Below are positions 1-64,000 of a stretch of DNA of 64,000 nt, piece by piece (positions within the stretch are counted from its first letter, which is position 1; each line of letters opens with the position of its first letter). The notes beneath the pieces are model-generated. The model did not search any database and had not been told where the DNA came from. It saw only the letters and a list, made by a program, of their open reading frames with translations. Position numbers and translations under genes: made by a program. Source of the DNA: Sphingobacteriaceae bacterium (lineage in GTDB: Bacteria; Bacteroidota; Bacteroidia; B-17B0; Aurantibacillaceae); the NCBI GenBank assembly GCA_002319075.1, contig NVQB01000001.1, positions 1,798,001-1,862,000 of the forward strand, written 5' to 3'.

Positions 1-120
1 ATCTATAAAAAAATAAGCTCCACTTTTCCTCCGCTTCAAACTCTGCACGTGCGGGTTACAAAGCTCGTTCCCCCTATGAATGGGGATGTTGAAAAAGTTA
101 GCGTAGAAATTAAAGATTAA
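1..120 (+). CDS. folB: Dihydroneopterin aldolase, C-terminal end (partial)
   Basis: The open frame enters from the left edge and stops with TAA at 118-120, leaving 39 residues. The visible end, with HVRVTKLVPPMNGDVEKVSV, fits the C-terminal strand and the K-x-x-PPM/I-x-G-x-V pattern of FolB, the folate-pathway enzyme that converts dihydroneopterin to 6-hydroxymethyl-dihydropterin and glycolaldehyde. The next gene downstream is a pterin carbinolamine dehydratase, which supports a pterin context. The catalytic part lies outside the window, so the call rests on the tail alone. Confidence 0.6.
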   Translation: MYKKISSTFPPLQTLHVRVTKLVPPMNGDVEKVSVEIKD

Positions 121-243
121 CTTCATTAGATCTGTTTAGTTCATGAACTTTATGCGCCATTTAAAGTTCTGACATGTTGTTTGGAGCAGCAGTCATATAC
201 GGTGGATGTTAGACCCAGTGAGTGCGCCGTTAATAAATTATCT

Positions 244-251
244 TAACTTTA
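244..251 (+). promoter_or_regulatory. Possible -7 box before the pterin dehydratase
   Basis: TAACTTTA differs from the Bacteroidota -7 consensus TAnnTTTG only in the last base and ends 4 nt before the ATG at 256. It belongs to the start-proximal pattern seen at several other genes here. No clear -33 box is seen. Confidence 0.35.
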
Positions 252-255
252 CATC

Positions 256-540
256 ATGAGACCAAGCTTATATAGTGCTTCCGAAATACAAGACAATTTT
301 CACTGGCTAAAAAACTGGGAATTAGCAGGCAATTCACTTTACAAAGAATTTAAATTCAAGGATTTTATTTCTGCTTTTGGATTTATGAGTCAGGTGGCTT
401 TATACGCCGAAAAACTGAATCACCACCCCGACTGGAAAAACGTTTACAATACAGTGTCCATCACCTTAAGCACACATGATGCCGGTGGCCTTACTAAACT
501 TGATTTTGAACTGGCAAAACTTATAGATAAAATTTCATAA
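256..540 (+). CDS. phhB: 4a-hydroxytetrahydrobiopterin dehydratase (PCD/DCoH)
   Basis: A 94-residue protein, the usual length of the family. It dehydrates pterin-4a-carbinolamine to the quinonoid dihydropterin and is a small cytoplasmic enzyme. The signature is clear: EKLNHHPDW (residues about 52-60) with the paired histidines, followed by an aromatic residue, then [12 protein letters not shown] with the third histidine. It lies 135 bp after folB and one base before thiL, so it is probably cotranscribed with thiL. No aromatic amino acid hydroxylase is in the window, so its substrate source is not shown here. Confidence 0.9.
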
Positions 541-541
541 C

Positions 542-1585
542 ATGGATTTTGATAATACAGAACGCACCGAACTTTCAGAACTTGGAGAATTCGGTTTAAT
601 AAAACATTTAACACAATACATCGAATTAAACCAAAGCTCTACCATTAAAGGGGTTGGTGACGATGCCGCCATAATTGATAATACAGATCTGCAAACCGTT
701 ATTACAACCGACATGCTTGTAGAAGGTGTGCACTTTGATTTAACCTATGTGCCTTTAAAACATCTGGGTTACAAAAGTGTAGTGGTAAATCTCAGCGATA
801 TTTACGCTATGAACGCAGAGCCACGACAGCTTGTGGTATCTATAGCTCTGTCTAGTCGTTTTAGTCTGGAAGCCATTGAAGAACTTTATGCAGGCATGTT
901 AATGGCCTGTAAAAAATACGGTGTGGATTTGGTTGGTGGCGATACCACTTCGAGTTTAAGCGGCCTTGTTATTAATATCACTGCAATTGGTGCGGCTAAA
1001 AAAGAAGATATCGTTTACAGGGATGGTGCTAAGGAAAGCAATCTTTTGTGTGTGAGTGGTGATTTGGGCGGAGCTTACATGGGACTTCAGATCTTGGAAA
1101 GAGAAAAAGCGGTTTACAAAGAAAATCCAAAATTACAACCTGATCTCGAAGGCAAGGATTATATTTTAGAGCGACAGTTAAAACCTGAAGCAAGAAAAGA
1201 TATTATTGAATTATTGAAAAGTCTCAATATAAAACCAACTTCGATGATTGACATCAGTGATGGCTTATCTTCAGAGATTCTTCATCTTTGCTCTCAGTCA
1301 AAAGTTGGCGTGGAGTTATACGAAGAAAAAATTCCTATTGATCCATTAACCTTTGATACAGCCCGCGAATTTAATTTAGATCCAACCGTGTGTGTATTAA
1401 GTGGCGGTGAAGATTACGAATTACTTTTCACAGTAGATATCGCAGACTACGACAAAATAAAAAACTCGATGGACATAACCATTATTGGACATATGACTAG
1501 CGAAGCGAAAGGTTTGTTAATGGTTGCAAAAGCAGGAACTGTGCATGAGTTAAAGGCTCAGGGCTGGAATCCTTTATTGAAATAG
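542..1585 (+). CDS. thiL: Thiamine-monophosphate kinase
   Basis: This 347-residue protein phosphorylates thiamine monophosphate to thiamine pyrophosphate using ATP, the last step of the pathway. It has the PurM/ThiL-type layout: GVGDDAA near residue 37, TTDMLVEGVHF, the metal-binding SDIYAM, VGGDT, then the ATP-side motif SGDLGGAYMG (about 172-181) and a late ISDGLSSE and SGGEDYELLF. It starts two bases after the stop of the pterin dehydratase, which implies cotranscription. No other thiamine genes are in the window, and no THI-box-like leader was recognised. Confidence 0.95.
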   Translation: MDFDNTERTELSELGEFGLIKHLTQYIELNQSSTIKGVGDDAAIIDNTDLQTVITTDMLVEGVHFDLTYVPLKHLGYKSVVVNLSDIYAMNAEPRQLVVSIALSSRFSLEAIEELYAGMLMACKKYGVDLVGGDTTSSLSGLVINITAIGAAKKEDIVYRDGAKESNLLCVSGDLGGAYMGLQILEREKAVYKENPKLQPDLEGKDYILERQLKPEARKDIIELLKSLNIKPTSMIDISDGLSSEILHLCSQSKVGVELYEEKIPIDPLTFDTAREFNLDPTVCVLSGGEDYELLFTVDIADYDKIKNSMDITIIGHMTSEAKGLLMVAKAGTVHELKAQGWNPLLK

Positions 1586-1588
1586 GAT

Positions 1589-1660
1589 CTCGACTACGCT
1601 CGATCTGACATTTTCGACTACGCTCGATCTGACATTTTCGACTACGCTCGATCTGACATA
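1589..1660. repeat. Three tandem copies of a 24-bp unit
   Basis: The units lie at 1589-1612, 1613-1636 and 1637-1660, identical except at the first and last bases. The core is TCGACTACGCTCGATCTGAC; its first 14 bases form an imperfect palindrome (TCGA...TCGA). It starts 3 bp after the thiL stop and lies between the convergent ends of thiL and gldH. It resembles short TCGA/CGCTC-type intergenic repeats I know from Bacteroidota genomes, but that comparison is from memory. Confidence 0.9.
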
Positions 1661-1699
1661 CAGTAGATCAGTGTAACCTATGCAATCTGTGGCAGAAAA

Positions 1700-2185
1700 C
1701 TACTTACTCTTTTCAATCTCAAACCCGAAATCCATAATCATCGGCAGTGGATCAACACGCATAGCTTGTTCAAAGCTAAACTGGTATTTTCCTGCTAAAG
1801 GAAAACGTACATTCTTTTTCACAGGAACTTTAAAATCGTAAATATCTCCGGCACCACTTCCAAGCCATTCACCTTTTTGATTTGATAAAATAACGTTCAT
1901 GGTATCCGTTAGTACTTTTCCATCAGGATATTTAGTGGTAACGAAAACAATCACGTTGCTGTATTGGTAAACGTCGGTATGACGCACCATCAGGTAAATA
2001 TTATTCAATGTTTGCGTATCCTTAATTTCAAAGTCAAACACGGCCTTATCTTTTGCCGCCCACTCAGAGTCTTTAAAGTTTTTGTACTCACTATAAACCA
2101 CATTGCTGTTGCAGGAAGAAACGATCAACCCAACGACAGTGATCAACACAAAAAATCTACTTCGGATTATTAGGTCTTTTATCAT
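1700..2185 (-). CDS. gldH: Gliding motility lipoprotein GldH
   Basis: A 161-residue lipoprotein. The start chosen is the ATG at 2185, giving a basic start, a hydrophobic stretch and the lipobox VSSC at residues about 22-25. A longer frame reaches 2449 but only reads through the low-complexity tail of the upstream gene. GldH is one of the Gld proteins needed for Flavobacterium gliding and associated with the T9SS machinery; its biochemical role is not established. It overlaps the 3' end of the PSP1-domain gene by 29 bp, a PSP1-gldH neighbourhood I associate with Bacteroidota. The call rests on the small lipoprotein pattern and this neighbourhood. Confidence 0.82.
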   Translation of the reverse strand: MIKDLIIRSRFFVLITVVGLIVSSCNSNVVYSEYKNFKDSEWAAKDKAVFDFEIKDTQTLNNIYLMVRHTDVYQYSNVIVFVTTKYPDGKVLTDTMNVILSNQKGEWLGSGAGDIYDFKVPVKKNVRFPLAGKYQFSFEQAMRVDPLPMIMDFGFEIEKSK

Positions 2186-3548
2186 TTCTCGGAGGATTTG
2201 GTTTTCTGTTTGGATTTGGATTCGGATTAGGATTTTGGTTTTGCGGACGCGGTTTATCTCCCGGTTTTGGAGCATTATTTGGTTTGCCTTGAGGTCTTGC
2301 GTTGGGCTTAGCCTGTTGCTTATTCTGCGCCTGTTTCGGTTTTTGATTGGGGTTTGGAGTGGCGCCTGCTTCTGCTTTAGGATTATTTGCAGCGTTTTTA
2401 TTTCTGTTGGGCTTAAAATTAGGCTTTTGTTTGCCACCTTTTCTATCAAACCGCGTTAGACTATCCTGCCCTACAACATTCTCAAAATGAGGTTCAACAA
2501 CTACTATTTTTTCAGTGACTTTAAATGTCGGTGTTAATGCTTCCGGAAATTCTCCTTTAGCATTCGCTTCTAAAATAGCATGCACCGCTTTTACATCCAT
2601 AGGAATAAAAACACCTGGTTCACTGCGGTAACTAAACCACATCATGCGCTTAAAAATATCTGTCTTCTGTAAGAACGCATCTCCCTTTTTAGTCAGCAAT
2701 TTTTTGCCATCCATATCCGGAAATTCTTTCAGAGCATCTACATAGCTATCTAATTCGTAATTCAGACAGCATTTTAATTTACCGCATTGACCCGCTAACT
2801 TTAATGGATTTAAAGATAATTGCTGGTAGCGTGCAGCACTTGTGTTTACAGTTCTGAAATCCGTTAACCAGGTACTGCAGCATAATTCTCTTCCGCAAGA
2901 ACCAATTCCACCCAAACGCGAAGCTTCCTGTCTGGCACCAATCTGGCGCATTTCAATTCTTACTTTAAATTCATCTGCTAATACTTTTATCAGTTCTCTG
3001 AAATCCACACGTGCATCTGCGGTGTAGTAAAATATAGCTTTTGATTTATCGCCCTGGAATTCAACATCACTTAGTTTCATTTCTAATCCAAGCTTTAAGG
3101 CAATCGTACGCGCGCGGTACATGGTATTGGTTTCAAGAGCCTGGGCTTCTCTCCACTTATCAATATCTCCTTGTTTGGCTTTACGATAAACCTTTTTTAT
3201 TTCTTCGCTGTCAAAACTGACATTACGCTTCTTTAATTGCAGTCTTACAAGTTCACCCGTTAAGGAAACCGTTCCCATATCGTGACCTGAAGAGGCTTCT
3301 ACAGCAATTGCATCACCTACACTTAAGGTTAGATTATTTGTATTCCTGAAGAATTCCTTGCGTGAGTTTTTAAAACGCACCTCAACTATATCAAAGGGCT
3401 TTTGTCCTTCAGGCAAATTCATATTTCCCAACCAGTCAAAAACCGTCAATTTATTACATCCGTCTGATGTGCCACAAGAGCCATTATTATTGCATCCTGC
3501 TGGTACTCCGTTTGTTGTGGTTCCACATCCTCCGCTACTACATCCCAT
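2157..3548 (-). CDS. PSP1 domain protein (RicT/YaaT-like)
   Basis: A 463-residue cytoplasmic protein. The first 32 residues are Cys/Gly/Asn-rich (MGCSSGGCGTTTNGVPAGC and on, five cysteines). Residues about 35-290 form the PSP1 core, with GSCGRELCCSTWL and QCGKLKCCLNYE carrying the paired cysteines typical of the family. From about residue 370 the protein is a Lys/Asn/Pro/Gln-rich, probably disordered tail. In Firmicutes the homologue RicT works in an Fe-S complex affecting RNA processing; the role in Bacteroidota is not settled. The gene is followed by gldH with a 29-bp overlap, so the tail codons also carry the start of gldH. Confidence 0.88.
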   Translation of the reverse strand: MGCSSGGCGTTTNGVPAGCNNNGSCGTSDGCNKLTVFDWLGNMNLPEGQKPFDIVEVRFKNSRKEFFRNTNNLTLSVGDAIAVEASSGHDMGTVSLTGELVRLQLKKRNVSFDSEEIKKVYRKAKQGDIDKWREAQALETNTMYRARTIALKLGLEMKLSDVEFQGDKSKAIFYYTADARVDFRELIKVLADEFKVRIEMRQIGARQEASRLGGIGSCGRELCCSTWLTDFRTVNTSAARYQQLSLNPLKLAGQCGKLKCCLNYELDSYVDALKEFPDMDGKKLLTKKGDAFLQKTDIFKRMMWFSYRSEPGVFIPMDVKAVHAILEANAKGEFPEALTPTFKVTEKIVVVEPHFENVVGQDSLTRFDRKGGKQKPNFKPNRNKNAANNPKAEAGATPNPNQKPKQAQNKQQAKPNARPQGKPNNAPKPGDKPRPQNQNPNPNPNPNRKPNPPRNDKRPNNPK

Positions 3549-3610
3549 ACTTTATTTTTTTTCAAAGTTAAAGATAAGAAAATTGACGACTTTTTACAAA
3601 AGCATTTAAC

Positions 3611-3618
3611 TATCTTTG
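3611..3618 (+). promoter_or_regulatory. -7 promoter box TAnnTTTG
   Basis: TATCTTTG is an exact match to the Bacteroidota -7 consensus. It ends 5 nt before the proposed TTG start at 3624, so the transcript would have almost no leader. No convincing -33 TTG at the usual distance. Confidence 0.5.
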
Positions 3619-3623
3619 AAGGG

Positions 3624-4502
3624 TTGAAAAGATGGTTATTTTATAGCTTAATGGTCTGCACAATCCTTTTAAGGGGGCAGGACAAACTCTATCTGTTGGA
3701 TGGCAGCATGCGTCTTGTAAAAGTGCTACAAATTGCTCCCGACTATATAACTATTGTTCCCCTAAGCGAATCGGGAGCGCCTTTTAGAGATGCAAACGAA
3801 GTGATTGCAAAAACAGACGTGCTTTTTATTGAATACAAGGGCGGGTTAATTGAAGTTTACACTTCTCCACAGAAGTCTTTTATTTATAACCCTAATGGCA
3901 CTGTGCGAAAAGACATCACAAAAGACGAACAGGAATTTTCTTTTAATTTCGCATCTCTAAATACACTCGCGCTTTGCAACGCAGACCTTGCAGGATTTTT
4001 CGAACACCTTGTACCTTCAAAAATAATTGGTGTAGGCGGTATGGCAGCTTATAATTTCAACCGGAACGTTATTCTGCCAAACAACTACATGAATCTACTA
4101 AACAATGCCAAAAAAAATTACGACGCCGGACTTTTTCTGAATTTTTATCCCGGTCATTTTAAAAGAAAAGTTACTTTTTATTTTGGCGCGATGCTCAAGT
4201 ATACTTCTTTTTCTTTTAGTAAAGTTGTTTCTACAAACACAGGTCAAAGCACCATATTGACCTACGAACCTGCAAAAGGAAGCCAGCTGGCAACGCTTGT
4301 TGATGTGGGCTTTCATGCCCGACTGGGAAAAAACATGTTTCTTAAAACAATTGCAGGGCTAGGTGCTTTTAGATTGAAAGGCGATTATAAACAGCAGGTA
4401 AATTATTACTACAATAGTAATAACACGCAGGGAGATCCCGTAATAAATTACAGTATACTCCCAAAAATTTATCTCGGACTTAACTTTGGTTTTAGTTTTT
4501 AA
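3624..4502 (+). CDS. Secreted protein, predicted outer membrane beta-barrel
   Basis: A 292-residue protein of unknown function. The N-terminus (KRWLFYSLMVCTILLRGQ) looks like a signal peptide ending near residue 19. Residues 20-90 resemble a small beta domain opening with DKLYLLDGS; the rest has alternating aromatic/hydrophobic strands (ITFYFGAMLKYTSFSF-like) and ends in Phe (LGLNFGFSF), the usual end of an outer membrane barrel. There is no in-frame ATG near the front that keeps the signal peptide, so TTG at 3624 is the likely start. It overlaps the next gene as TAATG. The next gene encodes a related protein with the same QDKL start, so the two look like diverged tandem duplicates. Confidence 0.6.
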   Translation: MKRWLFYSLMVCTILLRGQDKLYLLDGSMRLVKVLQIAPDYITIVPLSESGAPFRDANEVIAKTDVLFIEYKGGLIEVYTSPQKSFIYNPNGTVRKDITKDEQEFSFNFASLNTLALCNADLAGFFEHLVPSKIIGVGGMAAYNFNRNVILPNNYMNLLNNAKKNYDAGLFLNFYPGHFKRKVTFYFGAMLKYTSFSFSKVVSTNTGQSTILTYEPAKGSQLATLVDVGFHARLGKNMFLKTIAGLGAFRLKGDYKQQVNYYYNSNNTQGDPVINYSILPKIYLGLNFGFSF

Positions 4503-5257
4503 TGCGCAAATTCCTGATAATATTTATTTTTTTTAGCACCGTTATTTCTGCGCAGGACAAACTCGTTTTTAGAAATGGGACCTCACGTAAAGGAATTATT
4601 TCAACGGTAACGAAAGAATATGTTTTTTTTAAAACAAATGACACTTCCGCTGTTGAAAAAATCAGAAAAAGCAAACTTATCTTTATGGAAGATTACCGGG
4701 GTACGCGTTATGTCTTCTCTGAAAATGATACAGCTTCATCTACCCCGATTAAGAAAAATGCAAAAGAAGCTTCCGCATTTAGAAATAGTATAAGCATTCA
4801 ACCTTTAGCGCTTCTGTTCGGACGTTTAAATTTATCTTACGAGCATTTGTCTAAGGATGGGAAATTGGGCATTGTTATTCCTTTGATTCTTACCTATGAT
4901 CCGGCTTTTGGAAATATTTATACTGCAGATTCTACATTTAAGTCTGTTCACATTAAAGGTGTAAGTTATATAACCGGACTAGATCTGAATTATTATTTAG
5001 GAAAATCCGACGGGTTTAAATTATTTGTTGGCCCACGCATACGTTACGGTACCGATATGGCATTTTTCAATACAGAAGCTTACTCTATTCAAACACAAAT
5101 TGGCATGAGGGTGGGAAGATCCGCTTCAAGGGTTGTGCAACATTTATCAGTGGGTTACGGCTTTGTGAGAATTTTGTCTTCCAATTCTCTAAAAACAGAT
5201 CCTAAACAGTCGCACATGTGGTTTAGTTTGAATTATAGGCTGGGTATTAAATGGTAA
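4502..5257 (+). CDS. Secreted protein, second member of a tandem pair
   Basis: A 251-residue protein with signal peptide MRKFLIIFIFFSTVISAQ. After it comes DKLVFRNGTSRKGIISTVTK, aligning with DKLYLLDGSMRLVKVLQIAP of the upstream protein, then a segment of amphipathic strands ending LNYRLGIKW, as in outer membrane barrels. Function unknown. Its ATG overlaps the stop codon of the gene before by one base, so translation is likely coupled. Its 3' end runs 25 bp into the convergent PLP-enzyme gene. Confidence 0.6.
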   Translation: MRKFLIIFIFFSTVISAQDKLVFRNGTSRKGIISTVTKEYVFFKTNDTSAVEKIRKSKLIFMEDYRGTRYVFSENDTASSTPIKKNAKEASAFRNSISIQPLALLFGRLNLSYEHLSKDGKLGIVIPLILTYDPAFGNIYTADSTFKSVHIKGVSYITGLDLNYYLGKSDGFKLFVGPRIRYGTDMAFFNTEAYSIQTQIGMRVGRSASRVVQHLSVGYGFVRILSSNSLKTDPKQSHMWFSLNYRLGIKW

Positions 5258-6174
5258 CGTTCTTCAAAACCTTTGTTGCCTTGTAGTCCACCGCTATGAA
5301 TAAGTAATACTTTAGAGTTTTGTCTTAGTTTTTCTTTCGCCAGGAGATCAAAAACTGCGAAAAATAATTTGGTAGTGTAAACGTGGTCGAGCTTAAAGTT
5401 ATTTACCGACTCAAACATAGTTTTAAAGTCAGCCAAATGCTGCTCGTACTTTGCATAACCTTTAAACGCATAGGTATTTAAAATACAATCTTCATCAAGA
5501 ATATTTTTTTCCAATATCTCGTTGCCCCTGATTCGTTTATTACTCAAGACTTCGGATGACCGCAAGAGTCTTTCCACATCCTTTGTCATTTTATTTTCGC
5601 CTTTTAAAACGCTTATGCCCACTACCACCTGACCGGGTTTTTTTGAACTTAGTATTCCGGCGAAAGTAGTTCCCGTTCCACAGGCACAAAAAATGTAATC
5701 GTAATGCCATTCTGCTTTTAGAATTTCCTTACACCCCAGTAAACCTTGCACATTATTACCACCTTCGGGAATAATGTGGCAATCTCCAAAATTATCTTCT
5801 ACGTATTTTTGAAAAAATAATTCTTCCTTTTGGGCATACAACTCGCGACTTACAAAATGAAGCTGCATACCGTTTTCCCGGGCTTGCTTTAAAGTCGGAT
5901 TACAAATGTCTTTTTCTTCCCCCCTGATTATACCAATACTTTTAAATTTAAGTTCTTTACAGGCAGCCGCAGTAGCAGCTATATGATTTGAAAAGGCACC
6001 TCCAAAAGTTAGAATTGTTTCAAGTTTTTTTACCCTGGCTTCATCCAGGTTGCGCTTCAGTTTAAACCATTTGTTGCCACTGATATGTTCGTGCAAAACG
6101 TCTAACCGCAGTACATCCAGGTGCAATGTACTATCAACTGTAAGTGTTTGAATTATCGGATTATAAGAGATCAA
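5233..6174 (-). CDS. PLP-dependent deaminase, ACC deaminase / D-cysteine desulfhydrase family
   Basis: A 313-residue fold-type II PLP enzyme. The Schiff-base lysine is K35 in SGNKWFKLKRN; TFGGAFSNH (57-64) provides the cofactor-side Ser-Asn-His; CGTGTTFAG is the phosphate-binding loop; HSGGLQG sits near the C-terminus. The family includes ACC deaminase and D-cysteine desulfhydrase, and substrate cannot be told from sequence here; D-cysteine or another small D-amino acid is the more usual guess in Bacteroidota. The start is TTG, overlapping the stop of the TPR gene (TTGA), so it is cotranscribed with that gene. Confidence 0.82.
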   Translation of the reverse strand: MISYNPIIQTLTVDSTLHLDVLRLDVLHEHISGNKWFKLKRNLDEARVKKLETILTFGGAFSNHIAATAAACKELKFKSIGIIRGEEKDICNPTLKQARENGMQLHFVSRELYAQKEELFFQKYVEDNFGDCHIIPEGGNNVQGLLGCKEILKAEWHYDYIFCACGTGTTFAGILSSKKPGQVVVGISVLKGENKMTKDVERLLRSSEVLSNKRIRGNEILEKNILDEDCILNTYAFKGYAKYEQHLADFKTMFESVNNFKLDHVYTTKLFFAVFDLLAKEKLRQNSKVLLIHSGGLQGNKGFEERYHLIPSL

Positions 6175-8033
6175 TTATTGAGATTGTCGCCCCTAATTTC
6201 TCTAAATCTTCTACGGGCTTCTACGGTGAATATACTTCCAGGATATTTAGTAAGAACATCTTCGTAAGCTGTTTTTGCTTTTTCCTTATCCTTCAGGCTT
6301 TTTTCATATAGCTCGGCCAATTTGAACTGCGCATCATCACCATATAAATCTGTAGGATAATACTCAACTATGTTTTTATACATGGCTTCAGCATCCAGAA
6401 ATTTGCCTAAAGTAAAATAAATCTGTGCTTTTTTGTAATAAATATCATCGCCTAAAGTATTTGTACTGAATAACAAATTAATGCTGTCCATACGCGCGAT
6501 CGCCTCTGTATAGCGATGTTGGAGAACCATGAGTTCAGCACTTGCAAAAAGTTTTAGAGGAAGGTCATTGGTGTCTACACCAATAGCATCCGTTATTATC
6601 AGACTCAGATCCAATGCATCATTCGCTATTAACTTTGTTGTGGCTCCTTTCAGAACATCGGCCTGTGTTTTAGCCCAGGTAAAATCTCCTGCATAAAAAC
6701 TCAACTTAGCATTTCTGAATTTTGCTTCCTGTCCGATAGCTTCGTATTTAAAAGTTTTTTCGACCTGTGAATATAATAATGAGGCTTCCCAGATCTCTCC
6801 TTTAATTAAGTATATATCCGCAAGCATAATTTTGTATTCTGCTTTGCTGTTTGCCTCAAGCCCTGAAAGATTTACAAAGTTGTTGAGCAGCTCAATGGCT
6901 TCATCGCTTTTATTGAGATAATAGGCTTTAAGATGGGCGAGATTTTTTAAAATAACAGGATTTAAAAAATTGTCTTTGTATTTGTCGTTTGCCTTGGTAA
7001 GCTTTTGTTCGAGCGCGAGCAATTCTTCTTTAGATGGTTGCGCTTTTTGAGTCAGTGCAAGATATTCCACGTTTAATCCATCAATAATTGATGAATCGTA
7101 AAATACATTTTCCGGTCCTCTTTCAATTAAATAATCGTAACAACGCTTTGCCACGTCCCATTGCTGATTGCTGACGCAGATTTTTGCAAGTTCGTAAATG
7201 CGTTGCCCGTCTTCCTTTAAACGTTTATCAAGCGCGCGTGACTGAACAAAAGCACCATCAAAATCTTTTTGTTGTTTTTGGATGAAAATTAAGAATTCGC
7301 TTAAAATTATTTTATCAGGATGTTTCTGAATACGTTTTTGCAATTCCTGTTTTAATAAAGGATTTTTTATTCCGCCTTGTTCATCATCATAGCCAAGCGA
7401 ATTTTGAAGATTAGTTTGAACTGCTTGTATTTCTGAGTCCCGAAATTCAAGGGCATCGAGGTACTCATTAATCATGGCCGAAAGATCGTTCTTAGCTTTA
7501 TATACCTCTGCCCGCTCGTAAAAGTAAGGATAATCAGGGGAAGCCTTTCTGCCTTTGTTGTACACGTCTATAGCATATTCGTATAACTTATCTTCTTTAA
7601 AAGCGGAAGCTAAATTTTCTATATTCGGTTGTACAGGCTCAAGTTCTTTAATAGCTTTTTCGTAAGCTTCTTTCTCTTTTTTTTCATCGCCTTCTAACTT
7701 ATAAACACGTCCAAGAAAAACATAAAGAAAAACGTTTTGTTTATTTTGTTTTAATTGTCGCTTCGTAATTTTTTCTGCCTTTGAATACTCCTTAGCACCT
7801 AATAAACTTTTAAAATAAAATGCATACCAGGCTGTTGGATTTTTATCGAAAAGATCTTCAAAATAAGCATTTGCTTTTTCATACTCCTTCTGCTCATAAT
7901 ACTGCATGGCCAATTTATCAGGACCATTTTGTTTTGGTTGCGACATGCCTACCTGCACTTGTGCGAAAAATGAACTTTTCACAAAAAACACAAGCATTAA
8001 AAAGAAAACTATTTTAGCTGAGGGTCGCATCAT
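6171..8033 (-). CDS. Secreted/periplasmic TPR repeat protein
   Basis: A 620-residue protein with an N-terminal signal peptide ending around SSFFAQ (residue about 25). The rest is helical repeats of the TPR type: AMQYYEQKEYEKANAYF near 45, YVFLGRVYKLEGDEKKEKEAYEKA near 110, then YAIDVYNKGRKASPDYPYFY, and at the C-terminus DIYYKKAQIYFTLGKFLDAE and FKLAELYEKSLKDKEKAKTA. The final repeats resemble those of envelope TPR scaffolds. It begins with two Met codons in a row. The gene follows a terminator that closes the DUF4175 operon, so it has its own promoter. Role unknown; probably a scaffold in the envelope. Confidence 0.78.
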   Translation of the reverse strand: MMRPSAKIVFFLMLVFFVKSSFFAQVQVGMSQPKQNGPDKLAMQYYEQKEYEKANAYFEDLFDKNPTAWYAFYFKSLLGAKEYSKAEKITKRQLKQNKQNVFLYVFLGRVYKLEGDEKKEKEAYEKAIKELEPVQPNIENLASAFKEDKLYEYAIDVYNKGRKASPDYPYFYERAEVYKAKNDLSAMINEYLDALEFRDSEIQAVQTNLQNSLGYDDEQGGIKNPLLKQELQKRIQKHPDKIILSEFLIFIQKQQKDFDGAFVQSRALDKRLKEDGQRIYELAKICVSNQQWDVAKRCYDYLIERGPENVFYDSSIIDGLNVEYLALTQKAQPSKEELLALEQKLTKANDKYKDNFLNPVILKNLAHLKAYYLNKSDEAIELLNNFVNLSGLEANSKAEYKIMLADIYLIKGEIWEASLLYSQVEKTFKYEAIGQEAKFRNAKLSFYAGDFTWAKTQADVLKGATTKLIANDALDLSLIITDAIGVDTNDLPLKLFASAELMVLQHRYTEAIARMDSINLLFSTNTLGDDIYYKKAQIYFTLGKFLDAEAMYKNIVEYYPTDLYGDDAQFKLAELYEKSLKDKEKAKTAYEDVLTKYPGSIFTVEARRRFREIRGDNLNN

Positions 8034-8122
8034 GATTGAAGTATAAATATACTGCCAAAGATGTTCTTAGAGAAATGATAAAGGGCTTTTTCGTCTTTTT
8101 TCACACTTACATCCAAAACAAA

Positions 8123-8143
8123 ACCCTCTTTTTTGAAGAGGGT
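8123..8143 (-). terminator. Rho-independent terminator after the RsbW-like gene
   Basis: ACCCTCTT and AAGAGGGT form an 8-bp perfect stem with a 5-nt loop. Read on the minus strand it is followed by TTTGTTTT, so it ends transcription from 12158 through 8170 before the TPR gene at 8033. The plus strand also has CTTTTT after the stem, so it may work both ways. Confidence 0.8.
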
Positions 8144-8169
8144 CTTTTTAAATAAATTCATTTGTTACA

Positions 8170-8577
8170 TTAAGCATTAAAGCCCAGCAAAACTCTTTTT
8201 CCGTTTTGTTCAAAAGCAATAGAATCGGAAAGATTTTGCATTAAAAAAACCCCTCTTCCACTTATTTTATCAATATTAGCAGGATCTGTAGGATCAGGTA
8301 AATTCGTATAATCGAAACCTGGACCTTCATCTGTTATTGAAAAAGTTAATTTCGCATTGTCAGATTCAAAACCTATGCGTACAACTTTATCCGGATCATC
8401 CTGGTTGCCATGATGAATCGCATTATTTACGGCTTCTGTAACAGCTATAAGCATATTACCATAACAATCTTCATTTACACCATATACCTGGCAAACATCT
8501 TCAATCAAACGCTCAACCAACCTCAGGCTCTGGGTATTTGAGTTTATTTTTAAAGTTTGGTATTTAGTTGGTATCAT
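8170..8577 (-). CDS. RsbW-like ATP-binding protein (anti-sigma/serine kinase type)
   Basis: A 135-residue GHKL ATPase. N box EAVNNAIHHGN (about residues 48-58), G1 box DEGPGFD (about 89-95) and G2 box GRGVFLM (about 113-119) are all present. Such single-domain proteins are related to SpoIIAB/RsbW anti-sigma kinases. No anti-sigma antagonist or sigma factor gene lies next to it. Instead its ATG overlaps the stop of the large DUF4175 gene by 4 bp, so the two are translationally coupled. The target is unknown. Confidence 0.85.
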   Translation of the reverse strand: MIPTKYQTLKINSNTQSLRLVERLIEDVCQVYGVNEDCYGNMLIAVTEAVNNAIHHGNQDDPDKVVRIGFESDNAKLTFSITDEGPGFDYTNLPDPTDPANIDKISGRGVFLMQNLSDSIAFEQNGKRVLLGFNA

Positions 8578-11500
8578 TTACTTAAACTGTTAAAATAATT
8601 ATTTACTTTTTCCTTGTAGTACGGCGTAAGACTAGGCGGCACAGTATTTAACAATTCCATTTCCTTTTCTTTCAATCTTTTATACTCCAAAAACTGACCA
8701 GGGTTGCTTAAATTTTCATTTTTCGCCTCATTACTTTTTCTTTGTTCGTCCTGCTCCCGCTCCCGTTCAGCTTTCTCACTTTCCAGCAGCCGACTCAAGA
8801 TCTCTTGCTGACGTTGCATGGTTTGATTAGTAAGCTGTTTATTAACCAGTTCCCGCTCTGTTTCCTCCATCATGTTGGCCAAATCTCCACCTGGATTTTT
8901 GCCCTTATTTTTTAATTTGTCCATCATAGACTGCATCTGTCTGCGCAAAGCTTCCTGTTGAGCAGCCATTTTAGCAAATTGTTCACTGTTGCCAGGCATC
9001 ATCGAGCCCGACTGGCCATTTGGCATACCTTGTCCAGGTTTCTGCCCTTTTTTATCGCCGGGTTTTTCTCCGCCAGGTTTTTGTCCTTTTTCCATGGCCT
9101 CCTTCATATCCTTCAACTGCTGGTTCAGTTGCTCCTGCAATTTACGCATACTGGAAGCCGGCTGTCCACCCGATGATGGATTTTTTCCTGAACCAGAACC
9201 CGGTTTTTTGCATTTGCCTGGCTGTTTGGCCTGATTTTCCTTTTGAGCTTGTTTCATTTGCTGCTGCATTTGCTCAAGGGCCTCATTTAAAAGCAGGGCA
9301 AGATTATTTACAGAAGTCATGGTAGTTTGCATACGCATGGTGCTTTCGCCTGTATTACGTTCAGCCAATGCTTTAACCGTCTTATCCATATTCAGATTGA
9401 TAGCATTAATCTCTCTGTTCACAATAGCGCTTATTTGAGGTGCTCTTTTACTAAGAGCCAGCAAACTATCTTCTACAAGTTTACTATCGTCTTTTAATTT
9501 ATTTTGTTGCTTTGGAATAGCAACGTATTGAGGATTGTCTATTCTCGTATTAGGTAATTGTTTTATCAATTCTTCCTGTCCGAAAGAAAGGTTTACAAGG
9601 TTTTCTAAAATCTGACGAAGAGCTTGCGCATTTTCTTCCTGTTGCTGTTGCTCCTGGTCCTCCATCGCTTGCTCCATCTGGTCTTTCATCTCCTGCATTT
9701 TCTGACTCGCGCTTTTCTGAGATTTAGAGGCTTCTTTTTTATTGTTTTTACTTAACGACTGAGAACTATTCTGCATTTCTTTACTGATCTCCTCTTGCTT
9801 ATCTCCCGTTTTAGGCATTTCATTGGGTTCTTCCAACTCTTTATTTTTTTGCTCCAATTCTTGCAGCTCTTTTTTAAGGTCTTCGAATTCCTTCTTAATA
9901 TCTTCTTGTTTTTTCTCTAAGTCCTTTTGATCGGATTTTTTTTCATCTGAATTTTTAGAATCTTTGTTGTCAGAGTTTTTATCGTCCTTTTTATCCGGGG
10001 CCGAATCTTCTTTTTTATCTCCGTCTTTGCTTTTATTTTCCGAATCTTTATTCGCTTTATCGTCTTTCTTATCTGCTTTGTCCTCCGGTTTTTTTCCTTC
10101 CGTCTCTTTATTTAATGCGTCCTCTTTTTGTTTCAAAGCATCCAGTTTATCGATGGCATTCTGCATCTTCTGCTGCACTTCAAGCTGCTTAAAAGCTTCG
10201 AGATTTCTGTCCAGTTCCTTTTCAATATCTTCATTAGTAAGTTTTAATTGCTCTAACTTTTCCTGAACCTGGTTTTTATCCATTTTTTCAAGCATCTTGT
10301 TGAGCTCGTCAAATAGTTTTTTCATTTCCGGAGTCATAACGTTTTCAAACAACTGTTCTAATTGTTTTTGTTTTTCCATAATGGACTCGTCTGTCTGACT
10401 AAACTCGCTTTGCTGCTTATTATTTTGCTCGTTTTCCTTTTTTACTTCGTCTACTTTATTCTGAAGTTCCTGTTGTTTTTTCAAAAGGTCTTCTAATTTC
10501 TTTTTCTCTTCGTATCCTAATTGTTTTTTGTCGTTTATTTTTTTCGCAAGATCATTTACATCTTTCTGGAGTTGTTTTGCTTTTTTGATACTTTCTTCCA
10601 GGTCTTTTTTAATTTCTGTATTATTTTTTTGCGTAGATTCGTTTATTTCATCGCGCGTTGGAGCCTTAAATACCATTAGCTGCGTTTTGGAAGCTTTCGG
10701 ACCATTTACGCCGTCATTGTCAAAGACTTCGAAAAAGTACTCGATCTTATCGCCGGCCTGCAGATCGTATTGTTCCGCGTCCAGAAAATAAAAATAAGGT
10801 TGATTCACCTGTCCTTTCTGAACTGCAATAGGAAAGCTTCCGCTTGTTTCAACAGCTTTTCCATTTGAATCATTACTGAACTTTTTGAAATGAAAAGTAA
10901 GACGGCTAAATCCATAATCGTCTTTTATCTGCCCACTGAAATAAACATTTTTTGAATTTAATGAATCTACTTTTTCACTCACATCAATGTTTGGAAACTG
11001 ATCTGCAATAACGTTGATAGAATAGTTTACAGAATCGGCGGCGTTTGCAACAAACTGATTTAATGCTTTGATGGTGTAATTATTATTCTGAAAAAAACGA
11101 CGCGAAAAACTAAACTGGTCTTCGCTGCTGCGTGCAGGAGACGCAAGACTATCACTGAACCTGAGGCTTAATTTGTCTGTATTTTTTGTATTAAAAAGCC
11201 AGTTTATTTTTGTGCCTTGTGGAACTTGCAGATCGCCCGTGTTCGCGAGATTTTCGTTCGGCTTGTTAAGATACGCCGGGTATACCAATTGCAAATTAAA
11301 CTGCAGTAAAGAAGGTTTTGGTAAAACTTCTAATTCATATTCTTTAGACAAAAATCCGGCAGCACTTAATTGAAATTCTGTGGAATTCTGAATATTAGAA
11401 AAAGTATAGTGAAAGGAAATATTATCATCCTTCTCTAACTTGTATTCAATTCCTTTTACTTCAATATAGACTTCGTTCGGAATCTGATCGCCTGTCATTT

Positions 11501-12158
11501 TCACCTCAAGTTTATAATCCTGAGTTTGTAAAGCCTGAAGGTTTTTATTCTGAATGTTAAAATGAAAAGGCATTTCCTTTTCGTAATAGGTTTGGTAATT
11601 AACCAAACGGGTAGTACTTTTTGAAATGATTTGTGGCCATATAATCGCAATACCTGTAGTTACGAAGAGAAGTGGTAAAAGGTATTTTAAATATTTTCTA
11701 TTTTCATTTAAATCAACCGCAGTAGTGAACGGAACTGGCTTTAATTCGTTTATTTTTTGATTGATACCTGCAAGTAACAATTCATCCGAGCCATTTAAAA
11801 GTTTATTGTTTTGAAGTTGCAATACGTTTAATAATTTATCCTGAACGTTAGAAAAGTGATTTCCGATAATTGCGGCCGCCTGATCGTACGAAATAACATT
11901 GCCAATCTTGTTTAATTTAAGAAGTGGTACAGCAACATAATTTATCAGAACAGCAAGAGTAGCCGTGAGGAAACTAAAAAACAAAATTCCTCTCACCAAA
12001 GTATTAAATTCACCAAAGTACTCAAGAAAAATAACCGATAAAAAAGCAACAAGTAAAATTCCACTCGCGTATAGGGAACCTTTAATTAATTGGTTTTTAT
12101 AATACCGACGAATAAATTCGTCAAGTTTTTGAAGAAGAATATTGTTCTGAGAGTCCAA
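8574..12158 (-). CDS. DUF4175-type large membrane protein with long coiled coil
   Basis: A 1194-residue protein. Three hydrophobic segments occur in the first 180 residues (around 26-45, 54-75 and 155-175), then a beta-rich region to about 500. Beyond 510 it is a very long charged, Gln/Lys/Glu/Asp-rich coiled coil with low-complexity stretches (KKEDSAPDKKDDK-like), followed by Met/Gln/Gly/Pro-rich sequence. This is the architecture of the Bacteroidota DUF4175 family; no biochemical function is known. The start is TTG at 12158, as no in-frame ATG, GTG or TTG follows within the first 20 codons. It leads an operon with the RsbW-like kinase. Antisense ORFs over the coiled coil are artefacts of biased composition. 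Confidence 0.8.
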   Translation of the reverse strand: MDSQNNILLQKLDEFIRRYYKNQLIKGSLYASGILLVAFLSVIFLEYFGEFNTLVRGILFFSFLTATLAVLINYVAVPLLKLNKIGNVISYDQAAAIIGNHFSNVQDKLLNVLQLQNNKLLNGSDELLLAGINQKINELKPVPFTTAVDLNENRKYLKYLLPLLFVTTGIAIIWPQIISKSTTRLVNYQTYYEKEMPFHFNIQNKNLQALQTQDYKLEVKMTGDQIPNEVYIEVKGIEYKLEKDDNISFHYTFSNIQNSTEFQLSAAGFLSKEYELEVLPKPSLLQFNLQLVYPAYLNKPNENLANTGDLQVPQGTKINWLFNTKNTDKLSLRFSDSLASPARSSEDQFSFSRRFFQNNNYTIKALNQFVANAADSVNYSINVIADQFPNIDVSEKVDSLNSKNVYFSGQIKDDYGFSRLTFHFKKFSNDSNGKAVETSGSFPIAVQKGQVNQPYFYFLDAEQYDLQAGDKIEYFFEVFDNDGVNGPKASKTQLMVFKAPTRDEINESTQKNNTEIKKDLEESIKKAKQLQKDVNDLAKKINDKKQLGYEEKKKLEDLLKKQQELQNKVDEVKKENEQNNKQQSEFSQTDESIMEKQKQLEQLFENVMTPEMKKLFDELNKMLEKMDKNQVQEKLEQLKLTNEDIEKELDRNLEAFKQLEVQQKMQNAIDKLDALKQKEDALNKETEGKKPEDKADKKDDKANKDSENKSKDGDKKEDSAPDKKDDKNSDNKDSKNSDEKKSDQKDLEKKQEDIKKEFEDLKKELQELEQKNKELEEPNEMPKTGDKQEEISKEMQNSSQSLSKNNKKEASKSQKSASQKMQEMKDQMEQAMEDQEQQQQEENAQALRQILENLVNLSFGQEELIKQLPNTRIDNPQYVAIPKQQNKLKDDSKLVEDSLLALSKRAPQISAIVNREINAINLNMDKTVKALAERNTGESTMRMQTTMTSVNNLALLLNEALEQMQQQMKQAQKENQAKQPGKCKKPGSGSGKNPSSGGQPASSMRKLQEQLNQQLKDMKEAMEKGQKPGGEKPGDKKGQKPGQGMPNGQSGSMMPGNSEQFAKMAAQQEALRRQMQSMMDKLKNKGKNPGGDLANMMEETERELVNKQLTNQTMQRQQEILSRLLESEKAEREREQDEQRKSNEAKNENLSNPGQFLEYKRLKEKEMELLNTVPPSLTPYYKEKVNNYFNSLSK

Positions 12159-12231
12159 AGTAATTAGATATATACAAATTTAAGATTCCGCGTATCTATT
12201 ACTATTGGAAAATTGTTAAATAGTGGTAAGG

Positions 12232-13404
12232 TTAATCCTTTACGATCTTCCTTGTCACAGTCCCTGACTCAGTTTTAACACTTACAGAATAAATACCGCG
12301 AACTAGCGCATTCAGAGAATGTTCCGATTTCCCGGTAACGTTATTCGCATTATTTTTAAATACAAGTCTGCCATCCACACTGTAAATCATAGTTTCTACA
12401 TTTTTATACAGTTTTGTTCCAAAATCGAATTGAAGAGTTTCACTCACGGGATTAGGATACATAGAAATTGACTGCGACAAATCGTTTTCGTTAATTCCCA
12501 CAACACCAAATTTTACGATAATCTGCATATCGCGAAGAACGTATCCATTTAGTTGGTAGGTTCCGAAAGTATTTTTACGCCACTCTTTCACAACAAATGC
12601 TACATTATATTCGGCTAGATATTGTGGTGTGCACCAGGACAAAAGCCCAGTTGTAGGGTTTATTGTAAATCCGTTCCAGCTAGACTCCGGATCAAAATAC
12701 CCTGGAACAGTTTGACCGTTCTGTTCTCGGGGTGTGGAAATTTCATAAGAAAGGCTGTCCCCATCTGCATCAACGGCACCAGGATTATGCGTAAAACAAA
12801 TAGAAAGTGAGGCCTGGTCAACGGGCGGATTTGTAAGCACAGGGGAAGAATTCACTCCCGTTGAAGCGTTTATTACCAACATAGATTCAATATAAAAAGG
12901 GATGTTAATTGAATTTGGAACATTACGAACTCCGCCGTTCCTATTAGGATCAAAAGTTCTGATCAAATAACTTCCCGCACCAGGATAGGTGTGAATAATT
13001 GTGTATTCATTGTACTTCACTTTATAAGAAGGCATATTTACAATCAGCGATCCGCATCCTATCGCTGATCCATTTACAGATCCACAACCACACGTAGTTG
13101 CACCGTTAACCCGAGGAGCGACACCCTTCGTATTATCTCCAAAATACACAGTATCTACACATCTATCAGCTATACCTTGTCCATCATCCGTGTATTTAAT
13201 AACGGTAATAGAGTAGGTGTATACATTTACTGTAACGCCACTTTTAACTTGTGTAAAAGGTGCTATACGTTTGTAAAGAATTTCACCCGCACGGTTGTGG
13301 GTTGCTTTTGAAATGATTGCCAATAAACAAAACGAAAATAAAAGGATAGATTTTTTACTCGTGTTTTTAATAGTGCTGATGGGTTTGTGAAGCTTTGATT
13401 TCAT
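12232..13404 (-). CDS. Secreted protein with T9SS type A sorting domain
   Basis: A 390-residue protein. A long basic N-terminal part leads to the hydrophobic SILLFSFCLLAIISKAT (about 20-36), the signal peptide. The middle has cadherin/Ig-like beta sequence (VDADGDSLSYEIS and INPTTGLLSWCTP, typical of putative-Ig cadherin-like modules). The last 75 residues form the T9SS type A C-terminal domain: SMYPNPVSETLQFDF, then SVDGRLVF and LVRGIYSVSVKTESG, ending RKIVKD. It is thus predicted to cross the outer membrane by the T9SS and be anchored to the surface or released. Function of the mature part unknown. Confidence 0.85.
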   Translation of the reverse strand: MKSKLHKPISTIKNTSKKSILLFSFCLLAIISKATHNRAGEILYKRIAPFTQVKSGVTVNVYTYSITVIKYTDDGQGIADRCVDTVYFGDNTKGVAPRVNGATTCGCGSVNGSAIGCGSLIVNMPSYKVKYNEYTIIHTYPGAGSYLIRTFDPNRNGGVRNVPNSINIPFYIESMLVINASTGVNSSPVLTNPPVDQASLSICFTHNPGAVDADGDSLSYEISTPREQNGQTVPGYFDPESSWNGFTINPTTGLLSWCTPQYLAEYNVAFVVKEWRKNTFGTYQLNGYVLRDMQIIVKFGVVGINENDLSQSISMYPNPVSETLQFDFGTKLYKNVETMIYSVDGRLVFKNNANNVTGKSEHSLNALVRGIYSVSVKTESGTVTRKIVKD

Positions 13405-13507
13405 AGTTGGGATTTTAATTTAAATCTACAAAAAGAAATTATCTTTCACAAGAGCCAAAGGCAAATACGGCAGCTTTTTCTTTATAAATGGTTCGGAAAA
13501 AACCGTC

Positions 13508-14308
13508 TTAAAATTCCTGCACCAACAAAGAATCTTTAAATGCCGAATACAATTTTTTATTGCTGTATTTTACACTTCTGGCTTTGCCCAGATTTGGTAG
13601 GGTTTTGCAAGCCTCTTCAAAAAGGGTGTAGTTATAACTGCAAAAACTACTATCTCTCTGAAAATAAATAATATCCTCACTCACCTGAAATTGCGGTAAA
13701 TTTTTAATGGAAATAATTTTACTAAAAGCTCCGAAAATATCAAAGACATAAACGCCGGTTCCTGGCGAATTCAAATATAAGTAGCCATTGTGCTCCATCA
13801 TGTAATTTGGATTGAGATCGGTTTGTAAAACCTGCTTCAAGTTTCCAGTAGAAGTTATACGTTTTGAATTTTCATCAAAACGATGGAGTTCATTGTTTTG
13901 TTTGTTATAGATCCAGAAACTATTGTTATTGCTGGCACAAACAAGATCCGTTTGCTCGTAACCAAGCTTTTCCAAAGAAACAATTTCGCTGTTAACTGAA
14001 AGCTGATTGTCTAGGAAGATCATTTGCTGGAAATCGCGGTAGTACAAAATAATTTTTAAAGGATTGGTGGCATCTACAGAAGTAATACTTCCCAGTTTGA
14101 GGTTACTGTAGCGGGCAAAAAATTTTCCGCTAGGCAAATATTTTATAAGTTCATCTTCCTTAACCGTATAAATATTCCCAATATTATCGGTTGTAAAAAA
14201 ATCGAATTTGGTTATAATGACAAGGGGTTTTGTTTCCTCCTTTTGCAAAAAAGAAAGAAAGATAAAAGATAAAACTACCAGCAGGATTACTTTGTTTAAG
14301 CTGTTCAT
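13508..14308 (-). CDS. Exported protein, beta-propeller-like, unknown function
   Basis: A 266-residue protein with an N-terminal hydrophobic segment (KVILLVVLSFIFLSFLQ) that may be a signal peptide or anchor. The remainder contains regularly spaced beta segments with motifs such as FTTDNIGNIYTVKEDELIKY, NNSFWIYNKQNNELHRFDE and GYLYLNSPGTGVYVFD, suggesting a six-bladed propeller or similar. Its ATG directly abuts the stop of the GH3 gene (TAAATG), so it is the last gene of the ispD operon. No function can be assigned. Confidence 0.6.
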   Translation of the reverse strand: MNSLNKVILLVVLSFIFLSFLQKEETKPLVIITKFDFFTTDNIGNIYTVKEDELIKYLPSGKFFARYSNLKLGSITSVDATNPLKIILYYRDFQQMIFLDNQLSVNSEIVSLEKLGYEQTDLVCASNNNSFWIYNKQNNELHRFDENSKRITSTGNLKQVLQTDLNPNYMMEHNGYLYLNSPGTGVYVFDIFGAFSKIISIKNLPQFQVSEDIIYFQRDSSFCSYNYTLFEEACKTLPNLGKARSVKYSNKKLYSAFKDSLLVQEF

Positions 14309-15823
14309 TTATGAATTTAGTTTCAAAATCTCTTCCAGAATTTTCCTGTCGTTACTCAATCTTGGTACTTTGTATTGTCCTCCAAGTTTGTCATTTGCCT
14401 TAAGCCAATTGTAAAAACTATGTTGCGGCATTTTTTTTACGTGAGGGAAATGCAGAACGAAATTATTGTAACGTTTAGCTTCATAATCGCTATTCTGTTT
14501 TTTTAAATTTTCATCCAGCACGGCAGCGAAGAATTCAAAATTATTTGGCTCCTTTTCAAATTCGATCAACCATTCATGTGCTCCTGAATTATTTTCCATA
14601 AACACAGGCGCAACCGTATAATCTTTTACCATAGCGTGTGTTTTTTCGCAGGCGGCAGCAATAGCAGCGTCGGTGTTATGAACCATCAACTCTTCGCCAA
14701 ATACATTTATATGTTGTTTTGTTCTTCCCGAAATTACAAAGCGATAAGGATTCGTGCTTGTAAACCTTATCACGTCGCCTAACTGGTAACGCCACAAGCC
14801 GGCATTTGTTGTGATGATCATGGAATAATCCACGCCTGTTTTCACATCCTCTAAATGAATTACTTTTTTATGAGAATCGTTTGAAGATAAATCTTTAATA
14901 TCGATAAATTCATAAAAGATGCCGTAATCAAGCATCAACAGCATTTCATCACTTTTTAACTGATCCTGTATACCAAAAAAACCTTCTGATGCATTATAAA
15001 GCTGCAGAAAATTTACTTTATTGGTCCCGAATAATTTGGTGAATTGTTCTTTGTAGGGCTTAAAGCTCACGCCACCGTGAAAATAAACTTCCAAATTGGG
15101 CCATACTTCGTCTATGGTTTTTGCGTTTTTTTTCTCCAGGATCCTTTTCAAGAGCACCAGCATCCAACTCGGAACACCCGCCAGGCTGGTCACATTTTCA
15201 TCCATCATGCTCAGGGCAATTTTCTCAAGCTTGCTTTCCCACTCATCCATTAAGGCAATGTTAACGTCGGGAGCTCTGAAAAAATCGGCCCACATGGGAA
15301 GATTCTGAATAATGATAGCACTCACATCACCATGAAAAGAATTGTAATCTCCAAAATGATCTTCTTTAAAACTTCCACCCAACGCGAGGTTTTTCCCAGT
15401 AAACAATTGCGTATCGGGATTATTGTTGCATTGAAGCGTGATCATATCGCGCCCGGCATTGTAGTGGCAGCCATCCAGGCTTTCCTGGCTTACCGGTAAA
15501 AATTTACTTTTATCGGTAGTGCCACTGCTTTTTGCAAACCATTTAATTTCTGAATGCCACAGTAAATTTTGTTCTCCTCTTCTAGTTCTTTCTATTAAAG
15601 GCTTTAAAGATTCATAATCGTTAAGCGGAATGTTTTTTTTAAACTGCTCGTAATTTTTTATCTCAGAAAAATTATGTCCAAGCCCAAATTCAGTATTAGC
15701 TGCATCTTTCACCAAACTGTACATCCATTCGGTCTGCACATCAACAGGATACTTCATAAAAAGTTCTATCTGGTGCATGCGTTTTTTCATCAGCCAGCTA
15801 GCTATGGAATTAAGGATCGGCAT
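14309..15823 (-). CDS. GH3 family acyl-acid amido synthetase homologue
   Basis: A 504-residue protein of the adenylate-forming GH3 family. The ATP-binding loop is SSGTTDKSKFLPVS (about 99-112); GVPSWMLVLL, YNASEGFFGIQ (the adenylate site) and the hinge-region YRLGDV-like sequence YQLGDVIRF follow, then a C-terminal domain with GEELMVHN. Plant members join amino acids to jasmonate or auxin; bacterial members are common in Bacteroidota with unknown acid and amine substrates. It overlaps the PolX-like gene by one base (TAATG) and abuts the exported-protein gene. Confidence 0.88.
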   Translation of the reverse strand: MPILNSIASWLMKKRMHQIELFMKYPVDVQTEWMYSLVKDAANTEFGLGHNFSEIKNYEQFKKNIPLNDYESLKPLIERTRRGEQNLLWHSEIKWFAKSSGTTDKSKFLPVSQESLDGCHYNAGRDMITLQCNNNPDTQLFTGKNLALGGSFKEDHFGDYNSFHGDVSAIIIQNLPMWADFFRAPDVNIALMDEWESKLEKIALSMMDENVTSLAGVPSWMLVLLKRILEKKNAKTIDEVWPNLEVYFHGGVSFKPYKEQFTKLFGTNKVNFLQLYNASEGFFGIQDQLKSDEMLLMLDYGIFYEFIDIKDLSSNDSHKKVIHLEDVKTGVDYSMIITTNAGLWRYQLGDVIRFTSTNPYRFVISGRTKQHINVFGEELMVHNTDAAIAAACEKTHAMVKDYTVAPVFMENNSGAHEWLIEFEKEPNNFEFFAAVLDENLKKQNSDYEAKRYNNFVLHFPHVKKMPQHSFYNWLKANDKLGGQYKVPRLSNDRKILEEILKLNS

Positions 15824-17424
15824 TATTTTTTAAATTTTAGTACAAGTTCTTCCAAAGATAAGGCGTTTAAACAATTTTCTTTGTCCAGCATACCCTTACG
15901 CGCTACGCAAACGCCATAGTACATATCGTGAAAACCTTCCTTGTGATGTGCATCAGGATTTATAGAGATCATCACGCCTTTTTCAAGACAATAGGGAATC
16001 CAGCGCCAGTCGATATCCAAACGGTAGGGATGCGCATTGAGTTCTATTGAAACTTTATTAGCAGCACAAGCATCAATTACTTTTTTATGATCGATGGGAT
16101 ACCCATTTCTGGCAAGTAACAATCTTCCTGTTGGATGTCCTAGTATGGAAGTATAAGGATTTTCTACGGCCTTTATTAAACGTTCTGTAGCTTTTTCCAG
16201 GGTCATTTTTAAATTGGAGTGTATCGAGGCTACTATAAAGTCGAAGCTCTTTAGTACTTCTTCAGGGTAATCGAGAGAACCATCGTTTAAAATATCACTC
16301 TCTATGCCTTTTAAGATTTTGAAATTAGTGTAACCCTCATTTAATTTGTCGATCTCGTACTGTTGATCCATCACTCTGTCAATAGGCAAACCATTCGCGT
16401 AAACAGCCGTTTTAGAGTGATCGCAAATGCCGAAATAAGAATATCCCAAATCACGACAATAATCTGCCATTTCTTTAAGCGTATGCACGCCATCGCTGTA
16501 AGTAGAGTGATTATGTAAAATTCCTTTCAGATCGCTTAATTCAATTAATTGAGGGATAGCTTCTTTTTCAGCAAGCGCCACTTCGCCCAGTCCTTCCCTG
16601 AGTTCTGGTTCTATGTATTGCAAGTTTAATGCCTGATAAATCTCCGAATCATCTGAGAATTCTTTAGTATCCAGACTTGTAAAATTTATCTTGTCTAAAT
16701 GCTCAGGGGTGGAAGTCAATTCTACATACTTATAAAAAAACTCTCCCGGTTCGCACTGAACGAACTTTATTTTTAAGGGAATAGACTTTTGCACTTCTGT
16801 AATATCAAACGACAATTCTCCGTCTATTAAAACCTCAATCCTGTCAATGATCTCTGACTTCCTTGCTAATTGTCCCACCACAGCAATCTGTAATTCACTC
16901 TGATGTTCCTGGATAAGTTCAACCAGGCTGGCAATGGGTTTTTCGAGAGAAGCATAATGAAATTTATTTGCGTTCGAAAGTTTGAATTCAATATTTTGTT
17001 TTACAGCGGCCTGTGTTTTTTCACCAAAACCTTTTAAAGTAATTAAGCGGTTTTCATTACAGGCATATAACAACTCTCCAACACTTTCCACCTGGAGATC
17101 GATCCAAAGCTGCCGCACTTTTTTAGGCCCCAGGCCTTTAATGCCAAGAATATCGATGACCCCCTGCGGTGTGCTGTCTTCAAGCTTTTTTAGTTCAGCA
17201 ATGGTGCCAGTGCTTATTAATTCGAAAATCTTTGCGGAAATTCCTTTTCCTATTCCTTCAATGGCTTCAATATCTGCTTGTGATTTTCCTTCAAAGTCGT
17301 AACGCAGTTTTGATAATCTAAACGCAGCGTTGGTATAGGCTTTCGACTTGAAAGGGTTTTCGTTATGCAGATCCATTAATTTTGCGGTAAGCTCCAGAGC
17401 ATCCGTTATATCATCGTTGGTCAT
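15823..17424 (-). CDS. PolX-like HhH/PHP protein with degenerate polymerase domain
   Basis: A 533-residue homologue of bacterial PolX. Residues 1-150 hold helix-hairpin-helix motifs (IEGIGKGIS near 55, IKGLGPKKV near 94, LKGFGEKT near 130). Residues about 160-290 are where the polymerase palm should be, but the expected GS-x-RR ... D-x-D reads GQLARKSEIIDRIEVLI, lacking the usual Ser and both catalytic aspartates at those places. The C-terminal PHP domain (300-533) looks intact: LHNHSTYSDG, CDHSK, GIESDI, SIHS, GHPTGR, INPDAHH. I infer a PHP phosphoesterase/nuclease with DNA-binding HhH motifs and no polymerase activity. It overlaps ispD by 4 bp. Confidence 0.85.
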   Translation of the reverse strand: MTNDDITDALELTAKLMDLHNENPFKSKAYTNAAFRLSKLRYDFEGKSQADIEAIEGIGKGISAKIFELISTGTIAELKKLEDSTPQGVIDILGIKGLGPKKVRQLWIDLQVESVGELLYACNENRLITLKGFGEKTQAAVKQNIEFKLSNANKFHYASLEKPIASLVELIQEHQSELQIAVVGQLARKSEIIDRIEVLIDGELSFDITEVQKSIPLKIKFVQCEPGEFFYKYVELTSTPEHLDKINFTSLDTKEFSDDSEIYQALNLQYIEPELREGLGEVALAEKEAIPQLIELSDLKGILHNHSTYSDGVHTLKEMADYCRDLGYSYFGICDHSKTAVYANGLPIDRVMDQQYEIDKLNEGYTNFKILKGIESDILNDGSLDYPEEVLKSFDFIVASIHSNLKMTLEKATERLIKAVENPYTSILGHPTGRLLLARNGYPIDHKKVIDACAANKVSIELNAHPYRLDIDWRWIPYCLEKGVMISINPDAHHKEGFHDMYYGVCVARKGMLDKENCLNALSLEELVLKFKK

Positions 17425-18104
17425 TTATTGAGTAAAGCGTTTGCGATTATTAAATCATGAGGTGAAGTAATTTTAATATTTTCTTCGTTACCTTCTACTA
17501 AATTTATTGTTTCTCCGGTGGATTCTAAAACGGTAGCGTCGTCTGTAAATGAAGGACTATACTCCTGTTTAAAGGCAGTCTGAATTTTTGAGTTTAAAAA
17601 ACATTGCGGTGTTTGAATAATTTTGTAGTCGTTCCTGTTTACAAAGTTATTTTGAGTACCACTCAGCTTTCTCATGCTTTCGTTTACAGAAACGCAGGGA
17701 ATTGCATTTCCTTTCAGAGCGGCTATCTGGTAACACTTTGTTATTGTCTGCACTGAAACTAACGGGCGCGCCGCATCATGAATTCCGACAATCACCTGAG
17801 GATCTTCGATTAAATCTAATCCATTTTTTACAGATTCAAAACGTGTGTTGCCTCCCAATGTTATTTGAATATCGGCTTTGCTTAAACCTGATTTTTCAAT
17901 CAGCTCTTTTAAATAGGTTTTAAAATCGTGGTGAACTGAAATAACGACTCGCATCGCGGAATTATATTCTAAAAAACGTTCGATAGTTTTTATAATAATT
18001 GCTTTACCACCAATCTCCAAAAACTGCTTGGGAAGATCGCTCTTCATACGACTTCCTACTCCTCCTGCTACTATGATTACGTATTGTTTCTGCACAAAAT
18101 TCAA
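17421..18104 (-). CDS. ispD: 2-C-methyl-D-erythritol 4-phosphate cytidylyltransferase
   Basis: A 227-residue enzyme of the non-mevalonate isoprenoid pathway, joining CTP and MEP to give CDP-ME. The nucleotide-binding start is AGGVGSRMKSDLPKQF; HDAARPLVS, NRNDYKIIQTPQCF and FTDDATVLE are the family motifs. The start used is TTG at 18104; a GTG three codons later at 18095 is an equal alternative. It is the first gene of an operon with the PolX-like, GH3 and 13508 genes, overlapping the next gene as ATGA. A terminator for the upstream gene lies 18-46 bp before it. Confidence 0.93.
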   Translation of the reverse strand: MNFVQKQYVIIVAGGVGSRMKSDLPKQFLEIGGKAIIIKTIERFLEYNSAMRVVISVHHDFKTYLKELIEKSGLSKADIQITLGGNTRFESVKNGLDLIEDPQVIVGIHDAARPLVSVQTITKCYQIAALKGNAIPCVSVNESMRKLSGTQNNFVNRNDYKIIQTPQCFLNSKIQTAFKQEYSPSFTDDATVLESTGETINLVEGNEENIKITSPHDLIIANALLNK

Positions 18105-18121
18105 ATTTCTAAATTAATAAA

Positions 18122-18150
18122 AAATCCCGATCAAAGTCTGACCGGGATTT
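18122..18150 (-). terminator. Rho-independent terminator of the peptide-binding protein gene
   Basis: AAATCCCG and CGGGATTT form an 8-bp stem around a 13-nt loop with two further possible pairs. On the minus strand it is followed by T-rich TTTTTTATT. It lies between the stop of the 18171 gene and the start of ispD, so it separates the two units. Confidence 0.8.
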
Positions 18151-18170
18151 AACAGCAATTGATAAGATTG

Positions 18171-19919
18171 CTACTTTTTTTTGGGAATGAGATAAGTGTA
18201 TGACATATCCATATAATTCATTGGGTTTTCAGGCAGATTTCTGACATTTTTTTGCTCGAGCCTGAAATTTTCATCGTAAAAAAGTGGCATGCAGGGCGCC
18301 TCGTCCAGAACAATCTGCTCTGCTTTTGAAAACAATTTATACCGCTTTGCCTTATCACCTTCTGAGCGGGCCATCACAAATAAAGAATCGAAAAGTTTAT
18401 TTTTAAACCGGCTAAAATTGATGTAAGACTTCTCCTGGTAATTTTGCGGAACGTGTTTTCCATAAAATAAAGTTAGGAACGATTCAGGATCAGGATAATC
18501 GGAAATCCATGCATAACGAAAGAAATCACTTTTACCGCTTTGAATATTTTCGATATGTTCGGGCCATGTTACCACATTCATATTTACGTTTACTCCCAGG
18601 TTTTCTTTCAGCATTTTCTGAACTACCAGCGCAACAAGAATATTTCTATCGCCCCCCCCACTGTTTAGTTCCAGATTAAACTCCGGCAAACCTTTGCCCT
18701 CAGGATATCCCGACAATTCCATAAGCTTTCTTGCAGAATCGGGATCATATTTATAGCCCTTTAAAGATTTGTAATCATAACCTTGTTTCTCAAACAGCTC
18801 GGTGTGCGGCACCATGCCGTAGTCTGCAGCGCGTCCTTCGCCTTTAATGGTATAATCTGCAATTTTTTGTCGATCGATAGCAAGATTAAATGCAAGGCGA
18901 ATTTCTTTTATCGAAAAGAAAGGATTTGTCTGGAGATTAAATCCGTAATAGTGTGTGCTTAATGCAGGTGAAGAATAAATATCAAAATCAATGGTTTTTT
19001 TTCCACTTTCCATTTCGCCAAAAATATCGTGAAACATTTCCACAGGGATGCGGTAGATCATATCGAAATTACCCCGTCTGAATTCCATTACCTCCGTTTT
19101 TTTATCTGGAACAAAGCTCCATTTAATTCCATCGAGGTAAGGAAGCCTGATGCCATTTTTATCTACCGCCCAGTAATCCGGATTTTTTTTCATGATCACA
19201 GCTTCTCCCTCTTTAAAAGTTTCTATGTAAAATGGTCCGGTACCCACGCATTTAGTGCGCATGTCATTTCCATATTTCGATACGGCTTCTTTTGGATAGA
19301 TATAACATCCTGGCATTGCTAGAATATTCAGAAAATTAGCATCGCCGTGAACTAAACGGATTTTAATAGTGGAGTCGTCTAACACGGTTATTCCACTAAA
19401 TGTTCTGACTTTACCAGATTGTGATTCTGCAAAAAAGTCATTCGCTCCCTCCACCCTATCTTTAAAGGTTACATCATACTCGCTGTTATTTACATTGCGC
19501 GAACACAAATTTTCAAAGCAATACTTTACATCACTGGCAACTACCAATCTTCCTAAGCCATCCTTAAAGCAGGGATCTTTGTGAAACTTAACGTCGCTAC
19601 GCAAATGAAAAGTATATTCCTTTAAATCCGGACTAATATCCCACGAGCGGGCAATAGCTGGAACTATATTAAGATCTGACTGATTATATTTCACAAGTCC
19701 TTCATAAACCTGCGAAGCGATATGGTAGCTTGAAATTTCGTTTATAGCTATGGGCATCAGGCTTTTTATTGCGTTTACCTCGTTTACCTTTAAAACGCCG
19801 CCTAAAAAAACGCCACCTTGTGCTCCTGAAGAAGATTTTGAACCTCCGTTTTTATCCCCGCCACATGAACATAAAACCAGGGTGATAATAATGATGCAGC
19901 TTGCTATACTATTTTTCAT
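18171..19919 (-). CDS. ABC transporter peptide-binding lipoprotein (SBP family 5)
   Basis: A 582-residue lipoprotein: MKNSIASCIIIITLVLCSCGG, lipobox LCSC at residues about 16-19. The body is a DppA/OppA-type binding protein, with ISSYHIASQVYEGLVKYNQ, IVPAIARSWDISPDLKEYTF, GTGPFYIETFKEGEAVIMKK and a late DYPDPESFL typical of the family. It would capture peptides or similar substrates in the periplasm. It stands alone between terminator and long upstream spacer; no permease genes are adjacent. A fused two-domain ATPase of the matching class lies far away at 46265-48058. Confidence 0.9.
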   Translation of the reverse strand: MKNSIASCIIIITLVLCSCGGDKNGGSKSSSGAQGGVFLGGVLKVNEVNAIKSLMPIAINEISSYHIASQVYEGLVKYNQSDLNIVPAIARSWDISPDLKEYTFHLRSDVKFHKDPCFKDGLGRLVVASDVKYCFENLCSRNVNNSEYDVTFKDRVEGANDFFAESQSGKVRTFSGITVLDDSTIKIRLVHGDANFLNILAMPGCYIYPKEAVSKYGNDMRTKCVGTGPFYIETFKEGEAVIMKKNPDYWAVDKNGIRLPYLDGIKWSFVPDKKTEVMEFRRGNFDMIYRIPVEMFHDIFGEMESGKKTIDFDIYSSPALSTHYYGFNLQTNPFFSIKEIRLAFNLAIDRQKIADYTIKGEGRAADYGMVPHTELFEKQGYDYKSLKGYKYDPDSARKLMELSGYPEGKGLPEFNLELNSGGGDRNILVALVVQKMLKENLGVNVNMNVVTWPEHIENIQSGKSDFFRYAWISDYPDPESFLTLFYGKHVPQNYQEKSYINFSRFKNKLFDSLFVMARSEGDKAKRYKLFSKAEQIVLDEAPCMPLFYDENFRLEQKNVRNLPENPMNYMDMSYTYLIPKKK

Positions 19920-20022
19920 GTGAATTTCGCTTAGTTAACACTCTAACAAATATGGTGCAACAAAGCGTTAAAACCTAGATAAAATAAACAATTTAGATGA
20001 AGCCCTAAAAACTATAGACTAC

Positions 20023-20784
20023 TTATTGTATTTCGAGGAGTACCGGACAATGATCGCTGTGCATAGCATCTGGTAAAATCACAGAGCGGGACAATCTTTC
20101 TTTCATACTTTCCGTACTCAGATTATAATCGATCCGCCAACCCAGATTCTTTCCCCGGGCACCTGCGCGATAACTCCACCAACTGTAGTGATGCGGATCC
20201 TGGTTAAAATGTCTGAAAGTATCTATGAAGCCCGAATTGATAAATTGCTCCATCCAATCGCGTTCTTCCGGCAAAAACCCGCTGGTGTTTGCATTCGACT
20301 TTGGATTATGAATATCTATAGCTTTATGACAAATATTAAAATCGCCACAAAGAATTAAATTTGGAATTTTAGTTTTTAAGTCTGCAATATAGCTGTTAAA
20401 ATCAGAGAGCCATTTCATTTTAAAAGCCTGACGAATGTCGCCACTACTGCCGCTTGGATGATAGACACTCATAACAGAAAAGTCTTCGAAATCTACTCGC
20501 AAAATACGACCTTCATCATCATATTCTTTAATGCCGCAGCCATAAACCACATTTACCGGTTGTCTTTTTGTAAAAATAGCGACGCCACTATATCCCTTTT
20601 TTTGAGCTGGATACCAATAATGGTTGTAACCAAGCTCTTCAAATTCGAAAACGCCCACTTGTTCAGGATTCGCCTTAATTTCCTGAAGGCATAAAATATC
20701 CGGATCGGTAGCACGCATCCAGTCAATAAGGCCTTTGCTCATAGCAGCTCTTATGCCATTAACGTTATAAGTAATAATTCTCAT
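20023..20784 (-). CDS. xth: Exodeoxyribonuclease III
   Basis: A 253-residue AP endonuclease/3'-exonuclease of base excision repair. MRIITYNVNGIRAA at the start, catalytic Glu in LCLQEIKA, YHPSG, CGDFNICH, and the C-terminal SDHCPVLLEI with the catalytic Asp-His are present. It begins 28 bp after the stop of the small HTH gene, so the two may be one unit. Confidence 0.94.
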   Translation of the reverse strand: MRIITYNVNGIRAAMSKGLIDWMRATDPDILCLQEIKANPEQVGVFEFEELGYNHYWYPAQKKGYSGVAIFTKRQPVNVVYGCGIKEYDDEGRILRVDFEDFSVMSVYHPSGSSGDIRQAFKMKWLSDFNSYIADLKTKIPNLILCGDFNICHKAIDIHNPKSNANTSGFLPEERDWMEQFINSGFIDTFRHFNQDPHHYSWWSYRAGARGKNLGWRIDYNLSTESMKERLSRSVILPDAMHSDHCPVLLEIQ

Positions 20785-20811
20785 AGGTAATTTAAGGCAC
20801 GAATTTACACC

Positions 20812-21201
20812 TTATTTTTTGCTGCGTTTTTTAGTGGGAACTTTTTTCTTCTTTGTTTCCACCAAAGCTATTATTTTCTTGAGATAGGCGATTTCAGTTT
20901 TTAAGGCCTGGTTTTGTTGAGCGAGGCTTTCGTGCTTTTTGCCATATTCGGCTTCCGGTTCACGTACATGAAAGCTTTTTACTCCTTCATAAGCGTATTC
21001 TTTTTGTGCGGAATAAAGCGAGAAAAAATCGCAATTTAAAACTTTGCCAATTTTATGAAGTAGGTCGGTATCTACGCTCTCCCTTTCAAAAATATCGTAA
21101 ACCACGTTTCTGCTCCTGCTAATTTTTTTAGCAAACACCGTAATTGCAAAATTCTGCCTATAAACCTCTTCTTTTATTTTTTTTCCAATGTGAATTCGCA
21201 T
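20812..21201 (-). CDS. Small HTH (XRE-like) regulator with C-terminal coiled coil
   Basis: I place the start at the ATG at 21201, giving 129 residues; a TTG two codons earlier lies inside the promoter box. Residues about 5-65 form a helix-turn-helix: VFAKKISRSRNVVYDIFERESVDTDLL matches the XRE pattern, read in two parts, followed by IGKVLNCDFFSLYS. Residues about 85-115 are a short coiled coil (SLAQQNQALKTEIAYLKKII) and the tail is Lys-rich (KKKKVPTKKRSKK). A DNA-binding regulator is inferred; the target is unknown. It is divergent from the 21332 gene and upstream of xth. Confidence 0.65.
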   Translation of the reverse strand: MRIHIGKKIKEEVYRQNFAITVFAKKISRSRNVVYDIFERESVDTDLLHKIGKVLNCDFFSLYSAQKEYAYEGVKSFHVREPEAEYGKKHESLAQQNQALKTEIAYLKKIIALVETKKKKVPTKKRSKK

Positions 21202-21204
21202 CCT

Positions 21205-21212
21205 CAAAGTTA
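21205..21212 (-). promoter_or_regulatory. -7 promoter box TAnnTTTG
   Basis: On the minus strand this reads TAACTTTG, an exact consensus match, ending 3 nt before the ATG at 21201. Transcription from it would begin at or inside the start codon region. Confidence 0.5.
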
Positions 21213-21280
21213 CGGCCAGTCGAAAAAAAGCGGTTATAAACTATGTATTAAATTATAGTGCATATTGTATCTTTTTATAG

Positions 21281-21288
21281 TACATTTG
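21281..21288 (+). promoter_or_regulatory. -7 promoter box TAnnTTTG before the 21332 gene
   Basis: TACATTTG matches the consensus exactly, 43 nt before the ATG at 21332. A TTG lies at 21265-21267, but only 13 nt upstream, shorter than the usual spacing. Confidence 0.35.
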
Positions 21289-21331
21289 ATCAACACCAGT
21301 ATTTCTGGAAATAAAACTTTAGTCCCAAACT

Positions 21332-21817
21332 ATGCCTTATATTTTGACAGAAGCACCACTTATAGCATGCGAAGACAAGGGTGTATACAGATCTTCAACC
21401 ACCATCTCATTAAAAAAAGAAATTTCTTCCCTGGCAGGAACCTTGTGCAAGTTTATTGTGCGGGCAAGAGATTGGAAAACAATTTCTGACACCGAACGTT
21501 ATGTAGAAGTGGCTGTCGATGAAATTTCCGGCAGTGTAGTTCAGCACGGTTTGGTAATTGCCTATTTTTTTGAATCAGAAAGAACCGTTTCTCTTCCATT
21601 TACTTTTTACCAGTCCAAACGCGCACTATCTTTCCAACCTTCTTATGAAGCTGGCCGTGTTTTTATAACTATCCTTGGAAATTTTATTTTAAATCCGCAA
21701 ATCGAGTATACATTCAGAATACTTGTAGTGAATAGTAGGGCCCTAAAACAACGAAAAAAAACGAATTGGTGTAATTTTGAACAGGCTATTAAAGTGCTGA
21801 ATCTAATAAAGCAATAA
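21332..21817 (+). CDS. Hypothetical protein
   Basis: A 161-residue protein with no signal peptide and no motif I recognise. It opens MPYILTEAPLIACEDKG, has VEVAVDEISGSVVQHGLVIAYF in the middle and a basic C-terminal part (SRALKQRKKTNW). Alternation of hydrophobic and polar residues suggests mixed alpha/beta. It faces away from the HTH regulator and converges with the 21821 gene, 3 bp apart. An alternative frame at 21265-21489 overlaps it but has poorer composition. Confidence 0.55.
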   Translation: MPYILTEAPLIACEDKGVYRSSTTISLKKEISSLAGTLCKFIVRARDWKTISDTERYVEVAVDEISGSVVQHGLVIAYFFESERTVSLPFTFYQSKRALSFQPSYEAGRVFITILGNFILNPQIEYTFRILVVNSRALKQRKKTNWCNFEQAIKVLNLIKQ

Positions 21818-21820
21818 ATA

Positions 21821-23686
21821 TTAATCTTTAATAAGCTTTACGGTTTCTGCATGGCCTGCATTTTTAATTTTAATGTAATATATTCCGGCAGAATAACCAC
21901 TTATGTCTATTGAAGAAAAGCTTTGCTGGATTTTTTGAGACTGTAAAAGCTGACCAACAGCATTATAAACTTCTATAGTAAAGTTATTGCCTGAGCTTAG
22001 AGAAATTTGAACCACTCCATGTGTAGGATTGGGATAAATTTTTGCTAAGGCCATTTCCTTGCCCTGTTCATTAAGACCTGTGCACGCACTAACAAGAACA
22101 GAAACCACCTCTGAATTTTGACAACCAAACGCGTTCGTTCCGGTTACTGTGTAAGTAACATTAACCATTGGATTTATAGAAATGCTATTGCTTGTTGAAC
22201 CATTCGACCACAAATAAGCAGATGCTCCACCTGCTGTAAAAATAACCGATTCATTTTTACAAATCGCGCTGCGTGAAGCAAGTGCAGTAACTTCCGGCAA
22301 TGCGTTAACCGTTAAAGAACTGACCACAGGTTCAGAAATACATCCGTTGCCGCCGTTACCAATTACTGTATAAGAATATTCTCCAGTTAATGTGGGTGTG
22401 ACTGATAGAAAATTCCCATTTACACCTATTACAGTGTAGCTGGTGGCAGTACTCTGGGCATTAATATTAAAGAAATCTCCGAGGCAGATAGCTCCATTAT
22501 TCACGATAACTGTAGGTGTTGGTTTAACCTGAACGGCAACCGTTCCGTTTTTATATGACTGACAGCCAAACGAGTTTGTTCCGCTAACCGAATAAATTGT
22601 TGAGACTATGGGAGCATCTGTAAAAGTTGGCAAGCCAGTAAGATTTGCAGGTTGTATGGTATAAGACAAAGCTCCGGATGTATTTAGAGTGACTGTTTTG
22701 CCGGAACATATGATAGCGGGAGTTACACTAATATTTACCGTTGGAGAAGGATTTACATAAATATTAAGCGTTGAAGGAGCGGAAGTACCACAGGTATAGG
22801 TAGCGGTTAAAGAAAGGGCGCCGGTGCTACCCGCAAAAGCAGCGAAGGTACTCGACGAACTTGCACCGGCCCAGCCGGAAGGAAAAGACCAGTTATACGA
22901 AGTTATTGATGGGTTAAATGCTGCCTGGTAAAAATCGCTCGCACCCTGGCAGATGAGTGTACTCCCAGCAATAATAGAAGGCGGAGCCGGAGTAAAAGGA
23001 GAAAATTGATACGCGCTGTTAGTTCCGGACCAGGCAGCGAAATTACGACCTGGTGGCGTCGCACTTAAAGTACCTGTGGTATTTTCGATGCCCTGCGTAC
23101 CATAGTAAGGACTTATTGGAATGTTTGCCGTGTGTATTTCGATGATGTTGGTTGTTTCATTTAAAACTATCTGTCCACTATTATAGAGGGGTAAAGGTGG
23201 AACATTGTTTATGGCATCGTACCAAATGGGAACATTGGTGTAGGTGAGAATAAATTGTCTGTTAGGGTAGCTACCAACCGTTGTGTATGAAATTGAACCT
23301 CCTGCCGAGACATCGAAATCATTCATCTGCAAAGCTACCAATCCATTTGGAGTTGCAGCAGTAGGAAAACTCTGCGGTGGATGCGAATACGCGGGGCTTC
23401 CAAACCCGAGTGGCACACCATAATCAAATTGCAAAAATCCATTGGTACAAACAATCACATCTGCGTAAGTACCACAGTAAAAGTCAAAATTAAACCCTAT
23501 CGGAACTGACACGGTGCCGTCATCTGCAGTGGGTGCAAAAAAAGAATTCAGGGTGTAGCCATCATTAGCAAAAAGTGAATAACTGATAGGCGAAACATTG
23601 TAGGCTGAACAAGTAGCAACACATTGCGAACGACCCAAACCTATAAGAAAAAACTGTAAGAATACTGCTAGAAGAATTTTTTTCAT
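21821..23686 (-). CDS. Secreted Ig-rich protein with T9SS type A sorting domain
   Basis: A 621-residue protein with signal peptide MKKILLAVFLQFFLIGLGRSQ. Residues about 40-240 resemble a nidogen-like/large beta domain (VPIGFNFDFYCGTYADVIV, GGSISYTTVGSYPNRQFILT, IPISPYYGTQGIEN). Residues about 310-540 are Ig-like repeats with paired PTVNISVTP / AICSGKTV, AICLGDFF and AICKNESV openings and NSFGCQ / NAFGCQ endings. The C-terminal 75 residues are a T9SS type A domain: KIYPNPTHGVVQISL, YNAVGQLLQ, SAGIYYIKI, ending VKLIKD. A cell-surface or released protein is inferred. Confidence 0.85.
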   Translation of the reverse strand: MKKILLAVFLQFFLIGLGRSQCVATCSAYNVSPISYSLFANDGYTLNSFFAPTADDGTVSVPIGFNFDFYCGTYADVIVCTNGFLQFDYGVPLGFGSPAYSHPPQSFPTAATPNGLVALQMNDFDVSAGGSISYTTVGSYPNRQFILTYTNVPIWYDAINNVPPLPLYNSGQIVLNETTNIIEIHTANIPISPYYGTQGIENTTGTLSATPPGRNFAAWSGTNSAYQFSPFTPAPPSIIAGSTLICQGASDFYQAAFNPSITSYNWSFPSGWAGASSSSTFAAFAGSTGALSLTATYTCGTSAPSTLNIYVNPSPTVNISVTPAIICSGKTVTLNTSGALSYTIQPANLTGLPTFTDAPIVSTIYSVSGTNSFGCQSYKNGTVAVQVKPTPTVIVNNGAICLGDFFNINAQSTATSYTVIGVNGNFLSVTPTLTGEYSYTVIGNGGNGCISEPVVSSLTVNALPEVTALASRSAICKNESVIFTAGGASAYLWSNGSTSNSISINPMVNVTYTVTGTNAFGCQNSEVVSVLVSACTGLNEQGKEMALAKIYPNPTHGVVQISLSSGNNFTIEVYNAVGQLLQSQKIQQSFSSIDISGYSAGIYYIKIKNAGHAETVKLIKD

Positions 23687-23765
23687 TACCGAACACTCAT
23701 CTGTTACAGATAAATTTACTAAAAAAACAACCTCTGTTTACATTTAAGGAAGCGCGGGGCAAAAA

Positions 23766-23791
23766 AAATCCCCGACCAGGGCCGGGGATTT
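23766..23791 (-). terminator. Rho-independent terminator of hppA
   Basis: AAATCCCCG and CGGGGATTT form a 9-bp stem around an 8-nt loop, and the minus strand continues in a run of T. It lies 24 bp after the stop of the pyrophosphatase gene. Confidence 0.88.
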
Positions 23792-23814
23792 AACATTTTA
23801 AGTAGTTGTTTTTA

Positions 23815-26562
23815 TTATTGAGCTTGTGCAGCTTCCAATGTTACTTCGATTTTTACATTTTCAGAAGCTCCACCACCACTAATACCAAAATCGTTGCGAT
23901 TGATGGTTGTTTCGCCATTAAAACCAATTACATTCGCTTTAACCTCTTCACCTTTGGCATTCCAGGTACTACCCGGAGTTGATCCTACATAATTAAATTT
24001 AAGATCCACATCTTTGGTAACACCTTTTAAAGTTAATTTTCCATGTGCTGTGTAAGCAAATTCGCCACCTTCATTTTTCACGATATCATTTGCTTCAAAA
24101 ACAGCTTTTGGATTTTTTGCAACATCAAAATAATCGGCTTTATCTTTTAAGTGTCCATCACGCATAGTATTTTGAGTAGTTAAAGAAGCCATGTCCATGC
24201 GGATATAAATCTTAGCGCCTTGCGGGGCGTCAAAATGAACACTACCGCTGTCTACGCTAATAGTTCCGCGTGTATCACTAATAACGTGTTTTACACTGAA
24301 CGCAACTGAAGAGTGAGCTCCATCAACACCATAAACACCTTTTAAATCAGCAATATCAGCATTCGCTGCAGCAGCAGCTGTACTATCCGTTGCAACTACA
24401 ACGTTTTGCGTGTCGCTACCTACTTTGTTATCAGTACCAGTCATAGCAATGTAAGGCGCGATAACTAAAGAAACGATACTCATTAATTTGATCAGGATAT
24501 TCATAGATGGTCCGGAAGTATCTTTGAAAGGATCACCCACAGTATCACCTGTTACAGAAGCTTTGTGCGGCTCCGATTTTTTGTAGAACATTTCTCCATT
24601 AATAAGAACGCCTTTTTCAAAAGATTTTTTTGCATTGTCCCATGCACCACCGGCGTTACTTTGAAAGATTCCCATTAACACACCCGACACGGTAACACCT
24701 GCTAACAAGCCACCTAAAACTTCTGGTCCGAATACAAAACCAACGAGAACCGGTGTAATTAAAGCAATTGCACCTGGCATCATCATTTCGCGGATAGAAG
24801 CTTTTGTAGAAATAGCAACACATTTTTCGTATTCTGGTTTTGCTTTGTACTCCATAATTCCCGGAATTTCACGGAATTGACGACGTACCTCCTGAACCAT
24901 GTCCATAGCCGCTTTACCAACCGCCTGAATACACAATGCTGAGAAAATAAAAGGAATCATTCCTCCCACAAATAAGCCTGCCAATACAGGAGCTTTGTAA
25001 ATATCGATAGCATCAATACCTGCAATACCAACAAAGGCTGCGAATAAAGCCAACGAGGTTAAGGCTGCAGAAGCAATCGCAAATCCTTTTCCTGTAGCCG
25101 CCGTAGTATTTCCTACCGCATCTAAATTATCGGTACGTTCACGCACTTCAGGAGGTAGTTGGCTCATTTCTGCAATACCACCGGCGTTGTCAGCGATAGG
25201 ACCGAATGCGTCAATAGCTAATTGCATTGCTGTTGTAGCCATCATACCAGCCGCCGCGATAGCCACACCATATAAGCCAGCGCAGTAGTATGAACCCATA
25301 ATACCCGCAGCTAAAGTTAAGATCGGAATAACTGTAGACTTCATACCTACTGATAAACCACCGATAATGTTAGTAGCGTGACCTGTAGAAGATTGTTGAA
25401 TAATAGACATTACCGGAGGTTTTCCCATTGCAGTGTAATATTCCGTAACAATACTCATTATAGCACCAACAACCGTTCCTACCACAATTGCTCCAAAAAC
25501 GTTGATACTTGAAAATTCATACCCACGCAACATTAGTTTTTCAGGTAACATCCACATCACAATAAAATAAGAAGCTACAACTGTTAGAAGCATAGAAGCC
25601 CAGTTACCCATGTTTAAAGCGTTCTGAACATTTGATTTTTCATCTTTAATAGTAACGAACCAGGTTCCAACGATAGAGAAAAGAATTCCTAAACCGCAAA
25701 TAACCATTGGTAACAAGATTGGTGACATACCACCAAAATTATCTTTCACAATAATCTCTTGTCCTAATACCATAGTAGCAAGAATTGTAGCCACATAAGA
25801 ACCAAATAAGTCGGCTCCCATTCCTGCAACGTCACCCACGTTGTCACCTACGTTATCGGCAATAGTAGCAGGATTACGAACGTCATCCTCAGGAATTCCT
25901 GCCTCAACCTTACCTACTAAATCCGCTCCAACGTCAGCAGCTTTAGTATAAATACCGCCACCAACACGGGCAAATAACGCGATAGATTCAGCTCCTAAAG
26001 AAAAACCAGTTAACACTTCAATAGCTGTCTTCATGTGAAGCACATCTACTACACCGTCGCCGCCAATAACATTAAATGCTTTTAAGAAAACTATAAATAA
26101 ACCTCCAAGACCTAAAACTGCTAAACCTGCAACACCGAGACCCATAACAGTTCCACCAGTGAAGGAAACTTTTAAAGCTTGTTTTAAGCTTGTACGAGCT
26201 GCCTGTGTGGTACGAACATTAGCTTTAGTAGCCACTTTCATACCAATGTATCCTGCAGTGGCAGAAAACACGGCGCCAATAATAAAAGAAATTGATATGA
26301 TCCAGCTGGAGTGGATGGCTATGCCATTCACCTCATGTACTGTTCCTGAATAGGCTAATAACGCCGCTGCAAATACAACGAAAATGCTTAATACTTTCCA
26401 TTCTGCTTTTAAGAAGGCCATTGCTCCATCGGCAATATAACCGGCAAGCTCCTGCATGTTCTTATCACCTGCATCTTGTTTACTTACCCAGGCAGATTTA
26501 ATTGCCATCACTATTAATCCAACAATCCCCAGAAGCGGGACTAAATAAATAACATTATTCAT
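23815..26562 (-). CDS. hppA: Membrane-bound ion-pumping pyrophosphatase fused to a YceI domain
   Basis: A 915-residue protein in one open frame. Residues 1 to about 705 are a membrane pyrophosphatase (16 helices expected) that couples pyrophosphate hydrolysis to H+ or Na+ export: [20 protein letters not shown] in the middle, [25 protein letters not shown], and [17 protein letters not shown] near the end. The Ala in GNTTAAT points to the K+-dependent class. After the last helix ([16 protein letters not shown]) comes an Ala/Thr linker (about 706-740), then about 175 residues of YceI-type beta-barrel: [55 protein letters not shown]. The C-terminus of such pumps faces outward, so the YceI part would sit in the periplasm. 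The fusion is unusual to my knowledge. Confidence 0.93.
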
Positions 26563-26582
26563 AATTTTTGTTTATAAGGGCG

Positions 26583-26590
26583 CAAAAATA
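26583..26590 (-). promoter_or_regulatory. -7 promoter box of hppA
   Basis: Minus-strand TATTTTTG, an exact TAnnTTTG, 20 nt before the hppA ATG. Here the leader would be about 15 nt, unlike the start-proximal boxes elsewhere. Confidence 0.4.
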
Positions 26591-26778
26591 GGGAATTTGT
26601 TGGAAATAAAAAATTATATAAAAGCTTGATAATCAGTTTATCATAAAAAAATCAGCGAATTTATGCCCTGAATTTGGCGAGGCTATTTTACTCCCAATTT
26701 TTAAATACGGAAAAAACTCACCGCCATTTGACAGAAAATATTTATCACCTTTTTTGCTATCTTTAATTCAGGTCAATT

Positions 26779-28305
26779 ATGAAACGAATCATTTTCGCCT
26801 TCTGTTGTTTTTTATTCTCCGGCTATTTTTATTGCCAGGATACAAGAATAAGTTGGGGACCTGATCTTTTTAAACCGAGAAAATCAGACATAATCCAAAT
26901 TATAGGTTCGGATCAGAATTCTTTTTATTGCCTGCGTAGTTTGAAATTATTTTTTGGTACCGGTACTTCGCTCGAAAAATATTCCATTTCTAAACTGAAG
27001 CTTGAGTACATTAAAGAGTTTAAACTTCCCAATATAAATAACAGTGAACTTAATTTCGAAAAGATTTTTTTTATGAAGGGGGTTTTGCTGGTATTTGCAT
27101 CGGCTTATGACAAAGCGAGGGATCAAAAAGTTCTTTACCTTGAAAAAATCGATGCTGCAAGTGGCACTGTTTCGACTCCTTTTGAAGAAGTTGACGCGAT
27201 TAAAGCAGCTAAACATCGCAATGAAAGTTCCTTTAACTTCACGCCTTCATGCGACAGCAGCAAAATTCTTATAAGCTATACAGAGTTCGTCGAAAAAGCT
27301 GTCAATCCTAAGCTTCACTTTAAACTCTTAACTGGTCAGGGAATGGTGCTCTGGTCGTCGGAGGTCGAATTTCAAAACAAAGAAAAATTCTATTCAGTTT
27401 TAAACTGCCAGCTCGATGAAGATGGCAAAGTCTTTTTACTAGCAAGTACAGTAACGCGACCATCGCAGCCCGATAAGGAAAAACCTGAAAATGCCCACTC
27501 CCTTTTGATTTATAACTATCCGGAAAAAAGATTCAAAGAACTCGATATTTCTCTTAATGATCAATTTATAAGCGCCATAGATCTTTTAGTAGTTGCCAAA
27601 AAAACGCTGGTTGTTGCAGGGCTTTATGCGAATAAAAATCAGTATAAACATGCTGGTACATTCTTTATGAGCATTGACAGAAGAAGCGGACAAATTATTA
27701 CGCGGGGACAAGACAATTTTCCCAAAGAATTTTTAATGGGATTTACATTTGATAATGATCCCGAAAAAGAAAACGAATTGTACAACTACAGGATCACTGG
27801 CATGATTTCAAAAAACGATGGCGGCATTTATCTTTTAGCAGAACAGTATTACGTACAAACCGAAACTACCTATCATTCGAGGATGGCGGTGAGTAGTTTA
27901 AATCATTATTATTTTAACGATATCGTGGTAGTTAATATAAGTCCTAATTCTTCTATCCGTTGGGCAAAAAAGATCCGCAAACTACAGCATACCATAAACG
28001 AGGAGGTCAACTATTCTTCCTATTCTTATTTTGGTTCCGAAGAAAAACTGCATTTTATGTATAATGATCATCCTAAAAACATTTCGTCAAAAACAAAAAG
28101 ACTCAGAGATGGCATCGGAAAAAATATGACGACCGTTATTACCTCTGTAGATGCGAATGGTAATTCTGAAAGCTATTCTATTTTCAAACCCACAGAGTTA
28201 AAAATGCACGTAAGACCTAAAACGACCATAACTTTGGCCTCAAACCAATTTCTATTTTATTCCTTTAGAAAAAAAGAATCCAAATTTGGCATCATTCATT
28301 ATTAA
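26779..28305 (+). CDS. Secreted protein of unknown function
   Basis: A 508-residue protein with signal peptide MKRIIFAFCCFLFSGYFYCQ. The rest has regularly repeated beta segments (LKLLTGQGMVLWSSEVEF, EDGKVFLLASTVT, KTLVVAGLYANKNQYKHAGT, NDGGIYLLAEQYY), suggesting a propeller or other all-beta fold. No T9SS C-terminal domain and no lipobox are seen. A near-consensus box TATCTTTA lies 13 nt before the ATG. It starts 217 bp from the divergent hppA. Confidence 0.6.
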   Translation: MKRIIFAFCCFLFSGYFYCQDTRISWGPDLFKPRKSDIIQIIGSDQNSFYCLRSLKLFFGTGTSLEKYSISKLKLEYIKEFKLPNINNSELNFEKIFFMKGVLLVFASAYDKARDQKVLYLEKIDAASGTVSTPFEEVDAIKAAKHRNESSFNFTPSCDSSKILISYTEFVEKAVNPKLHFKLLTGQGMVLWSSEVEFQNKEKFYSVLNCQLDEDGKVFLLASTVTRPSQPDKEKPENAHSLLIYNYPEKRFKELDISLNDQFISAIDLLVVAKKTLVVAGLYANKNQYKHAGTFFMSIDRRSGQIITRGQDNFPKEFLMGFTFDNDPEKENELYNYRITGMISKNDGGIYLLAEQYYVQTETTYHSRMAVSSLNHYYFNDIVVVNISPNSSIRWAKKIRKLQHTINEEVNYSSYSYFGSEEKLHFMYNDHPKNISSKTKRLRDGIGKNMTTVITSVDANGNSESYSIFKPTELKMHVRPKTTITLASNQFLFYSFRKKESKFGIIHY

Positions 28306-28374
28306 ATCGAGAAAATTTTATCGTACTCACAGACACTTATCGTGTAATTAAAAATAGTACCTTCAACCTGAATT

Positions 28375-29850
28375 ATGGAGCATTACGATCTAATAGTTAT
28401 TGGCGGGGGCCCCAGTGGTTATGCAGGAGCCATGCGCGCAATCGATTTTGGGAAAAGAGTTTTACTCATCGAAAAAAGAAGAATTGGCGGCGCAGGCGTT
28501 TACGACGGTGTACTCACTTCTAAAACCTTATGGGAACAAGCATTAAAAACAGCGTCTATCCGCGAAATGATTCCTGATTATGAAGTTAATTTTGATAGCA
28601 TAAAAGAAATTGTAAATGCTGCGGTTTATGAACGCAAAACCCAAATGACACTTCATTTACAGCTACTTCATACCCTTCCCAAACAACTTTTTACTTATGA
28701 AAAAGGCTTCGCTTATCTGCTTGACAAAAACACGGTAAGAATAACCAAAGAGGATGGTAAAACAAAAGAAGTAAGCGCAGATAATATTTTAATTGCAACA
28801 GGAAGCCGCCCCCGTATACCGGCCAACATTGAAGTGGACGAACAAACTATTGTTACTTCAGATGGTATAAAAAACTTTCCTTCCTTTCCAGACAGCATGG
28901 TAGTTTTGGGAGCTGGTGTTATTGGTTGTGAATTCGCTACTATTTTTTCGGCTTTTGGAAAGACGAAAGTTTTTTTGATTGATAAGGCAGACCGCATTTT
29001 ACCTTTTGAAGACGAAGATGTAGCTGACGTGGTAAAAAACAATCTTCAGCTCCAGGGCGCAGAAGTTCACCATGGCGCATCTTTAAAACGGATGGAAATT
29101 AAAGACGGTAAAGTTGAATACGAACTCGAATATAAAAACGGAAGTACTGAAATCTTAACAGTTGATAAAGCCTTGATCTCTGTGGGACGTGTGCCCAATG
29201 TAGAGAATCTTGGGCTTGAAAATGCAGGAGTTAAATTAAACGATCGCGGCAGTATCTGGGATGATGACACACAAACCAATATCAGCAATATTTATGTGGC
29301 TGGAGACGTAACAACTGAAGTGGCTCTTGTTAACGTGGGTGAAAGAGAAGCTCGTCATGCTGTAGTCAGAATGTTTGGCCCCACAGTTAAACCACTTTCG
29401 TATAAAAACATAAGCACTATTATGTTTCTCAATCCTGAAGTTGCCTCTGTGGGAATGAGCGAGCAAGAATGCGTTTCAAAAAACATTCCTCATAAAGTAG
29501 TGAAACTGGATTATACTATAAATGCCCGCGCCATTGCTATGCGCAAGACAACCGGTTTTTTTAAAATTATTGTGACTAACGACAACGGCATGCGCATACT
29601 TGGCATGCGTGTTGTGGGTGAACACGCCAGTAGCGCTATTCAGGCGGTTGCTTACTTAATTTACACTAACCAGGGCATTCGCGATCTGGCCGATATGATG
29701 CATCCTCACCCGAGTATTACCGAGGGTGTGCAGGAATGTTTACGTATGCTCCTGAACAAATCAATTTATAAACCCTATGTGTTTAAAGACCGCTTAAAAT
29801 GTTTTGTATGCGAGAATGGAGTCTGCACGCCTATTGAAAGCCTTGTGTAA
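28375..29850 (+). CDS. Flavoprotein pyridine nucleotide-disulfide oxidoreductase, dithiol absent
   Basis: A 491-residue member of the lipoamide dehydrogenase / soluble transhydrogenase family. The FAD site is VIGGGPSGYAGAMRA (about 8-22); the NAD(P) site is VVLGAGVIGCEFATIF (about 179-194); NIYVAGDVT is the second FAD contact; HPHPSITEGVQE near 440 carries the C-terminal His-Glu. Where the redox pair CxxxxC should be, the sequence reads GGAGVYDGVLTSKTLW, with no cysteine. The protein ends in FVCENGVCTPIESLV, a short Cys-containing tail (three Cys in KCFVCENGVC). It may use NAD(P)H and FAD without a disulfide, as SthA does, or pass electrons to a partner through the tail. No lipoyl-dependent complex genes are adjacent. 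Confidence 0.8.
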   Translation: MEHYDLIVIGGGPSGYAGAMRAIDFGKRVLLIEKRRIGGAGVYDGVLTSKTLWEQALKTASIREMIPDYEVNFDSIKEIVNAAVYERKTQMTLHLQLLHTLPKQLFTYEKGFAYLLDKNTVRITKEDGKTKEVSADNILIATGSRPRIPANIEVDEQTIVTSDGIKNFPSFPDSMVVLGAGVIGCEFATIFSAFGKTKVFLIDKADRILPFEDEDVADVVKNNLQLQGAEVHHGASLKRMEIKDGKVEYELEYKNGSTEILTVDKALISVGRVPNVENLGLENAGVKLNDRGSIWDDDTQTNISNIYVAGDVTTEVALVNVGEREARHAVVRMFGPTVKPLSYKNISTIMFLNPEVASVGMSEQECVSKNIPHKVVKLDYTINARAIAMRKTTGFFKIIVTNDNGMRILGMRVVGEHASSAIQAVAYLIYTNQGIRDLADMMHPHPSITEGVQECLRMLLNKSIYKPYVFKDRLKCFVCENGVCTPIESLV

Positions 29851-29889
29851 TTTTAAACTTTTTTAATTCAAACTCCACTTTTTAAAAAC

Positions 29890-29897
29890 TAACTTTG
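29890..29897 (+). promoter_or_regulatory. -7 promoter box TAnnTTTG
   Basis: TAACTTTG, exact match, 5 nt before the ATG of the histidine kinase gene at 29903. No clear -33 box upstream. Confidence 0.5.
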
Positions 29898-29902
29898 CTC
29901 GC

Positions 29903-31441
29903 ATGAACAAAAGGCTTTTTACTTTTATCTCCATTGCTTTCTCACTTGCTTTGCTGGTGCTTATTTGTTTTCAGGTATACTGGATCAGAAAAGATTATCT
30001 CGTGCGCGAAGAATTATTCAAAAGCAAAGTAGACGATGCTTTAAACAGTACCAATATTAAATTAGAAAAATTAGATCCGCGTTCGAGCTATACAAAAATC
30101 ACAGAGCGCATACAGGGTATTAACCGTCCAGATTTTAAAGGAAGTAAAAAACTAGGATTTAGTGTAAAGTCTGAATTCAGCATCGACACTAATGGCCACC
30201 AGGTTAGTGTGTTCAGCCAGAACGATCTGGCCAGCGACTCCTCCATTAAATTTGATGCCTCGTCGGCCAGTTTTTTAAATTATATTCGCAAACAACAATC
30301 ACAACTTCAGTCTTCTCCAAATGACCTTTCTTTTCAGAATTCCGGCAACAGCGTGTTTGAACTCACCAATACCAAAACTTATTACCCTAACCGGAGACAA
30401 AAAATAGACACACTGCTTTTAGATTCTATTTTAAAAACAGAATTAAAAAGAAGAAAAATTCTTACAAAATTCAATTACTACCTTACTTCACTTTACCCCG
30501 GAAGTCCTCACCACAGCGACCTTAAGCAGGCCGAGAATATGTCGGATTCTTTAGGTGTAGAGCATTACATTATTAACCTTGCTCCAAATAATACATTTAT
30601 AAATCCTGAATACCTCATCGTCTATTTTCCTACACAAAACCGCGATGTATTTAAGCAAATGTGGCCTTTTTTAATTACTTCCATTGTAGTGATTCTTATT
30701 CTTACCGTTTCATTTTATTATATTATGGCCAGCAATTTAAAACAGAAAAAATTGTCGGTGATCGTAAATGACTTTATCAGTAACATGACCCATGAGTTTA
30801 AGACGCCAATTAGTACTATTTCGTTAGCTAGTGAAATGCTGGGGGATGAAAGCATAGCTCAAACTCCGGAAAAGAAATTCCGGTATATTAAAATGATCCG
30901 CGATGAAAATAAACGTTTGAGTGTTTTAGTAGAAAGTATTTTACAAACTTCTATTCTTGATAAAGGAGAGTTTAAATTAAAACCAAGTGAGGTTGACGTG
31001 CATGAAATTATTAATACTGCATTAAATAATACACATCTTTTAATCAACCAGAGAAAAGGAACTGTACATACTTTTTTAAAGGCGCAGAAATTTAAACTTC
31101 AGGCAGATAGAGTGCATTTGACAAATATTATTTTTAACCTTATTGATAATGCGATAAAATATTCCCTGGATGTTCCTGAAATTACCGTTTCTACTTATAA
31201 TACCGCCGAAGGCATTATGATTCAGGTAAAGGATAACGGCATGGGCATCTCCAAAGAAAATCAAAGAAAAATCTTCGACAAATTTTACCGCGTTCCTACA
31301 GGCAATGTGCACAATGTAAAGGGCTTCGGCCTTGGCCTATCATACGTTTTGGCAGTGGTAGTAAAACATGGCGGCACTATTTCAGTGAATAGTGAAGTGG
31401 GTAAGGGCAGCACTTTTAATGTTCATTTGCCAATCTCATAA
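29903..31441 (+). CDS. Membrane sensor histidine kinase (RprX-like)
   Basis: A 512-residue kinase. The first transmembrane segment is at about 6-27 and the second at about 252-275 (FLITSIVVILILTVSFYYIM), framing a periplasmic sensor of about 225 residues. The cytoplasmic part has the phosphoacceptor NMTHEFKTPISTISLASEML, an N box NLIDNAIKYS, G1 DNGMGIS, and G2 GFGLGLSYV. It is followed 70 bp later by a response regulator, so the pair is a complete two-component system, like RprXY of Bacteroides. The signal sensed is unknown. Confidence 0.9.
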   Translation: MNKRLFTFISIAFSLALLVLICFQVYWIRKDYLVREELFKSKVDDALNSTNIKLEKLDPRSSYTKITERIQGINRPDFKGSKKLGFSVKSEFSIDTNGHQVSVFSQNDLASDSSIKFDASSASFLNYIRKQQSQLQSSPNDLSFQNSGNSVFELTNTKTYYPNRRQKIDTLLLDSILKTELKRRKILTKFNYYLTSLYPGSPHHSDLKQAENMSDSLGVEHYIINLAPNNTFINPEYLIVYFPTQNRDVFKQMWPFLITSIVVILILTVSFYYIMASNLKQKKLSVIVNDFISNMTHEFKTPISTISLASEMLGDESIAQTPEKKFRYIKMIRDENKRLSVLVESILQTSILDKGEFKLKPSEVDVHEIINTALNNTHLLINQRKGTVHTFLKAQKFKLQADRVHLTNIIFNLIDNAIKYSLDVPEITVSTYNTAEGIMIQVKDNGMGISKENQRKIFDKFYRVPTGNVHNVKGFGLGLSYVLAVVVKHGGTISVNSEVGKGSTFNVHLPIS

Positions 31442-31511
31442 CAAATGTTAAAATTGTTAAAATGGCACGTTAAGTGTTTATCTTTAATTAATAATTTAAC
31501 ATTTAGAACGA

Positions 31512-32213
31512 ATGGAAACTGTTAAAACAAAAATCTTATTGGTAGAAGACGATCCAAGTCTTGGGCCTCTTTTACAAGAATATTTAGATGCGAAGGGTTT
31601 TGAAACAAAACTAGCTGATGATGGAAAAAAAGGTGGCGATTTGTTTTTTAAAGGATCTTTCGACCTTCTTTTGTTAGACGTTATGATGCCCGTTAAAGAC
31701 GGATTAACTTTAGCGAAGGAAATACGCGTTGTAGATAAAAACGTTCCTATTATATTTCTCACTGCCAAAAGCATGAAAGAAGATACAATTGAAGGTTTTA
31801 ATGCCGGGGCGGACGATTATATCACCAAACCTTTCAGTATGGAAGAGTTAATGGCGCGTGTAACAGCTGTGTTAAGACGTACAAATAAAGTACGTTCTTC
31901 AGAAGGAGAAGACATTGACTTTAAGGTTGGTAAATACCAATTCAATTCTGAAAAACAAATTCTTCAACATAATGGAGTAGAACAAAAGTTGACTACAAAA
32001 GAAAGTCAATTGTTGCGCCTTTTATGTATTCATAAAAATGATGTACTTGATCGTACCTTTGCTTTAAAATCGATCTGGCACGACGATAACTATTTTAATG
32101 GTCGTAGCATGGACGTATATATTGCGAAATTGCGTAAATACCTGAAAGACGATCCTAAAGTTGAGATCATCAATATTCATGGAAAAGGGTTTAAATTATT
32201 AGTGAATCAATAA
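31512..32213 (+). CDS. OmpR-family response regulator (RprY-like)
   Basis: A 233-residue regulator. Receiver domain at 1-120: acidic pair VEDDPS near 11-16, phosphoacceptor D56 in LLLLDVMMP, Thr in FLTAKS, Lys in YITKPFS. The winged-helix DNA-binding domain occupies about 135-233, ending in the recognition part NGRSMDVYIAKLRKYL and INIHGKGFKLL. It partners the kinase encoded just upstream. A TATCTTTA box lies 25 nt before the start, so it may also be transcribed on its own. Confidence 0.92.
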   Translation: METVKTKILLVEDDPSLGPLLQEYLDAKGFETKLADDGKKGGDLFFKGSFDLLLLDVMMPVKDGLTLAKEIRVVDKNVPIIFLTAKSMKEDTIEGFNAGADDYITKPFSMEELMARVTAVLRRTNKVRSSEGEDIDFKVGKYQFNSEKQILQHNGVEQKLTTKESQLLRLLCIHKNDVLDRTFALKSIWHDDNYFNGRSMDVYIAKLRKYLKDDPKVEIINIHGKGFKLLVNQ

Positions 32214-32232
32214 TTTTTAAAAGTTTCTTAAT

Positions 32233-32270
32233 AAAAAAACCGTCCTAATAATTATCAGGACGGTTTTTTT
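32233..32270. terminator. Bidirectional rho-independent terminator
   Basis: AAAAAAACCGTCCT and AGGACGGTTTTTTT form a 14-bp inverted repeat around a 10-nt loop; both strands end in T runs. It separates the convergent response-regulator and giant T9SS genes. Confidence 0.93.
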
Positions 32271-32283
32271 ATATCACCACTTT

Positions 32284-35200
32284 TTATTTCAGGAGCGTTA
32301 CTTCGCCAATTTTATTATAAACCTGCCCGTTCAAATCCTTATAGTTCAATCTAAAAATATACGTGTCATTTTTTAAAGGATCATCGCCCTTATTGTTCAG
32401 TGTGCCATCCCACCCAATAAGGTAGTCGCCAGTTGTAAATATTTGTTTCCCCCAGCGATCGAAGATTTGGAGACTGTAATTTTTTGCATCCAAACCATAA
32501 GGTGAGAACACAGGTTTAAAAAAATCATTTAGCCCATCATAATTAGGAGTAAAAGAATTAGGAATATACACCTCAAAAATATTCTTCACATCAACAATTT
32601 TACTGATTTCAGATTTACAATCGTAGATGTTAGTCGCGTTTAACGTTACCTTATATTTTCCTGCCTGCGGAAAATAAACGAGGGGATTAACGTCATACGA
32701 CTGATTTAGCCCTTCAATAGTCCATTTATAGCGGTTACTATAAAGATTTGTACTGGTATTATTAAACAAAACATCAGGGTTTGCAATCGTAATCTCTTCA
32801 GGAGAAATAATAAAATCCGCTATCGGACTTTCCAGAACTTTAATTTCATTTAAAACTACCTGCGTGGAACACCCTAAAGCATCTCTATCTGAATAATTAA
32901 AAACAACCGTGTAGGTGCCGGGAGTTTCAAAAAGATGATCGGGTTCAAATTTCTCTGTGCCCGTGCCATCGCCAAAGTTCCACGAATAAATTCCCGCCTC
33001 TTTAGCTGTTGAATTAAATGTTACAGAAAATGGCGCGCAACCTTTATATAAACTCCCCGATGCTTTAATTACCGGGACATTTTTTACAAGAATGTTTAGG
33101 GTTTTAGTATCCGGGCACAAAAAATAACTTGGGTTAGAATGTGTTTGATAAGTTACTGTATTAATTCCCTCATAAGCCTTCGCAGGATTAAACATTGTGC
33201 CTTCTACAGGCGCATCTCCAAGCCACGAACCACCTGGATTTTGAACAAGTCCGTTTAAATTAAAAGGAAAACTAGTTGAACAATAACTTGTTTCACCACG
33301 ATTTAAAAAATCTGCCGAAATAAATTCCTCTACTGAGATATGGAGTTGCGCGTCGGCAATACAAGGCCCAGAAGCTATACTGTAGCTTACTATATTATCT
33401 CCGATTTTAGCAAAGGCAGGATTAAATACTCCGCTTAAAGAAACAATATTAGAAATTGCTGCTGAAAATATGCCACCTACAGGACTTACCTCCAATTGTG
33501 AAGGCTGCGACTTATTACAAAATGGTCCGGCACTAGCAATTTTCGGAGTAGCCAAAGAAAATACATTTACACTTAAGGTTGAGTGATCAGGACATAAACC
33601 ACTTGGATAAGAGGAAGTATTATAGGATATAATAAAATTCCCGGCCCCGCTTAAGGCCGGATCAAAAGCTCCGCCAACGATTCCCGCACCGCTCCAGCTT
33701 CCAAGGTTGTTTTGGGTTATTGGAGATAAAATCATTTGGGGTGTGGTTGTGCAAAGATCAGGTACTGAGGCAATGATCTTAGAACTAACAAAAGGCTCGG
33801 TACTTATAAGTAATGTCTGCTGAGCATAACATGTATTTGTTCCAATCACATACTGCGCCGCATTCAGTCCGGCCGAACTGGCGGTAGGAGAAAAGACACC
33901 ACCAGGTGAAAGAAATATCGTAGGAACCCATTGCCCGGTTGCCGGCGTAACACTTAACTGAACAGGAGCATCTACCGAACAAAAAGGTCCCACCTGGCTT
34001 ATAACAGGCGTTGGTGGGTTTAGTACAGAAATTGTCATACTACGGCTATCCGGACATAATGTTGGATTAGGAGACGATGCATTGTCGTAAGTGACGGTAT
34101 AAATATCCGTAGAAAGATTGGCAGGAGAAAATAAACTGCTTGTAATAACACCCAGGCCGCTCCAGATGCCTGTGGTGCTCGTTGCATAACCCATTAAATT
34201 AACCGGATTATTACTGACGCACAAGGGTGGAACGCCTCCGTTAAAAGATGCGGTATTAAACCTGGAAACATGAAATGTGCTGGAAGAACTGGCCATGCAA
34301 GTGCCTATACCCGCCGCATAGGAAACCGTGTTGGTTCCCGGAACATTCAAGGAAGGCGTTTGAAGTCCGGAAGGTGAAACTCCCGTAGCGCCAGACCAAA
34401 CACCACCAGCCGGATTCGCAGTTAGCATAACGGTTTGCGCATTGGTGCACGTAGGTTGAATAACAGATATGGTTGGACTTGGTGGATTAAATAAAGGCAC
34501 GGCGAGCACAGTAAAATCGGGACAAACGGATGGATTCGGCGATGAGGTGGTGCTGTATGTGAGATAATAGGTACCGGTAGCAAGCGATAATGGATTAAAA
34601 TAATTTGTATCCACTTGTGTTCCAGACCATGTTCCTGTTAAGGTATTTTGCACAATGTTCATCAACTTTATTAATGGATCCTGCACGCAAACCAAATTGA
34701 GCGTGGAACTTAAAGCTGCTGAATAAAATTTTGAAACCGGCACCACAATGCTATTAGTAACAATACAGTTAGCCACGTTAACCTTGTATACAACAGTGCT
34801 TCCGGGGATAGCCGATAAAGATGGCGTGAAGTATCCGGTTAGGCTAACAGCGGGAACCCCTGTCCATGTTCCTCCTCCGGGCGTGGCTGAAAGTTGAAAG
34901 GCACTGAAGATGTCGCAGACAGGATTGGGCTGCACAATAAAAGGCTTTTGAGGATTATTTAGTGTAACCGTCATCACTTTAGTAACGGGGCATGTGGCCA
35001 TGGTACTAATAGGTGTTGCAGTGACACTGTAAACTAAAGTAGATAAACTTACACTGGCCGGTGCCAAAGGGGGCGTAAGCGTAATAGCATTGGCTGTAGC
35101 ATTTGACACACCCCCGCTTATACTATTCCAGGCATAATAATTTGAAGATGCAGCAGAAGATGGTGTAAAAGAAAGTGCTACACTAAAACTTGTGCCCTGG

Positions 35201-36000
35201 CACACAGAAGTTGCGGTAGGACTAATACTAAAATTGGGGAGAGGCACCACACTCGCCAAAACAACAGCCTGGCATGTTTGAGTATATGGACTTCCATTAA
35301 CTACTGCGCTGCTTGTAGCGGAAACCGTGAACATGGTGCTAACCGTTAAGTTTGAAACACTATTGTTAGCAGACGTAGAACTAAAACTCGGTCCTGACCA
35401 GGTATAAGAATTTACCGCAGTACTTGTACCGGGTCCTATTCCAAGCGTTACGCTCTGGCCCGCGCAAATGGGTGCCGACACAGTTGGAGAAACAACACAT
35501 ACGAATCCGCAATTAGTACTGGCGGCACCACTTCCAGAATTACTCTGGTTAAACGTTATTGTTTGATTTGTATTTGAAAAATTGGTAATGAGCATAATGT
35601 AAAACTCTCCGGGAAGTGCATTTGAAATGGTACAGGTTTCGGTATTCGATCCCGAATAGCTGCACGATTGAATGTTACCCGAAGTCAGGCTTCCGCAGGC
35701 ACCTGCAAGAGTAGGAAAAGGGCCCCAGCATATAAAATCAATGTCGTTGGCAGCCGACATATTTATAGACATAGATCCGGCGCTTGCCATTTGCATAAAA
35801 AACCAGGCTGGATTTGGTTCTGATCCGAGACAACCATAATCTGGACCTGATTGAGCTGAACCTGTATTTACTCCCGCAGGATAGCTCATGGTTTGCCCTG
35901 TACAAAAGGGCGCCGCATTTGAGCATGTGCTATTTTGAGAAAACAGCACCTGAACTTTCAAGCACATTAAAACCAGTATGGTTACCTTAATGAGTTTCAT
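32284..36000 (-). CDS. Giant repeat protein with PKD domain and T9SS type B (gliding-motility-associated) C-terminus
   Basis: I set the start at the ATG at 36000 (1238 residues), which puts MKLIKVTILVLMCLKVQVLFSQ at the front as a signal peptide; a longer frame to 36066 adds 22 residues before it. Counting from the long form, residues about 370-993 are four tandem units of about 156 residues, each with two halves carrying W-T/S-G motifs and an SPNPxxCPD-like ending. A PKD domain follows (SWNFGDGT), then a T9SS type B domain: VYIPNSFTPNYDGLNDFF, IFDRWGKQIFTT, GWDGTLNNKG. A large secreted surface protein, perhaps an adhesin, is inferred. Confidence 0.88.
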   Translation of the reverse strand: MKLIKVTILVLMCLKVQVLFSQNSTCSNAAPFCTGQTMSYPAGVNTGSAQSGPDYGCLGSEPNPAWFFMQMASAGSMSINMSAANDIDFICWGPFPTLAGACGSLTSGNIQSCSYSGSNTETCTISNALPGEFYIMLITNFSNTNQTITFNQSNSGSGAASTNCGFVCVVSPTVSAPICAGQSVTLGIGPGTSTAVNSYTWSGPSFSSTSANNSVSNLTVSTMFTVSATSSAVVNGSPYTQTCQAVVLASVVPLPNFSISPTATSVCQGTSFSVALSFTPSSAASSNYYAWNSISGGVSNATANAITLTPPLAPASVSLSTLVYSVTATPISTMATCPVTKVMTVTLNNPQKPFIVQPNPVCDIFSAFQLSATPGGGTWTGVPAVSLTGYFTPSLSAIPGSTVVYKVNVANCIVTNSIVVPVSKFYSAALSSTLNLVCVQDPLIKLMNIVQNTLTGTWSGTQVDTNYFNPLSLATGTYYLTYSTTSSPNPSVCPDFTVLAVPLFNPPSPTISVIQPTCTNAQTVMLTANPAGGVWSGATGVSPSGLQTPSLNVPGTNTVSYAAGIGTCMASSSSTFHVSRFNTASFNGGVPPLCVSNNPVNLMGYATSTTGIWSGLGVITSSLFSPANLSTDIYTVTYDNASSPNPTLCPDSRSMTISVLNPPTPVISQVGPFCSVDAPVQLSVTPATGQWVPTIFLSPGGVFSPTASSAGLNAAQYVIGTNTCYAQQTLLISTEPFVSSKIIASVPDLCTTTPQMILSPITQNNLGSWSGAGIVGGAFDPALSGAGNFIISYNTSSYPSGLCPDHSTLSVNVFSLATPKIASAGPFCNKSQPSQLEVSPVGGIFSAAISNIVSLSGVFNPAFAKIGDNIVSYSIASGPCIADAQLHISVEEFISADFLNRGETSYCSTSFPFNLNGLVQNPGGSWLGDAPVEGTMFNPAKAYEGINTVTYQTHSNPSYFLCPDTKTLNILVKNVPVIKASGSLYKGCAPFSVTFNSTAKEAGIYSWNFGDGTGTEKFEPDHLFETPGTYTVVFNYSDRDALGCSTQVVLNEIKVLESPIADFIISPEEITIANPDVLFNNTSTNLYSNRYKWTIEGLNQSYDVNPLVYFPQAGKYKVTLNATNIYDCKSEISKIVDVKNIFEVYIPNSFTPNYDGLNDFFKPVFSPYGLDAKNYSLQIFDRWGKQIFTTGDYLIGWDGTLNNKGDDPLKNDTYIFRLNYKDLNGQVYNKIGEVTLLK

Positions 36001-36165
36001 GAGTGCGTGTGATTTGTCTATTGGATCTTTGGGTAGTATAAATTTAGTAAAAATCCAATAAACCACTAGCCAAATCTAATTGAAATAGGCGAATTGACGA
36101 TTTTATTCGCTCATTGAAAGGCGAGGCCTGCTAAATAGTTAAATAACGGAATGGCGGTAATAAAA

Positions 36166-36189
36166 AAACCGCCTCATTAGAGGCGGTTT
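36166..36189 (-). terminator. Rho-independent terminator of the Bax inhibitor-like gene
   Basis: AAACCGCCTC and GAGGCGGTTT form a 10-bp stem with a 4-nt loop, followed on the minus strand by a run of T. Confidence 0.92.
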
Positions 36190-36209
36190 AAATAAAAGTC
36201 TTATTTCTA

Positions 36210-36947
36210 TTAATCCTTTCTTCCGCCGAATAAACGTAATAAGAATAAAAATAAATTGATGAAATCGAGGTATAAAGTCAAAGCTCCAACTATACCGAGT
36301 TTATTTGATGTAGCCTGATCGTATGACGCGTTCTCTCCAAGATTTTTAATCTTTTGTACATCGTAAGCTGTAAGACCAGTAAAGATAATTACTCCAAGTA
36401 TACTGATAATATAATCCAGTTGAGCGCTCCCCATAAACATGTTTATCAAAGAAGCTATAACAATTCCTATTACTCCGATCATGAGAATACTTCCCATTTT
36501 AGTAAGGTCCGTCTTCGTTGCGTAACCAGCAATAGCCATTACTGCAAACAAAGCTGTTGTGCTTAAGAAAACAGTCGTAATTGAACCGATACTATAAACG
36601 AAGAAAATAAAACTAAAACTGATTCCATTTATAATTGAATAGGCTACAAACAAGCCAATCAGCGCCGGAAAAGAAAGCCTATTTAAACCAAAATTAATTC
36701 CTAAAACAAAAAGCAATGGGGCAAACATTACAACGTATGCGAAGATGGTTGGTTTAAACCCAAATTCAGTTTGTTGAAGCAGCATGCTTTTTAATTCCGG
36801 CATGTTAGCAAACGCCAATGCCGAAACTGCCGTTAATAACATGGCGAGTGCCATCCATGAAAAAGAATTGCGAAGCAATTTATTTTCGGTTGCAATGCTT
36901 GTGTACTCTAATTTTTTAAGATCTGTACTTCTGAAATTTTCGTCCAT
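36210..36947 (-). CDS. Bax inhibitor-1/YccA family membrane protein
   Basis: A 245-residue inner membrane protein with seven hydrophobic segments, typical of the BI-1/YccA/YbhL family (pH-dependent channel-like proteins; YccA interacts with FtsH in E. coli). The family ending is clear: TGLTAYDVQKIKNLGE, then LGIVGALTLYLDFINLFLFL and LRLFGGRKD. It forms its own unit, with a terminator just downstream. Confidence 0.92.
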   Translation of the reverse strand: MDENFRSTDLKKLEYTSIATENKLLRNSFSWMALAMLLTAVSALAFANMPELKSMLLQQTEFGFKPTIFAYVVMFAPLLFVLGINFGLNRLSFPALIGLFVAYSIINGISFSFIFFVYSIGSITTVFLSTTALFAVMAIAGYATKTDLTKMGSILMIGVIGIVIASLINMFMGSAQLDYIISILGVIIFTGLTAYDVQKIKNLGENASYDQATSNKLGIVGALTLYLDFINLFLFLLRLFGGRKD

Positions 36948-37019
36948 AAAAGTGTGAATTTTTAACTGTAAATATACACAATTTAGGAGGCGGTAAAGGT
37001 TAAGAATTCAAAAAGCGAT

Positions 37020-37889
37020 TTAGAAGTAGAGATCGCTGGTTTTGAGATGCAGGTATCTTAAAACAGCAAGGAAGGCGCTGAATGCAGAGATGATTACACC
37101 TACCAGAATAATTCCAGTAAAAAGAATTACAAGCACGTTTTCATCTTGTAGTTCAAGCAGATCAGGGATAAAACGGGTGCTTAAAACTAAAAATCCAGCC
37201 AACATAATTCCTGCGATAATTCCTGCAATTACCCCTTGTCTGAAGCCTCTGAATATAAAGGGCTTACTTATAAACGAGCGGGTTGCACCTACAAGATACA
37301 TTGTTCTGATTAAAAATCTCTGCGAATAAATTGAAAGGCGAATAGTGTTATTGATCAAAGCTATTGCCACTATAAGAAGTGCGCTGCTAAAAATAAGGAT
37401 GAAAAAAGCCACTGCCTTTGTGTTTTTATTCAACTTGTTTATCATTTCTTTTTGATAAACGACTTCTTTAATAAAAGGTTTCTGCAAAAGAGTTTTTTCA
37501 ATCACCATCAAAGTATCGGTGTTGGCATAGTTTGCGTTCAGCTTCACGTCCAGAGAATTTAATAAGGGATTACTTCCTAAAAAAGCTACAAAATCTTCCC
37601 CCAAATCAGCTTTTAATTTTTCGGCGGCTTGTTCTTTATTTATAAGGTTAACCGTTTTAGTAAAGTCTGAATTGTTTAACTCCTGCACCAGAACATCGAT
37701 TTGAGTTGCGGTGGCGGTATCTTTCAAATAGATCTGAAATCCCACATTCTCTTTAAAGTGGGTGGAAAGTTTGTTTGCGTTTATGATGAGCAGACCTAAA
37801 GCGCCAAGCATAAATAAAACCAGGGAAAGGCTGATAATAACCGTTACACCAGAAGTACGAAGTCTTTTTTTTGTTAATCTGTCGCTCAC
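37020..37889 (-). CDS. ftsX: Cell division protein FtsX-like permease
   Basis: A 289-residue protein. One transmembrane segment near 20-45 is followed by a periplasmic domain (about 45-165) and three further segments, with SIYSQRFLIRTMYLVGATRSFI between the second and third, read in parts, which is the FtsX pattern. FtsX pairs with the ATPase FtsE to activate cell wall hydrolases at division; ftsE is not in the window. The start codon is GTG. It follows uppP by 79 bp and the DUF3098 gene before that, a conserved Bacteroidota neighbourhood, though the gene order I recall there is ftsX first. Confidence 0.9.
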   Translation of the reverse strand: MSDRLTKKRLRTSGVTVIISLSLVLFMLGALGLLIINANKLSTHFKENVGFQIYLKDTATATQIDVLVQELNNSDFTKTVNLINKEQAAEKLKADLGEDFVAFLGSNPLLNSLDVKLNANYANTDTLMVIEKTLLQKPFIKEVVYQKEMINKLNKNTKAVAFFILIFSSALLIVAIALINNTIRLSIYSQRFLIRTMYLVGATRSFISKPFIFRGFRQGVIAGIIAGIMLAGFLVLSTRFIPDLLELQDENVLVILFTGIILVGVIISAFSAFLAVLRYLHLKTSDLYF

Positions 37890-37968
37890 AATCTAATTTA
37901 TTAAGCGAAGGTATTTTTTTCTAACCTGAATAAGTTGCACTACCAAAAGATTAATTAACAGGGCGGTG

Positions 37969-38763
37969 TTAGACTATGGCGATTTCGATGCCCATCAGGA
38001 AGAGAATGATCAGAACGCCGCCAACAATTATGCGGTATACACCAAACCACTTAAAGCCGTATTTGTTGAGAATTCCGATAAAGCTTTTAATAGCAAGCAT
38101 AGCCACTACAAACGCGATAACATTTCCGAATACCAGTAATTTAACTTCTTCAGAAGTTACTACCAGCCCGTCTTTATAAAAATCAAGCAATTTTTTTGCA
38201 GTTGCCGCAAACATGGTGGGCACAGCCAGGAAAAAAGAAAATTCGGCGGCCGCCTGACGGGTAAGCTTTTGGCTAAGGCCCCCGATTATAGTGGATGCAC
38301 TCCGACTCACTCCCGGAAACAAGGCAAGGCATTGAAATGCCCCAATCTTGAAGGCATCTGCATAAGTTATTTCTTCATCATTTGATTTTACCGGATTTTT
38401 AAACCATTTATCTACAAACAACAATATAATTCCACCTACAAATAAGGCTACTGCAACTCCAAAAACATTCTCTAATTGCTCATCTATCCAGTCGCCAAGT
38501 AAAATGCCTGCAATAGCGCAGGGAATAAAGGCAACCAGTAATTTGAAATAAAAATTTACAGATTTAAAAAATCTTTTAAAATAAAGTACAACCACACTTA
38601 AAATGGCTCCAAACTGAATAGCTACCGTAAATAACTTTACAAAAGGTGTAGCTTCCATGCCTAAAACAGCTGTGGTAATCATCATGTGGCCGGTAGATGA
38701 AATGGGAAGATACTCAGTCAATCCTTCTACGATTGCAATGATGAGCGCCTGTAAATACGTCAT
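37969..38763 (-). CDS. uppP: Undecaprenyl-diphosphatase
   Basis: A 264-residue integral membrane enzyme that dephosphorylates undecaprenyl pyrophosphate to recycle the carrier lipid for wall and surface-glycan synthesis. The two signature regions are present: [15 protein letters not shown] (about 13-27) and PGVSRSAST (about 150-158). Length and helix count fit BacA/UppP. It begins 32 bp after the DUF3098 gene. The initiating glycan transferase at 42972 uses the same carrier. Confidence 0.95.
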
Positions 38764-38795
38764 AAACTAGTGATAATTATGCGAAAAGATCCCGC

Positions 38796-39035
38796 TTATT
38801 TGGTTACTTCTACTTCGTTAACTTTTGGACGCCACATAATAGCAACGATAATAGTTATGAAGCCTACCAGGCAAACCATTGGTGCAAGAGTGATACGCTG
38901 AAAACTAAAAACCTCTTCGTTAAAAACATTCGGATCTTCACTTTTTCCACCAATCATTAAAAGATAACCAAGAACAATAAGAGCAATTCCAGCTATCAGA
39001 ACATAATAATTTTTTTTCGTGAAGGTAGTTTTCAT
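38796..39035 (-). CDS. DUF3098 small membrane protein
   Basis: A 79-residue protein with two transmembrane segments (YYVLIAGIALIVLGYLLMIG and ITLAPMVCLVGFITIIVAIMW, read in parts) separated by a Gly/Asp/Asn loop. It fits the DUF3098 family found next to ftsX and uppP in Bacteroidota. Function unknown; cotranscription with uppP and ftsX suggests an envelope or division role. Confidence 0.85.
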   Translation of the reverse strand: MKTTFTKKNYYVLIAGIALIVLGYLLMIGGKSEDPNVFNEEVFSFQRITLAPMVCLVGFITIIVAIMWRPKVNEVEVTK

Positions 39036-39070
39036 ATATCTATTTTATTATTTTTTAATTGTCATACGGT

Positions 39071-39144
39071 ATAGCCTCCCGATAACTATCGGGATTATCA
39101 TCCGCGTTTGTATTTTAGCATCCCGATAACTATAGGAAGGCTAT
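39071..39144. repeat. Imperfect inverted repeat, 25-nt arms
   Basis: The arm starting ATAGCCTCCCGATAACTATC (39071) pairs with the arm ending AGGAAGGCTAT (39144); 21 of the 25 outermost positions match. Each arm also holds a shorter palindrome, CCCGATAACTATCGGG in the left one. It lies in the 260-bp divergent spacer between the DUF3098 gene and gmd, so it is not a terminator of either. Confidence 0.8.
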
Positions 39145-39294
39145 TTCATAATTATAATTTGTGTTTTAAGTCTTTTTTTACTTATAGCCGTAAGGTAAAA
39201 TAAAGTTCAAATATAACTAAAAATCATTTTATCAATTCCTTTTTAGGGCGCGCTTGTGCATTAATTTTTCGTAATATTGTTAATTGAAATTATT

Positions 39295-40383
39295 ATGGGA
39301 AAAGTAGCACTTATAACAGGAGTAACGGGACAGGACGGCGCTTATCTTTCGGAATTACTACTGAGTAAAGGATATGAAGTTCACGGAGTAAAAAGAAGGA
39401 GCTCTTTATTTAATACCGACAGGATTGATCACCTTTACCAGGATCAGCATGAAAAAAATGTAAATTTTAAATTGCACTACGGTGATTTAACCGATAGCAC
39501 TAACCTTATCCGTATCGTGCAGGAAGTTAAACCGGATGAGATTTACAATCTCGCGGCTATGTCGCATGTAAAAGTAAGTTTTGATACTCCGGAATATACC
39601 GCAAATGCTGATGGCATTGGAACTCTTCGTATTTTAGAAGCTATCCGTATTTTAGGTCTTGAAAAAAAGACGCGTTTTTACCAGGCATCTACGAGTGAAC
39701 TCTATGGTTTGGTTCAGGAAATTCCCCAAAGAGAAACAACTCCTTTTTATCCCCGCAGCCCTTATGGCGTTGCAAAACTTTACGCTTTCTGGATCACCAA
39801 AAATTACCGGGAAAGTTATGGCATGTTTGCATGTAACGGCATTTTATTTAATCACGAAAGTCCGTTAAGAGGTGAAACATTTGTAACCCGTAAAATCACG
39901 CGTGCCGCAGCAAAAATCAGTCTAGGTATGCAGGATAAACTATTTATGGGAAATATTGATTCTGAAAGAGACTGGGGTCATGCGAAAGACTACGTAGAAG
40001 GCATGTGGCGCATGTTGCAACAAGATGAGCCGGAAGATTTTGTACTGGCTACCGGAATTAAAATCACGGTAAGAGAATTTATCAATATGGCTTTTGCTGA
40101 AGTAGGCATTTCTTTGAAGTGGGAAGGAAAAGCGGAGAATGAAAAAGGAATTGACGAAACTACGGGCAAAGTAATCGTAGAAATTGATCCTAAATATTAC
40201 CGTCCCGCCGAAGTAGAATTACTAGTGGGTGATGCCACAAAGGCCAAAACTAAAATGGGTTGGACACCAACTTATACCGTAGCTGAACTTTGCAAAGAAA
40301 TGGTGCAATCAGATGTTGAATTGTTTAAGCGCGACAAATATCTTATTGAAGGCGGTCACAAAGTTCTAAATTACAAAGAGTAA
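39295..40383 (+). CDS. gmd: GDP-mannose 4,6-dehydratase
   Basis: A 362-residue enzyme that converts GDP-mannose to GDP-4-keto-6-deoxymannose. I use the ATG at 39295; the frame also opens at a TTG 18 bp earlier. Features: NAD(P) site [23 protein letters not shown], catalytic YGVAK, and the late [15 protein letters not shown]. It is followed 41 bp later by fcl, giving the two-step route to GDP-L-fucose. A near-consensus box TAATATTG lies 15 nt before the ATG. Confidence 0.96.
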
Positions 40384-40424
40384 TACACCAGGTTTTTCAG
40401 AAATAAATTTTCTTCTCAAAAAAA

Positions 40425-41366
40425 ATGGAATTAAACTCTAAAATATATATCGCGGGTCATCGCGGAATGGTAGGTTCGGCAATTTTAAGAAATTTAAAGG
40501 CGAAAGGATTTTCAAATTTTATTCTCAGAACATCGGCAGAACTAGATCTTCGTAATCAACAGGCTGTTGCTGATTTTTTTCTAAAAGAAAAGCCAGAATA
40601 TGTTTTTTTGGCCGCCGCGAAAGTTGGAGGTATTCAGGCTAATAATATTTACCGTGCTGATTTTCTTTATGAAAACCTGATGATCCAAAACAATGTTATT
40701 CATTCTGCTTTTGAAAATAAAGCCGAAAAACTCATGTTCCTTGGATCTTCCTGCATCTACCCTAAGCTTGCGCCTCAACCTTTAAAAGAAGATTACCTAC
40801 TAAGCGGTTTTCTGGAAGATACCAACGAACCTTACGCAATTGCTAAAATTGCCGGCATAAAACTTTGCGAAAGTTACAGAAGACAACATAATTCGAATTT
40901 TATTTCCGTGATGCCAACAAATCTTTACGGACCAAATGATAATTATAACCTCAACAATTCACATGTGCTTCCGGCATTGATCCGCAAGTTTCATGAAGCC
41001 AAAGAAGCTAATTTTCCTTCTGTCGAAATGTGGGGAACGGGTTCGCCTTTACGCGAATTTTTGCATGCTGATGATATGGCAGACGCCTGCGTTTTCCTGA
41101 TGCAAAATTATAACGGTCAGCAGCATCTTAACATTGGAACGGGAGTTGATCTTTCAATTAAGGACCTGGCATTGATGATTCAAAAAATAGTTGGTTTCAA
41201 AGGGGAGATAAAACATGACCTTAGTAAACCAGATGGAACGCCCCGCAAATTAATGGATGTGAGCTTTCTTCATAGTCTTGGCTGGAAACATAAAATCGCC
41301 CTGGAAGAAGGAATACATGCCGTTTACGAAGATTTTAAGAAAAAGGAGAACGTAAAAGTCCTGTAA
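40425..41366 (+). CDS. fcl: GDP-L-fucose synthase
   Basis: A 313-residue epimerase-reductase that turns the Gmd product into GDP-L-fucose with [15 protein letters not shown] at residues about 10-19, [18 protein letters not shown], catalytic YAIAK, and [10 protein letters not shown] all match. Cotranscribed with gmd and the two genes that follow; the fucose would go into a surface polysaccharide or glycoprotein. Confidence 0.96.
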
Positions 41367-41396
41367 TAAAACCACATTATTTTACAAAAATACAGG

Positions 41397-42971
41397 ATGA
41401 CACCGCTTTTAAATTGCTTATATAAACGTGTTCTCTTCGCTGTCTTTATAGTTCTGTTCGGTAACGGTATTTATTTAAAAGCTCAGTTTTATAACTTGCC
41501 TAACGACTATTCCTTTTCTCTTCTCACAGAAAGAGGTCTTGCGGCAAAAGATTCGTCTATCCACACAGGTGTGAAACCTTACATACATTTCTTCTCGAAT
41601 AAATACATCCATGTGGCAGATAGTCATCGGGTATTTAAATACATAAACGACGATCCGGCCATCGACCTAGTTTTCTACAAACATTTTTTCAGGGTAGAGC
41701 CTAAAAAAGAAAAATTCAAATTGCGGCTTGATCCGCTTTTAAATTTAGAATACGGAGAAGATCCTTCTGATAAAAAACTAAGAAGAGCTTTTGTGAATAC
41801 CCGCGGGGTAATTGCCAGTGGATATGTGGGTGACAAAGTTTATTTTGAAAGTTTGTTTGCCGAAAGTCAATCGGTATTTCCCAGGTATATGGCCAATGTG
41901 GCCAATGCAACGTCTGTTGTTCCCGGCCAGGGGCGCTGGAAACAATTTAAATCACAGGGTTATGACTACGCATTCTCTTCAGGCTTTGTTTCTGTTCAGG
42001 CTTTAAAAAATCTGAATATACAGGTAGGGCATGGCAAACACAAGATCGGAAACGGTTACCGCTCTCTTCTATTAAGCGACAATGCTTTTAATTATCCGTA
42101 TGCAAAAATAACGCAACAGTGGTTTAAAGGGCGGGTTCAATACAGTAATATCTATTCAGTATTTATGAACCTTGTTTCTGCCTCAAAAGTGATTAATCCA
42201 AATACCGAGCGTTTATTTCAGAAGAAGGCCGGTTCTTTCCAGTATTTAAGCCTAAATGTTAATAAGAGTTTTAACCTTGGCTTTTTCCAGGGAATGATCT
42301 GGCAGTCGGGAGATGAGCGCAACAAGCAGCATTTGAAGTGGCAGTATTTTAACCCTCTAATTTATACGAACCTCTTAAGTTATGGTTTGGATAACAGAAA
42401 TAACATTGTTACTGGCTTAGATGCGAAATACAAACTCAGTAATAAAATAGCCATTTATGGCCAGCTGATGTTGGATAAAACTAAGACAGATTCATCTGCC
42501 AGCCGTTGGGGTTGGCAAGGCGGCATCAACTACTTTGATGCTCTTGGAGTTAAAAACCTTTTCCTGCAGGTAGAGTATAATTATGTAAAAAAAGACAGTT
42601 ATTTAAATGCAAATACCATCAACAGTGATCAATCTTATTCACACTACAATCAAAATTTAGCCTACACACCGGGTAGCGGCAACGAACTTGTTTTTCTTGC
42701 TGATTACAAAATAAAACGTTTCTTTTTCAACTTTAAATACAACTATCAGCAGGTTCCTCAGAATTCTTCTGTATCTGAGAGCTTTAGTTACATCAACATC
42801 GTAAACGCAAAAGTGGGATATCTTATAAACCCGGCGTATAATTTAAACATCTCCTTCGGAATGCTCCATAGAACTCAAAATTTTTCTATCTTTAACACTT
42901 TGAATAACGAAACAAATTATCTCTACGTGGCCATAAGGACAAGTCTTTATAATTTGTATTACGACTTTTAA
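41397..42971 (+). CDS. Outer membrane beta-barrel protein (Wzi/RemB-like)
   Basis: A 524-residue protein. A signal peptide ends around IYLKAQ (residue about 30). The mature part is rich in amphipathic strands (GYVGDKVYFESLFAESQ, NIQVGHGKHKIGNGYRSLL, FLADYKIKRFFFNFKYNY) and ends NLYYDF, as outer membrane barrels do. In this setting, between fucose synthesis and a glycan-initiating transferase, it resembles the capsule-assembly Wzi type or the RemB gliding-associated protein; I cannot separate the two from sequence alone. It is followed immediately by the WecA-type gene, whose ATG starts the base after its stop. Confidence 0.6.
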   Translation: MTPLLNCLYKRVLFAVFIVLFGNGIYLKAQFYNLPNDYSFSLLTERGLAAKDSSIHTGVKPYIHFFSNKYIHVADSHRVFKYINDDPAIDLVFYKHFFRVEPKKEKFKLRLDPLLNLEYGEDPSDKKLRRAFVNTRGVIASGYVGDKVYFESLFAESQSVFPRYMANVANATSVVPGQGRWKQFKSQGYDYAFSSGFVSVQALKNLNIQVGHGKHKIGNGYRSLLLSDNAFNYPYAKITQQWFKGRVQYSNIYSVFMNLVSASKVINPNTERLFQKKAGSFQYLSLNVNKSFNLGFFQGMIWQSGDERNKQHLKWQYFNPLIYTNLLSYGLDNRNNIVTGLDAKYKLSNKIAIYGQLMLDKTKTDSSASRWGWQGGINYFDALGVKNLFLQVEYNYVKKDSYLNANTINSDQSYSHYNQNLAYTPGSGNELVFLADYKIKRFFFNFKYNYQQVPQNSSVSESFSYINIVNAKVGYLINPAYNLNISFGMLHRTQNFSIFNTLNNETNYLYVAIRTSLYNLYYDF

Positions 42972-44078
42972 ATGGCTGCATTAATACTTGTTTTTCTAAC
43001 TTCTTTTATCGTAGTCCTCTACTCTACTCCTGCTTTAATTAAAGTGGCGGTATTAAAACGACTCATTGATACACCCAGCGAGGAACGTAAAATACATAAG
43101 CGTTCTGTGCCAACCATTGGTGGAATTATTATTTATGCAGGAACTTTGTTTGCCTACGCGCTTTGGTACAATGTTCCTGAAGGAGCGTATTACGATACCA
43201 TTTTTAAATCCATTAATGAATTTAAACTGATCATTGCTACAAGCCTGATTCTATTTTTTGTTGGCGTAAAAGATGACATTATAGGCACAGCCCCGGTTAA
43301 AAAGCTATTTGCTCACATTGTTGTAGCGCTTATTCTTGTTTTAATGGGAGATATACGTATTACGGGGCTGCACGGGATTTTCGGTGTATCAGGAATTCCT
43401 TACTGGGGAAGTGTTTTTATTTCCATTTTTACTTATGTAGTAGTTGTAAATGCATTTAATCTTATTGATGGTGTAGATGGCCTCGCAGCGGGGGTAGGAT
43501 TTCTGAGTTCTTGCGCATTTGGCATCTGGTTTATTTTTGCAAATGAATTTGCTTATGCGGCTTTATGTTTTGCCCTTGCCGGCGCTTTAACCGGATTCTT
43601 AATTTTTAATTTCTCTCCGGCGAAGATTTTTATGGGCGATTCAGGCTCTCTCGTAATAGGGATGTTTATTTGTGTACTGGCAATTAAAATGATAGAGTAT
43701 CCTATTGATCAGATAGATGGTTTTTGGGTTCATGTAAGCAAACCTGTATTTGCTATTTCAGCACTGGCTTATCCCCTCATGGATACCCTGCGCGTATTTA
43801 TTATCCGTGCGGTAAAAGGCCAATCTCCTTTTAATGCAGATCGCAATCATATTCACCATAAGCTTATTGATTGTGATTACAGCCACGTTAAAACCGTTAT
43901 TATCATTTACACGTTTTCGGTTGTAACTGTAGGTGCTGCCATACTTACTTATTATCTAAACGCTCCCACGTACAGCCTGTTAACCGTTGTTGGAATCGGT
44001 GCGCTTTTCCTTTTGATCGTTATAAATCTCAATAAGCGCAAAATGTCACTTAAACAGACAGCTTCACCTGAACTGTGA
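42972..44078 (+). CDS. WecA/MraY-type undecaprenyl-phosphate sugar-1-phosphate transferase
   Basis: A 368-residue polytopic membrane enzyme that starts a glycan chain by transferring a sugar-1-phosphate from UDP-sugar to undecaprenyl phosphate. Motifs: VKDDIIGTAPVKK, NAFNLIDGVDGLAAG, IFMGDSGSLVIG and the HIHH cluster in DRNHIHHKLI. The C-terminal His motif points to the WecA/TagO side rather than MraY. It immediately follows the barrel protein gene, extending the fucose polysaccharide run. The sugar used is not known. Confidence 0.9.
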   Translation: MAALILVFLTSFIVVLYSTPALIKVAVLKRLIDTPSEERKIHKRSVPTIGGIIIYAGTLFAYALWYNVPEGAYYDTIFKSINEFKLIIATSLILFFVGVKDDIIGTAPVKKLFAHIVVALILVLMGDIRITGLHGIFGVSGIPYWGSVFISIFTYVVVVNAFNLIDGVDGLAAGVGFLSSCAFGIWFIFANEFAYAALCFALAGALTGFLIFNFSPAKIFMGDSGSLVIGMFICVLAIKMIEYPIDQIDGFWVHVSKPVFAISALAYPLMDTLRVFIIRAVKGQSPFNADRNHIHHKLIDCDYSHVKTVIIIYTFSVVTVGAAILTYYLNAPTYSLLTVVGIGALFLLIVINLNKRKMSLKQTASPEL

Positions 44079-44183
44079 TAAGAGAAAACTACTGACTACC
44101 CTTAAAATTTACCGCTCCTGTAAGATTTGGATTTTGATAAGTCCAGCGTAAATAAATTATTTAATTTTAAGAATATTTACGTC

Positions 44184-45593
44184 ATGAAAAAAATCATTAT
44201 TTCGTCGCTGTTGCTTTTTTCCCTCGCTGCTAATAGCCAGTCTTCCTGGGATTTGCAAACCTGCATTAACTATGCGCTTAACCATAATATCAGTTTAAGA
44301 CAAAGAGCCTTAACAAACGAAACCAATAAAAACACTACTGATCAAAGTAAGGCCAGTCTGCTTCCATCGTTAAATGCTGGGGTTACCCATAACTACAATT
44401 TTGGTAAAACAATCGATAGATTTACCAATACTTTTGCGAACACACAGGTATTATCACAGAATTTTTATTTGAGCACAAGCGTTGTGTTATGGAGTGGCTT
44501 AAGTCAGTACAATAATGTAAAATCTAACGAATACGCTTACCTGAGCGGTGTTGAGCTCTTAAAGCAACAACAGAATGATTTAGCTCTTAACGTAGCTAAT
44601 GCGTATATAGGCGTGATTTTTTCAGAAGAAATTTTAAAGATTTCTCAAAATCAATATTCTGTTACCTCCGAACAACTCGATAGAACTTCAAAATTGGTGA
44701 GCGCCGGGGCTCTTGCCAAAAGTGTAGAATATGATATTAAATCACAGCTGGCAAACGAACTTGTAAATGTAACCGTGGCCGATAACAATTATCAGATTTC
44801 CCTTCTTAGTCTTAAACAGTTAATGAATTTAGACAGTGTTGCAAATTTTAAGATTGAACGTCCAGTTATTACCCTACAGGAAGCTCAACTGCTTGAAAAT
44901 AATGTGCAATACATTTACGAATCGAGTTTAAAGACTCAGCCAAGCATTAAGAGTAACGAGTATTCGATTATGAGTGCCGATCGTTATTTAAAATCTACAA
45001 AAGGAAGAATTAGTCCAACGCTTAGTATGAACGCCAATCTTGCTACTGGTTATTCGGGGCTGGATGTTCAGGGCACAGGACAATATAATAGAGTTGCTTA
45101 TACTTTGGGAGATATTCCGAATTTTGGACCGATTACCTATTACACGAATGAACCTGTTTTAGAAAAGAAACCTTTTAGTGCGCAATTCAAAGACAACGTT
45201 GCAAAGAGTTTTGGATTCACTTTAAATATTCCCCTATTTAATGGTTTGCAGACACATACCCTGATTAAGAATGCGCAATTAAATTCATTGAATGCACGTT
45301 TAACACAGGATCTTACAAAACAAAATTTATACAAGAACATTGCGCAGGCGCATGTAAATGCGAAAGCTGCTTTAAATAAATACCAGGCGAGTGAGTTTAG
45401 TGTAGAAGCAGCCACGGAGTCATTTAAATATGCAGAGCAAAAATTTAATGCCGGAGTTATCAGCGCTATTGACTTTAGCACTTCTAAAAACAGGTTGTAT
45501 GCGGCAGAAAGTAATTTATTGCAGGCCAAATATGATTATGTTTTTAAGCTAAAAGTTTTGGATTATTACCAGGGAAAACCTTTGGGATTTTAA
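44184..45593 (+). CDS. TolC family outer membrane protein
   Basis: A 469-residue protein starting at the ATG at 44184, where a signal peptide begins (MKKIIISSLLLFSLAANSQ); a longer frame back to 44127 adds 19 residues without a signal. The rest has TolC-type repeated helices: LQTCINYALNHNISLRQRAL, QNDLALNVANAYIGVIFSEE, and the C-terminal EQKFNAGVISAIDFSTSKNR and AESNLLQAKYDYVFKLKVLD. It would form an efflux or secretion exit duct. No periplasmic adaptor or inner membrane pump gene is adjacent, so its partner is elsewhere. It lies 105 bp after the WecA-type gene. Confidence 0.88.
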   Translation: MKKIIISSLLLFSLAANSQSSWDLQTCINYALNHNISLRQRALTNETNKNTTDQSKASLLPSLNAGVTHNYNFGKTIDRFTNTFANTQVLSQNFYLSTSVVLWSGLSQYNNVKSNEYAYLSGVELLKQQQNDLALNVANAYIGVIFSEEILKISQNQYSVTSEQLDRTSKLVSAGALAKSVEYDIKSQLANELVNVTVADNNYQISLLSLKQLMNLDSVANFKIERPVITLQEAQLLENNVQYIYESSLKTQPSIKSNEYSIMSADRYLKSTKGRISPTLSMNANLATGYSGLDVQGTGQYNRVAYTLGDIPNFGPITYYTNEPVLEKKPFSAQFKDNVAKSFGFTLNIPLFNGLQTHTLIKNAQLNSLNARLTQDLTKQNLYKNIAQAHVNAKAALNKYQASEFSVEAATESFKYAEQKFNAGVISAIDFSTSKNRLYAAESNLLQAKYDYVFKLKVLDYYQGKPLGF

Positions 45594-45616
45594 TCTAATA
45601 CCCATATGGGCTCCTC

Positions 45617-46246
45617 TTACTTACCGGCTTTTTTCGTCTTAAAAATTAATCTTAGTATGGGTAAAGCTGTAAGGATAATAAGAGCAATAAAGATGTAACC
45701 CATGTAATCCGTTATCTGAGGAAAGATCTGCACCAGGAAAAATCCTATGCCGGTAAGACTTAATACCCAGGCAAGCGCCCCTACGATATTGAAAAACATA
45801 AATTTGAAAAAATCTATTTTAATCACACCAGCAATTATCGGCGCAAAAGTTCTCACAACAGGCAGAAAACGCGCCATTACAAGCGTTAGATTTCCTCCAT
45901 ACTTATCGTAATAGGTTTTGGTAACCTCAATTTGTCTTTGCTTAAATAACCAGCTGTCTTTACGCGCATATAGTTTTTCCCCGGCTTTTCTTCCAAACCA
46001 ATAACCGGCGGTATTTCCAAGTACTGCGGCCAGAGACATGAGCGAAACCATTTCCAGGTAACCTACATGCATTAGCTCGGGCTTTGCTTTGCATAAAATT
46101 CCCGCTAATAAAATGAGATTGTCTCCGGGCAAAAAGAAGCCGATTAATAAACCTGTCTCCGCGAAGATCACGAATAAGAGTAGCCACAAACCACCGTATT
46201 CGATGATACTGTTTGGATCGGTTAATTGTTTAAGGAAGTCCCACAT
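45617..46246 (-). CDS. DedA family membrane protein
   Basis: A 209-residue integral membrane protein of the DedA/VTT family, members of which move phospholipids or undecaprenyl phosphate across the membrane. The pattern GLLIGFFLPGDNLILLAG, then GRKAGEKLYARKDS and VMARFLPVVRTFAPIIAG, with the conserved R-x-x-P, is clear. It starts 18 bp after the stop of the ABC ATPase gene and is likely in the same operon. Confidence 0.9.
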   Translation of the reverse strand: MWDFLKQLTDPNSIIEYGGLWLLLFVIFAETGLLIGFFLPGDNLILLAGILCKAKPELMHVGYLEMVSLMSLAAVLGNTAGYWFGRKAGEKLYARKDSWLFKQRQIEVTKTYYDKYGGNLTLVMARFLPVVRTFAPIIAGVIKIDFFKFMFFNIVGALAWVLSLTGIGFFLVQIFPQITDYMGYIFIALIILTALPILRLIFKTKKAGK

Positions 46247-46264
46247 GTTCAGGAAAGTATGTTA

Positions 46265-48058
46265 TTATTTCTCTTTTCGCAACATAGCGTCTTTAATATT
46301 TTCCAGATCTCCTTTTGGAATAGAATCTATGAGCTTACGGGTATACTCGCTTTTGGGATTCAAATAAATCTCATCGGGATCTCCCATCTCTTCTATCTTT
46401 CCTTTTTGCATTACCACCATGCGATCACTCATAAATTTCACAACGCTTAAATCGTGACTGATAAATATGTAAGTAAACTTAAATTCCTTCTTTAATTCGT
46501 TTAATAAGTTCAAAACCTGAGCCTGTACGCTCACATCCAGAGCACTTACACTTTCATCGCAGATAATAAATTTAGGATTTAGTCCCAAAGCGCGCGCAAT
46601 GCAAATCCGCTGACGTTGCCCGCCGCTAAACTCATGTGGATAACGGTTATAGTGTTTTTCTTCAAGACCAACCCGTTTTAAAAGTTCTATCACTTTGGCT
46701 TTTCGTTCTGCCTGCGTCTTAAAAATTTGATGGACACGCATAGGCTCTTCAATGGCCGATCCAATTGTAATGCGTGGGTTTAAAGAAGAGTACGGATCCT
46801 GGAAAATCAGCTGCATATCTTTGCGATACTGACGGAATTCACTTTCATCCATAGTCAATAGATCTCGATTTTTGTATAGAACACTTCCTCCACTAGCTTC
46901 CGCTAATTTTAAAATAGTTCGTCCCAGGGTGGTTTTACCACAGCCGCTTTCCCCAACCAATCCTAACGTTTCTCCCTCATACACATCAAAGCTCACGTCA
47001 TCCACTGCTTTACTATAGCTTAGCACTTTTCCTAAAAAGGTTTTTTTAGCAGGAAACCACGTTCGCACATTTTTAAGTTCTAAAATTTTCTCCCTTTGAT
47101 ATAGTTCTTTGTGCTCTGCCTCACGTTCATTTGATGTGATGATCGCGCTCTTTAACGCTTCACTAACATTCGTATCTACTTCAATAATTTCTCCGTTCTC
47201 CCCCCGAGTCATAAAATCACTAACTACCGGTAAACGCTTTACTCTAAAATCTAAAGGTGGGCGACATGCCAACAAACTTTTTGTATAAGGATGTTTCGGG
47301 TCAGAAAAAATTTCGAAAACCGGACCCTGCTCTACAATTTTGCCTTTATACATTACCACTACCTGGTCTGCAAGCTCCGCAATAACGCCAAGATCATGAG
47401 TAATGAACATAATACCCATCTGATACTGCTGCTGCAGTTTTTGTAATAGTTCCAGAATTGTTTTCTGAACGGTAACATCTAAAGCTGTAGTAGGTTCGTC
47501 GGCAATTAAAACGCTTGGTTCGCAACTGATAGCCATTGCTATCATGACCCTTTGTTTTTGTCCACCCGACAGTTGATGAGGATACCTGTCGAACATTAAT
47601 TCCGGTGCAGGCAGCTGCACTTCTTTAAAAAGATCAATTGTTTTTTGCCTCGCTGTTTCTTTAGACACCTGACGATGTAGAAGAATAGCTTCCATTACCT
47701 GCTCACCACATTTCATAACCGGATTAAGCGAAGTCATTGGTTCCTGGAAAATCATCGCGATTTCATTACCGCGGTATTTTCGCATTTCTTCTATCTCCGT
47801 TTTTACCAGATCAATTCTCTTGCCCTCTTTACTGTGGTAAATAATTTCTCCGCTGGTTATTTTTCCAGGGGGATTTGGTATCAGGCGCATGACTGAAAGT
47901 GAAGTCACTGATTTTCCAGAGCCGCTCTCACCCACAATGCCAATAGTTTCACCTTTATTTAAAGTAAAAGAAACATCATTCACAGCTTTTACAAGCTCCG
48001 TTTCTGTTTTAAACTGTGTTACAAGGTTCTTTACTTCCAGCAGAGGCTGCTTATGCAT
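46265..48058 (-). CDS. Peptide ABC transporter ATPase, two fused domains (DppD-DppF type)
   Basis: A 597-residue protein with two ABC domains. First domain: Walker [10 protein letters not shown], signature LSGGQKQRV, Walker [12 protein letters not shown]. Second domain (from about 330): Walker [13 protein letters not shown], signature [15 protein letters not shown], Walker [12 protein letters not shown]. Both domains carry the C-terminal peptide/nickel-uptake extension (HPYTKSLL in the first, SEYTRKLI in the second). Fusion of DppD and DppF is common in such transporters. The permeases are not adjacent; a matching binding lipoprotein lies at 18171-19919. A box TAAGTTTA lies 6 nt before the ATG. 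Confidence 0.93.
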
Positions 48059-48064
48059 AATTTA

Positions 48065-48072
48065 TAAACTTA
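48065..48072 (-). promoter_or_regulatory. Possible -7 box before the peptide ABC ATPase
   Basis: Minus-strand TAAGTTTA differs from TAnnTTTG in the last base and ends 6 nt before the ATG at 48058. Confidence 0.3.
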
Positions 48073-48166
48073 CTTTGCGATTAAAGTAAGAAATATTTTC
48101 AATATAAATTCTTTAAAGAAAGTAAGAAACCAACACCCACAGGGTTGAAACTGGCATCAGGTAATG

Positions 48167-48835
48167 TTAATTCAATTTAAACTGAATGTATTTGATATCC
48201 TCGCCTTTGTCAGTGAACATCTTCTCATAATAGGTCTTAATTTTAATGAGTTCTTCTCTATCTGCCGGACAATTTTTGTAGAGATCATTTGTGTGCCAAA
48301 TCAGGGGGAATCTATTTTCTTCAATCACTTCTAAAGTATATTCATAGAAGCTGGTGCTGTCTGTTTTCAGGTGGACGATGCCGTCTTTTTTAAGGATTTT
48401 TTTATAACGCTCTGTAAAGAGATTGTGCGTTAAACGCGCGCGCGCCCGGGTGCTTTGCGGTTGAGGATCAGGAAAAGTTATCCATATTTCGTCAACTTCA
48501 TTCTCTGCAAAGCAATAGTCAATAAAATCGATGCGTGTTCTTAAAAATCCCACATTGTGCATATTCTCGGCAAGTGCTTGTGAAGCTCCCGTCCATATGC
48601 GATTTCCTTTAATATCCACCCCTATGTAATTTCTACCTGGATTATTTTTCGCCAAACCTACAGTATACTCGCCTTTTCCGCAACCTAACTCGAGAATGAT
48701 AGGATGATCGTTTTTAAAATATTCAGAACGCCATTTGCCTTTCAGATCAAAGCCCTTCTGTAGATTTTCGTAAAACAGGGTAAAACAATTTTTGAATGTT
48801 TCGAAATCGGCAAATTTTTCTTGTTTACTTGGCAT
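48167..48835 (-). CDS. trmB: tRNA (guanine-N7-)-methyltransferase
   Basis: A 222-residue SAM-dependent enzyme that methylates G46 in the tRNA variable loop. ATG at 48835 is preferred over a TTG six codons earlier. Motifs: LELGCGKGEYTVGLA (SAM site), IGVDIKGNRIW, and FPDPQPQSTRARARLTH, the family signature in place of the usual PDPWPKK. It sits between the ABC exporter (57 bp) and the peptide ATPase in a same-strand run. Confidence 0.93.
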   Translation of the reverse strand: MPSKQEKFADFETFKNCFTLFYENLQKGFDLKGKWRSEYFKNDHPIILELGCGKGEYTVGLAKNNPGRNYIGVDIKGNRIWTGASQALAENMHNVGFLRTRIDFIDYCFAENEVDEIWITFPDPQPQSTRARARLTHNLFTERYKKILKKDGIVHLKTDSTSFYEYTLEVIEENRFPLIWHTNDLYKNCPADREELIKIKTYYEKMFTDKGEDIKYIQFKLN

Positions 48836-48891
48836 ACATTTAAATCCTTCCAACCTCTGACAAGGAGTGGTTACTGATTATTATTACTCTG

Positions 48892-50661
48892 TCAGGAGCT
48901 TATTATTTCTTCTTTATTCTGTAACTCATTTAACTTTTTAAAACGGCTGTCGCGTCCCATCAAATCAGGTATAGAGCCCTCCTCAATAATTTCTCCCTGG
49001 TCAAATACCAAAACTTTATTTACATGTTTAATGGTTGACAAGCGGTGAGCGATGATAATTGACGTTCTGCCCTCCGAAATTTTTTCAACGGCCCTCTGGA
49101 TTAAAATCTCTGTTTGTGTATCAATAGTGGCTGTTGCTTCATCTAAAATAAAAATAGAAGGCTGATAAACAAAGGCCCGGATAAATGCAATAAGCTGGCG
49201 CTGACCTGCCGAGAGACTTTGCCCGCGTTCTGTTACCTGGTACTGAAATCCTCCTGGCAAAGAAAGGATGTATTCGTACAATCCAATCTCTTTGGTGGCA
49301 CGTTCTACTTCTTCAAACTGAATCGCAGAATTATTGAGCGTAATGTTGTTTAAAATAGAGTCGTTAAACAAATAAACATCCTGTAAAACAACTCCTGTAT
49401 TTTTTCTTAAGGATTCTAAATCAAAATCCCTGATTTCTATTCCATCTATAAAAATGTGCCCTTTGTTGTATTCATAAAAGCGGCTCAATAAATTAATGAT
49501 CGTCGACTTTCCTGCTCCCGTAGCACCTACTAAAGCTATAGTTTGACCGGCATTAATTTTAAAAGAAACATTCTTCAATACAAAATGGTCTTTTCTATAG
49601 GCGAACCAAACATCTTTAAATTCAATGTTATCCTTTACGCTTTCAAAATTCAGAGTTCCGGTATTGGAAATTTTTTCATCGGTATCCAAAACTTTAAAAA
49701 CACGCTCTGCAGACACAATTCCCATTTGCAAAGTATTTAAACGATCTGCCAACATGCGAATCGGACGAAACAACATGTTGATCATCATTACAAAAAAAGT
49801 AATATCGCCAAGATTAATAGCGTATGAACTTCCCTTAACACCCACAAACCAAATAATGAGCGCGATAGAAAATGAAGATAAAATTTCTACAACCGGAAAA
49901 AAAACAGAATAATAAAAAATGGATTTAATGTTGGCGATGCGGTGTTGTGCATTTATTTCTTTAAATTTTTCCAGTTCTCTGTCTTCGCGATTGAAAAGTT
50001 GAACAAGCCGCATCCCTGTAATATGCTCTTGTGTAAATGTATTTAAAGCTGCAACAGCATTCCTCACCAGAGTGAAAGTTTTTTTTACCCCCCTTTTAAA
50101 GAGCGCTGTTGCTATAAATAGCAAAGGAATAGTGCTCAAAGCTAAAAAGGCAAGGATCCAGTTTTTTACAAACATGGCTACAATAAAAATAATCAGCATC
50201 ACAATGTCACCGGCAATCACGATAAATCCTTGTGAAAAAACATCACTCAGGCTCTCTATGTCTGAAATAGCTCTTGTAACTAATGTTCCCACCGGTGAGT
50301 TGTCGAAGTAGGTGTTTTTCAAATGCAATATATGTGTATACACCTGGTTGCGAAGGTCCTTTACAATGTTTTGTCCAAGCAAATTTGTAATGCGGATATT
50401 AATTACCTGCAGAAAAGCTTCCAACAAAAGAAACCCAAGAATAACAAGACAGATGTAGTTTAATTTTTCACTGCTTCGTTCCTTTATTACGTAGTCATTT
50501 AAAGCGGTACTGATTAGCAAAGGGCGAACAATGGCCAGCGCTGACAAAGCTAAGGTCATAAACACCGCTCCATAAAAAAGTTTTTTATAGGACTTTGTAT
50601 AGCTTAGAATTCTGCGGATCATCCCCAGGTTTAATCCTTTATTTTTTACTTCATTGCTCAC
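48892..50661 (-). CDS. ABC exporter, fused permease-ATPase (MsbA-like)
   Basis: A 589-residue half transporter. Six transmembrane helices occupy about 20-320, followed by the ATPase: Walker A VGATGAGKST, Q loop VLQDVYLF, signature LSAGQRQLIAFIRA, Walker B IFILDEATATID, H loop IIIAHRLSTI. It works as a dimer. This class moves lipids, lipopolysaccharide precursors or drugs; the substrate is not determined by sequence. It overlaps truA by 4 bp, so the two are coupled. Confidence 0.9.
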   Translation of the reverse strand: MSNEVKNKGLNLGMIRRILSYTKSYKKLFYGAVFMTLALSALAIVRPLLISTALNDYVIKERSSEKLNYICLVILGFLLLEAFLQVINIRITNLLGQNIVKDLRNQVYTHILHLKNTYFDNSPVGTLVTRAISDIESLSDVFSQGFIVIAGDIVMLIIFIVAMFVKNWILAFLALSTIPLLFIATALFKRGVKKTFTLVRNAVAALNTFTQEHITGMRLVQLFNREDRELEKFKEINAQHRIANIKSIFYYSVFFPVVEILSSFSIALIIWFVGVKGSSYAINLGDITFFVMMINMLFRPIRMLADRLNTLQMGIVSAERVFKVLDTDEKISNTGTLNFESVKDNIEFKDVWFAYRKDHFVLKNVSFKINAGQTIALVGATGAGKSTIINLLSRFYEYNKGHIFIDGIEIRDFDLESLRKNTGVVLQDVYLFNDSILNNITLNNSAIQFEEVERATKEIGLYEYILSLPGGFQYQVTERGQSLSAGQRQLIAFIRAFVYQPSIFILDEATATIDTQTEILIQRAVEKISEGRTSIIIAHRLSTIKHVNKVLVFDQGEIIEEGSIPDLMGRDSRFKKLNELQNKEEIISS

Positions 50662-51419
50662 TCAAAAATTTCTTTTGGATATTTAATTCCTGTTAAAAAT
50701 AAGGCATTGGCAGGAGCATTGTTTCCAGCAACTCTTCTGTCTTTTGCTTCTATAATTTTTTTAAAATCGCTTATGGTAATCTTGTTCTTACCCACCATAA
50801 CCAGAGTGCCCACAATGGCTCTTACCATGCCTCTTAGAAAGCGATCGGCACTTATTGTAAAGCGCCATTCATGCTCTGCACTTTTTTGCCATACTGCTTT
50901 GGTAATTTTACAGTTGTTTGTTTTATTTTGTGTATTCACTTTGCTAAAGCTTGTAAAATCTTCGTATTCCAGAAGAGTTGCGGCCGCCCTGTTCATCACC
51001 TCAAAATCCAATTCACCGTAAACGTACCAGCTAAAGCTATCTCTAAAAGGATTTTTATGTTGATTGACGTAATAGTAGTAAACCCTCTGCGTAGCTTCAA
51101 ACCTGGCGTGAGAAGTATCTTTTACTTTTTGAATATTTTGAATCGCAATAGTTGGCGGAAGAATGGTATTGAATTTATAGATCCAATGATCTTTATTTTC
51201 AATCAGATCAACACAATGACTATCGAAATGCGCAACGTAATTCTTTGCGTGTACCCCCGAATCTGTTCTTCCACAACCCACAAGATCAATCTTTTCCTTT
51301 AAAAGCATAGAAAGTTTTTCTTCCAAAACCTGCTCTACAGTACTGGCCGTGTTCTCTTGTATTTGCCAACCATTAAAGTTTGTGCCATTGTAAGAAAGCG
51401 TTAAAAAAAAACGAGCCAT
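50658..51419 (-). CDS. truA: tRNA pseudouridine(38-40) synthase
   Basis: A 253-residue enzyme that makes pseudouridine at positions 38-40 of the tRNA anticodon arm. The catalytic Asp is in GCGRTDSGVHAKNYVAHFD (about 50-68); ARFEATQRVYYYYVN and RFLRGMVRAIVGTL are the other family landmarks. It is the first gene of a five-gene minus-strand run. A TAACTTTG box ends 4 nt before its ATG. Confidence 0.95.
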   Translation of the reverse strand: MARFFLTLSYNGTNFNGWQIQENTASTVEQVLEEKLSMLLKEKIDLVGCGRTDSGVHAKNYVAHFDSHCVDLIENKDHWIYKFNTILPPTIAIQNIQKVKDTSHARFEATQRVYYYYVNQHKNPFRDSFSWYVYGELDFEVMNRAAATLLEYEDFTSFSKVNTQNKTNNCKITKAVWQKSAEHEWRFTISADRFLRGMVRAIVGTLVMVGKNKITISDFKKIIEAKDRRVAGNNAPANALFLTGIKYPKEIFE

Positions 51420-51423
51420 TGCG

Positions 51424-51431
51424 CAAAGTTA
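51424..51431 (-). promoter_or_regulatory. -7 promoter box TAnnTTTG of truA
   Basis: Minus-strand TAACTTTG, exact match, 4 nt before the ATG at 51419. Probably drives the truA run. No TTG at the expected -33 distance. Confidence 0.55.
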
Positions 51432-51451
51432 GGGTTATTTGATTATATATT

Positions 51452-51586
51452 GCCACAGATTTCGCAGATTTCACAGATGAATTATTGACGCATTGCGAAG
51501 AAAAGTCTTAATGTTTTAAATTAGAAGTTAGACTCCCATGTACAAATTGCATAAAAACTATCAGCGAAAACAGTGAAATCTGTGGC
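51452..51586. repeat. Inverted 12-bp repeat pair in an intergenic spacer
   Basis: GCCACAGATTTC at 51452-51463 and its exact reverse complement GAAATCTGTGGC at 51575-51586 flank 111 bp between the divergent truA and rlmD. The left arm is followed by a related GCAGATTTCACAG. The 10-mer AATCTGTGGC also occurs at about 1684-1693, near the thiL/gldH repeat. Confidence 0.75.
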
Positions 51587-51643
51587 GAAAGAGCGAGGTA
51601 TTTCCAGTATTCCCCTTAAATCACTACTTTTACAGGCTCATTT

Positions 51644-53050
51644 ATGTCGAAGATTAAGAAGAATTTTGTTTTAGAAAACCTGGAAGTAGTTGACATCAGC
51701 ACCGAAGGAAAAGCCATTGCGAAAAATGATGGTCTTGTTGTTTTTATTGATGGTGCTGTTCCCGGTGATATGGTGGACGTTATGGTACATCGCAAAAAAA
51801 ACAGTTTTGCTGAGGGAACCGTTCATAAAATGAACAAACTTTCTGAATACCGCGTACAACCCCTGTGCGAGCATTTTGGAACCTGTGGTGGCTGCAAATG
51901 GCAAAACCTGAATTATAAAACGCAACTTGATTTCAAGCAAAAATATGTTTTCGATGCCTTTACACGCATAGGTAAACTGGACTTTCCTGACTTACTTCCG
52001 ATTTTAGGAAACGAAAAAGACTATTACTACCGTAATAAATTGGAATTTTCTTTCTCCAATAAAAAATGGCTTACCAAGGAACAAATGGATTCTGAAGTAG
52101 TTATTGAAAATAAAAATGCCTTGGGATTTCACATACCCGGTATGTTCGATAAAATTCTTGCCATTGAAAATTGTTATTTACAAAACGAGCCCAGTAACAC
52201 CATACGGAACAAAGTACGCGACTACGCCTTTAAAAACAAACTCACTTTTTTCGACATAAGAAATAAATCAGGTCTTCTTAGAACCTTAATGATTCGCACT
52301 ACCAGCACCGGAGAGATCATGGTGGTACTTTCTGTTTTTGAATGGCTGGAAAAAGAAACCTTTGCTTTGCTGGAATTCATGAAGATCGAATTCCCTCAAA
52401 TTACTTGCCTGCAATACGTTCACAACGACAAAGGGAACGATACTTTTTTCGGCCTGGACATTAAAACCTATTACGGCAGAGATCACATCCTCGAAGAGAT
52501 GGAAGGCCTAAAATTTAAGATCAGCGCCAAATCCTTTTACCAGACCAATTCTGAACAAGCCTATAACTTATATAAAATTACCCGCGATTTCGCAGGTTTA
52601 ACCGGAGAAGAACTTGTTTACGACCTTTACACAGGCACTGGCACCATTGCTAACTTTGTGGCAAGACAGGCAAAAAAAGTTGTCGGAATTGAATATGTAG
52701 AAGATGCCATTAAAGACGCAGTAGAAAATTCAAAAACAAATAACATAGGTAACACACTTTTCTTCGCAGGAAACATGAAAGATGTTCTTAATGAAGAATT
52801 CCTGACTACCCATGGACATCCCGATGTTATCATTACTGATCCTCCGCGTGCAGGAATGGATCCGGAAGTGGTAAGCGTGATCTTAAAAGCACGACCAAAA
52901 AAAGTAGTTTATGTAAGTTGTAATCCCAGCACGCAGGCAAGAGATTTAGCTTTAATGCAGGATCAGTACAAAATAATTAAGACCCAACCTGTGGACATGT
53001 TTCCCCAAACTGCGCATATAGAGAATGTTACCTTACTTGAGCGAATGTGA
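51644..53050 (+). CDS. rlmD: 23S rRNA (uracil-C5)-methyltransferase, RlmD/RlmCD type
   Basis: A 468-residue enzyme methylating uridine in 23S rRNA. An N-terminal TRAM domain (about 5-65) is followed by the Fe-S cysteines CEHFGTCGGCKWQNL with the fourth in IENCYLQ, a SAM site DLYTGTGTIANF, and the catalytic segment TDPPRAGMD and YVSCNPST. Which uridine (747 or 1939) cannot be said. It runs divergently from truA. Confidence 0.92.
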   Translation: MSKIKKNFVLENLEVVDISTEGKAIAKNDGLVVFIDGAVPGDMVDVMVHRKKNSFAEGTVHKMNKLSEYRVQPLCEHFGTCGGCKWQNLNYKTQLDFKQKYVFDAFTRIGKLDFPDLLPILGNEKDYYYRNKLEFSFSNKKWLTKEQMDSEVVIENKNALGFHIPGMFDKILAIENCYLQNEPSNTIRNKVRDYAFKNKLTFFDIRNKSGLLRTLMIRTTSTGEIMVVLSVFEWLEKETFALLEFMKIEFPQITCLQYVHNDKGNDTFFGLDIKTYYGRDHILEEMEGLKFKISAKSFYQTNSEQAYNLYKITRDFAGLTGEELVYDLYTGTGTIANFVARQAKKVVGIEYVEDAIKDAVENSKTNNIGNTLFFAGNMKDVLNEEFLTTHGHPDVIITDPPRAGMDPEVVSVILKARPKKVVYVSCNPSTQARDLALMQDQYKIIKTQPVDMFPQTAHIENVTLLERM

Positions 53051-53120
53051 TTAAATCTTTAAATCTCCCTATTTTCGTCGATTTGTAAGGGTAATCCTTT
53101 ACTTTGGCACTAAATTTTCA

Positions 53121-53128
53121 TAGTTTTG
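53121..53128 (+). promoter_or_regulatory. -7 promoter box of the small lipoprotein pair
   Basis: TAGTTTTG, exact TAnnTTTG, 19 nt before the ATG at 53148, giving a short conventional leader. Confidence 0.45.
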
Positions 53129-53147
53129 CGTTAAATAAATCTAAACC

Positions 53148-53399
53148 ATGAAAAAATTTACAATCCTTGCTGCATGCTTTAGCTTGCTAAGCTTAGCGTC
53201 ATGCAAAAAAGACAGAACGTGCGACTGCACAACAACCTACACAAGTTCGTCAGGAAACACAACTACCAGCACTGACAAAGTAATTCTTTTAGAAAGTAAA
53301 AAATCTGATGCGAAATCGCTTTGCCAAAAAACTACCTGGACATCAGTTGGTAACTCGGGATCCACTTCAACCACAGTTCAAGATTGTAAACTTAATTAA
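53148..53399 (+). CDS. Small Cys-rich lipoprotein, first of a pair
   Basis: An 83-residue lipoprotein: signal MKKFTILAACFSLLSLASC with lipobox LASC. The mature part starts CKKDRTCDCTTTYTSSSG, is rich in Ser/Thr, and has further cysteines in SLCQKTTW and VQDCKLN. The same layout recurs in the next gene 9 bp downstream. No function known to me; the five cysteines suggest disulfides or metal binding outside the inner membrane. Confidence 0.75.
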   Translation: MKKFTILAACFSLLSLASCKKDRTCDCTTTYTSSSGNTTTSTDKVILLESKKSDAKSLCQKTTWTSVGNSGSTSTTVQDCKLN

Positions 53400-53408
53400 T
53401 CTAAAAAC

Positions 53409-53705
53409 ATGAAAACAAATTTAATATTAGCTTTAAGTATTCTTGCAATTGCGTCTACGTCGTGCAGAAAAGAACGCACTTGTGAGTGCAAAACTACATC
53501 CACAGAAGTTATCACTGGTTTTGGTGCTCAGACAAACACTTACACGTCATCTGACAAAGTGGTAATGGAAAAACAGAAAAAGAGTCAATTTAAATACTCT
53601 AATCAATGTTTCTCGACTCGCACCACTGACAATGACTCTGGTGGCAATGGAGCTACAGCATGGAGTTCACAAACAACAAATGAAACAATTTGTGAAGTAA
53701 AATAA
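53409..53705 (+). CDS. Small Cys-rich lipoprotein, second of a pair
   Basis: A 98-residue lipoprotein: MKTNLILALSILAIASTSC, then RKERTCECKTTSTEV, matching KKDRTCDCTTTYTSS of the gene before. Later cysteines are in NQCFSTRT and TICEVK, in the same order as in the partner. The two are tandem paralogues and cotranscribed, with a terminator 20 bp downstream. It carries a Gly/Asn insertion (GGNGAT) that the other lacks. Confidence 0.75.
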   Translation: MKTNLILALSILAIASTSCRKERTCECKTTSTEVITGFGAQTNTYTSSDKVVMEKQKKSQFKYSNQCFSTRTTDNDSGGNGATAWSSQTTNETICEVK

Positions 53706-53725
53706 ATATTTCCATCTTATAACAG

Positions 53726-53755
53726 GCCACTCCCGCATTTGGAGTGGCTTTTTTT
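53726..53755 (+). terminator. Rho-independent terminator of the lipoprotein pair
   Basis: GCCACTCC and GGAGTGGC form an 8-bp stem with a 7-nt loop, followed by seven T. Confidence 0.92.
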
Positions 53756-53781
53756 ATGCCCCAAAAAACCGCTTATTTTTG

Positions 53782-53789
53782 TATTTTTG
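53782..53789 (+). promoter_or_regulatory. -7 promoter box of pheS
   Basis: TATTTTTG, exact TAnnTTTG, 9 nt before the ATG at 53799 and 15 nt before the in-frame ATG at 53805. Confidence 0.5.
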
Positions 53790-53798
53790 TACCCTATT

Positions 53799-54827
53799 AT
53801 GGGAATGACAGAAAAAATAAATAGTTTAATGGAAGAGGTAGATGCATTTGCTGCCCAAACCAAAGAACAGGTTGAAGAATACAGGATAAAATGGTTGAGT
53901 AAAAAAGGCGAAGTAAGTGCCTTGTTTGACGATTTTAAAAATGTGCCTTCCGATATTAAAAAAGAGGTTGGCCAAAAATTAAATGAGCTTAAATTAAAAG
54001 CGCAGGATAAGATCAATCACCTGAAAGAAAAATTCGAGTCCTCAGAATCGGATAACACGCCTGCTGCAGATCTTTCTTTACCTGGATTTCCAACGGTTCA
54101 GAATGGAAGTCGTCACCCTTTAACTTTGGTTAAAAATCAAATCATAGATATTTTTTCACGCATAGGTTTTACTGTAAGCGATGGAAAAGAAATTGAAGAC
54201 GACTGGCATAATTTTACTGCTTTAAATACGCCGGAAAATCACCCCGCGCGGGACATGCAGGATACTTTTTATGTGAACATTAATCCTGAAATGGTTCTGC
54301 GTACACAAACATCCAGTGTACAGGTTCACATTATGGAACATCAAAAACCGCCTATCCGTACTATTTCTCCGGGTAGAGTTTACCGTAACGAAGCCATAAG
54401 TGCCCGCGCGCACTGCCAGTTTCACCAGGTAGAAGGTTTATACATTGATGAAAAAGTTTCATTTGCCGATTTAAAACAAACGCTTTTATATTTTGCCAAA
54501 GAAATGTTTGGTGCTGATACAAAAATAAGATTACGTCCAAGTTATTTTCCTTTTACGGAGCCCAGTGCTGAAATGGACATAAGCTGCACCATCTGTAAAG
54601 GAAAGGGCTGCAACGTTTGTAAATATACGGGTTGGGTAGAAATTTTAGGCTGTGGCATGGTAGATCCACAAGTTTTGATCAATTGCAAAATTGATGAAAA
54701 TAAATTCAAAGGCTTTGCTTTCGGCATGGGCATTGAGCGTATTGCCATGTTAAAGTACGAAATTAAAGATCTGCGTTTGTTTTTTGAAAACGATAGCCGC
54801 TTCTTAAAACAATTTACTTCTGCATAA
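53799..54827 (+). CDS. pheS: Phenylalanyl-tRNA synthetase, alpha subunit
   Basis: A 342-residue class II aminoacyl-tRNA synthetase subunit. ATG at 53799 is used (53805 also possible); a longer frame back to 53739 runs through the preceding terminator and is rejected. An N-terminal coiled coil (1-85) binds tRNA. The catalytic core has HPARDMQDTFY (motif area), TSSVQVHIME, GRVYRNEAISARAHCQFHQ (motif 2), RLRPSYFPFTEPSAE and FGMGIERIAMLKY (motif 3). Cysteines in CTICKGKGCNVCKYTGW suggest a small metal-binding insertion. The pheT gene is not adjacent. Confidence 0.96.
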   Translation: MGMTEKINSLMEEVDAFAAQTKEQVEEYRIKWLSKKGEVSALFDDFKNVPSDIKKEVGQKLNELKLKAQDKINHLKEKFESSESDNTPAADLSLPGFPTVQNGSRHPLTLVKNQIIDIFSRIGFTVSDGKEIEDDWHNFTALNTPENHPARDMQDTFYVNINPEMVLRTQTSSVQVHIMEHQKPPIRTISPGRVYRNEAISARAHCQFHQVEGLYIDEKVSFADLKQTLLYFAKEMFGADTKIRLRPSYFPFTEPSAEMDISCTICKGKGCNVCKYTGWVEILGCGMVDPQVLINCKIDENKFKGFAFGMGIERIAMLKYEIKDLRLFFENDSRFLKQFTSA

Positions 54828-54834
54828 TTTATAA

Positions 54835-55158
54835 ATGAAGAGCGCCGGACGTATTGAAAATTTAATGAGCATGTTAGAAAAAGAACCGGATGATCTTTTT
54901 TTAAACTACGCACTCGGACTCGAATATGCCAGTGACCTCAACAAAGTAGCCGATGCCGAGAGCCAGTTTAAACTTGTTCTTGGTCTTGATAAAAATTACA
55001 TCCCCGCTTATTATCAGTTAGGACAGTTGTTTGCTTCGCTGCTTCGTATTACTGAAGCGTTAGAGTATTATAACAGCGGATTAGAAAAAGCTAAAGAACA
55101 AAAAAATAACAAAGCCATTAACGAATTTGGCGAGGCTATTTTTATGTTAGAAGACTAA
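54835..55158 (+). CDS. Small TPR protein
   Basis: A 107-residue cytoplasmic protein with about two TPR units: FLNYALGLEYASDLNKVADA and YIPAYYQLGQLFASLLRITE, then ALEYYNSGLEKAKEQK. It follows pheS by 7 bp and is probably cotranscribed. Its 3' end overlaps the convergent SWIM gene by 4 bp. Function unknown. Confidence 0.75.
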   Translation: MKSAGRIENLMSMLEKEPDDLFLNYALGLEYASDLNKVADAESQFKLVLGLDKNYIPAYYQLGQLFASLLRITEALEYYNSGLEKAKEQKNNKAINEFGEAIFMLED

Positions 55159-56867
55159 TAATTCTCTTCTTCTTTTAAAAAGGGATAGTCGTAAAGTTCA
55201 TTCAGATACCTGTACAAATGCCCGGCCTTTCCTACCTGGTCCATCAATTTTTTAATTAATTCTATCACGGTTTCTTCAGGAAGCTTATCTAAAAACTCTT
55301 TTGCTTTAGTGAAGACTTTCACCTGGTATCGGTATACGGAATCTTGTCTCAGCGTTTCTGCAAGATGCCGCATGTAAAGTGCCAGAAAAGACGGACTAGT
55401 ATCAGGATATTTTTTCAAAGCTACTTCATGCGCTGCTGAAAACTTATTTGTTGCTCTCGACAACTCTGCGATGAGCTCATCAAATAAGTTTGCGCGTAAA
55501 AGCAGAAGTGTTAGTTTGTCCTGGTAATATCCTTTGGAAGTATTTTTTATGGATTCAATTAACTCCTTCATAGCTCTATCCTGTTCAGATGGAGAAATGA
55601 GGTGAAGGTAACGCTCGAGATCTTCCGGCAGAATAAAAAGCTGGTGGATAAAACTTTCCCGCAGGTATTTTATTTCAAGGTCCTGTAAATTGTATATACG
55701 TGCGTGTTTAAGAATGTACTGCAGATAATCCTTGTAATATGCTTTACGACTAATACGAATTTCATCATAATGCGTTTCGAGCAAATTAAATGCTGTTTTT
55801 AAATTTTGCTTACAGAAGTAAAGTTCGGCTTTAGCTATTATTAATTCCACTTCTCCTCCTTCCTGGTGCAAAGGGAATGCGGTCTTAAACAAAGTCCATT
55901 CTTTTAAAGCAGTTTGCAGACGAGCGATAAGTAGTTTGTCGAGATGCTGAAAATGTGGCGACTTAAACGTTCTTTTCTTTAATAATTTACTCAATACTAA
56001 AAGCTCCTGTTCATTTTTTGCAAAGCTTACAAAACGCGGAACGAAAAAAGCAAAAGCCTCGCTCTGTAGTTTTTTGTTGTCGCTCACTGAACTCAGCGTC
56101 ACATTAAACCATTCCGTTTTTTCTTTAGAAGTTAAACCCTTTTTAAAAAGAAGGTCAAGCGCATTTAACGTTTGGTCATAAATCTCAAAGAGCGGTTGCT
56201 CATCACCTAAAAAACGCATCTGGAATAATTGGAAAAAGACTTTTATGATTCCAATATGAAAAGAAAATAAGTCCTGTTCAGTTTTCAGTTTGGCAGCAAT
56301 AGCCCCGGCAAACAAACTAAATTCTTTAAACAAACTTTCCGTAGCCGCTGCATTGAGCTGTTTTAAGTTAAAATAGGGCGTTAACAAAAACTCAAGCTGA
56401 GCACAATACACGTCAGAGATTACAAGCGTCTTTTTATCGGTAAGAAACTTTGTTATAACAGGTACCGATAATTTATTCTGAGACTCTTTTATGAACTTTC
56501 TTAAATTTTCGGACTCAGCTTTCCTTATATTTCTGTTTATATAGCCATTCTCATCAAGTTCTAAGGAGTCTTTTTTTAATTTCGAATTCTTTGCCTTAAC
56601 GCTAATTCCAAGAGCCTCCTGTTGAAAGAAAAACATAACGGCACTCAAGTGTTCGCAATAAGTAAGCTTTAAGCAGGAGCAGGAATAGCTCATTAATTTA
56701 TCTCCATGCTTTCGCAAAAATAAATTATCCCCTTCCAGGAAAAAATGATAGTCGAATCGGGATTGCTTTTCAACCAATTCTACAGCTCCTTTTTCAAAAA
56801 GCTTAAGTCCTTTTTTCAAAGTCGTTTCTTTAAAGGAATGTTCAAATTGTTTAACTTCGAAAAGCAT
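55155..56867 (-). CDS. SWIM zinc-finger protein
   Basis: About 570 residues from the ATG at 56867; a TTG six codons earlier overlaps the promoter box region. The SWIM finger CSCLKLTYCEH (C-x-C ... C-x-H, about 62-72) lies near the N-terminus. The remainder is mostly helical, with TPR-like helices toward the C-terminus. SWIM fingers occur with SNF2-type ATPases or stand alone as DNA- or protein-binding modules; no SNF2 gene is adjacent. Role unknown. Confidence 0.75.
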   Translation of the reverse strand: MLFEVKQFEHSFKETTLKKGLKLFEKGAVELVEKQSRFDYHFFLEGDNLFLRKHGDKLMSYSCSCLKLTYCEHLSAVMFFFQQEALGISVKAKNSKLKKDSLELDENGYINRNIRKAESENLRKFIKESQNKLSVPVITKFLTDKKTLVISDVYCAQLEFLLTPYFNLKQLNAAATESLFKEFSLFAGAIAAKLKTEQDLFSFHIGIIKVFFQLFQMRFLGDEQPLFEIYDQTLNALDLLFKKGLTSKEKTEWFNVTLSSVSDNKKLQSEAFAFFVPRFVSFAKNEQELLVLSKLLKKRTFKSPHFQHLDKLLIARLQTALKEWTLFKTAFPLHQEGGEVELIIAKAELYFCKQNLKTAFNLLETHYDEIRISRKAYYKDYLQYILKHARIYNLQDLEIKYLRESFIHQLFILPEDLERYLHLISPSEQDRAMKELIESIKNTSKGYYQDKLTLLLLRANLFDELIAELSRATNKFSAAHEVALKKYPDTSPSFLALYMRHLAETLRQDSVYRYQVKVFTKAKEFLDKLPEETVIELIKKLMDQVGKAGHLYRYLNELYDYPFLKEEENY

Positions 56868-56873
56868 GTTCTC

Positions 56874-56881
56874 CAAAGTTA
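56874..56881 (-). promoter_or_regulatory. -7 promoter box of the SWIM gene
   Basis: Minus-strand TAACTTTG, exact match, 6 nt before the ATG at 56867. It lies back-to-back with the box at 56895-56902. Confidence 0.55.
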
Positions 56882-56894
56882 ACAAACTCTTGTA

Positions 56895-56902
56895 TATCTT
56901 TG
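56895..56902 (+). promoter_or_regulatory. -7 promoter box of the GNAT gene
   Basis: TATCTTTG, exact match, 6 nt before the ATG at 56909. Only 13 nt separate it from the oppositely directed box at 56874-56881. Confidence 0.55.
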
Positions 56903-56908
56903 ACTTAA

Positions 56909-57421
56909 ATGAAATTGGTAGCAGAAACAGACAGATTATTTATCAGGCAGTTTGCTGAGAGTGATTCACAATTTATTTTCACTTTGCTGAATAGCCCAGG
57001 CTGGCTTCAATTTATCGGCGACAGAAACATAAAAACTTCAGAAGATGCCAGGCATTATATAGTAAACGGACCTCTATTCAGTTATTTAAAATTTGGATTT
57101 GGTCCCTATCTGGTAGAACTGAAAGGTTCTAAAATTCCCATAGGTATGTGCAGTTTAATTAAGCGGGAAACCCTTGAGGACGTTGATTTGGGCTTTGCAT
57201 TCTTACACGACTATGTGGCAAAAGGCTACGCTTATGAAGCCTGCACTGCGGTTTTAAACTATTCAAAAAACACATTAGGTTTAAAAAAACTTGTTGCCAT
57301 TACAAATCAGGATAACCTCTCAAGCATTGCACTCCTGAAAAAACTCGACTTCTTTTCGGAAGGTACTATAAAGCTTCCCCATGAAGAGAATGACCTTTTC
57401 TTTTTTTCTCACCTTCTCTGA
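56909..57421 (+). CDS. GNAT family N-acetyltransferase (RimJ/RimL type)
   Basis: A 170-residue acetyltransferase. ETDRLFIRQFAESDSQFIF opens like the RimJ/RimL group; DLGFAFLHDYVAKGYAYEA holds the acetyl-CoA loop (here in the G-x-x-x-E region); LVAITNQDNLSSIALLKKLDF is the typical third segment. The acceptor (protein N-terminus, antibiotic or small molecule) is not known. It is followed 10 bp later by the DUF4406-like gene. Confidence 0.85.
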   Translation: MKLVAETDRLFIRQFAESDSQFIFTLLNSPGWLQFIGDRNIKTSEDARHYIVNGPLFSYLKFGFGPYLVELKGSKIPIGMCSLIKRETLEDVDLGFAFLHDYVAKGYAYEACTAVLNYSKNTLGLKKLVAITNQDNLSSIALLKKLDFFSEGTIKLPHEENDLFFFSHLL

Positions 57422-57431
57422 TTTATATAAA

Positions 57432-57761
57432 ATGATCATCGGCATTGCAGGACCTTACTCAGCGTCTACACCGGAGCAAAGGCAAAAAAATCTTGATGTT
57501 TTAAATCACTATGCTGCCAAGCTCTTAGCAATGGGGCACATTCCTTTAATTGGTGTAAATGCGGCTCTACCCATTCTTCCCTTCTTAAAAACACAAGACA
57601 CTTACACAGCAATCATGACCATTTCTCTTGCCATGATAAATTCCTGTGAGGCTTTGTTAGTAATAGCTGAGAGCCCCGGTGCCAATAAAGAACGTGATCT
57701 CATTTTAGCAAAAGGCCTACCTGTTTTTTATTCGCTGGAAGAAATTCCCTCCTTAAACTAA
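57432..57761 (+). CDS. DUF4406-like (nucleoside deoxyribosyltransferase-like) protein
   Basis: A 109-residue protein from the ATG at 57432. IIGIAGPYSASTPEQRQKNL at the start (about 2-21) and SPGANKERDLILAKGLPVFY near the end match the DUF4406 / nucleoside 2-deoxyribosyltransferase-like fold. The usual catalytic Glu region is seen only as ANKERDL. The substrate is unknown. Cotranscribed with the GNAT gene; a longer frame reaching back into that gene is rejected. Confidence 0.7.
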   Translation: MIIGIAGPYSASTPEQRQKNLDVLNHYAAKLLAMGHIPLIGVNAALPILPFLKTQDTYTAIMTISLAMINSCEALLVIAESPGANKERDLILAKGLPVFYSLEEIPSLN

Positions 57762-57866
57762 TTTGAAAATTGTTAAAAAGGAGAGTTGAGATTTTTAGTA
57801 AGGAAAATTTTGTAACTTGGATAGAATTATAGTTTCCCGATTTTTTCTCTTATTAAAAAACCCATT

Positions 57867-58604
57867 ATGAAAAGAAAAATTATTTTATTTAGTCTGGTGC
57901 TATTTCTTACAACTTTAGCGCAAGCAACAAAAGTCATTTCTGCAGCCGATTCCGACTGGGAAAACCCATCTACCTGGCTCGGAAATAAAGTTCCTTTTAA
58001 ACCCGATACAATTCTCATTAAACATTACGTCACTCTTAATACTGATCTGATTATCGAAGCTCCAACAGTACTGATCATTGAAAAAGGTGCAACAGTCTGC
58101 GGCAATTATTTAATGGATGTAAAGTGTGGTGCAACTCTATTTAATTATGGAAATTTATATCTGAATACGGCCACCATCAGAAACGGATACAACTACAACG
58201 AATTTTACACTAAAAATTTAATAACCATTTTGGGATGTAGTCCAGCAGCAGCAGGCCTCGCAAATATTGCTCCGGATGGACACATGAAAGTATGGCCACC
58301 GGTATTATGCAAAACAGATGGCACCAACTGGCAACCGAAAGCAACAGGTATTGCGGCAACTACGTCAGAAGCATTTTTCGTAAACATTTCACCTAATCCT
58401 TTAAACTCAGGGTATCTTACCGTTGGAACCAAAGGCGATTTTGAAATCACCGTTTACGATACCAAAGGCTCCTTATATTACAGAGGCAATGCAATAGATC
58501 AAACTTTTGTAGATGTGCATGATTACGCCAATGGATTTTATTTCGTCGCCATTACTTTCAGCGATAATAAAAAGGTTTTTCGTAAGGTTTTGATAGCGCA
58601 TTAA
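57867..58604 (+). CDS. Small secreted protein with T9SS type A sorting domain
   Basis: A 245-residue protein: signal MKRKIILFSLVLFLTTLAQA, a central beta-helix-like domain (VISAADSDWENPSTWLGNKV, LIIEAPTVLIIEKGATVCG), and a C-terminal domain of about 75 residues with NISPNPLNSGYLTV, VYDTKGSLYYRG, YANGFYFVAI and FRKVLIAH. The final motifs are those of T9SS type A cargo. A weak box TAACTTGG lies about 46 nt before the ATG. Confidence 0.82.
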   Translation: MKRKIILFSLVLFLTTLAQATKVISAADSDWENPSTWLGNKVPFKPDTILIKHYVTLNTDLIIEAPTVLIIEKGATVCGNYLMDVKCGATLFNYGNLYLNTATIRNGYNYNEFYTKNLITILGCSPAAAGLANIAPDGHMKVWPPVLCKTDGTNWQPKATGIAATTSEAFFVNISPNPLNSGYLTVGTKGDFEITVYDTKGSLYYRGNAIDQTFVDVHDYANGFYFVAITFSDNKKVFRKVLIAH

Positions 58605-58611
58605 TAAAACA

Positions 58612-58641
58612 AAAAAGCCTTTCACACTGTGAAAGGCTTTT
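58612..58641. terminator. Bidirectional rho-independent terminator
   Basis: AAAAAGCCTTTCAC and GTGAAAGGCTTTT form a stem of 13 or more bp with a 3-nt loop, A/T runs on both sides. It separates the convergent 57867 gene and queA. Confidence 0.92.
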
Positions 58642-58659
58642 CAAATAATTTGCTCATCC

Positions 58660-59709
58660 TTAGATGATCAACATCACGTCGCCATAAGAATAGAAACGGT
58701 ATTTTTCTTTGATTGCTTCTTTATAAGCTTTAGTAATAAGGTCATACCCACCAAAGGCGCTTACCATCATCAATAAAGTACTTTCCGGCATGTGGAAATT
58801 GGTGATCATACAATTGGCAATGCTAAAATCATAAGGAGGAAAAATAAATTTATTTGTCCAGCCCACATACGGATTTAAGTGCCCTGTAGTTGAAACTGAA
58901 GTCTCTACAGCACGCATTACCGTTGTTCCTACAGCACAAACTCTTTTCTTTTTATCTTTCGCAGCATTTACAATTTTACAAGTGTCGCTTGAAATTAAAA
59001 CTTCTTCGCTCTCTGTTTTGTGTTTGGTTAAGTCTTCTACCTCAACCGTTCTAAAAGTACCAAGACCAATGTGTAAAGTTAACGGTGCAAACTGCACACC
59101 TTTAATTTCGAGGCGTTTCAATAATTCGCGGCTAAAGTGTAAACCTGCTGTTGGAGCTGCCACAGCTCCTTCATTCTTAGCAAAAACAGTCTGATAACGT
59201 TCTGTATCTTCAGGCTCTGCAGCGCGTTTAATGTATTTTGGAAGTGGTGTTTCGCCTAAGTCGTAAAGAATTTTTCTAAACTCTTCATAGCTACCATCGT
59301 ATAAGAAACGCAAGGTACGTCCGCGGGAAGTTGTGTTGTCGATTACCTCAGCAACCAAACTATCATCTTCACCAAAATATAATTTATTACCGATACGGAT
59401 TTTACGCGCCGGATCAACCAATACGTCCCATAAACGGCTTTCTGCATTTAATTCGCGCAGTAAAAAAACTTCAATTTTTGCTCCTGTTTTTTCTTTATTC
59501 CCATACATACGCGCAGGGAACACTTTTGTGTCATTAAGCATTAACACATCACCATCATCAAAATAATTGATAACGTCTTTAAATTTTTTGTGAGAAATTT
59601 TTCCTGTTGCACGTTCAACTACCATCATTCGCGAGTCTTCACGGTTTTTTGCAGGATGCTCTGCCAATAGTTCTTTTGGCAGATTAAATTTAAACATTGA
59701 TAACTTCAT
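58660..59709 (-). CDS. queA: S-adenosylmethionine:tRNA ribosyltransferase-isomerase
   Basis: A 349-residue enzyme of queuosine synthesis, which transfers the ribosyl of SAM to preQ1 in t[23 protein letters not shown] at the start, [30 protein letters not shown], and [18 protein letters not shown] are family landmarks. Length is normal. The 263-bp gap upstream, before the protease gene, holds no gene that I can see. Confidence 0.96.
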
Positions 59710-59958
59710 ACTTTCTTTTTCTTTCTAATTTTTTTCAAGAAATGAAATCGATTTTTGATCAGCGGGGGAGTCCTGAAGGAAATATCAGTATCCGACTAAA
59801 ATACTGACTAAAAAATAAATGTCATAATCTTACGGGATTAATTCGGGGGGCAAAACTAAGGATTTTCAGGCATTTTTCCGCAAAAAAATATCTAAAAATC
59901 TCTAAATATTCAGAAACAGCTTAGAATGGGCTGATTTATCCTTAAATTTAACGTTTAC

Positions 59959-59964
59959 GAGGAG
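59959..59964 (+). promoter_or_regulatory. Clear Shine-Dalgarno site, GAGGAG
   Basis: GAGGAG ends 7 nt before the ATG at 59972. It is notable because most genes here have no such site, and it decides the ATG over the TTG three bases earlier. Confidence 0.6.
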
Positions 59965-59971
59965 ACTATTG

Positions 59972-61678
59972 ATGAAAAAGATCATTTTTACAGGCAAAAT
60001 TAAAAAGGCCCTTGCGGCATGTTCGTTAATTATTGCCCTGAGTATTGGAGTTGCTTACACTCCCGATTATTTCGAAATAAGCAAAAACCTGGATATTTTT
60101 TATTCTGTTTATAAGGAATTAAACGTAGGGTATGTAGATGGCACAAAACCGGGACAACTTATGAAAACAGGGATAGACGCGATGTTAAGCTCGCTCGATC
60201 CTTACACCGTTTACTATACTGAAAATGATATTGAAGATTACCGTTTTATGACAACCGGCGAATACGGAGGTATTGGAGCTACGGTGAACGATATTAACGG
60301 AAAAATCATTATAGCCGATCCTTATGAAGGCTTTGCTGCTTACAAGGCAGGGCTAAGAGCCGGTGACCAAATAATAGGCGTAAATGCCATCAACGTTGTA
60401 GGTAAAAAAACGGACGAAATTGGCACACTTTTAAAAGGTCAGGCCGGAACGCCTTTAAAACTTAAAGTCATTAAAGCGGGGCAAACTACTCCTACCGAAA
60501 TCAGTTTAAATCGCGAAGAAATAAAAACCAAAGCGGTACCTTATGCGGGTATGTTACCTAATAACGAAACGGGTTATATTAAACTCATTTCCTTTACAGA
60601 TAATTGCAGCAATGAAGTTAAGGAGGCGATGATTGCTCTTAAAGCAAAAGGAGCCAAAAACCTTGTTCTTGATTTGCGTGGTAACCTGGGTGGCCTATTG
60701 TTAGAGGCTGTAAACATCGTTAATTTCTTTACAGAAAAAGGACACGAAGTAGTTTTCACCAAGGGAAAAATTCCGGAATGGGACAAAACGTATTTATCGG
60801 TTAATCCACCTGTAGACCTTCAAATTCCATTAGTTGTTTTGGTGGATGAAAATTCCGCTTCTGCTTCTGAAATCGTTAGCGGTGCTCTGCAGGATTTAGA
60901 CAGAGCGGTTATTATCGGCCAGAGAACTTACGGTAAAGGCTTGGTACAACAAACTAAAGATCTTGTCTATAATGCAAAAATTAAATTTACGGTTGCCAAA
61001 TATTACATTCCCAGCGGACGTTGCGTGCAGGCTTTAGACTACAGCAACAAGGATGATGAAGGTCGCGTAGAAAAAGTACCCGATAGTTTGATCACTGCTT
61101 TTAAAACTAAAAATGGACGTATTGTTTATGATGGCGCAGGAGTTATGCCGGATGTAAAAACCAAAGAAGAAAAATTTGAGAACATCCTCATTTCTTTGAT
61201 CTCGAAATTTCACATTTTTAATTATGCTACTCAGTATTATCTGAAGCACCAGGATATAGCGCCTGTTAAAGATTTTCAACTCACAGATGCAGAATACCAG
61301 GACTTTGTGGCCTACTTAAAAGATAAAGATTACACTTACAAAACAAAAAGTGAATTGGAGTTAGCGGACCTTAAAAAAAACGCGGAAGCTGAAAATTATT
61401 TCGCGGATATTAAAACTGAATACGACGCGCTCTTCAACAAGATGACTTCAAACAAAAAAGATGATCTTGTAAAATACAAACCAAGTATTAAAAAATTCCT
61501 GGAAGAAGAAATCGCATCACGTTACTATTTTCAGAAAGGTCGTGTAGAAATATCTTTAAAAAACGATGACGATTTGAAAGAAGCAACAGTGCTGCTAAAC
61601 GATCCTTTTAAAATGAAAAATATTTTGACTGCAGTTGTTCCTGCAACAAAACCTTTTAATGTGAAGAAGAAGTTTTAG
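59972..61678 (+). CDS. C-terminal processing protease, S41 family
   Basis: About 568 residues from the ATG at 59972. An N-terminal hydrophobic stretch (ACSLIIALSIGVAYT) serves as signal anchor. A PDZ domain lies at about 80-170 (GEYGGIGATVNDINGKIIIA, AGLRAGDQIIGVNAINV). The S41 core has VVLVDENSASASEIVSGALQ with the catalytic Ser, and GQRTYGKGLVQQ with the catalytic Lys. The C-terminal 170 residues are helical and charged. It would process or degrade envelope proteins. It has a strong Shine-Dalgarno and starts a plus-strand unit of one gene. Confidence 0.93.
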   Translation: MKKIIFTGKIKKALAACSLIIALSIGVAYTPDYFEISKNLDIFYSVYKELNVGYVDGTKPGQLMKTGIDAMLSSLDPYTVYYTENDIEDYRFMTTGEYGGIGATVNDINGKIIIADPYEGFAAYKAGLRAGDQIIGVNAINVVGKKTDEIGTLLKGQAGTPLKLKVIKAGQTTPTEISLNREEIKTKAVPYAGMLPNNETGYIKLISFTDNCSNEVKEAMIALKAKGAKNLVLDLRGNLGGLLLEAVNIVNFFTEKGHEVVFTKGKIPEWDKTYLSVNPPVDLQIPLVVLVDENSASASEIVSGALQDLDRAVIIGQRTYGKGLVQQTKDLVYNAKIKFTVAKYYIPSGRCVQALDYSNKDDEGRVEKVPDSLITAFKTKNGRIVYDGAGVMPDVKTKEEKFENILISLISKFHIFNYATQYYLKHQDIAPVKDFQLTDAEYQDFVAYLKDKDYTYKTKSELELADLKKNAEAENYFADIKTEYDALFNKMTSNKKDDLVKYKPSIKKFLEEEIASRYYFQKGRVEISLKNDDDLKEATVLLNDPFKMKNILTAVVPATKPFNVKKKF

Positions 61679-61765
61679 AAGCGTTAACTCCAAATTCAGG
61701 CTCGGCTTGCATTTGGTTTTGTCTTTTTGCGAGAAGGTTGTATTTTATATAAATGTCCATAAAAC

Positions 61766-61858
61766 ATGAACTACAAAGTGTCATTTCAGGAAATGGATCG
61801 GTTAGGAACGGAGAAATTATCTAAACAAGTACATGTAAAGATGTCCGCTAGCGCCTAA
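61766..61858 (+). pseudogene. Possible 5' remnant of a MATE transporter gene
   Basis: A 30-codon frame reads MNYKVSFQEMDRLGTEKLSK, then loses the pattern and stops. RLGTEKLSK is close to the N-terminal LGTEKISKLL of MATE-type exporters. Everything after that is missing and replaced by a hairpin and the orphan gene 61897. The match covers under ten residues, so this may be coincidence. Confidence 0.25.
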
Positions 61859-61872
61859 CTGCTGTTAGCGGT
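61845..61872. repeat. Small hairpin between the remnant and the orphan gene
   Basis: CCGCTA and TAGCGG enclose CGCCTAACTGCTGTTAGCG, itself a stem of CGC(C)TAAC and GTTAGCG with one bulged base. It resembles the inner core of attC-like sites, but the spacing between the boxes is far too short for one. Confidence 0.5.
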
Positions 61873-61896
61873 TCGTTGGTTATAACCGATTGGTGT

Positions 61897-62604
61897 TTAT
61901 TTGATACCTATAGCGTCATATGTTCCGTCCATATAGTGATGTATGGAGTTCCCATGGTCGCAATTTTTTGCAACTGATTCGAATTCATCAACGACTTTTT
62001 CTATTGGCAGTTCTTCCCATTTCAGTTTGCCAAAACAAGCCTCATAATACTGGAAACATTTTTTTAATGTCGAAAAACTTTGTTTATGCCTTCCTATGTC
62101 AGTGTTGGAAACAACATAATAATAATCAAAATGATAAGAATGGGTGCAATATTCAAATTCAATAAGTTTAATGTGATAAGGGGCTGGTTCAACTAAGCGT
62201 CTATTCTCAGGGCCAATCATACTCCAGGTCTTTAGACCGTTCGTAGAATAAAATTTTGCCAAATCTTCATCAGCTAAGTTAGTGGTATATATTTTTAGAG
62301 GTTTTATTTGGTGGAATTCCTCTAATAAGTCCAAATATTTCCAAAAGGCTTTTTCTTGATCATTATCACACTCTTCAAGTATTGCTTTTGCCCAGTCCAT
62401 GCTTGCACCCCATTTATTGAATTTCTTTTTAACCCAAACATTCAGGTAGTCCAATGGTGGGTTGTCATGTGTGGCTGGATTAACGGAGTAACCCCTAATT
62501 AGATTATAGAGGTCTGAAAACCTAGGTGTCCCTTCAAAATACATGCGGTAATGCCTTTTGATTTTTTGTGCGAATTCGAATATTGATAGATTGTCTAATT
62601 TCAT
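61897..62604 (-). CDS. Orphan hypothetical protein
   Basis: A 235-residue protein with no signal peptide, rich in Tyr/Phe/Trp/His and charged residues, for instance IKRHYRMYFEGTPRFSDLYN, ILEECDNDQEKAFWKYLDLL, EYCTHSYHFDYYYVVSN and HGNSIHHYMDG. I recognise no domain. A box TAAAATTG lies 5 nt before the ATG. It sits next to a hairpin and a possible gene remnant, so it may be a recent insertion. It is the best candidate for acquired DNA in the window, on position more than on composition. Confidence 0.6.
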   Translation of the reverse strand: MKLDNLSIFEFAQKIKRHYRMYFEGTPRFSDLYNLIRGYSVNPATHDNPPLDYLNVWVKKKFNKWGASMDWAKAILEECDNDQEKAFWKYLDLLEEFHQIKPLKIYTTNLADEDLAKFYSTNGLKTWSMIGPENRRLVEPAPYHIKLIEFEYCTHSYHFDYYYVVSNTDIGRHKQSFSTLKKCFQYYEACFGKLKWEELPIEKVVDEFESVAKNCDHGNSIHHYMDGTYDAIGIK

Positions 62605-62679
62605 TTAAGCAATTTTAGCGAGGTTTGTCCCACTGCTCATCGATGATCACTAACTACCTGCTAAGTAATATATTTCCTT

Positions 62680-63261
62680 TTACTTCAGTGTCCCCGTAAT
62701 TCCGAACTGAATAATTACACGACTTGGATAGATAGAAAGTAAATTATTATTCACATTAAACATCACCGAAGTGCTCAGGTTAATATTATCTGCAATCTCC
62801 TGGCGAAATCCTCCACCCACGAGTACATAGTCTACCCAAACCTTATCATTCGGCTCCATAGAAAAAAGATTCGGCTGACGCAGTTTGTCGTATTGCAGCT
62901 GCACAAAATAATTTTCACCAATCACATAACGCGCGTAAGAATGTCCTCCAAAAATAGATTGAGAGTAATTTCCGTAATAAGAATTGTAACTTATGTAGTT
63001 GTAAATTCCTCCAACACCCATGCTGAAATTTTTGAAGATATTATATCCTATCGTGGGGGATACTAAAATGAAAGTTGGATTCCCTATCCAGGCCTGAACA
63101 TTACCACCCCAGACCACATTTTCTTTCCAGGCATCGTTCTTAGGTTCCTTTGTTTTAGCCATCTGACCCGGACGTTTTGATCCGTAATATACACTGTCTA
63201 CCTGCGCTGCAAGTCCGCCGGATAAAAGCGCTAAAAGAACTATAAATTTAAATGCTTTCAT
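62680..63261 (-). CDS. Small outer membrane beta-barrel protein
   Basis: A 193-residue protein: signal peptide MKAFKFIVLLALLSGGLAAQ, then strands FILVSPTIGYNIFKNFSMGV, GGIYNYISYNSYYGNYSQ, SYARYVIGENYFVQLQYDKL and ending VIIQFGITGTLK. Typical of small outer membrane barrels of about eight strands. Function unknown. Confidence 0.65.
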   Translation of the reverse strand: MKAFKFIVLLALLSGGLAAQVDSVYYGSKRPGQMAKTKEPKNDAWKENVVWGGNVQAWIGNPTFILVSPTIGYNIFKNFSMGVGGIYNYISYNSYYGNYSQSIFGGHSYARYVIGENYFVQLQYDKLRQPNLFSMEPNDKVWVDYVLVGGGFRQEIADNINLSTSVMFNVNNNLLSIYPSRVIIQFGITGTLK

Positions 63262-63366
63262 TGGAAGCTAGTGTTTTAAAATCGGAAGCCACTGCGATGG
63301 TGTTATACAAATTTCGTTCTTGGTTATGAAATATCAAGTATCTTCGCTACATAAATTTACTAAAAA

Positions 63367-64000
63367 ATGCTAATACTCATCACCGGTGCATCTAAAGGAA
63401 TTGGCTTCGAAATGGTAAATCTTCTGTCAAAAGATCCTACTAACCTTATCATCGCTGTTTCAAGAAATACAGATTCCTTAAACAAGCTGGTCCGCACTCA
63501 AAACACACATTCTATTCTTCCTATAAAAGCTGATATAACCAAAGCAGCTCAACAGAAAAAAATATTTCAAACCATTAAATCATTAAATATCGGCCTCGAT
63601 GTACTTGTAAACAATGCAGGTCAGATTGTAAATAAACCCTTCGAGAAAATAACTGAGAAAGAATTGCACGCTGTTTATGCTACAAATGTTTTTGCACCAT
63701 TTACCCTGATTCAAACACTCTTACCCCTGATGTCGAAAAAAACGCGGGGACATATCGTTAACATAGGCAGTATGGGCGGCTTCCAGGGGAGTTCTAAATT
63801 TCCAGGATTAAGCGCTTATTCGAGCAGTAAAACAGCATTAAGCGGGCTGACAGAAGTTTTGGCCGAAGAATTAAAACCAAAAAATATCGCCGTAAATTGT
63901 CTTGCTCTTGGATCCGTGCAAACCGAAATGCTCGCCAAGGCTTTTCCTGGCTACAAAGCCCCATTAAAGGCTGTTCAAATGGCGGAGTTCATTTGTCATT
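63367..64000 (+). CDS. Short-chain dehydrogenase/reductase, N-terminal part (runs off the window)
   Basis: The frame begins with ATG at 63367 and is still open at the right edge, giving 211 residues. It has the SDR signature: TGASKGIGFEMV (cofactor loop), VLVNNAG (about 80-86), Ser in NIGSMGG, and catalytic AYSSSKTAL. Substrate unknown. Because it has no stop in the window it could be missed by a simple scan. A near-consensus TATCTTCG box lies about 20 nt upstream. Confidence 0.9.
   Translation, partial: MLILITGASKGIGFEMVNLLSKDPTNLIIAVSRNTDSLNKLVRTQNTHSILPIKADITKAAQQKKIFQTIKSLNIGLDVLVNNAGQIVNKPFEKITEKELHAVYATNVFAPFTLIQTLLPLMSKKTRGHIVNIGSMGGFQGSSKFPGLSAYSSSKTALSGLTEVLAEELKPKNIAVNCLALGSVQTEMLAKAFPGYKAPLKAVQMAEFICH

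Follow-up and report, generated by a model that had tools for sequence, protein, structure and literature searches.

Sequence analysis of a distinct Bacteroidota clade of disulfide-less lipoamide dehydrogenase relatives with an optional cysteine pair on a predicted C-terminal hairpin

Results

The flavoprotein locus

The window, a 64,000-nucleotide stretch of contig NVQB01000001.1 from a Sphingobacteriaceae bacterium (assembly GCA_002319075.1), carries an intact open reading frame for a 491-residue flavoprotein related to lipoamide dehydrogenase (Lpd), with orthologues in the same genus and class. The features of this gene are listed here in window coordinates.

28375-29850, + strand: gene for the disulfide-less Lpd-like flavoprotein
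28384-28476, + strand: FAD-binding Rossmann motif GGGPSG, beta-1/beta-2, residues 4-34, with Gly10, Gly12 and Gly15 (the PF07992 match starts at residue 4)
28486-28536, + strand: degenerate redox loop GGAGVYDGVLTSKTLWE, residues 38-54, with Gly41 and Val46 at the usual Cys places (from alignment with E. coli Lpd, SthA and Gor)
28894-28995, + strand: NAD-binding motif GAGVIGCE with Cys185, and acidic Asp203 ending beta-2, residues 174-207 (from conservation counts)
29701-29739, + strand: His445-Glu450 dyad and Cys455, HPHPSITEGVQEC, residues 443-455 (from conservation in 154 members)
29767-29847, + strand: C-terminal tail, about residues 465-491, with a beta-hairpin predicted by AlphaFold2 and Cys476, Cys479 and Cys484

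In its own genus the gene has as neighbours a divergent H+-pyrophosphatase (PPase) gene and co-directional genes for a histidine kinase and a response regulator. The PPase of the window (23815-26562, - strand) is a membrane protein (PF03030) with a YceI-like domain (PF04264) fused to its C-terminal end, and no title among the literature matches listed mentions this fusion. YceI is in frame in 22 of 54 neighbouring PPase ORFs, most of the others ending at the edge of the locus, and it is missing from the PPase of locus L157, which is long enough, and from the copy in genome G018. In G018, a single case, the PPase without YceI lies next to a remnant of the flavoprotein gene; this joint loss is perhaps a coincidence, as L157 has no YceI and keeps the flavoprotein gene. 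Between the PPase and the flavoprotein gene lies a 508-residue ORF (26779-28302, + strand) with no Pfam match, a relative of which stands beside the family gene in at least L001, L034/L153 and L035/L156 of 198 loci (three genomes; many loci are short). The histidine kinase and response regulator genes (29903-32213, + strand) follow downstream and are co-directional with the family gene in many own-genus loci. They could control the flavoprotein gene, or they could be mere neighbours. Beyond them, 32284-36066 (- strand) encodes a Ser/Thr-rich protein of 1260 residues that looks secreted and has PKD-like stretches, as read from its translation.

We also looked at more distant loci, 104 of them at 70% identity or less, with near-duplicate genomes left unmerged. 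A CxxCxxCC-type protein, which we take to be YkgJ-like, is encoded divergently upstream in 24 of these loci (for example L203:5466-5951) and has no NCBIfam match at E 1e-20. In 17, there is a convergent gene with CxxCH motifs, presumably cytochrome c peroxidase-like. Apart from the pnt genes described below, the conserved neighbours in the family loci examined gave no function for the family gene.

Predicted fold, redox loop and nucleotide sites

Both Pfam domains are complete or nearly so in the window protein (Pyr_redox_2, positions 1-291 of 291; Pyr_redox_dim, positions 1-108 of 110). Its AlphaFold2 model has a mean pLDDT of 91.7 and aligns best with 6uzi_D (Z 44.2, rmsd 1.7, 455 residues); 50 structures among the matches listed, mostly Lpd, have Z values of 41.3 to 44.2. 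The window protein is predicted to have the overall fold of dihydrolipoyl dehydrogenase. The models are weaker around the dyad: block 441-450 has a pLDDT of 76 in the window protein, and in the homologue L068 four residues there fall below pLDDT 50.

The redox loop of the window protein reads GGAGVYDGVLTSKTLW and aligns with GGVCLNVGCIPSK of E. coli Lpd, the two Lpd cysteines being replaced by Gly41 and Val46. The CxxxxC of the family is thus absent, as the sequence-only reading had it, and none of 154 relatives has a Cys in the loop. The alignment also bears out the stated difference from E. coli SthA, whose loop (GGGCTHWGTIPSK) retains the first Cys. The further claim that the FAD, NAD(P) and C-terminal His-Glu sites look intact holds too. 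In addition to the Pfam domains, both nucleotide motifs are present, Gly10, Gly12 and Gly15 are invariant in 43 aligned members, and His445 and Glu450 (HPHPSITE) are kept in 154 of 154 relatives, where E. coli SthA has Tyr in place of His. Cys455 is found in 147 of the 154. Cys185 is present in 106 of 106 members of a set gathered without selection for GCE and in 154 of 154 of the larger set, the latter partly by selection because the search patterns and the filter include GCE. L209, which the GCE filter left out, has Ser at 185, no loop Cys, a Cys at the place of 476, and no 479/484 pair.

At residue 203, 144 of the 154 members have Asp, 8 have Glu and 2 have Asn, so the position is acidic in 152; the aligned residue of E. 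coli SthA is Asn. In this superfamily an acidic residue at the end of beta-2 of the second Rossmann fold favours NADH over NADPH, and Asp203 of the window protein points to NADH rather than NADPH.

The conservation of these sites bears on the idea that the protein is an Lpd paralogue that no longer catalyses and serves in binding or as a structural element. Loss of the disulfide would fit this idea, as would decay of the gene in G018; however, members as distant as about 42% identity still have both nucleotide motifs and the dyad, and we consider a dead enzyme quite improbable.

A distinct clade and its distribution

The best NCBIfam model for the window protein is lipoamide dehydrogenase TIGR01350, whose cut-off is not reached (366.6 versus 408.8 bits). 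The same holds for the models of SthA (NF003585; 294.2 versus 465), of the PRK07845/LpdA type (NF005883; 282.9 versus 479) and of MerA (278.9 versus 454.45), and the glutathione reductase model lies far below its cut-off. The clade has no NCBIfam model of its own among the matches listed (best 25 of 66). Given that the best profile is Lpd, loose annotation could misname the family. Three other full-length relatives are encoded in the window's own genome; each has CxxxxC, and their identity is 29-31%. A further match there is weak and partial. As these three Lpd-like paralogues have CxxxxC, the lipoamide job is covered in this genome.

We defined the family by a cut of 330 bits to the window protein, so the sampled relatives are near ones by construction. 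The cut is backed by a gap: the next-best match in the same-genus search, L044, has 34% identity, 228 bits and a CxxxxC. Orthologues with 67-92% identity are found in 34 of 36 same-genus genomes, one of them split over two contigs and one with an in-frame stop, and the gene is absent from the other two of the 36 examined, G005 (73% complete) and G018. In G018 only remnants lie between the conserved histidine kinase and PPase genes (a C-terminal piece with 68% identity and N-terminal pieces; locus L239, G018:C18, 2447-3031) and the middle of the gene is gone, which shows that loss does occur. At E 1e-100 the family is present in roughly one in four class genomes sampled (103 of 395, own included). 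In a sample of the phylum, a profile search at E 1e-110 finds it in 7 of 296 genomes, own included, three of which are outside the class. Given the decay in G018 and the patchy distribution in the class, the role of the family is dispensable. In a longer list, found with patterns that include GVxGCE or IMFLxPEVA, the best 80 named loci come mostly from Bacteroidota MAGs, including Crocinitomicaceae and Vicingaceae, and from Crocinitomix algicola. A plasmid collection contains no match at E 1e-80.

The 154-member set used for most counts was drawn from the 198 loci plus L210 and L211 and is non-redundant at 100% identity only; the GCE filter had been applied to L209-L211 and had removed L209. 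A motif filter removed eight of the 198 loci (L154, L164, L056, L062, L171, L007, L125 and L042). The loop is readable in five of the eight and none of these has a Cys there; the tail of L164 is free of Cys, and among the other seven, five tails can be read and contain all three cysteines.

We placed 26 sampled members in a tree together with seven references, namely four Lpd-like proteins of Bacteroidota and the E. coli proteins Lpd, SthA and Gor. The members fall on one side of a branch with 100/100 support; the placement of E. coli SthA and Gor is unsure, as long branches meet. On the evidence of alignments, profiles and this tree, these proteins appear as a distinct Bacteroidota clade of disulfide-less Lpd relatives, below the cut-off of every curated family that they match. 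Among the literature matches listed there is no paper on such a family, a weak negative given that subscription journals are thinly covered, and the available part of PMC6947548 contains nothing on it.

The tail cysteines and the predicted hairpin

The sequence-only reading had pointed to a cysteine cluster near the C-terminus, and Cys476, Cys479 and Cys484 are indeed found in the tail. AlphaFold2 predicts two strands here, 474-480 and 483-486 (block pLDDT 90 for 471-480 and 81 for 481-490), and predicts the same two strands for L068, a homologue without the Cys479/Cys484 pair. Most of the clade carries this putative C-terminal hairpin as an extra element. Its turn, Asn481-Gly482, is NG or DG in 96 of the 145 members that have a tail. 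Because the turn has two residues, a register reading of the predicted strands places Cys479 and Cys484 face to face.

The three cysteines differ in how widely they are kept. Cys476 is present in 141 of the 154 members, equal to 141 of the 145 with a tail, while Cys479 is found in 62 and Cys484 in 67. All three occur together in 54 members, Cys476 occurs alone in 72, the last two occur without Cys476 in three, and nine members have no tail. Four members with a tail are without Cys476, and one of these, L101, has a Cys one place on. Relatedness to the window protein matters: in the group at 70% identity or more (n = 51), 44 have all three, six Cys476 only and one Cys476 plus Cys484, and among the remaining 103 members all three are found in 10. 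In L164, which shares 70% identity with the window protein, all three are missing.

It had been suggested that the tail replaces the lost dithiol. Loss of the loop disulfide is clade-wide while the tail cysteines vary, and therefore the tail cysteines do not track that loss. When co-conservation of the tail cysteines with the loss of CxxxxC was checked in homologues, disulfide-less members without tail cysteines proved common, as the 54 of 154 with all three, the nine tailless members and L164 illustrate, and the replacement idea is ruled out.

We next analyzed how Cys479 and Cys484 vary together. Both are present in 57 members, neither in 82 (including the nine without a tail) and only one in 15 (n = 154). 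On a family tree built without the tail, Cys479 requires a minimum of 18 changes and Cys484 a minimum of 17. A likelihood test of dependent versus independent evolution gives D = 46.2 for the pair, a value reached in none of 47 simulations under independence (maximum 9.4). The own group (D = 28.1; 51 rows) and the rows outside it (D = 23.4; 94 rows) each show the signal. Six other pairs of tail columns give D values from 2.6 to 17.3, which may mean that some of the signal reflects general turnover of the tail. A sister-pair test, which is more conservative, did not reach 0.05: for the starred branches, 5.9 of 13 pairs go the same way, 0.5 the other way and 6.6 show no difference (median p 0.06), and the corresponding values for the reverse direction are 5.7, 0.5 and 3.8 of 10 pairs (median p 0.07). 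The claim of co-evolution is carried by the likelihood test and the simulations. Physical pairing of Cys479 and Cys484 is probable, the simplest form being a cross-strand disulfide or a near-contact, and the pair is optional. Against a disulfide stands that cytoplasmic proteins, to our knowledge, rarely keep structural ones.

Other roles for the tail can be weighed against the same data. Binding of a metal had been raised; this could be a structural zinc or an iron-sulfur cluster with a partner thiol, and three close cysteines (CxxCxxxxC) are present in 54 of 154 members. However, this gives three ligands only, the first Cys often stands alone and the last two are at times kept without it, and facing thiols, as cross-strand neighbours in a tight-turn hairpin, would suit a disulfide better than a metal site. 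Of all the readings weighed here we give metal binding the least credence.

A second possibility is a redox centre in trans, as in MerA or high-Mr thioredoxin reductase, with either Cys476 or the Cys479-Cys484 pair entering the flavin pocket of the partner subunit. The near-invariance of Cys476 in tailed members and the CxxxxC-like spacing of Cys479 and Cys484 are in its favour. When the structures are aligned, Tn501 MerA ends (464-465) at about residue 469-470 of the model, so that the hairpin begins a few residues past the place of the MerA tail cysteines. Nonetheless, the loop and the dyad are unchanged in the nine tailless members and in the four tailed members and L164 that are without Cys476. 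In mercuric reductase and high-Mr thioredoxin reductase, moreover, the tail cysteines work with an N-terminal redox disulfide that reduces them. The clade has no loop Cys to supply it, and our models are of the monomer. A redox centre in trans is, in our judgment, improbable. The tail may still be a redox switch, as had been suggested: Cys476 is kept in nearly all tailed members, and the Cys479/Cys484 pair co-evolves on a predicted hairpin.

pnt genes and the soluble transhydrogenase

The family could also be a Bacteroidota stand-in for the soluble transhydrogenase, in which hydride would be exchanged between NADPH and NADH via FAD at the same site, beside the proton-translocating PntAB. We regard this as possible, if rather unlikely. 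pntA is near the family gene in at least 9 of 198 loci (six distinct genomes with duplicates merged), a lower bound because many loci end short. In seven of the nine loci, from four lineages, pntA is co-directional and downstream: directly in L164, L039 (family f6) and L054/L115 (f25), and after one gene in L057, L060 and L198 (f38). In L176/L074, from one further genome, pntA is convergent with the family gene. The pntA of L164 exceeds the NF006942 cut-off (409.5 versus 383), the third pnt gene of this locus scores 418 bits with the PntB model NF006974, under the cut-off of 689, and PF02233 places PntB at matching positions in G041 and G060. In addition, a true SthA above the NF003585 cut-off is found in just 2 of 395 class genomes, and the motif GAGVIGCE is common to the family and E. 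coli SthA.

Other evidence disfavors a transhydrogenase. The acidic residue 203 argues against NADPH, and in G410, one of the two genomes with SthA, the family gene is present as well. CXXXXT and YXXXXE, which the available part of PMC9460512 describes as typical of soluble transhydrogenases, are both absent; according to the same part of this source, the C45A change in E. coli SthA lowers activity about tenfold. We looked for co-occurrence with PntB in the 395 class genomes as proof of a partnership and found none (56 of 103 genomes with the family versus 190 of 292 without; odds ratio 0.64, p 0.06), leaving the pnt adjacency in four lineages to stand alone.

Comparison with known relatives

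Lpd relatives without the disulfide are already known, namely SthA, LpdA and Irc15p. For instance, the available part of PMC6296175 describes Irc15p of Saccharomyces cerevisiae as having the Lpd fold with both redox cysteines gone and His-Glu kept, as in the clade. According to this source, Irc15p is reduced by NADH and in turn reduces ferricyanide, DCPIP, MTT and menadione, and none of the disulfides tested (PMC6296175, available in part). We count its richness in cysteines, 11 per subunit, as a further likeness to the window protein. Unlike the clade, Irc15p is a whole-genome-duplication copy of yeast LPD1 with Tyr and Ala in place of the cysteines (same part of PMC6296175). If both cysteines lost and the dyad kept are taken as the criterion, the clade would be Irc15p-like, with Irc15p compared by description only and descent left aside. 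In a second example, the LpdA type (PRK07845, NF005883; PDB 1xdi) is a relative with an incomplete disulfide that, according to the same part of PMC6296175, reduces quinones and is without one Cys and without the dyad; the window protein has lost both cysteines and kept the dyad.

SthA (NF003585; E. coli b3962) shares with the window protein the fold, FAD, the lack of a disulfide and GAGVIGCE, and differs in CXXXXT, Tyr for His, Asn at the end of the NAD beta-2 and the lack of a tail. The window protein lies outside SthA, below the family cut-off and apart in the tree. Dihydrolipoyl dehydrogenase (TIGR01350; PDB 6uzi, 1ebd) is nearest in fold and has the best profile, with His-Glu and the acidic NAD residue in common; the window protein differs in having no CxxxxC, a score below the cut-off and the extra C-terminal hairpin. 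Finally, mercuric reductase (MerA; C558/C559 in PDB titles) and high-Mr thioredoxin reductase have C-terminal tail cysteines, as does the window protein. The clade is not a new category; rather, its combination of features is unusual, with both cysteines lost, the dyad kept, and a putative hairpin with an optional co-evolving Cys pair.

Discussion

Based on the conserved sites and the predicted fold, the reading that we favour, with some confidence, is that the clade comprises NADH-dependent FAD enzymes that would pass electrons from the flavin directly to a non-disulfide acceptor and may carry an optional hairpin disulfide. The protein is presumed to be cytoplasmic and dimeric by analogy with Lpd. 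NADH would reduce FAD as in Lpd. Since there is no dithiol to relay electrons to a disulfide, FADH- would hand them straight to a small acceptor other than a disulfide, in the pocket above the flavin. His445 and Glu450 from the partner subunit may act as the acid-base. In the subset that includes the window protein, a disulfide between Cys479 and Cys484 could form reversibly and adjust stability or activity; such a disulfide would be an accessory and not the catalytic redox centre.

By analogy, a quinone or some other low-molecular oxidant is the likeliest acceptor, with NADP+ (transhydrogenation) as the second choice. A quinone-type acceptor comes first because Irc15p reduces menadione and dyes and LpdA reduces quinones. 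Against this choice, in vitro quinone reduction is a common side reaction of flavoproteins, and the genes nearby give no hint of a quinone; the most informative neighbour, the pnt operon, speaks for NAD(P)H metabolism. A bolder version would have a hairpin thiol of the partner subunit (Cys476, often with Cys479-Cys484) act as the switch or relay of an NADH-dependent enzyme that, together with PntAB, sets the NADH/NADPH balance in Bacteroidota without SthA, and would make this a new type of flavoenzyme. We consider this version speculative and very improbable.

About a quarter of the sampled class genomes thus carry an Lpd look-alike without the residues for Lpd chemistry. Given that the class is nearly without SthA, the family is a candidate for part of NAD(P)H balancing or for quinone reduction. 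The co-evolving Cys pair on the predicted C-terminal hairpin may in turn serve as a cheap and testable example of a flavoenzyme whose thiol switch is optional.
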